Position numbers and translations under genes: made by a program. From Oscillospiraceae bacterium (GTDB taxonomy: Bacteria > Bacillota_A > Clostridia > Oscillospirales > Oscillospiraceae): a DNA stretch of 22,770 nt. The stretch covers positions 1 through 22,770 of the forward strand of contig JAFZOC010000089.1 of assembly GCA_017550765.1 (NCBI GenBank). The letters are read 5' to 3'. The notes below the pieces were generated by a model. That model was not told where the DNA came from, did not search any database, and was given only the letters and a program-made list of their open reading frames with translations. Every line of letters starts with the position of its first letter. Position 1 is the stretch's first letter. Of the stretch, positions 1-22,770 are shown one piece after another.

Positions 1-14
1 AAGGCAAAAAGAGA

Positions 15-133
15 CAGCCGCTTATAGCGGCTGCCTGTAATATCGATGCGATGGTAAACCTTCAGTACCCTTTTAAGGGTCAGCAAGTACTGACCCTTAT
101 AGGGTCTGAGCAAACCACCAGTTCACTGGTGGT
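15..133. repeat. cluster of three perfect inverted repeats
   Basis: Three perfect hairpins lie upstream of the SPFH operon promoter: CAGCCGC/GCGGCTG (15-21 with 27-33), AAGGGTCAG/CTGACCCTT (75-83 with 90-98) and ACCACCAGT/ACTGGTGGT (114-122 with 125-133). The middle one can also pair in other ways (67-70 with 77-80, and GACCCT/AGGGTC at 92-97 with 101-106). None has a clear T-run. They may close the transcript of a gene left of the window or act as a structured upstream region; function is unknown. Confidence 0.6.
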
Positions 134-151
134 TATGATTGTGATGACCTC

Positions 152-190
152 TTGACAAGCTCATATCTTAGTGATATCATTTTGATATCA
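152..190 (+). promoter_or_regulatory. operon promoter overlapping phased TGATATCA operator boxes
   Basis: TTGACA (152-157), a 17-nt spacer and TATCAT (175-180) form a near-consensus sigma-A promoter. Two perfect TGATATCA palindromes (172-179 and 183-190) lie 11 bp apart centre to centre and cover the -10 element; a weaker box TCATATCT (161-168, 6 of 8 matches) continues the same phase upstream. Eight-bp palindromes one helical turn apart are the usual layout for ribbon-helix-helix repressors (Arc, MetJ). An Arc-type protein is encoded by the second gene of this operon, so autoregulation is likely. A GntR/YtrA-type regulator encoded elsewhere is the main alternative. Confidence 0.8.
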
Positions 191-210
191 GATCAAAGGA
201 GGCGACCCTC

Positions 211-1242
211 ATGAAAGAGATCGTATTGAAGAAAAAGAACAACGGCATCGCGATGCTGCTGCTCTTCGCGCTGCTGTATCTGGGCGCTTTCGCCCTGGCG
301 GTCGTGGCCGGCATCCAGCTGGACGACGGGAAACTGGGCTTCCTCGCGCTGCTGATCCCGGCTGTGCTGTGGATCGTCCTGGGCTGGATCCCCTTCCTGG
401 GCCTGAAAGTCCTGAAGCCCCAGGAGGCCCTGGTGCTGACCCTCTTCGGCAAGTACATCGGCACCCTGCGGGAGGAGGGCTTCTTCTTTGTAAATCCCTT
501 CTGCGTGGCGGTGGACCCGGCCGCGAAGACCAAGCTCAACCAGTCCGGCGACGTGGACGGCGGCGCCGCGGGCGGCGCGGCCCTGGGCGCGCTGCTCACC
601 GGCCAGGCCCAGAGCATGGAGATCCCCAGCAAGAAGATCTCCCTGAAGGCCATGACCCTCTCCAACTCCCGGCAGAAGATCAACGACTGTCTGGGCAACC
701 CCGTGGAGATCGGCATCGCCGTGATCTGGCGGGTGGTGGACACCGCCGCCGCGGTCTTCAACGTGGACAACTACAAGGAATACCTGTCCCTGCAGTGCGA
801 CAGCGCCGTGCGCAACATCGTGCGGATCTATCCCTACGACGTGGCCCCCGGCGTGGACACCACCGGCGACGGCGTGGCCGACGAGGGGAGCCTGCGCGGC
901 TCCAGCGAGCTGGTGGCCCAGCGCATCCGGGACGAGATCCAGTCGAAGGTGGCGGAGGCCGGCATCGAGATCCTGGAGGCCCGCATCACCTATCTGGCCT
1001 ACGCGCCGGAGATCGCCGCGGTCATGCTGCAGCGTCAGCAGGCCAGCGCCATCATCGACGCGCGGAAGATGATCGTGGACGGCGCCGTGGGCATGGTGGA
1101 GATGGCCCTGGAGCGGCTCAGCGAGAAGCACACCGTGGAGCTGGACGAGGAGCGCAAGGCCGCCATGGTCTCCAATCTCTTGGTGGTGCTCTGCGGCAAC
1201 CGGGACGCCACGCCTGTGGTGAACTCCGGCAGCCTGTATTGA
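211..1242 (+). CDS. SPFH/band-7 domain membrane protein
   Basis: The 343-residue protein has two N-terminal membrane segments (about residues 11-36 and 42-68), followed by an SPFH-like (stomatin/prohibitin/flotillin/HflK) region. The order is typical: a stretch like [18 protein letters not shown], then an EGFFFVNPF turn, a Gly/Ala-rich insert, a [15 protein letters not shown] strand, and a helical C-terminal half ending in an Ala/Glu-rich part with [31 protein letters not shown] register. Such proteins form membrane-bound oligomers that scaffold other proteins; the client here is unknown. The start follows AAAGGAGG. It is the first gene of an operon with RHH, DUF1648 and CPBP genes, a setting that suggests membrane homeostasis or stress. 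Family assignment is firm, physiological role is inferred. Confidence 0.9.
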
Positions 1243-1260
1243 TCGGACGAAGGAGCAGCC

Positions 1261-1464
1261 ATGGCCGAGAACGCGAAGAAACAGGTGCCGCTGCGCCTGT
1301 CCCCCAAGCTCTATGACGCCCTGGCACGCTGGGCGGAGGACGACTTCCGCTCGCTGAACGGGCAGATCGAGTATCTGCTCACCGAGTGCGTCAAGCAGCG
1401 GAAAAAGAACGGGAAATATGTGGGCGAGGAGATCGACGCGCCCATCGAGCTGGACATCCAGTAA
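1261..1464 (+). CDS. Arc-family ribbon-helix-helix DNA-binding protein
   Basis: This 67-residue protein has the ribbon-helix-helix pattern: a short strand [14 protein letters not shown] near residues 8-21, then two helices ([20 protein letters not shown] and its continuation to about residue 50). The [10 protein letters not shown] part is typical of Arc-like repressors. The C-terminal tail ([12 protein letters not shown]) is acidic. It starts after GAAGGAG, 18 bases behind the SPFH gene, and is followed 15 bases later by the DUF1648 gene. Arc-type dimers bind tandem boxes about 11 bp apart, which matches the boxes on this operon's promoter, so it is the likely autorepressor. Direct binding is inferred, not shown. 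Confidence 0.88.
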
Positions 1465-1479
1465 AGGAGGACGGCGGAC

Positions 1480-1983
1480 ATGGGCATCCCGACACGCGCC
1501 CAGGTGGACGCCGCCTGCGGCAGCCCCACCACCCTGTACCAGCGGATCGCGGGGATCGTATCCCCACTGATCCTGCTGGGGTCCATCGCGTACATCCTGC
1601 TCATCTGGCGTCAGCTGCCCGAGCAGATCCCCACCCACTACAACGCCGCCGGTCAGATCGACGGCTACGGCGGCCGGGGCACCCTGCTGATCATGCCCGT
1701 CATCGGTCTGGTGACGGATCTGGTCGTCGCGCTGGTGGGCCGCTTCCCCAAGAGCTGGAACACCGGCGTGCGCGTCACGGCGCTCAACAGGGCCCGGGTC
1801 TACCGCCTGGTGCGGGACCTGATGGCGGACCTGCGGATCACGATGGCGCTGCTCTTCGCCGGCTTCGGGATCTACCTGGCCACCCTGCCGGAGCATTTCA
1901 GCGGCTGGATCGGCGGCGTCCTGACCGTGCTGGTCCTGCTGCCTCTGGTCCGCTACTTCGTCCGGCTCCCCCGGGCGCGTTGA
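1480..1983 (+). CDS. DUF1648 domain membrane protein
   Basis: This 167-residue integral membrane protein carries the DUF1648 signature near residues 45-65 (LPEQIPTHYNAAGQIDGYGGR, given here in part: LPEQIPTHYN, then GQIDGYG) between membrane segments. Further hydrophobic segments lie near residues 25-42, 68-85, 120-138 and 142-162. DUF1648 occurs in SdpI-like immunity/signalling proteins and in membrane proteins beside YtrA-type regulators. The start follows AAAGGAGGACGG. It sits mid-operon. No enzymatic motif is visible, and a role in membrane stress or toxin immunity is only suggested by the family. Confidence 0.85.
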   Translation: MGIPTRAQVDAACGSPTTLYQRIAGIVSPLILLGSIAYILLIWRQLPEQIPTHYNAAGQIDGYGGRGTLLIMPVIGLVTDLVVALVGRFPKSWNTGVRVTALNRARVYRLVRDLMADLRITMALLFAGFGIYLATLPEHFSGWIGGVLTVLVLLPLVRYFVRLPRAR

Positions 1984-1997
1984 AGGAGGGGCGGAAC

Positions 1998-2459
1998 GTG
2001 ACCAGAGAGCTTTTCCGCAACTGCCTGCGCGTTTTGGGCGGGCTGGTCCTGCTGGCGGCCACGGCCTTCGTGCTGGTCCGCTACGGCAAGACCGTCGACT
2101 GGGTCCCCACCGACTTCGCGCCCAACGGACTGCCCGAGGCCTTCGGGCCCAAGGAAAAGGTCTTCGTCCCCCTGGGCCTGGGCTGGCTGATCTTCGGCCT
2201 GGTCACCGTCCTGGGCTTTAGGCCGAAACTGTGGAAGGTCCCCCGGCGGACGCCCCGGGCCATGCAGGCCTTCGGCGATATCCACCCGGTGCTGGGCCTG
2301 GTGCTGGCGCTGTACTTCTCCTGGGTCGCGGTCTGCACCGTCCTGGGACGGGGCCTGGGCGCCTGGTGCCTGCCGGTCCTGGCGGCGGCCCTGGCCCTCC
2401 CGCTGCTCTATGCGCTGGTGCAGTCCCTGCGGGGAGCGTCCGGCAAGAAAGGATGGTAA
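1998..2459 (+). CDS. divergent DUF1648-like membrane protein
   Basis: The gene starts at GTG (1998-2000) after GAAGGAGGGG and codes for 153 residues. Hydrophobic segments lie near residues 10-28, 57-75, 96-115 and 118-140. Between the first two sits VPTDFAPNGLPEAFGPK, which resembles the IPTHYN...G..DGYG motif of the gene upstream; I read it as a diverged paralogue of that gene. It begins 14 bases after the previous stop and ends 4 bases before the CPBP start, so it is translationally linked to both. Function is unknown. Confidence 0.8.
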   Translation: MTRELFRNCLRVLGGLVLLAATAFVLVRYGKTVDWVPTDFAPNGLPEAFGPKEKVFVPLGLGWLIFGLVTVLGFRPKLWKVPRRTPRAMQAFGDIHPVLGLVLALYFSWVAVCTVLGRGLGAWCLPVLAAALALPLLYALVQSLRGASGKKGW

Positions 2460-2463
2460 GGAA

Positions 2464-3390
2464 ATGAAAGACGTCAAACTCCGCAGATATCTGCTCTGGG
2501 CCTTCGTCATCGCCTGGCCCATCCAGGGCCTGGCCTCCTGGTACGCGCTGCAGGGGAAGCAGCAGCTCTTCCAGATCATCATGGCGGGCTGCATGTTCGC
2601 GCCGATGCTGGCGGTGCTGCTGTCCGGGATCGGCCTCAAGGGCATGGGCTGGGGCCTGGATCTGAAGGGCAAGTGGGGCTGGGTCCTGGCCGCCTGGCTG
2701 GTGCCGATCGGCCTGTCCGTCCTGGGCGCGCTGCTCTATTTCCTGCTTTTCCCCGGACGGGCGGACTTCAACGGCGAGCTCTACAAGGCCCAGCTGGTCG
2801 CCACCGTGGGCGAGGAAGGCGCGGCCCAGGCCATAGCCGAGCTGGAGGCCAAGGGCGTCAGCCTGCAGATGCTGAGCCTGATCTCCATCGTCCAGGCCGT
2901 CACCTACGCGCCGCTGATCAACACCTTCTTCTCTCTGGGGGAAGAGGTAGGCTGGCGCGGCGCCATGCTGCCCCGGCTGAAAGCCCGCTTCGGCCGTCGG
3001 GGCGGCTGGCTCCTGGGCGGCCTGATCTGGGGCGCCTGGCACTGGCCGGTGATGATCCTGGCGGGCTACGAGTACGGCCTTGTCTACTGGGGCGCGCCGG
3101 CGCTGGGGATGGCGGCCTTCTGCCTTTTCACCACGGCCGTCGGCCTGCTGCTGGATCTCTGCTATGAGAAGACCCGCTGCATCTGGGTCCCCTCCCTGGG
3201 CCACGGCGCCGTCAACGCTGCGGGGGGCGTCCCGCTGCTGTTCCTGGACCCGGCCTATGCCGACCAGATGATCCTGGGGCCGGGCATGATCGGTCTCGTG
3301 GCGGGGATCCCGCTGCTGCTCCTGGGGCTCTTCGTGCTGCTCCGGGCCAAAAACGACGCCCCGGCGCCCGACGAGACGGCGGCCGCATAA
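2464..3390 (+). CDS. CPBP family intramembrane glutamic protease
   Basis: This 308-residue polytopic membrane protein has the CPBP (Abi/CAAX protease, Rce1-like) motifs: EEVGWRG (E160, E161, R165), H193 in WGAWHWP, and H247 with N251 in GHGAVN. The catalytic Glu pair and both His residues are present, so it is probably active. Several membrane segments surround them (about 8-28, 36-56, 70-98, 183-200, 211-232 and 272-298). The start at 2464 has GGATGGTAAGG just upstream; an earlier in-frame ATG would overlap the preceding gene. CPBP proteins process membrane substrates or confer bacteriocin self-immunity; the substrate here is unknown. Last gene of the SPFH operon. Confidence 0.9.
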   Translation: MKDVKLRRYLLWAFVIAWPIQGLASWYALQGKQQLFQIIMAGCMFAPMLAVLLSGIGLKGMGWGLDLKGKWGWVLAAWLVPIGLSVLGALLYFLLFPGRADFNGELYKAQLVATVGEEGAAQAIAELEAKGVSLQMLSLISIVQAVTYAPLINTFFSLGEEVGWRGAMLPRLKARFGRRGGWLLGGLIWGAWHWPVMILAGYEYGLVYWGAPALGMAAFCLFTTAVGLLLDLCYEKTRCIWVPSLGHGAVNAAGGVPLLFLDPAYADQMILGPGMIGLVAGIPLLLLGLFVLLRAKNDAPAPDETAAA

Positions 3391-3429
3391 AAAACTCGCA
3401 GAAAAACTCCAGCTTTTGAAAAAAAGTTG

Positions 3430-3458
3430 TTGACAAAACCAAATTCATTTGATACACT
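3430..3458 (+). promoter_or_regulatory. tRNA operon promoter
   Basis: TTGACA (3430-3435), 17-nt spacer, TACACT (3453-3458), ending 11 bases before the first base of tRNA-Asp. It lies in an AT-rich gap after the CPBP gene. Confidence 0.85.
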
Positions 3459-3469
3459 AACTGAGCCGT

Positions 3470-3546
3470 GGCCGAGTGGTTCAGTCGGTTAGAACGCCGG
3501 CCTGTCACGCCGGAGGTCGAGGGTTCAAGTCCCTTCTCGGTCGCCA
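3470..3546 (+). tRNA. tRNA-Asp (anticodon GTC)
   Basis: This 77-nt cloverleaf has acceptor stem GGCCGAG/CTCGGTC (one G-U pair), D stem GTTC/GAAC, anticodon stem CCGGC/GCCGG with loop CTGTCAC, T loop TTCAAGT and an encoded CCA end. The anticodon GTC reads Asp codons. It is transcribed together with the tRNA-Thr 29 bases downstream. Confidence 0.97.
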
Positions 3547-3547
3547 A

Positions 3548-3569
3548 CATGCCCCCTTCGGGGGGCATG
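3548..3569 (+). repeat. UUCG-capped hairpin between the two tRNAs
   Basis: CATGCCCCC (3548-3556) pairs with GGGGGCATG (3561-3569) around TTCG, giving a very stable cUUCGg tetraloop stem. There is no T-run, so it is more likely a processing or spacing structure in the tRNA precursor than a terminator. Confidence 0.75.
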
Positions 3570-3575
3570 AACTTT

Positions 3576-3651
<76 letters not shown>

Positions 3652-3690
3652 GAAAAACACCGCAGGCCCAACGGGCTTGCGGTGTTTTTC
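3652..3690 (+). terminator. rho-independent terminator after tRNA-Thr
   Basis: GAAAAACACCGCA-GGCCC pairs with GGGC-T-TGCGGTGTTTTTC around a short AAC loop (3670-3672), with a T-run in the 3' arm. It closes the tRNA transcript. A near-identical copy lies at 7726-7764, where the loop is GTT. Confidence 0.9.
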
Positions 3691-3701
3691 TCGTGTTTCC
3701 A

Positions 3702-3770
3702 GGTATTCGAACTGCCGACCTCTCGACCAGGTAATGGTGAGGCAGGGACCGGATCTGCCCAGCAGCTCCA
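3702..3770 (+). repeat. tRNA-derived att module, copy A
   Basis: The module opens with GGTATTCGAACTGCCGACCT (3702-3721), the reverse complement of the tRNA-Thr variable/T-arm region. It then has CTCGACCAG, and ends with a direct copy of the tRNA 3' end, GGATCTGCCCAGCAGCTCCA (3751-3770). The same 69-nt arrangement is at 10465-10533, and its first half is at 7776-7818. It sits directly in front of the integrase leader hairpins in both copies, so it is probably part of the element's own attachment region. Confidence 0.75.
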
Positions 3771-3804
3771 AAGCCTTGAAATCTGCGGATCTCAAGGCTT
3801 TTTG
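3770..3804 (+). terminator. integrase leader hairpin 1 (terminator-like)
   Basis: AAAGCCTTGA (3770-3779) pairs with TCAAGGCTTT (3792-3801), followed by TT and G. In the second copy (10533-10567) the stem is AAAAGCCCTGAGATC/GATCTCAGGGCTTTT. The T-A pair 3776/3795 is replaced there by C-G (10540/10559), so pairing is conserved. It probably insulates the integrase gene from tRNA read-through. Confidence 0.75.
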
Positions 3805-3825
3805 CTTTATGTGCGGTGATGAAGC

Positions 3826-3870
3826 AGAGCGCATCCCTAAACGCTCAAATTTGAGGAAGGGATGCGCTCT
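3826..3870 (+). promoter_or_regulatory. integrase leader hairpin 2 holding the start region
   Basis: AGAGCGCATCCCT (3826-3838) pairs perfectly with AGGGATGCGCTCT (3858-3870). The loop contains a second palindrome, CTCAAATTTGAG (3844-3855). The ribosome site and the first ATG (3862) lie in the loop and 3' arm, so the structure could mask translation start. AGAGCGCATCC also equals tRNA-Thr bases 3596-3606, just 5' of the att repeat. The second copy (10590-10636) keeps the stem with an A-T to G-C swap at the end pair. Confidence 0.65.
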
Positions 3871-4815
3871 GATCTTATGGCAAAAAAGAAACTTTTCGTG
3901 GATGGGGATATCGCGAACACCATCCATCAGGTATGGGATTTATACACCACCTCGCAGGCGGCAAAAGGCGTGTGTGATATTACCCTCCGCAACTACAAAC
4001 AGCACCTCCACAGCATTTCCAAATACCTCGATATCGAACGGTCGATTGACGATTTGACGAAGAGCGATTTGGAATTGATGGTCGTGGGAATGCGGGAGAA
4101 CGGTTTGGCGAACAACACCGTCGCCACCTATGTCCGCCGTATACGGGCCTTTTTGAATTGGTGTAATCAGGAGGGCTGCTGTTCCCTCTCAATGGCAAAC
4201 ATCCGCGAGCGGGACACAGTAAAAGAGACATACAGCGACGCAGAATTGGAGGCGCTGTTGAAGAAGCCGAAAAAGCACAGTGATTTCTGTGAGTATCGCA
4301 GTTGGGTTATCGTCAATTTCCTGCTGAATAGCGGGTGTAGAGCGGCTACCGTGCGCAACATCCAAAACAGAGACATTGATCTGGAGGCAAGGCAAGTGGT
4401 GTTCCGCCATACCAAAAGCAAAAAGGTTCAGGTCATTCCCCTGTGTAGTTATATGGTGCTCATTCTGCGGGATTATATGGCTATCCGCAAGGGCAAGCCC
4501 GATGCTTACCTGTTCTGCGACCAATTTGGCGGGATGCTGTCAGAAACGGCGCTGCGTCAATCCATCACACGATATAACCACCGGCGGGGCGTTGCGAAAA
4601 CCTCCATTCATATGTTCCGCCATACCTTCGCCCGTAAATATCTGGTCGATTGCGGCGGGGACGCCTTTACCTTACAGCGGCTTATGGGACACAGCACCCT
4701 GAAAATGACGAAGCACTATTGCTCGATTTATGATGCGGACATTGCGAAGAATTATGACAGGGTCAGCCCTTTGGCACAGATCCAGAAGCCGCGGGAGACG
4801 ATTAAGAACAATTAG
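3862..4815 (+). CDS. int: tyrosine recombinase/integrase
   Basis: This 317-residue integrase has an N-terminal SAM-like core-binding domain (about residues 15-105) and a C-terminal catalytic domain (about 125-295). All catalytic residues are visible: R160 (NSGCRAAT), K185 (HTKSKK), H250 and R253 (HMFRHTFA), H277 (MGHST) and the nucleophile Y286 (KHYCSIY). It should catalyse excision and integration at the tRNA-Thr 3' end lying 210 bases upstream. The start at 3862 has GAGGA a few bases upstream; ATG 3877 (MAKKKLF) is an alternative that lies just past leader hairpin 2. Base composition is clearly lower in GC than the flanking operons, as expected for mobile DNA. A decayed N-terminal copy is at 10642-10833. 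Confidence 0.95.
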   Translation: MRSDLMAKKKLFVDGDIANTIHQVWDLYTTSQAAKGVCDITLRNYKQHLHSISKYLDIERSIDDLTKSDLELMVVGMRENGLANNTVATYVRRIRAFLNWCNQEGCCSLSMANIRERDTVKETYSDAELEALLKKPKKHSDFCEYRSWVIVNFLLNSGCRAATVRNIQNRDIDLEARQVVFRHTKSKKVQVIPLCSYMVLILRDYMAIRKGKPDAYLFCDQFGGMLSETALRQSITRYNHRRGVAKTSIHMFRHTFARKYLVDCGGDAFTLQRLMGHSTLKMTKHYCSIYDADIAKNYDRVSPLAQIQKPRETIKNN

Positions 4816-4885
4816 GAACATCTTGGAACATCTTTATATGTCCGCGAACATCTTTGAATGTCTCGGGAACATCTTTAAACATCTA
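4816..4885 (+). repeat. helically phased GAACATCTT repeats after int
   Basis: GAACATCTT(T) occurs at 4816, 4826, 4846 and 4867, with a variant AAACATCTA at 4878, starting right after the integrase stop codon. Start-to-start distances of 10, 20, 21 and 11 keep the copies on one face of the helix. This is the layout of protein-binding iterons; arm-type integrase sites or an excisionase/replication site are the best guesses. Confidence 0.8.
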
Positions 4886-4903
4886 TGGAGCATAAATGAA
4901 TGT

Positions 4904-4932
4904 GAAGGAGAGACAATAGGCGTCTCTCCTTC
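4904..4932 (+). terminator. hairpin after int, probable terminator
   Basis: GAAGGAGAGAC (4904-4914) pairs perfectly with GTCTCTCCTTC (4922-4932) around seven bases, followed by CTCCTTTCC. The tail is pyrimidine-rich rather than a pure T-run. Confidence 0.6.
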
Positions 4933-4954
4933 CTCCTTTCCACAGGACACAAAC

Positions 4955-5018
4955 AGAAACGGCGTCACCCCCCAGCTTTTCCATTAGAAAAGCGTCCTTG
5001 GGGGTACCCACCGTTTCT
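4955..5018. repeat. nested three-stem palindrome
   Basis: Three coaxial stems nest: AGAAACGG/CCGTTTCT (4955-4962 with 5011-5018), CCCCCA/TGGGGG (4969-4974 with 4999-5004) and GCTTTTC/GAAAAGC (4975-4981 with 4987-4993). It has no T-run and sits in a non-coding gap between int and the minus-strand gene. It could be a folded DNA/RNA site of the element; function is unknown. Confidence 0.6.
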
Positions 5019-5087
5019 ATGCGTAATTATATCAACACCTGCTGAAAAACGCAAGTCTGGCTTTCCTAAAACTATCAGGGTGTTATT

Positions 5088-5657
5088 CTATGGACGATAT
5101 CTCATTATTTGTACGGTCTTTGAGGAGAGTGCTTCTTTTATATGATCAGAACTACCCTTTGGAATTACTCCTTTTCTCTCTTCATAGGCATATGTCGCAT
5201 ATAATGTTTTATAGAACACATACCCAAAATCGGTAAGCCGGTACTCAGAAGTGCTATCGTCAATTCTGTTCTGATAGCTCATCAGTTTCTCCCCACAAAA
5301 GGTTGAATCTGAGCTGCGCTCATCAAGAAAGGATTTAAAAGTCGAGACAAAGAATTCCTCTCTTGGCAATGACAGCTTTTTTTGTCCTTAGTTAAGTGTT
5401 TTTTCGTGAAAAGCCGGAAAATATAAAACTGGTAGGCTCTAAGAATTGTAAAAAAGGAGTTTTTCTCTTCGTCTGTAATAGGCAGAGGATTATTGTTGTT
5501 GATACTAATAAGCAAATCATAATTGGAGGCTAACTCTTCGCTTGAAGTACAGTACAACACAAAATCCCTTTGTTCTTCATACAGAGAATACTCGCGGACT
5601 TTGTTTCCTAAAAAACAAAACTATCAGAGCAAGAACGACTATTACGCCTATAACCAT
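5088..5657 (-). pseudogene. frameshifted small membrane-anchored protein gene
   Basis: On the minus strand, ATG (5657-5655) after AGAGGTG opens a frame with one membrane helix (MVIGVIVVLALIVLFF) that stops at 5577. The adjacent frame continues without a break in style (YEEQRDFVLYCTSSEELAS, onward to about 5370), and a third frame then carries on from REEFFVSTFKSFLDE to a stop at 5088. Joined, these give about 190 residues: one N-terminal helix and a polar, possibly folded, cytoplasmic part. Two frameshifts, or sequencing errors, are needed. A promoter and ribosome site are still present. I do not recognise the family. It is cargo of the integrative element. Confidence 0.55.
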
Positions 5658-7581
5658 TTCATTCACCTCTCTGTTGAGTGTAAGATTTCTGATACATAAT
5701 GGCACTATAACATATCAACTTGTGAAAAACAATCGTACGGTAGAAAAAAGCCTATATCTGATTTTAGCCCCGCAGGCGTACCCGAACCTGTGGAACGTGG
5801 CCGCCGAAGAGAGCGAAAAGAGGAACCCAACGCAGATCGCGTCCACGCAGGGCACCTACCGGAAGATCTACACGATCCTGAAGAACCAGGGCTTTACCGG
5901 AACGATCCTGGACGCCAGCAGCGGACTGGGCCTGGGCACCAAAGTCGGGCGGGAGGAATTCGGCTTCGACGTGGAAGACATCGAGCCCTACCCCGGCGAC
6001 GGTTACAAGCCCATGTACACGGACTACTCGAAGCTGCACAAACAGTACGACGCGATCATCAGCAGCGCCGTGCTGAACGTGCTCCCCCAGGACCAGCGGG
6101 ACGCGCTGGTGGTCAAGATGGGCGAACTGCTGAGACCGGGCGGGAAGATGTATATCACCACCCGCGGGTCCGACGTGGAGAGCCTCGCCAAGACCGGGAA
6201 GAACATCCACCTGGGCGAGATGGAGTGGATCGAGACCGTCAAGGGCAGCTACCAGAAGAGCTTCACGCAGAGCGAGCTGAAGGCCTACCTGGAGGACGCG
6301 CTCGGCCCCGGGTTCACCGTGGAGCTGTCCAGTGCCAAGAACGGCGGCAAGTTCAACAACAACACCAGCATCGTGGTCACGAAAAAAGCCGCCCCGGCGG
6401 GCGGCGTGGTGCAGTTCTCTGTCAGAGAAACAACTGATGGGAGGAAAGTCGCTGTTGTCGATGATGACATTCTCGCTGGGATCGACACGTCCGCTTGGGA
6501 TAAAAACAAAAAAGAAATAGCCAAAAAAGCTGCCGCTAATGCCATGAAAGCGTTTATTTCTGGCGTTACAAAAAACGGCGTCACTCGAAAAGTAAACAAA
6601 ACTTCCCGCGATTATTATACGAGAGGCAATAATACAGAGAAGTATTATAACCGCAATAAAGATGTTTTCGCTGACAAGTTGCGTGCTGCAAGTGTTATTG
6701 GCGATATTATTACAGTTGCTGACACATGGGTTCTTGATGGCGGCTTGTGGCATCAGAGAAGCGACAGTTTTGTGGACTTTGAAAAGGCAGCTGTTCTTTT
6801 CCAAGCAGGAGAAAACCAGTATGAGGGGACAGCGGTTTGCGGCGTGACGGCACAAGGGGAAAGAGTTTTTTATGACGTAGATGATATTGTGCCAACAACA
6901 TTTACAATAAAAAATGTAGGATCCCCAACCAACGTTACTACGCAAGAAGCGCCTGACGCCATTCATGGGAATCCTACTGGACCTAATATATCAGATGAAC
7001 CCGGAAAAAGCAATACCCCTGCGCAACTTTCTATGCGGGACTCTGCCGCTAGAGACGTGGATCTGCTGAAGCGCGCATACATCAAGATGCTGCGGGACAA
7101 GCAGTGGGTGATCGACCAGTACGGCAAGCAGGCCGAGGCGGACCTGGGGACCTACCAGAGACAGGCCGAAGACTACCGGGCCAAGGAGAAGGAGGTCTAC
7201 GACGGGCTGCAGGAGCTGGACCGGCTGGTGCGGGAAGGCGGCGACCCCGAGGCCGTCAAAGCACAGCGGGAGAAGGTGACGGCGGCGGAGGGGCGCATGA
7301 CCACGGCGCTGAAGCGGCTCTCCAAACTGGAGGAGCGCCTGGCGCTGCAGGGGAGACCCTCTCGCTCTTCGCAGACAGTAATTCTCGATGTGCTGGTGGA
7401 TCACGAGCGGGAAAAAGCCGAAAATGCCACACAAAAAACTGAATATGAAAAGTGGTCAAGGGGGGACGGACGATTCCGTCCCTCCTTTTGTTGTCCCAAT
7501 ATTCCGGAGGCCGTAAAAAGGATTGAAAAAGGATCGAGGGGAAGGCTAAAAGGATCGACATCGGCACATCGAAAGCTATAG
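5542..7581 (+). CDS. mosaic fragment of a phage/ICE polyvalent protein with a methyltransferase domain
   Basis: The open frame is 679 codons, but only the part from about codon 75 (5764) looks native. The first part overlaps the opposite gene and has no ribosome site, so this is probably a truncated gene fused into a new frame. Residues about 80-290 form a class I SAM methyltransferase domain: ILDASSGLGLGTKVG (motif I), DVEDIEP, DAIISSAVLNVL and LLRPGGKMYITTRG. Residues about 293-496 are an AT-rich module opening with QFSVRE and closing with QLSMRDS, of the kind seen as LPD-type domains in very large phage polyproteins. Residues about 497-610 are a Lys/Glu-rich coiled coil. The tail from about 613 runs through a terminator-like hairpin and is probably not native. 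GC falls sharply in the middle module and rises again after it. Activity is doubtful. Confidence 0.5.
   Translation: MKYSTTQNPFVLHTENTRGLCFLKNKTIRARTTITPITISFTSLLSVRFLIHNGTITYQLVKNNRTVEKSLYLILAPQAYPNLWNVAAEESEKRNPTQIASTQGTYRKIYTILKNQGFTGTILDASSGLGLGTKVGREEFGFDVEDIEPYPGDGYKPMYTDYSKLHKQYDAIISSAVLNVLPQDQRDALVVKMGELLRPGGKMYITTRGSDVESLAKTGKNIHLGEMEWIETVKGSYQKSFTQSELKAYLEDALGPGFTVELSSAKNGGKFNNNTSIVVTKKAAPAGGVVQFSVRETTDGRKVAVVDDDILAGIDTSAWDKNKKEIAKKAAANAMKAFISGVTKNGVTRKVNKTSRDYYTRGNNTEKYYNRNKDVFADKLRAASVIGDIITVADTWVLDGGLWHQRSDSFVDFEKAAVLFQAGENQYEGTAVCGVTAQGERVFYDVDDIVPTTFTIKNVGSPTNVTTQEAPDAIHGNPTGPNISDEPGKSNTPAQLSMRDSAARDVDLLKRAYIKMLRDKQWVIDQYGKQAEADLGTYQRQAEDYRAKEKEVYDGLQELDRLVREGGDPEAVKAQREKVTAAEGRMTTALKRLSKLEERLALQGRPSRSSQTVILDVLVDHEREKAENATQKTEYEKWSRGDGRFRPSFCCPNIPEAVKRIEKGSRGRLKGSTSAHRKL
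5704..5732 (-). promoter_or_regulatory. promoter for the minus-strand cargo gene
   Basis: Read on the minus strand: TTGTTT (5732-5727), 17-nt spacer, TATAGT (5709-5704) preceded by TGT, i.e. an extended -10. It would start about 40 bases upstream of the ATG at 5657. Confidence 0.55.
7458..7490 (+). terminator. terminator inside the open tail of the polyvalent fragment
   Basis: AAGGGGGGACGGA (7458-7470) pairs with TCCGTCCCTCCTT (7475-7487) around CGAT, with one G-U pair, and is followed by TTG. This suggests that the natural coding end lies upstream of it. Confidence 0.65.
7516..7558 (+). repeat. phased AAAAGGATYGA repeats near the right end
   Basis: AAAAGGATTGA (7516-7526), AAAAGGATCGA (7527-7537) and AAAAGGATCGA (7548-7558) are spaced 11 and 21 bases start to start, so they share one helix face. 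They lie about 125 bases inside the right attachment repeat, a position that fits protein-binding sites for excision or integration. Confidence 0.65.
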
Positions 7582-7660
7582 CAAGCAAAGAAACAGAAAA
7601 CAAGCAAACCGCTGATAACACAGGATTTTTTATATAATTCCTTGCCAAGCTATAACAAGC
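7573..7660 (+). repeat. direct repeat AAGCTATARCAAGC
   Basis: Two 14-nt copies (7573-7586 and 7647-7660) differ at one base and lie 74 bases apart between the phased repeats and attR. They are possible accessory protein sites. The surrounding 7582-7680 stretch is AT-rich and non-coding. Confidence 0.5.
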
Positions 7661-7680
7661 TATTTTGAGACATAATATAA

Positions 7681-7725
7681 TTGGTAAGGATGAGGTCGGC
7701 AGTTCGGATCTGCCCAGCAGCTCCA
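7681..7725 (+). other. attR: displaced 3' end of tRNA-Thr
   Basis: This matches tRNA-Thr from the anticodon loop to CCA (44 of 45 bases) but lacks the 5' half, so it is not a functional tRNA. Together with 3607-3651 it bounds an element of about 4.07 kb. The base G7707 is shared with the short copies at 3751 and 10514, not with the intact tRNA. Confidence 0.85.
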
Positions 7726-7764
7726 GAAAAACACCGCAGGCCCGTTGGGCTTGCGGTGTTTTTC
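7726..7764 (+). terminator. second copy of the tRNA-Thr terminator
   Basis: It matches 3652-3690 except for the loop, where AAC is replaced by its reverse complement GTT (7744-7746). Confidence 0.85.
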
Positions 7765-7775
7765 TCGTGTTTCCA

Positions 7776-7827
7776 GGTATTCGAACTGCCGTCCTCTCGA
7801 CCAGCTGATGGTGAGGCAGATCCGAAT
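7776..7827 (+). repeat. tRNA-derived att module, copy B (partial)
   Basis: This repeats the first half of the 69-nt module (inverted T-arm GGTATTCGAACTGCC, then CTCGACCAG and TGATGGTGAGGCAG). It then diverges into GATCCGAATG, an inverted fragment of the T-arm. No integrase follows this copy. Confidence 0.65.
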
Positions 7828-7835
7828 GTGTAGTC

Positions 7836-7877
7836 GCACAGGCCGGTGGCCTGTGCAACGACCAGTGCGGACACTGG
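7836..7877 (+). repeat. two tandem hairpins at the right junction
   Basis: GCACAGGCC/GGCCTGTGC (7836-7844 with 7848-7856) and CCAGTG/CACTGG (7862-7867 with 7872-7877) are followed by GCTGGGACCTTTTT. The T-run suggests the second one can end plus-strand transcripts. Confidence 0.55.
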
Positions 7878-7926
7878 CTGGGACCTTTTTCCTTCCCGAA
7901 AACAGGGGCGATCTGGCAAACGGAAG

Positions 7927-7953
7927 GGTCCTCTCCACGAAGCGGAGAGGACC
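7927..7953 (-). terminator. terminator of the Ig-domain lipoprotein gene
   Basis: GGTCCTCTCC (7927-7936) pairs with GGAGAGGACC (7944-7953) 36 bases past the stop codon on the minus strand. The tail on that strand is CTTCCG, so it is a weak intrinsic terminator or an RNA end. Confidence 0.5.
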
Positions 7954-7988
7954 TTTGACCTGTGATGACGGGATCGCAGCAAGGAGAA

Positions 7989-9995
7989 CTACCTTGTGAA
8001 GGTACAGACCTCCTGCTCGCTCAGCGGGATGCTATAGTAGGTACCGTCTCCGAGCGTGACCCCGGTGATCGTGATCACGATCTTCTGCGCCCAGGCTACA
8101 CCGCTCAGGGTCCTCTTTATGGTGCTGGTAGCACCTGCTCCAATGTATACATCATTCCCGAGACTGTAGGAACCGGAGCTACTTAGCATAGAACCATCAT
8201 AGGAGTAGAGCGCGATCGTGAAGTTGAAATTCTTGATGGCTGTCCTGCTACAGTGATTCCTGACCGTGATGCCCAAAAGGTTGGCATTGTATACGCCAAA
8301 ACCGAGGCTGTCGATCGTGATCGGGAGGGCGGGCTCTACAACGATATCAAAACGGCAGGATCTTCCGCTCCCATCCTTCGCAGTAGCTGTAACGGAGGTG
8401 GCACCTGCCTTCATGGCCGTGATCTTGCCGCTGTCGTCGACTGTCACGATGCGCGTGTCGTTCGACTTCCATGTGACGCTCTTATTCGTCGCGTCTTCCG
8501 GGCCTACGGTCACATGCAAAGTCGCGGTCTGGCCAGCAAAAAGGAGCGTGGTCCCTCTCTCTTTGGCGGTCACGGAAGTGACGGCTTGGATCACTTGGAA
8601 GTCATGCTTCTCAGAGATCTCCGTTCCGTCTGTGGTCGTGAAGGTGATGGTGGCGCGTCCGACAGCAACGGCACGGATGTTGCCATTCGCGTCGACCGTC
8701 ATGACGCTCTCGTTGGAAGATGTCCACTGCAAGGCGGGCTTGAGAGCATCTTTTGGCTCGATCGTCACAGCGAGCCTTCTGGTACTGCCCTTGGCTATGG
8801 TGTCTTCGCCCCAATCGACACGGACGCTCTCGACGGCATTGCCGACCGTGACATTGCAGACAGCCTTGACTTTCCCCGCTGTTTTCGGGTCTGTCGAGGT
8901 GGCGGTTATGACCGCTCTACCCGGCGCGACCGCGGTGAGCGACCCGTCTTCGGCGACGGTCACGACGTCCTCGTTCGAGGAGCTCCACTCGACATCCGGG
9001 AAGGAGTTGCCTTCCGGCTCAAGGGTGTAGGAGAGTTTGGCCTGACCGAGCTCGGCAGGGCCTGCCGAGAAGAGCGTGAGCGCCGTGCTGTCCAGCGTGA
9101 TCTTCTGCACGCCGATGACGACATCCAGTTCGCATTTGCCTACCACTTCGCTCCCGTCGTTCGCAGTGCAGAGGATCGTAGCGGTCCCTGCACTGACGGG
9201 CTGGACATTGCCTTTGCTGTCGACCGTTGCGACTGTTTCGTCGGACGAGGACCAGGTGAAGCTGGCATCCTCGGCGTCGCTGGGCTCGACGACCGCGGTC
9301 AGCGCCAGTCTCTCGTTCATGTAAAGGACCTTTTCTGACTCATTCAGCGTGATGGTGCTGACGCCCTGTTTGACCGTTACCTCACAGACCGCGGGCGTCT
9401 GGCACGCTTCATCAAGGGACGTGACGTAGATGGTAGCGCTTCCGGGCGCGACGGCGTGGAGCGAACCGTTCTCATCCACCGTAACGACGGCGATATCTGA
9501 GCTCTCATAGCGCAGACCGGTCTCCAGCGCAGTCTCAGGCAGAACGGATGCCCCCACGGAGGCGTCGGCCTTGTCCGAGCCGGTCAAAAGGACGAGTTCC
9601 TCGTTCTGCAGCGTCACTTTTTCAACATGATCGGCGACGGCGATCGTCGTCTCCACGAACACATCGGGGTGATCCTTCAGCGCGACTGAGATCGTGACAG
9701 TGCCGGACGATAGGGGAGCGAGACGCCCGGCCCCGTCGACCGTGGCAACGGACTCGTCAGAGGAGGACCAGATGACCTCGCCCTCGTAGTCTGTGCCCAG
9801 AACGAGCTCTTCTCCGACATAGACTGTGTCGGCGTGGGGCTCGATCTTGATCGTCGGGATGGGGGTGGCCTCGGCGGCGACGGGTGTGTCCTCCTTGGCT
9901 CCTGTGTCATCTGGTGTGGATGCCACTTCGGATCCGCAGGCTGTCAGGGCCAGGAGGAAGACCAGCAAGAGGAACACCGGCAGTAGTTTTTTCAT
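7989..9995 (-). CDS. surface lipoprotein with six Ig-like (BIG_2) domains and a C-terminal DUF5780-like domain
   Basis: The 668-residue precursor has a Lys-Lys signal peptide and lipobox LALTAC (Cys20), so it is lipid-anchored outside the cell. Residues about 48-570 hold six bacterial Ig-like repeats, each with the WSSSDESVATVD...G.V.AV..GTATI pattern, separated by V..I/VTL strands. Residues about 575-668 form a separate beta domain (ITVRNHCSRTAIKNFNF, then a SYSLGNDVYIGAG-type middle) resembling DUF5780. Such proteins act in surface display or adhesion; no enzyme motif is seen. The start follows AAAGGAG. The gene lies between two tRNA-derived att modules, so it is probably island cargo, although its GC matches the backbone. 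Confidence 0.9.
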   Translation of the reverse strand: MKKLLPVFLLLVFLLALTACGSEVASTPDDTGAKEDTPVAAEATPIPTIKIEPHADTVYVGEELVLGTDYEGEVIWSSSDESVATVDGAGRLAPLSSGTVTISVALKDHPDVFVETTIAVADHVEKVTLQNEELVLLTGSDKADASVGASVLPETALETGLRYESSDIAVVTVDENGSLHAVAPGSATIYVTSLDEACQTPAVCEVTVKQGVSTITLNESEKVLYMNERLALTAVVEPSDAEDASFTWSSSDETVATVDSKGNVQPVSAGTATILCTANDGSEVVGKCELDVVIGVQKITLDSTALTLFSAGPAELGQAKLSYTLEPEGNSFPDVEWSSSNEDVVTVAEDGSLTAVAPGRAVITATSTDPKTAGKVKAVCNVTVGNAVESVRVDWGEDTIAKGSTRRLAVTIEPKDALKPALQWTSSNESVMTVDANGNIRAVAVGRATITFTTTDGTEISEKHDFQVIQAVTSVTAKERGTTLLFAGQTATLHVTVGPEDATNKSVTWKSNDTRIVTVDDSGKITAMKAGATSVTATAKDGSGRSCRFDIVVEPALPITIDSLGFGVYNANLLGITVRNHCSRTAIKNFNFTIALYSYDGSMLSSSGSYSLGNDVYIGAGATSTIKRTLSGVAWAQKIVITITGVTLGDGTYYSIPLSEQEVCTFTR

Positions 9996-10049
9996 GATTT
10001 CTCTCCTTTCTCTCTCTATGCGTTTCAGAGTGAGCGATGAGCTGTCTTG

Positions 10050-10081
10050 CCTGACCGGCCGTTTTTGCCCGGCCGGTCAGG
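10050..10081 (-). promoter_or_regulatory. leader hairpin upstream of the Ig lipoprotein
   Basis: CCTGACCGGCC (10050-10060) and GGCCGGTCAGG (10071-10081) form a perfect 11-bp stem within the first bases of the predicted minus-strand transcript. It may stabilise the mRNA or act as an attenuator; no T-run follows on the minus strand. Confidence 0.55.
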
Positions 10082-10092
10082 CTACCGAAAAT

Positions 10093-10121
10093 ATTATACA
10101 GCACTACAAAAAAGAAGGCAA
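10093..10121 (-). promoter_or_regulatory. promoter of the Ig lipoprotein gene
   Basis: On the minus strand: TTGCCT (10121-10116), 17-nt spacer, TATAAT (10098-10093). The start site would fall near 10086, just before the leader hairpin and about 90 bases upstream of the ATG. Confidence 0.7.
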
Positions 10122-10220
10122 GAGACAGATCGCATCTCTTGTTGTATTTTAGCAGCATGTCGTCCGGCGCGCGCTCTCTTGGCCCTTGCCTCCGCCAGCC
10201 GGACCGGTTTGAACGAAAGA

Positions 10221-10254
10221 CGGGAGGCCCGAAGCGATCGCTTCGGGCCTCCCG
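10221..10254. repeat. 34-nt perfect palindrome
   Basis: CGGGAGGCCCGAAGCGA (10221-10237) is followed directly by its exact reverse complement with no spacer. The centre is GCGATCGC. The surrounding gap 10122-10464 has no convincing gene. A bidirectional transcript end or a recombination/replication structure are possible. Confidence 0.7.
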
Positions 10255-10464
10255 GGGCGTTTGACGCGGGGGAGGCTCTCGCGGCGGGCTCTTTCCGCGT
10301 TTGTCAGGCTCCGTTCCCCATCGCCGGGGAGCCAGGAGCTCGCGGCACTGGCGGATGTTCGCGTCCACGCGGGCGGTCTGCCCGCTGTCCGAGAGCCGCG
10401 CCCGGAAGCGCAGCCCGTCACCCAAACTATTATCGCGGGGGTGGCTCTCTTGTTTGGGACCGTC

Positions 10465-10533
10465 GGTATTCGAACTGCCGACCTCTCGGCCGGCCGATGA
10501 TGAGGCCGGGACCGGATCTGCCCAGCAGCTCCA
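10465..10533 (+). repeat. tRNA-derived att module, copy C
   Basis: This has the same 69-nt layout as 3702-3770: inverted T-arm, a short palindromic middle (CTCGGCCGGCCGA) and the tRNA 3' end copy GGATCTGCCCAGCAGCTCCA (10514-10533). It marks the left end of a second, decayed element. Confidence 0.75.
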
Positions 10534-10567
10534 AAAGCCCTGAGATCTGCGGATCTCAGGGCTTTTT
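10533..10567 (+). terminator. leader hairpin 1 of the decayed element
   Basis: A perfect 15-bp stem, AAAAGCCCTGAGATC with GATCTCAGGGCTTTT, around TGCG, followed by TC. It is homologous to 3770-3804 with a compensating base-pair change. Confidence 0.75.
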
Positions 10568-10589
10568 CTTATCTATGCGGTGATGGAAC

Positions 10590-10636
10590 GGAGCGCATCC
10601 CCGATCGCTCAAGATCTGATGGAAGGGATGCGCTCC
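10590..10636 (+). promoter_or_regulatory. leader hairpin 2 of the decayed element
   Basis: GGAGCGCATCCC (10590-10601) pairs with GGGATGCGCTCC (10625-10636). It is homologous to the hairpin at 3826-3870; the end pair is G-C instead of A-T, while the loop has diverged. Confidence 0.65.
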
Positions 10637-10641
10637 GATCT

Positions 10642-10833
10642 GTGGCAAGGATAAAGATCTTCGTGGACGGGGATATCGCGAACACCATCCATCGGGTCCG
10701 GGATCTTCACACCACTTCACAGACGGCAAAAGCGTGTGTGCTGTTACCCTCCGCAACTACAAACTGTACCTCCACAGTGTCTCCAGGTACCTTGTCATTG
10801 AACAGTCGACCGATGATCTGACGAAAAGCGATT
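10642..10833 (+). pseudogene. decayed N-terminal fragment of the tyrosine integrase
   Basis: The DNA is closely related to the start of the integrase at 3877-4069: GTG GCA AGG in place of ATG GCA AAA, then FVDGDIANTIH, DLHTTSQ and, after a 1-base loss near 10729, VTLRNYKLYLHSVSRYL and DDLTKSD. The similarity stops abruptly near 10833, so the rest of the core-binding domain and the whole catalytic domain are gone. The sequence downstream is unrelated and AT-rich. It cannot make an active enzyme. Confidence 0.85.
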
Positions 10834-10860
10834 GTTATATGTCTGCAGATATGGTACAAT
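10832..10860 (+). promoter_or_regulatory. promoter of the acyltransferase gene
   Basis: TTGTTA (10832-10837), 17-nt spacer, TACAAT (10855-10860) preceded by TGG (extended -10). It begins exactly where similarity to the integrase ends. Confidence 0.65.
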
Positions 10861-10918
10861 CAGAACAAGTCAAAAAACTATATTGTCAAGTGTTATCATT
10901 CGCTTTACGGAGACAAAA

Positions 10919-12007
10919 ATGAACGAGGATAAAAGATCAACTAATATAGATCTGTTAGAAAGCATCGCTATCTATTTCGTGCTCCTGTATCACAGCACAC
11001 TGTATACTTACGATGTCGTCCAAAGTATGTCAGTCAAGAATTGCCTTCTATATTTCTCTCGCACGATCCTGTCTACCTGTGTCCCGCTGTTCTTTTTCGC
11101 AAACGGTTATCTGCTGTTCGGTCGCAACTTTGATCATGATAGACATATCAAAAAGATCATCAAACTGATCTCCTTGACCTTTGTTTGGGCGTTCATTTTG
11201 ATGCCACTGTATTTGATCATAGAAAAAGAGCCGCTGTCATTCAAAACGGTCCTTTTGAATATTCTCAGACTAAACAAAAAGTGGGGAATGAATCTCTTTT
11301 GGTTTATCGGTGCACTAGTGAGTATGTATTTATTTTTCCCCGCTTTGAGACTTCTGTTCGTATCAGATAAAAAGGCATTCATACTCTTTACCGTAGCCTG
11401 TGCTGTGTTGACTTTTGGCTTTGTTTTGGGAGATCAGGTGCTCGCTATCATCAGTTTTGTTGTGGATCACGGTCTGGGGGATCTGGATTATCCCATATTG
11501 AAGATGTTTGATCCCTTCCGCGGAACACATGGATACTCGTTCGTCTATTTTTGCTTTGGCGGTCTGGTCTACACATACGAAAGCAAGATACGAGCTATCC
11601 CCAGTATAAAAAGAAATATATTAGCCATCACAGGTATGGTCATTTCCTGCCTTCTTCTTTTCCTGGTCGGTATGTTCAACTCTATATGTTGGGACGGAAA
11701 AGTATGGGATGTCGTGTGGTATGGCTATGATACGGTATTTACGTTTTTGAATGTTTTCTTCATATATCTGTTGTGCTTGGATCATCAGCATGATACGCGT
11801 TTTATTCGGCTCATCTCGCAGAACACTTTAGGGATATATTTTACGCACGGTCTGATCATTCGGCTCACTCGGCCCTGGATAATGAGATCTCCTGACCTCT
11901 GCAGCCTCCCGTTCAACATCGTGTATGCCTTCATGATCCTGTGTGTTTGTCTTCTGCTGTGCCTTCTCCTAAAAAGGATACCGCTACTAAGAAAATTAGT
12001 AGAATAA
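10919..12007 (+). CDS. acyltransferase family 3 membrane protein
   Basis: This 362-residue polytopic membrane protein has about ten hydrophobic helices. The N-terminal NIDLLESIAIYFVLLYHSTLY region matches the acyltransferase-3 (OafA/WecH-like) pattern, including the conserved H of the first helix (LLYHS). Later features are FFFANGYLLFG, NLFWFIGALVSMYLFFPAL and LGIYFTHGLII. Such enzymes transfer O- or N-acetyl groups to surface polysaccharides or peptidoglycan. The start follows ACGGAGA. Its base composition is much more AT-rich than the flanking genes, and it lies right behind an integrase remnant, so transfer is likely. Substrate unknown; a glycan is the probable target. Confidence 0.88.
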   Translation: MNEDKRSTNIDLLESIAIYFVLLYHSTLYTYDVVQSMSVKNCLLYFSRTILSTCVPLFFFANGYLLFGRNFDHDRHIKKIIKLISLTFVWAFILMPLYLIIEKEPLSFKTVLLNILRLNKKWGMNLFWFIGALVSMYLFFPALRLLFVSDKKAFILFTVACAVLTFGFVLGDQVLAIISFVVDHGLGDLDYPILKMFDPFRGTHGYSFVYFCFGGLVYTYESKIRAIPSIKRNILAITGMVISCLLLFLVGMFNSICWDGKVWDVVWYGYDTVFTFLNVFFIYLLCLDHQHDTRFIRLISQNTLGIYFTHGLIIRLTRPWIMRSPDLCSLPFNIVYAFMILCVCLLLCLLLKRIPLLRKLVE

Positions 12008-12019
12008 CGCAGGGCGATG

Positions 12020-12125
12020 ATCGACCTGACTTGCGTCCCTCCAACAGCCCGATATCCTTATGCGCCGTCGTGCGGCTAATGCCGCACAGCCTCGCCGGTC
12101 CCGCGAGATCGAACGCGCCTTTCTT
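12020..12125 (-). pseudogene. possible helix-turn-helix fragment of a recombinase or regulator
   Basis: Read on the minus strand, a stop-bounded stretch gives AFDLAGPARLCGISRTTAHK and then DIGLLEG. LCGISRTTAHKDI looks like the recognition helix of resolvase-type or small HTH proteins. No start or flanking domain is visible, so it is at best a remnant at the right edge of the island. Confidence 0.25.
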
Positions 12126-12254
12126 TTACTGCGGATAATGCCGAAGGAAGTTAGCGGGAACATCGTCAAGCGTGGTCTGCGGCCTGTCGAGCCGCTTTGC
12201 AGTGCCCGAAAAACAGCGGGCTAGCGCGTTCTGCGTGATAGGCCCGAAGGGGGA

Positions 12255-12298
12255 CGACAAAAGCCACGCAAGGAGCTCTCCTTGCGTGGCTCTTGTCG
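12255..12298. terminator. bidirectional terminator between acyltransferase and nitroreductase
   Basis: AGCCACGCAAGGAG (12262-12275) pairs with CTCCTTGCGTGGCT (12278-12291); the stem extends to CGACAA/TTGTCG with one mismatch. It lies 11 bases past the nitroreductase stop and ends that minus-strand transcript. The stretch 12126-12254 before it holds no gene I can support. Confidence 0.8.
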
Positions 12299-12308
12299 GG
12301 TCGAGCCC

Positions 12309-13139
12309 TTACCCCTTCACCCGGTAGCTGGCGATGTACTCGGTGTCCGCCGGCGTGGGGATCCCGGGGTCGGCGATCTCCAGCGCGGGCTTCATGCCCA
12401 GGGCCTCGGCGGCCTTGTGGAAGTGGCAGAGGGCGATGCCCAGGTCCACCTTCTGCAGATCGCCGACGGCCTCGCCCATGAGGCCGCGTTTGTGCGCCAC
12501 ATAGAAGTGCACCAGATCCCCGCAGACCACGGCCCGCCAGGGCTGCAGGTTCACCGCCGAGGGCGCCAGACGCACCAGCTCCAGAGGCAGGCGCAGCTTC
12601 CCGGCCTGGTCCTCGGTCAGGGGCGTCTCGAAGCTCCCCTCGAAGAAGCGCGTCTCGAAGGGCTCCCGGGAGGTGGCCTTGGCGCCGCGGCGCATCACGG
12701 TCTCCCGCAGGCTCATCTTCGCCGCGGGCCTGCCCAGAGGACTGACGCAGGGCATGCGCTCCTCAGGCTGCAGCTCCATGGCCCGCTCGAAGAGCTTCCG
12801 GTCCATGGTCCCGCCGATCCAGGTGGTCCCCAGGCCCATGGACCAGGCGTCGAGCACCATGGTCTCGAAGGCGAAGCCGAAGGCCTCCTCCCCGTGGGGC
12901 ACTTTGGGCACCGCCGCGGCCACATAGGTCCGCTCGCCCACGATCACCGGGCTGGAGAGCCCGTGCTCCGCGGCGTCCAGCAGCCGGAAGCGCACCGGGA
13001 TCTGATAGGGCGTCTCGATCCCGTCGATCATGAACTGCAGCCAGTCCAGGTCCGCCCGGTCGATCGGCTGGCCGTCAAAAGTGCGCACGCTCCGCCTTTC
13101 GCGGATGATGCGCTCCAACACTTGGATCTCTTGTTCCAT
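12309..13139 (-). CDS. nitroreductase family protein (TM1586 type)
   Basis: This 276-residue protein begins with an IIRERRSVRTFDGQPI stretch, the classic phosphate/FMN-contacting start of nitroreductases. It continues with EEAFGFAFETMVLDAWSMGLGTTWI and LAPSAVNLQPWRAVV, matching the TM1586-type single-chain (pseudo-duplicated) nitroreductase fold. It probably binds FMN and reduces nitro or quinone compounds with NAD(P)H; the true substrate is unknown. The start at 13139 follows AGGAGGAG; a longer frame upstream has no ribosome site. A hairpin (13156-13173) sits just before the ribosome site, and a promoter lies at 13219-13191. Confidence 0.88.
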   Translation of the reverse strand: MEQEIQVLERIIRERRSVRTFDGQPIDRADLDWLQFMIDGIETPYQIPVRFRLLDAAEHGLSSPVIVGERTYVAAAVPKVPHGEEAFGFAFETMVLDAWSMGLGTTWIGGTMDRKLFERAMELQPEERMPCVSPLGRPAAKMSLRETVMRRGAKATSREPFETRFFEGSFETPLTEDQAGKLRLPLELVRLAPSAVNLQPWRAVVCGDLVHFYVAHKRGLMGEAVGDLQKVDLGIALCHFHKAAEALGMKPALEIADPGIPTPADTEYIASYRVKG

Positions 13140-13190
13140 CGGTCTCCTCCTGTCCGGCGGCCTTCGGGCCGCCTTTGTTCGTCCATGGAC

Positions 13191-13219
13191 AGCATAGCGC
13201 AGGGCGGCGGCCACGTCAA
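13191..13219 (-). promoter_or_regulatory. nitroreductase promoter
   Basis: On the minus strand: TTGACG (13219-13214), 17-nt spacer, TATGCT (13196-13191). Confidence 0.7.
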
Positions 13220-13237
13220 GGGGAGAAAGGGAGCACA

Positions 13238-13275
13238 CGATCCCCGGCCTCGCCGCGGAGCGGGACCGGGGATCG
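13238..13275 (-). repeat. hairpin after the ADP-ribosylglycohydrolase gene
   Basis: CGATCCCCGG (13238-13247) pairs with CCGGGGATCG (13266-13275). There is no T-run; it may end or stabilise the transcript from 14260. Between it and the gene, GGCCGCCTCAGACCAC is repeated (13322-13337 and 13351-13366), the second copy covering the stop codon. Confidence 0.5.
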
Positions 13276-13357
13276 CAATAGCTCACGGGGACCGCAGACT
13301 GCCGCGGGACGGGCAGCGCGGGGCCGCCTCAGACCACGCAGGCCCTCGCCGGCCGCC

Positions 13358-14260
13358 TCAGACCACCGTCGGGAGGATCTGGGGGCAGCTGCCGGTCTGG
13401 GCGTAGAGAGCGGCGCGCTGGGCGCGGGCCTCGTCCAGCTGGCGGATGGTCTCCACAAAGTCGCGGGGCAGCATGGCGTCGATGCCGTGCTCGGCCAGCA
13501 GAGCTGTGGCCCAGTCGGGCAGCTCCGCGGGGGCGGCGGTGGCGTCCTCGCCCCGGGGCCAGCGGTAGTAGCTCCAGGCGATGCCGCCCGTGATCGCGCC
13601 GATGGTGTCGCTGTCGCCGCCCAGGGAGATCGCGTTGCGGATCGCGTCCTCGTAGCTCTCCGACTCCAGGAAAGCCTGGATCGCCTCGGGGACGGTGGTC
13701 TGGCAGATCTCGCTGAAGCCGTAGCCGGGGCGGATCTCGTCCAGGGTCCGGTCCAGGGGATAGAAACGCTGCAGACAGGCGCGGATCTCGTCCTTGCCCT
13801 TGCCCTGCCGGGCCAGGAAGACGCCCGCGGCCAGGGCCTGGGCGCCCTTGATGCCCTCGGGGTGGTCGTGGGTGACGGCGGCGCTGGCCTCCGCCAGCGC
13901 CAGGGCCTCCTCCAGCGTCACGGCGATCAGACCGCAGGCGGAGGCCCGCATGGCCGAGCCGTTGCCGCAGCTGTGATAGGGCTGGGGGTCCGGGTCGCGG
14001 AGCCAGCCGAAGAAACGCCCGCCGTAGCCGCCCTGGGGATAGGGATAGGCCTTCCCCAGCGCCTGCATCTGACAGATCAGGCGCTCCCGGAGCGAGCCTT
14101 TGTGCGCCAGCACGTCCAGCAGCGCCCGGGCCACGGCGACGGTCATGATCGAGTCGTCCGTGTAGGAGCAGCCGGGGGAGACGAAGGGGAAATCCTTGCT
14201 GCGGCAGTTGTTGAATTCGAATATGGAGCCGACGATATCGCCGACGATCGCGCCGTACAT
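13358..14260 (-). CDS. ADP-ribosylglycohydrolase family protein
   Basis: This 300-residue enzyme has all the ARH/DraG family metal-binding motifs: GAIVGDIVGS near the N-terminus, TDDS (residues 34-37), HSCGNGSAMR (residues 97-105) and GGDSDTIGAITGG (residues 214-226). These bind two Mg2+ ions and remove ADP-ribose from proteins or small molecules. The start at 14260 follows AGAGGTG, and TATACT lies upstream as a possible -10 box. No ADP-ribosyltransferase partner is seen in the window, so the target is unknown. The neighbouring nitroreductase and hydrolase lie on the same strand but with their own promoters. Confidence 0.92.
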   Translation of the reverse strand: MYGAIVGDIVGSIFEFNNCRSKDFPFVSPGCSYTDDSIMTVAVARALLDVLAHKGSLRERLICQMQALGKAYPYPQGGYGGRFFGWLRDPDPQPYHSCGNGSAMRASACGLIAVTLEEALALAEASAAVTHDHPEGIKGAQALAAGVFLARQGKGKDEIRACLQRFYPLDRTLDEIRPGYGFSEICQTTVPEAIQAFLESESYEDAIRNAISLGGDSDTIGAITGGIAWSYYRWPRGEDATAAPAELPDWATALLAEHGIDAMLPRDFVETIRQLDEARAQRAALYAQTGSCPQILPTVV

Positions 14261-14430
14261 GACAACACCTCTTTCAGTATAGGATGGGGCGGATGGGATA
14301 GGGGCCTCGCGATAGGGGCGGACAGGATGGACAGCCGGCCGCGCCGTGGGCGGTCAGACGGGGCCGGCTGCGCGTCGGGCGGACCGGCCGGGCCGGGGCG
14401 GGACGGCGGATGGGGGCGCGGCGGGGCCTC

Positions 14431-15186
14431 TCAGGGCCAGAAGAACGCCAGCACCGCCTTGATCGCGAGCTCCATCCTGTGGGGGTCCAGGAAGCGATGG
14501 TCCGCGCCCTCCACGGGCAGCATCTCGATCAGCTGCTCGTCGGCGAAGCTGCGCACCATCTCGAAGGGGACGATCTCGTCCTTGGTGCCGTGGACGATGA
14601 AGAGGTCCTCCGCCAGCTCCAGAAAGTCCCGGCGGCGGATGTCCGCCTCCCGCAGGCTCTCCAGGAAGGGGCGGCCGATGCGGATCTTCCGGTCGAAGCC
14701 GGCCTCCACCTCCTTGCCCCGCTCCAGCTGGCGTTGCGCTTCCTCGTCCAGGATCGCGGAGGTCAGCACGTCGATCATGCCCACGGCGGGGCTGCGCAGG
14801 GCGACGCGGCGGAAGGGGGAGGGGTGCTCCGACAGGTATTTCAGGTAGAGATAGCCGCCGAAACTGGTGGCGTAGCCCAGCAGTTCCTCCGCGCCCAGGA
14901 CCTCCCGGGCGTGCTCCGTGACCAGACGGAGATAGCGGTCGCAGTCGTCCAGACTGAGCTTCTTGCGGGCGTCGGCCCCGTGGCAGGGCCAGTCGAAGCA
15001 GAGCGTGGCCGTATCCCGGTGCTTGGACAGGACCGTCTGGGCGAAGCGGGCAGCGGCCCGGGTCTCCTTGTGTCCGCCGAAGCCGTGGCCATAGACCACC
15101 ACCCGGCGGATCGGCCGCTCCGGATCGCGATAGAGCAGACAGCGGATGCTGCAGCCGTCTTTGTTGATGTCGAAATAGCGTTCCAT
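14431..15186 (-). CDS. alpha/beta hydrolase
   Basis: This 251-residue protein has an oxyanion-hole start VYGHGFGGHKE (residues 31-41), a nucleophile elbow ATSFGG with Ser108 (Ala in place of the first Gly), Asp203 in HGTKDEIVP and His230 in GADHRF. This is a complete Ser-Asp-His triad of the alpha/beta-hydrolase fold, of the esterase/acylaminoacyl-peptidase-like type. It is probably cytoplasmic, since no signal peptide is seen. The start at 15186 follows GAGGAGG; the longer frame upstream overlaps its own promoter (15259-15231). The substrate cannot be told from sequence. The gap 14261-14430 is GC-rich and without a gene. Confidence 0.88.
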   Translation of the reverse strand: MERYFDINKDGCSIRCLLYRDPERPIRRVVVYGHGFGGHKETRAAARFAQTVLSKHRDTATLCFDWPCHGADARKKLSLDDCDRYLRLVTEHAREVLGAEELLGYATSFGGYLYLKYLSEHPSPFRRVALRSPAVGMIDVLTSAILDEEAQRQLERGKEVEAGFDRKIRIGRPFLESLREADIRRRDFLELAEDLFIVHGTKDEIVPFEMVRSFADEQLIEMLPVEGADHRFLDPHRMELAIKAVLAFFWP

Positions 15187-15230
15187 GTCGACCTCCTCGC
15201 GGCGGGCCGGGCCCCTGCCGCACCGCTCTG

Positions 15231-15259
15231 AGCATACCACGATCCGGCCCCCCGCGCAA
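15231..15259 (-). promoter_or_regulatory. alpha/beta hydrolase promoter
   Basis: On the minus strand: TTGCGC (15259-15254), 17-nt spacer, TATGCT (15236-15231) preceded by TGG (extended -10). The start site would be near 15225, about 40 bases before the ATG. Confidence 0.65.
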
Positions 15260-15359
15260 GTGGGAGGACACATCAGGTGCGTACAGAGGAGCGACATACG
15301 AGAAATGTCCGAAGAAGTCGCCGGTATCCGACACCTCAGACGGCTCGGCCAGCTTGCTC

Positions 15360-15388
15360 TTGACAGCTACAGAGCCGTGTTATATATG
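15360..15388 (+). promoter_or_regulatory. promoter of the zinc-ribbon gene
   Basis: TTGACA (15360-15365) and an AT-only stretch TATATATG (15381-15388) at 15-17 nt spacing. The long TATATA run blurs the exact -10. Confidence 0.65.
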
Positions 15389-15432
15389 TATATACAGATC
15401 GTCTAAACAAAGGATAAAAGGAGGCCCGTCCC

Positions 15433-15828
15433 ATGTTCTGTACGAATTGCGGCACATCGATCGCCCCCGGCGCCCGGCAGTGTCCGGCTTGCGGCGCTCC
15501 GGTGGAAAACACGCAGAACTTTTCACAGTCGTATACAGATCCTCGGCCGTATGCCCAGCAGCCTGTCGTCAACAACGTGTTCCTCAGCGCGGACAGTCTT
15601 CCCGCGCAGTATCGTCCCATTGGCGCTTGGGGCTATTTCGGCTACATGCTGCTCTTCTCCATCCCCGTGATCGGCTTTATCCTGCTGATCGTCTTCTCCT
15701 TTAGCGATGCGAATATCAACCGGCGCAATTTTGCCAGATCCTACTGGTGCGTCTTCCTCCTTGCTATCATCATCACGATCGTCCTGGCGGTCACAGGCGG
15801 CCTGGCGGCGCTCGCCCAACAGTTCTGA
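15433..15828 (+). CDS. zinc-ribbon membrane protein
   Basis: This 131-residue protein opens with a zinc ribbon, MFCTNCGTSIAPGARQCPAC (Cys pairs at 3/6 and 17/20). A Gln/Pro-rich linker follows, then two membrane helices (about residues 68-90 and 104-127). The ribbon would lie in the cytosol. Many Firmicutes have such zinc_ribbon_2 membrane proteins of unknown role. The start follows AAAGGAGG. It is a single gene with its own promoter, closed by the hairpin at 15851-15889. Confidence 0.85.
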   Translation: MFCTNCGTSIAPGARQCPACGAPVENTQNFSQSYTDPRPYAQQPVVNNVFLSADSLPAQYRPIGAWGYFGYMLLFSIPVIGFILLIVFSFSDANINRRNFARSYWCVFLLAIIITIVLAVTGGLAALAQQF

Positions 15829-15850
15829 TACCTGCGTGAAGACCGACCGA

Positions 15851-15889
15851 CACACGACGCCCCGGACGAAAAGTCCGGGGCGTCGTGTG
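15851..15889 (+). terminator. strong 17-bp hairpin terminator
   Basis: CACACGACGCCCCGGAC (15851-15867) pairs perfectly with GTCCGGGGCGTCGTGTG (15873-15889) around GAAAA, 23 bases after the zinc-ribbon stop. No T-run follows, so termination efficiency is uncertain. The stretch 15890-16045 has no supported gene. Confidence 0.7.
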
Positions 15890-16045
15890 CCTGCGAGGGA
15901 GCGGGGATGCCCGCCCCGCTGTCCGAGCGCCTTTGGCCTGCGCAGCAGGGGGCGTCCCGCAAAGGACGAGGGAAGGCGGGCCTGGCGCGGGCCCCGGCGG
16001 GCAGGCCGCCGCAGACGGAAAAAAGGGCCGCCGCTGATCCCGGCC

Positions 16046-16075
16046 TTGACGGAGCGAACGGCAAGGGAGTATACT
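16046..16075 (+). promoter_or_regulatory. promoter of the STAS operon
   Basis: TTGACG (16046-16051), 18-nt spacer, TATACT (16070-16075), leaving a leader of about 70 bases before the first gene. Confidence 0.7.
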
Positions 16076-16152
16076 TTTTCTGTATGGAGATCGACGAAAA
16101 TGCCCGACGCCGCCCGGGAAAGCGCGGCGCGGACGCGAAAGGAAGGAAGAAC

Positions 16153-16452
16153 ATGCTGGATATCCAAAAGGAGATCGGAGAGGGCAGAGCGGTCTTCGCC
16201 CTGAAGGGACGCCTGGACACCAATACCGCCTCCAAACTGGAGCGGGAGCTGAAGGAAGTCTACCCGGAGCTCAAAGAGCTGGTGCTGGACTTCGCCGCCC
16301 TGGACTACATCTCTTCGGCGGGCCTGCGGGTCCTGCTCACGGCCCACAAGACCATGATGAAGCAGGGCGAGATGCGGCTGGAACATGTGAACGAGAACAT
16401 CCAGGAGATCTTTGAAGTCACGGGCTTCACGGATATCCTGACCATCGTGTGA
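16153..16452 (+). CDS. STAS domain anti-sigma factor antagonist (SpoIIAA/RsbV-like)
   Basis: This 99-residue single-domain protein has the STAS fold pattern, with the phosphorylation site in ALDYISSAGLRVLL; the Ser pair is in the position phosphorylated in SpoIIAA and RsbV. The C-terminal EIFEVTGFTDIL helix is also typical. In partner switching, the dephosphorylated form binds an HATPase-type anti-sigma kinase. The start follows GAAAGGAAGG; an earlier in-frame ATG at 16084 would be almost leaderless. It heads an operon whose fourth gene fuses a closely similar STAS domain to an HATPase, so the two probably interact. Confidence 0.92.
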   Translation: MLDIQKEIGEGRAVFALKGRLDTNTASKLERELKEVYPELKELVLDFAALDYISSAGLRVLLTAHKTMMKQGEMRLEHVNENIQEIFEVTGFTDILTIV

Positions 16453-16466
16453 AAGGAGAGGACACC

Positions 16467-17084
16467 ATGAGAAAGATCCTGGCTTGGGTCCTGCTGGCCC
16501 TGGCGCTCTTCGCCCTGACGGCCTGCGGACAGAAAGAGGAGCCGGCGACGCTGGGCGGCTGGACGCTCACGGAGGAGCTCACGATCGACCAGAAGGCCCA
16601 GGGCGCCTTCGATAAGGCGCTGGAAGGTCTCACCGGCGTGGACTATGTCCCCCTGGGCCTGCTTGGGACCCAACTGGTCTCCGGGACGAACTACTGCTTC
16701 CTCTGCGAGGCCACCGTGGTCTATCCCGGCGCACAGCCGTACTACGCTCTGGTCTATGTCTATGAAGATCTGCAGGGCGGAGCGAAGATCCTGAACATCG
16801 TCGCCCTGGATCTGGGCGACATCGCAGAGACCGGCGCGGTCAACGACGTCCCGCCCGCCGGGGAGCAGCTCCTGGGCGGCTGGCAGGTAGACCGGGAGAG
16901 CAGCGTGGAGATCGAGGGCGCGGCCCTGCATCTCGGCAGCCAGACGGTCTCCGGGAAAAACCACTGTGTGCTCTGCAAGAGCTGGGCCCTGTCCTTCCTC
17001 TATGAGGATCTGGAAGGCACGACGACGGTCACGAAGATCGTCCCGCTGGACATCGCGGCTCTGTCGCAGCCGGCCGGAGCGTGA
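16467..17084 (+). CDS. lipoprotein with tandem cystatin-like QxVxG motifs
   Basis: The 205-residue precursor has a signal peptide and lipobox ALTAC (Cys20). Two repeats follow. The first (about 29-120) opens with LGGWTLTEEL and holds QLVSGTNYCFLC (69-80); the second (about 136-198) opens with LGGWQVDRES and holds QTVSGKNHCVLC (159-170). QxVxG followed by N-Y/H is the signature loop of cystatin-fold protease inhibitors, and both loops also carry a CxxC pair. A cystatin-like fold is inferred; inhibition of a protease is not shown. The start at 16467 follows AAAGGAGAGG, 14 bases after the STAS gene. Confidence 0.8.
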   Translation: MRKILAWVLLALALFALTACGQKEEPATLGGWTLTEELTIDQKAQGAFDKALEGLTGVDYVPLGLLGTQLVSGTNYCFLCEATVVYPGAQPYYALVYVYEDLQGGAKILNIVALDLGDIAETGAVNDVPPAGEQLLGGWQVDRESSVEIEGAALHLGSQTVSGKNHCVLCKSWALSFLYEDLEGTTTVTKIVPLDIAALSQPAGA

Positions 17085-17106
17085 GAAAGCAAGGAGGAGA
17101 AAAAGA

Positions 17107-17790
17107 ATGAACGGACATCGCGATCTGGGCGAGCTGCTGAAAGAGGCGCTCGCGGAAGAATACACGATCCGGCAGCTGGACATCGGGGCGGACGCCCGTC
17201 TGGCGAAGAAGGGCATGGTCTTCCGGACCGAGTCCTATGCCGTGGAGGGCCTGGGGCACCTGTGCGTGCTGCGCATGGACGCCTTCCTGGGCCTCATGAA
17301 GATGGAGACCGTGGTCCTGGCAGCGGAGACGAAGGATCTGCCGCTGGTGAACCTGGACTGGGTGCGCGCCTTCGGCAAGGAGACGCAGATCGCCGAGCTC
17401 TACGACACCCAGCTGCAGCCCTATCCTCAGGCGGCGCTGGACGCCTTCCAGCAGATCCGGGACCGGGACGCCGACCTCCCGGATCCGCCCCCGTCGGCCC
17501 CCCGCTGGTATGACGCGATCCTGTACCCCTGCTCCTACCACAAGAGCGGGAAGGGGATCGGCGGACGCCTGGCACAGGCAGCCGCGGACTACTGCAAGAC
17601 CTTCGCCGGACAGCTGGAGACGGCGGACCCCTGCGACAGGGAGGCCAAGCACGCCAAGACCCGTGCCTTCGCGGAGACCCTCTTCGCCAACGGCGGCCCC
17701 GCGGTGGACCAGGTCACGAAGCTCTTCGGGCCGGAGGTGGCCCGGCGCCTGGTGGTGGGGCATATGTACGGGGTGCAGGAGGAAGGATAG
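17107..17790 (+). CDS. conserved hypothetical protein of the STAS operon
   Basis: This 227-residue soluble protein has no signal peptide or membrane helix, and I do not recognise its family. Visible stretches are RTESYAVEGLGHLCVLRMDA (about 40-59), MKMETVVLAAETKDLPLVNLD (about 65-85, given in part: ETVVLAAETKDLPLV), a YDTQLQPYPQAALDAF helix and a Pro-rich hinge PDPPPSAPRWYDA. A His/Lys-rich stretch YHKSGKGIGG follows. The middle distantly recalls ferredoxin-dependent bilin reductases, but no pocket residues can be confirmed. The start follows AAGGAGGAG; it ends 8 bases before the fusion gene, so they are co-translated. Confidence 0.75.
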   Translation: MNGHRDLGELLKEALAEEYTIRQLDIGADARLAKKGMVFRTESYAVEGLGHLCVLRMDAFLGLMKMETVVLAAETKDLPLVNLDWVRAFGKETQIAELYDTQLQPYPQAALDAFQQIRDRDADLPDPPPSAPRWYDAILYPCSYHKSGKGIGGRLAQAAADYCKTFAGQLETADPCDREAKHAKTRAFAETLFANGGPAVDQVTKLFGPEVARRLVVGHMYGVQEEG

Positions 17791-17798
17791 GAGAGCGC

Positions 17799-19349
17799 AT
17801 GAATATCGAACTAAAGGGAAGGATCGACTCGAAGAACGCCGCCCAGGTGGAAAAAGAGCTCCTGGAGCAGCTGGCAGGCGGTGCCGACAGCCTCATCCTG
17901 GACGCTGCCGGCCTGGACTACATCTCCAGCGCCGGCCTGCGGGTGATCCTGCGCCTGCGGAAACAGCATCCCGATCTGCGCATCGTGAACGTCAGTTCCG
18001 AGGTCTATGAGATCTTCGACGTGACCGGCTTCACGGAGATGATGCCTGTGGAGAGGGCCTACCGCGTCGTCTCGATCGAGGGCTGTGAGGAGATCGGCCG
18101 CGGCGCCAACGGCAGGCTCTACCGCATCGACCAGGACAACGTGGTCAAGGTCTACAAGAACGCCGACGCCCTGGAGGATATCCAGCACGAGCGGGAGATG
18201 GCGAAACTGGCGCTGATCCTGGGGATCCCCACGGCGATCTCCTACGACGTGGTCCGGGTGGGCGAGAGCTACGGTTCGGTCTTCGAGCTGCTGAACGCCC
18301 GCTCCTTCGCCAAGATCCTGGCCCGGGAGCCGGAGAAGATGGACTGGTGCGTCCAGGAGTTCGTGGACATGCTCCGGAAGATCCACGCCACCCGGGTGCC
18401 CGCCGGGAAGCTGCCCGACATGCGCGAGACGGCTCTGGACTGGGCCCGCTTCATGCAGGACCATCTGCCCGAAGCGGCGGGGAAGAAGCTCCTGGCGCTG
18501 ATCAAGGCCGTGCCCCGCGATGACCACATGATCCACGGGGACTATCACACCAGGAACCTGGAGCTGCAGAACGACGAAGTGCTGCTGATCGACATGGACA
18601 CCCTGGCGGTGGGCCATCCGATCTTCGAGCTGGGGAGCATGTTCAACTCCTTCATCGGTTTTTCGGAGCTGCACCATGATGTGGTCAAGCAGTTCCAGGG
18701 CTTCGACTTTGAGACAAGCTGCAGCTTTTGGCGCAAGGCCCTGGCGGCCTACCTGGGTACGAACTGCGAGACCAAGATCCGGGAGGTGGAGGACAAGGCC
18801 CGGATCGTGGGCTATACCCGGCTGATCCGCCGGTCGATCCGCCGCTACGGGAAAGACGACCCCGCCCACGGCGAGGAGCAGCGCTTCTGGACGGCGCGGC
18901 TCCTGGAGCTGCTGGAGAAGACGGACACGCTGCTCTTCTCCCGGAACGAGCTGGAGATCGAGGCCACGGACGAAGCGCTGACGGAAGTCCAGCAGTTCGT
19001 GGAGGAACGCCTGGAGCCCACAGACTGTCCGGCCAAGGAGCAGATGCAGATCGGCGTGGCGGTGGAGGAGATCTTCATCAACATCGCCCACTATGCCTAT
19101 GCCCCAGACAAGGGCAAGGCCACGGTGCGCGTGGAGGTCTCGGAAGAGCCGGTCACCGTGACGATCACCTTCATCGACCGGGGCGTGCCCTACGATCCCC
19201 TGGCCTGGGAGGACCCGGACCTGAGCCTGCCCGCGGAAGAGCGGGATGTGGGCGGCCTGGGCGTGTTCATGACCAAGAAGCTCATGGACGACGTGAGCTA
19301 TCTCTACAAAGACGGGCAGAACATCCTGACGCTGAAGAAAGATCTGTGA
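17799..19349 (+). CDS. STAS - APH-type kinase - HATPase triple-domain fusion protein
   Basis: This 516-residue protein joins three domains. Residues 1-90 are a STAS anti-anti-sigma domain with the Ser site LDYISSAGLRVIL (S43/S44). Residues about 96-375 are an APH/choline-kinase-like phosphotransferase: GRGANGRLYRI (100-110), K117, E132, HGDYHTRN (246-253, catalytic D248, metal-binding N253) and LLIDMD (D265, D267). Residues about 380-516 are an RsbW/SpoIIAB-like HATPase: N-box EEIFINIAHYAY (E423, E424, N428), DRGVPYDP and GGLGVFMTK. The opposing partners of a switch (antagonist and anti-sigma kinase) are therefore in one chain, with a small-molecule or protein kinase between. All catalytic motifs are intact. 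No sigma factor gene is in view. Confidence 0.92.
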   Translation: MNIELKGRIDSKNAAQVEKELLEQLAGGADSLILDAAGLDYISSAGLRVILRLRKQHPDLRIVNVSSEVYEIFDVTGFTEMMPVERAYRVVSIEGCEEIGRGANGRLYRIDQDNVVKVYKNADALEDIQHEREMAKLALILGIPTAISYDVVRVGESYGSVFELLNARSFAKILAREPEKMDWCVQEFVDMLRKIHATRVPAGKLPDMRETALDWARFMQDHLPEAAGKKLLALIKAVPRDDHMIHGDYHTRNLELQNDEVLLIDMDTLAVGHPIFELGSMFNSFIGFSELHHDVVKQFQGFDFETSCSFWRKALAAYLGTNCETKIREVEDKARIVGYTRLIRRSIRRYGKDDPAHGEEQRFWTARLLELLEKTDTLLFSRNELEIEATDEALTEVQQFVEERLEPTDCPAKEQMQIGVAVEEIFINIAHYAYAPDKGKATVRVEVSEEPVTVTITFIDRGVPYDPLAWEDPDLSLPAEERDVGGLGVFMTKKLMDDVSYLYKDGQNILTLKKDL

Positions 19350-19390
19350 TGCGCATGCCGCTGAAGACCGGCCTTTGCATGCACAGCCCG

Positions 19391-19414
19391 CTCTCCGGCG
19401 GGAGCGCCGGAGAG
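19391..19414 (+). repeat. hairpin between fusion gene and DUF218 gene
   Basis: CTCTCCGGCG (19391-19400) pairs perfectly with CGCCGGAGAG (19405-19414) around GGAG. There is no T-run; it may tune expression of the last gene. Confidence 0.55.
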
Positions 19415-19464
19415 GCGCCGGGCCTGCGACGTCTCCCGGGAACGGTCAGAAAGGAAGGGGCGCC

Positions 19465-20673
19465 TTGAAGTTCGACACCCGGAACAAAAAGCCGAAGCTG
19501 TGGAACTTGCTGATCCAGGCCCTCGTCGTGGGCGCGATCCTGTTTCTGCTGATCCGCCGGGACGCCGAGACCCACGCGCCGCTCATCAGCGGCCTGATCG
19601 CGGGGCTGTTCCTGGCCGCCCTGATCCAGCTGGCGGTCGCGTTCTTCCGGCAGCTCCAGTATAACCCCTATTCCTACAATACGATCTTCTACATGGGCTT
19701 CGCCCTGTTCCTGCTGAGCGCCATCGTCATGCAGATCTACATCACGGTGCAGCTGATCTGCCGGCCGGAGGAGTACACCGCCGCGACGATCCTGCACACG
19801 CTGCAAGGCTCGGCCAAGAACTATCTGATGCTCTCCGCGCCCTTCATCCTGCTGTTCTCGGGGGAGCTCTGCGTGTCGAACATCTCCCTGATCCGGCACG
19901 AGGGACGGCGCTTCGTGAACATCCTGGGGATCGTCCTGTCCTTCTGCATCGTGGGCGGGCTGCTGTTCCTCTTTTTCTTCGACAGATCCGTCTCCGGCAG
20001 CCGGCTGCAGATGATGATCCACGATCTCGTGGCGGGGATCTTCGCCGCCGTCTATCTCTATTTCGAGTGCATGATCGTCGGCGCCATCGTGGCAGACAGC
20101 ATCGCCGCCCGCTATGTCCCGGAGCCGGACAAGGACTTCCTCATCATCCTGGGCTGCGGCATCCGGAAAGACGGGACCCCCTCGCCGCTGCTGCAGGGAA
20201 GGATCGAGCTGGCTCTGGCCTTTGCCGAGGAGCAGAAGGCCCGGACCGGCAAGGAGCCGGTCTTCGTGACCTCGGGCGGGCAGGGCCCGGACGAGCCGAT
20301 CTCGGAGAGCGCCTCCATGAAGCGCTATCTGATGGAGCGAGGCGTCCCGGAAGAGCGGATCGTCGAGGAGGACCGATCCACCAGCACCTTCGAGAACATG
20401 AAGTTCTCCAAAGAGAAGATCTGGGCGCTGGACCCCGACGCCAAGGTGGCCTTCTCCACCACCAACTACCATGTGTTCCGCAGCGGTCTGTACGCCCGGC
20501 GCGTGAAGATGCGGGCCGTGGGCATGGGCGCGGACACCAAATGGTATTTTTGGCCCAACGCGGCGGTGCGGGAATTCGTGGGCCTGCTCACGGCCCACAA
20601 GCTGAAACAGGGCCTGATCCTCGGCGGCCTGGTGGCGGCCTATACGGCTCTGACCCTGTGGGCCTATCTGTGA
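19465..20673 (+). CDS. YdcF/DUF218 family membrane protein
   Basis: This 402-residue protein has about six N-terminal membrane helices (about 14-30, 41-61, 72-95, 120-136, 152-172 and 185-210). A cytosolic or periplasmic DUF218 (YdcF/SanA-like) domain follows (about 225-375): DFLIILGCGIRKDGTPSP, TSGGQGPDEPISES, DRSTSTFENM and STTNYHVFRSG. A last helix lies near 383-400. DUF218 proteins are tied to envelope integrity, but their reaction is not settled. I chose TTG at 19465 because AAGGAAGGGG precedes it and the longer frame upstream runs through a hairpin. Last gene of the operon. Confidence 0.85.
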   Translation: MKFDTRNKKPKLWNLLIQALVVGAILFLLIRRDAETHAPLISGLIAGLFLAALIQLAVAFFRQLQYNPYSYNTIFYMGFALFLLSAIVMQIYITVQLICRPEEYTAATILHTLQGSAKNYLMLSAPFILLFSGELCVSNISLIRHEGRRFVNILGIVLSFCIVGGLLFLFFFDRSVSGSRLQMMIHDLVAGIFAAVYLYFECMIVGAIVADSIAARYVPEPDKDFLIILGCGIRKDGTPSPLLQGRIELALAFAEEQKARTGKEPVFVTSGGQGPDEPISESASMKRYLMERGVPEERIVEEDRSTSTFENMKFSKEKIWALDPDAKVAFSTTNYHVFRSGLYARRVKMRAVGMGADTKWYFWPNAAVREFVGLLTAHKLKQGLILGGLVAAYTALTLWAYL

Positions 20674-20735
20674 GCGCGACGGCCTTGAGCTCGCGCGGCA
20701 AAGGACGCAGGGAGCGCCGCAACGGCGGGACGAGG

Positions 20736-20782
20736 CGGCCCGGCGGAACGAGGCTGCGGGACGAACGGCCCGGCGGAACGAG
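20736..20782 (+). repeat. 17-nt direct repeat after the operon
   Basis: CGGCCCGGCGGAACGAG occurs at 20736-20752 and 20766-20782, amid further GGAACGA and GGGACGA fragments. It is low-complexity GC-rich DNA with no visible gene. Confidence 0.6.
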
Positions 20783-20819
20783 CCGATGGAACGATAGAGA
20801 CCGGCGGGATGCCCTCCCC

Positions 20820-20860
20820 AAAAAACTGCCCGACAAGGAGCGCTTGTCGGGCAGTTTTTT
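20820..20860 (+). terminator. strong bidirectional terminator of the STAS operon
   Basis: AAAAAACTGCCCGACAAG (20820-20837) pairs perfectly with CTTGTCGGGCAGTTTTTT (20843-20860), an 18-bp stem with a T6 run on either strand. Confidence 0.92.
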
Positions 20861-21045
20861 GCGTCTGTTGAGAAGCTCACGGCGCGCACATGGCTAGCAG
20901 AGATGGGCTTGCCCGAAGACCGGCGCACCGCGCAGATCCGGCAGCCGATCCGAGCACAGAGGTCGCGACTGGAATAGGAAAGAAAGGCAAGCGGGAAATG
21001 GTGTCGCCTAAATATGACAACATAGGCCAAGCCGCCAGATCATCC

Positions 21046-21075
21046 TTGCGAAAAGTGATCAGCTTCTGCTATAGT
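21046..21075 (+). promoter_or_regulatory. possible second promoter upstream of the guide RNA
   Basis: TTGCGA (21046-21051), 18-nt spacer, TATAGT (21070-21075). Transcription would run toward, and antisense through, the putative guide RNA gene. No convincing reading frame follows it. The stretch 20861-21045 holds nothing I can support. Confidence 0.4.
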
Positions 21076-21120
21076 GGTATGGGACGTGTCCGTTATCATC
21101 TGGCAACTGCACCACAAGAG

Positions 21121-21195
21121 CGAAGAAAAGAAATAAGCCGGGCAAGCCCGACTTACTTCCCAGAAACACTATTTCGACCCACGCATCGCTGCGAC
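21121..21195 (-). ncRNA. candidate crRNA-like cas-regulating RNA (mini-repeat, spacer-like guide, terminator)
   Basis: Read on the minus strand, 21195-21171 resembles a shortened type I-C repeat. It starts GTCGC, has a small stem CGCA/TGCG capped by GCGA, and ends TGGGTCGAAAT, close to the type I-C handle TGGATTGAAAT (recalled family consensus). The guide-like stretch AGTGTTTCTGGGAAGTAA (21170-21153) follows. A terminator then begins, TAAGTCGGGC (21155-21146) with GCCCGGCTTA (21143-21134) plus a T-rich tail. A promoter (21230-21202) would set the first base at the repeat. The guide matches 16 of 18 bases at 21268-21251 beside a TTC PAM, upstream of the cas3 -35 box. Inferred role: Cascade-guided repression of cas3. 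Confidence 0.75.
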
Positions 21196-21201
21196 ATATT
21201 G

Positions 21202-21230
21202 ATTATATCCATTTTTTCATGGATCGTAAA
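21202..21230 (-). promoter_or_regulatory. promoter of the candidate guide RNA
   Basis: On the minus strand: TTTACG (21230-21225), 17-nt spacer, perfect TATAAT (21207-21202). The expected start site, 6-7 bases further, is 21195, the first base of the repeat-like sequence. Confidence 0.8.
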
Positions 21231-21250
21231 GAGAGAAAATAGTTAAATCT

Positions 21251-21271
21251 TTACTTACCATAAACACTGAA
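21251..21271 (-). promoter_or_regulatory. candidate Cascade target with TTC PAM in the cas3 promoter region
   Basis: The minus strand reads TTC (21271-21269) then AGTGTTTATGGTAAGTAA (21268-21251). It matches the guide-like stretch at 21170-21153 except at positions 8 and 12; the first seven (seed) bases match. It ends nine bases upstream of the cas3 -35 box. Matching stops after 18 bases, as expected for binding without cleavage. Confidence 0.75.
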
Positions 21272-21279
21272 TGTTTTCG

Positions 21280-21309
21280 TTGACTTCCGCGCTGCCCCCG
21301 TGTTATAGT
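21280..21309 (+). promoter_or_regulatory. cas operon promoter
   Basis: TTGACT (21280-21285), 18-nt spacer, TATAGT (21304-21309). It gives a leader of about 100 bases before cas3. No short gene with a ribosome site is seen in that leader. Confidence 0.75.
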
Positions 21310-21415
21310 GTGGGCAACTAGAAAAACGAACTGGGCCCCGTGGATCTTTTTGCACAAATGATCATTGCCCGATCGATCGCAGCGCTCATACAGCGCTCAG
21401 AAAGGAACGAACGCG

Positions 21416-22770
21416 ATGGAAAGACCTTATCTCGCCCATAGCCCGACGGAACATACGCCCGAAGGGCAGCCGCTCAAACAGCATCTGGAAAACGTGGCTG
21501 CGCTGTGCGAGGCGTTCTGCAGACCCTTCGGCGCAGGAGCGCAGGGCCGGGCCTGCGGCCTCTATCACGATATCGGCAAATATTCCCAGGCTTTCCAGGC
21601 GCGCCTCTTTGGCGACACGCGCAAGGTAGATCACAGCACGGCGGGCGCATATGAGCTTTTCCGGCAGAGGGCCGTCCTTGCGGCCATGTGTGTCGCCGGT
21701 CATCACGGAGGCTTGACGGACAAGGGGACGCGCTTCGACCTCTCCGGCACCTTCTCGTCCCGGATCCTCCACGCCAAAGAGGGCGGTCTTGAGGACTACA
21801 GCGCCTGGACGCGTGAGATCCCGATGGTGTTCACGCCTGAGCGCAAAGATCTCAGTCCCCTGGAGGCTTTCTTCTACGTCAAGATGCTCTTCTCGGCACT
21901 GACGGATGCGGACTGGCTGGACACGGACGCGTACTACCGCAACGAGCCCTATCTCCTGCCCGAGACCGATCTGAGCGGACTGTGGGCGCGCCTGGAGCGG
22001 CATATCGCCAAGTGGTGGGGCGCGACGGAAGGGCTCAATGTCCTGCGCTGTGAGATCCTGCGCGCGGCGATCGACGCCGGCAGGGAAGATGCGGGGCTGT
22101 TCACCATGACGGTCCCGACGGGGGGCGGGAAGACGAACTCGTCCATGGCCTTTGCGCTCCGGCATGCGCTGGCGCACGGGATGCGGCGCATCATCTATGT
22201 CATCCCCTACTGCTCCATTTTGGACCAGACCCACTGCGTGTTCGCGGAGATCTTCGGCCGGGAGAACATCACGGCACATTACGGGGGCGCGGAATTCGCC
22301 CATCCGGAGAACGGGAGCGACCCTCGCAAGGAGGATACCAGGGCTTTCTCCGCCGAGAACTGGGAAGCGCCGATCATCCTGACCACGGCGGTCCAGTTCT
22401 TTGAGTCGCTCTACTCCAACAAGCCCGGCAAGTGCCGTAAGCTCCACAACATCGCCGGGAGCGTGATCGTCTTCGATGAAGCCCAGATGCTGCCGGTGCC
22501 TTTCCTGGAGCCTTGCCTCGCGGCGATCTGCCAGCTGATCGAGAACTACCGCTGCAGCGCGGTCCTCTGCACGGCGACACAGCCTGCGGTCGGCCAGACG
22601 CTGCAGGAGCTCGCGCCGGAGCTCCGCGTCCGAGAGCTGTGTCCGGAGCCGGAGAGGATGTACCAGGCATTCCGACGCGTGACGTATCGGGACGAGGGCG
22701 AGCTCGACGACGAAGCTCTCGCCGAGCGCCTCCGGGCCTGCAGACAGGTGCTCTGCGTCGTCAACAGCCG
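21416..22770 (+). CDS. cas3: CRISPR-associated helicase-nuclease Cas3 (type I-C like), 3' end outside the window
   Basis: The first 451 codons are open to the window end. The N-terminal HD nuclease shows H23 (KQHLENV), H51-D52 (LYHDIGKYSQAFQARL), H73 (VDHSTAGAYEL), the HH pair at 96-97 (AGHHGG) and TDAD (163-166). The helicase follows: Walker A PTGGGKT (234-240), VIPYCSILDQT, DEAQ box VFDEAQ (352-357) and TAT (386-388). Cas3 unwinds and degrades DNA marked by Cascade. The sequence style (HDIGKYSQAF, PTGGGKTNSS) and position as first gene fit subtype I-C. The start follows AAAGGAA. All visible catalytic residues are kept; the C-terminal part cannot be judged. Confidence 0.95.
   Translation, partial: MERPYLAHSPTEHTPEGQPLKQHLENVAALCEAFCRPFGAGAQGRACGLYHDIGKYSQAFQARLFGDTRKVDHSTAGAYELFRQRAVLAAMCVAGHHGGLTDKGTRFDLSGTFSSRILHAKEGGLEDYSAWTREIPMVFTPERKDLSPLEAFFYVKMLFSALTDADWLDTDAYYRNEPYLLPETDLSGLWARLERHIAKWWGATEGLNVLRCEILRAAIDAGREDAGLFTMTVPTGGGKTNSSMAFALRHALAHGMRRIIYVIPYCSILDQTHCVFAEIFGRENITAHYGGAEFAHPENGSDPRKEDTRAFSAENWEAPIILTTAVQFFESLYSNKPGKCRKLHNIAGSVIVFDEAQMLPVPFLEPCLAAICQLIENYRCSAVLCTATQPAVGQTLQELAPELRVRELCPEPERMYQAFRRVTYRDEGELDDEALAERLRACRQVLCVVNS

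Follow-up and report, generated by a model that had tools for sequence, protein, structure and literature searches.

The 22,770-nucleotide stretch of Oscillospiraceae bacterium DNA analysed here (the window) ends inside a cas3 gene, whose Pfam match to Cas3_HD and DEAD was obtained on a longer frame starting at 21365. Upstream of this gene, the consensus scan, the predicted fold and the letters themselves give a promoter-like pair, a repeat-like 25-mer, a guide and a hairpin in this order on the minus strand (Table 1). A leader of about 100 nt lies between the predicted cas3 promoter and cas3. An Rfam search of the window at gathering thresholds returned two tRNAs only.

The window also encodes one protein that matches STAS, APH phosphotransferase and HATPase_c_2, an unusual combination (17799-19349, plus strand). 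GC-rich direct repeats (20718-20794) are followed by a perfect 19-bp inverted repeat (20819-20861) that is probably the terminator after a DUF218 gene.

Table 1. Positions of the guide element, its target and cas3 in the window, and of guide units on prophage or phage DNA.
Feature	Position	Strand	Description
Guide RNA promoter-like pair	21230-21202	minus	TTTACG-17-TATAAT, consensus scan 10/12
Degenerate, shortened type I-C-like repeat, 25 nt	21195-21171	minus	GTCGCAGCGATGCGTGGGTCGAAAT
Guide, 18 nt	21170-21153	minus	AGTGTTTCTGGGAAGTAA; 16/18 to 21268-21251
13-bp hairpin with T-rich tail, probable terminator	arms 21158-21146 and 21143-21131	minus	fold; tail TTTCTTTTCTT
Target of the guide (protospacer seed region)	21268-21251	minus	AGTGTTTATGGTAAGTAA
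PAM	21271-21269	minus	TTC, adjoins the 5' side of the target
cas3 promoter-like pair	21280-21309	plus	TTGACT-18-TATAGT, consensus scan 10/12
cas3, 5' part of 451 codons, cut by the window's end	21416-22770	plus	Pfam Cas3_HD and DEAD; NCBIfam cas3_HD above cut-off
Prophage/phage guide unit	L305:6930-7060		repeat, guide, strong hairpin
Prophage/phage guide unit	L343, near 949-970	minus	repeat, guide, strong hairpin
Prophage/phage guide unit	L344:10590-10700		repeat, guide, strong hairpin

Guide and target upstream of cas3

At both ends, the repeat of the element still resembles a type I-C repeat; it is predicted to form a stem of about 4 bp, and its 3' end would become the 5' handle of the predicted guide RNA. 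Against three array repeats of relatives it matches 6, 6 and 5 of the first 6 nt, and 13 of the last 15 nt each time; at the level of sequence, it fits the relatives' array repeats. In arrays beside cas3 in relatives, the repeats mostly end in GTGGATTGAAAT or GTGGGTTGAAAT and some end in C. An array whose repeats read GTCGCA...TGCGTGGRTTGAAAT would suit the window's element. The Cas3 of the window falls in the clade of a near relative (L001; 8 tree rows, support 100) that encodes Cas5c, Cas8c and Cas7. Because the window ends inside cas3, without an array or effector gene, the subtype can only be inferred, and the Cas3 clade and the repeat point to type I-C.

Type I Cascade leaves every sixth base of a guide unread. 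The guide and target of the window match from the first base 3' of the repeat and stop matching after base 18, with mismatches at positions 8 and 12. Position 12 is unread and position 8 is read, and the latter mismatch counts against the regulatory role that we favor. No other TTC-flanked site in the window agrees with the guide at 8 or more of the 10 read seed bases, and a type I-C system is reported to use TTC as its PAM (PMC8406640). The preliminary description had placed the 25-mer, the guide, the 16-of-18 target and the TTC at these coordinates, and each was confirmed by checking the letters. Its claim that the target adjoins the cas3 promoter likewise agrees with the consensus scan, in which the predicted cas3 -35 box lies 8 bp away from the TTC.

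The target sits between two divergent -35 boxes, one at 21230-21225 for the guide and one at 21280-21285 for cas3, and so would a protospacer of the full 34 bases (21235-21268). This placement, the guide's promoter-like pair and the hairpin are additions to the preliminary description. The hairpin overlaps the end of the guide and takes the place of a second flanking repeat, which is absent from the letters and the fold after the window's guide. A strict terminator scan, which needs 5 T within the 8 bases that directly follow the stem, found none in 20800-21500, and this missing terminator counts against our interpretation.

To score such arrangements, matches to the repeat handle (of 12) and between guide and target (of 18) were summed, with TTC required. 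The window scores 27. This value was never attained in 40,000 Markov resamples of its 640-base region, where the maximum was 25, seen once. The earlier judgement that repeat, match and PAM would rarely coincide by chance is upheld by this result.

Guide and target pairs among Cas3 relatives

A scan of genome contigs with the Cas3 fragment gave 66 loci, and further genome searches brought the total to 237. With the window included, 236 sources matched Cas3; 15 were dropped for a cut or short upstream region, and the remaining 221 were merged, where near-identical, into 190 distinct cas3 upstream regions. A score of at least 25 is reached by 12 of these 190 (the window, L010, L024, L031, L038, L075, L196, L208, L211, L212, L219 and L220) versus none of 5,700 resampled regions (top 24, once). 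The guides differ among the 12 regions, and a type I-C Cas5 is encoded in the locus of all 11 positive relatives. When the PAM was varied over the same 190 regions, TTC gave 12 hits, AAA, AAT, GGG, TAT, TCC and TGC one each, and the remaining 57 triplets none. The six non-TTC hits score 25-27, and both they and the small share of positive regions (12 of 190) count against the proposed role.

In 11 of the 12 regions, all but L010, target and cas3 are on opposite strands and the PAM side of the target faces cas3. Promoter-like pairs of at least 10/12 begin 2-8 bp past the PAM in the window, L024, L031, L038 and L075, and a weaker pair (8/12) is found in L220. No promoter-like pair above 7/12 lies by the target in L208, L211, L212 and L219, whose guides are on the plus strand, and the target of L196 adjoins the start of its own guide; both observations count against control of cas3 by the guide. 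A hairpin of at least 9 bp follows soon after the guide start in 12 of 12 regions, and at least 4 T occur in the 8 bases past the hairpin in 7 of 12; among 4,000 control stretches, 2.5% have a hairpin as strong. Upstream of cas3 in L211 (about 1220-1490), the target precedes a small helix-turn-helix-like frame that could be a regulator or toxin-like cargo; its kin L209 has neither guide unit nor frame.

Several look-alikes were set aside. L099 scores 24 and lies among array repeats, L213 scores 23, and both, like L121, fall under the counting level. An array spacer of L051 (about 16272) fits its own cas3 promoter, with TTC, at 13 of 15 read positions and one of L133 fits its own at 12 of 15; both fits arose among 732 guides in 130 regions, could be due to chance and were not counted. 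Searches of viral contigs with the Cas3 query gave no relatives, and three viral contigs matching the window's guide pattern proved to be one same sequence lacking a good repeat, a chance match. The upstream region (20800-21420) had no match in phage records, and plasmid records held Cas3 relatives of less than 60% identity only.

On a Cas3 tree of 188 rows (2 of the 190 sequences were too short), the 12 positives require 11 changes, at least 9 of them forced by well-supported branches. The positives are not clustered, as 96 of 500 shuffles gave values as low, and the element seems to come and go in evolution. L010, L024, L031 and L038 belong to Bacillota, and L196, L208, L211, L212, L219 and L220 to Actinomycetota, in the order of an Atopobiaceae genome. 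The seven Cas3 relatives nearest to the window (L001-L006 and L059; 62-66% identity) have no pair at the counting level; this and the scattered placement on the tree count against the proposed role.

Mismatch period and joint changes of guide and target

The 12 pairs hold 38 mismatches at positions 1-18, and 24 of these fall at positions 6, 12 and 18 (7, 10 and 7 of the 12 pairs, respectively). None of 200,000 permutations that preserve each pair's mismatch number in 1-11 and in 12-18 reaches 24 at these positions, the best attaining 19. Without the window, the observed 23 is likewise reached by none of 200,000, the best permutation giving 17. Past base 18, the match between guide and target is near chance level. 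The six-base period indicates that the pairs are read by Cascade rather than being a plain DNA repeat. For one type I-B CreA, altering base 6 or 12 did no harm, in contrast to alterations at each of the ten remaining positions up to base 12 (PMC8501985). Killing by a type I-C system needs 27 bp of pairing (PMC8406640), so that about 18 paired positions are consistent with binding without cutting.

The preliminary description had raised the prospect of guide and target covarying in relatives, and this holds in part. The closest relatives of the window lack the pair; elsewhere, sequences differ yet stay matched, and position 7 shifts jointly near Megasphaera. L031 and L032 have identical guides, and their targets differ within the 18 bases only at the unread position 6. 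The locus L126 (genome G540), a near relative of Megasphaera sp. NM10 (L024), retains the cas3 target, altered at positions 7 and 12, and has no guide beside cas3. As expected beforehand, G540 carries two guides in trans with the new base 7 of the target, found in a search that covered 2,078,942 of 2,478,942 contig bases. One guide unit (L264) lies near a CRISPR array and has mismatches at 6 and 12; the other (L305) lies among phage genes, with neighbors that match holin and endolysin families, and has mismatches at 6, 12 and 18. Both match 10 of 10 read seed bases.

The G540 bases searched contain two TTC-flanked sites with at least 9 of 10 read seed bases, namely the cas3 promoter and the leader of the L264 array. 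The L264 guide unit stands in this array leader, and a second copy of the target lies between unit and array, before a promoter-like pair read by eye (L264:1480-1960). Array transcription, and not cas3 alone, may be under the control of the L264 guide.

The IMG/VR contigs L343 and L344 carry the prophage form of the Megasphaera-type guide unit. Guide base 7 is A in L343, as in the L024 target, and G in L305 and L344, as in the G540 target. L344 and L305 are probably one prophage because their listed proteins agree. The phage-borne unit is likely a cas repressor.

Proposed mechanism and related systems

We conclude that the element very probably represses a cas operon, likely of type I-C, in the manner of CreR, with one repeat, a terminal hairpin and a guide that would park the cell's own Cascade at the cas3 promoter. 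The predicted guide RNA likely keeps the cas genes turned down. It would be transcribed from its promoter-like pair, trimmed by Cas5 at the handle and loaded into the cell's own, likely type I-C, Cascade. The complex would then sit at the TTC-flanked site before the cas3 -35 box via about 18 paired positions, too few for Cas3 cutting, and could hinder RNA polymerase at this box and perhaps also at the guide's divergent promoter. The cas genes would be expressed more strongly once Cascade is taken up by crRNAs or anti-CRISPRs, as described for CreR (PMC12737573, PMC13131331). We infer loading into type I-C Cascade, cas3 repression and the sensing of free Cascade. The cas-regulating guide RNA first suggested for this locus is supported by the ordered promoter-like pair, handle, guide and hairpin as well as by the matched guide and target pairs in relatives.

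The same design is found in CreA RNAs, one of which has a single repeat and a terminator (PMC8501985), and the element could be the CreA antitoxin of a CreTA- or CrePA-like addiction module, silencing a small toxin at the target promoter with cas3 as a mere neighbor. In L211, a small open frame stands between the target and cas3, and in the window a 27-codon frame from 21359, read by eye, overlaps the cas3 start. However, the promoter-like pair by the window's target leads straight into cas3 with no terminator listed in the leader, and such a pair stands close before cas3 in L024, L031, L038 and L075 too. No plus-strand gene of at least 60 codons lies between the promoter-like pair and cas3, which leaves room for a small toxin RNA, and we consider an addiction module improbable.

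The patchy distribution and the absence of the element from the nearest relatives would also suit a remnant of a self-derived spacer or of an array end, without a present role. This is harder to reconcile with a promoter-like pair, guide and hairpin that are all in place, with read positions that stay matched across 12 loci while unread ones do not, and with the joint change at position 7 near Megasphaera, and we think it quite improbable. As for a chance meeting of a repeat-like 25-mer with an unrelated 18-base near-repeat, upstream regions often hold repeat-like 12-mers (9/12) without a good target, but the resampling of the window, the 12 of 190 regions versus 0 of 5,700, the TTC control and the six-base period make this explanation barely credible.

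CreR RNAs typically take a two-repeat mini-CRISPR form, whereas the repressor proposed here, probably of type I-C, has one repeat followed by a hairpin and no second repeat. Cas-regulating RNAs of the CreR kind are named for types I-B, I-E and V-A in one source (PMC13131331) and for type I and V-A in another (PMC12737573). The element resembles them as a crRNA-like RNA beside cas genes with a limited, PAM-flanked match to a cas promoter, and in a proposed autorepression that is lifted when crRNAs or anti-CRISPRs occupy the effector (PMC12737573, PMC13131331). With CreA of the Haloarcula hispanica CreTA system it shares one degenerate repeat, a short guide, a terminator and a TTC PAM, as well as pairing at positions 1-5 and 7-11 with positions 6 and 12 free; CreA is archaeal, of type I-B and silences an RNA toxin, whereas the window's promoter leads to cas3 (PMC8501985). 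The element would act like a CreR RNA and has one repeat and a probable terminator, a form otherwise met in a haloarchaeal CreA.

In the Racr RNA anti-CRISPRs of phages, RacrIC1 included, type I-C-like repeats stand alone on phage DNA, as they do in L305, L343 and L344, but Racr RNAs are described as repeat mimics, whereas the units found here carry a guide to the cas3 promoter (PMC10651486). We rejected a Racr-type mimic without a working guide for the window's element, as its guide fits the cas3 promoter region.

In type II-A systems, the natural short guide tracr-L turns Cas9 on its own cas promoter; it differs from the element in being tracrRNA-derived and in acting through Cas9, with no Cascade. 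Shmakov et al. 2023 (NAR 51:8150) reportedly describe standalone repeats with spacers that partly match cas promoters, covering type I widely, and are said to propose that phage mini-arrays lower effector expression. Our literature searches, whose reach did not extend to Shmakov et al. 2023 or the original CreR report, found no paper on a type I-C CreR; given the reportedly wide coverage of type I by the former, a type I-C case may already be in print.

Beyond the window, we are evenly divided on the broader proposition that one-repeat guides have repeatedly made type I-C Cascade repress its own operon, in at least two bacterial phyla, with a guide near Megasphaera that fits both the cas3 promoter and the array leader, and prophages with host-matched copies. 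If true, guide-RNA control of cas genes reaches type I-C in a compact one-repeat design that would escape array finders. The six-base mismatch period could serve as a sequence-only fingerprint of Cascade-read regulation in searches for further switches of this kind. Judging from the copies on phage DNA, phages may make use of the switch too, and a phage could then shut both immune arms using its host's own Cascade.
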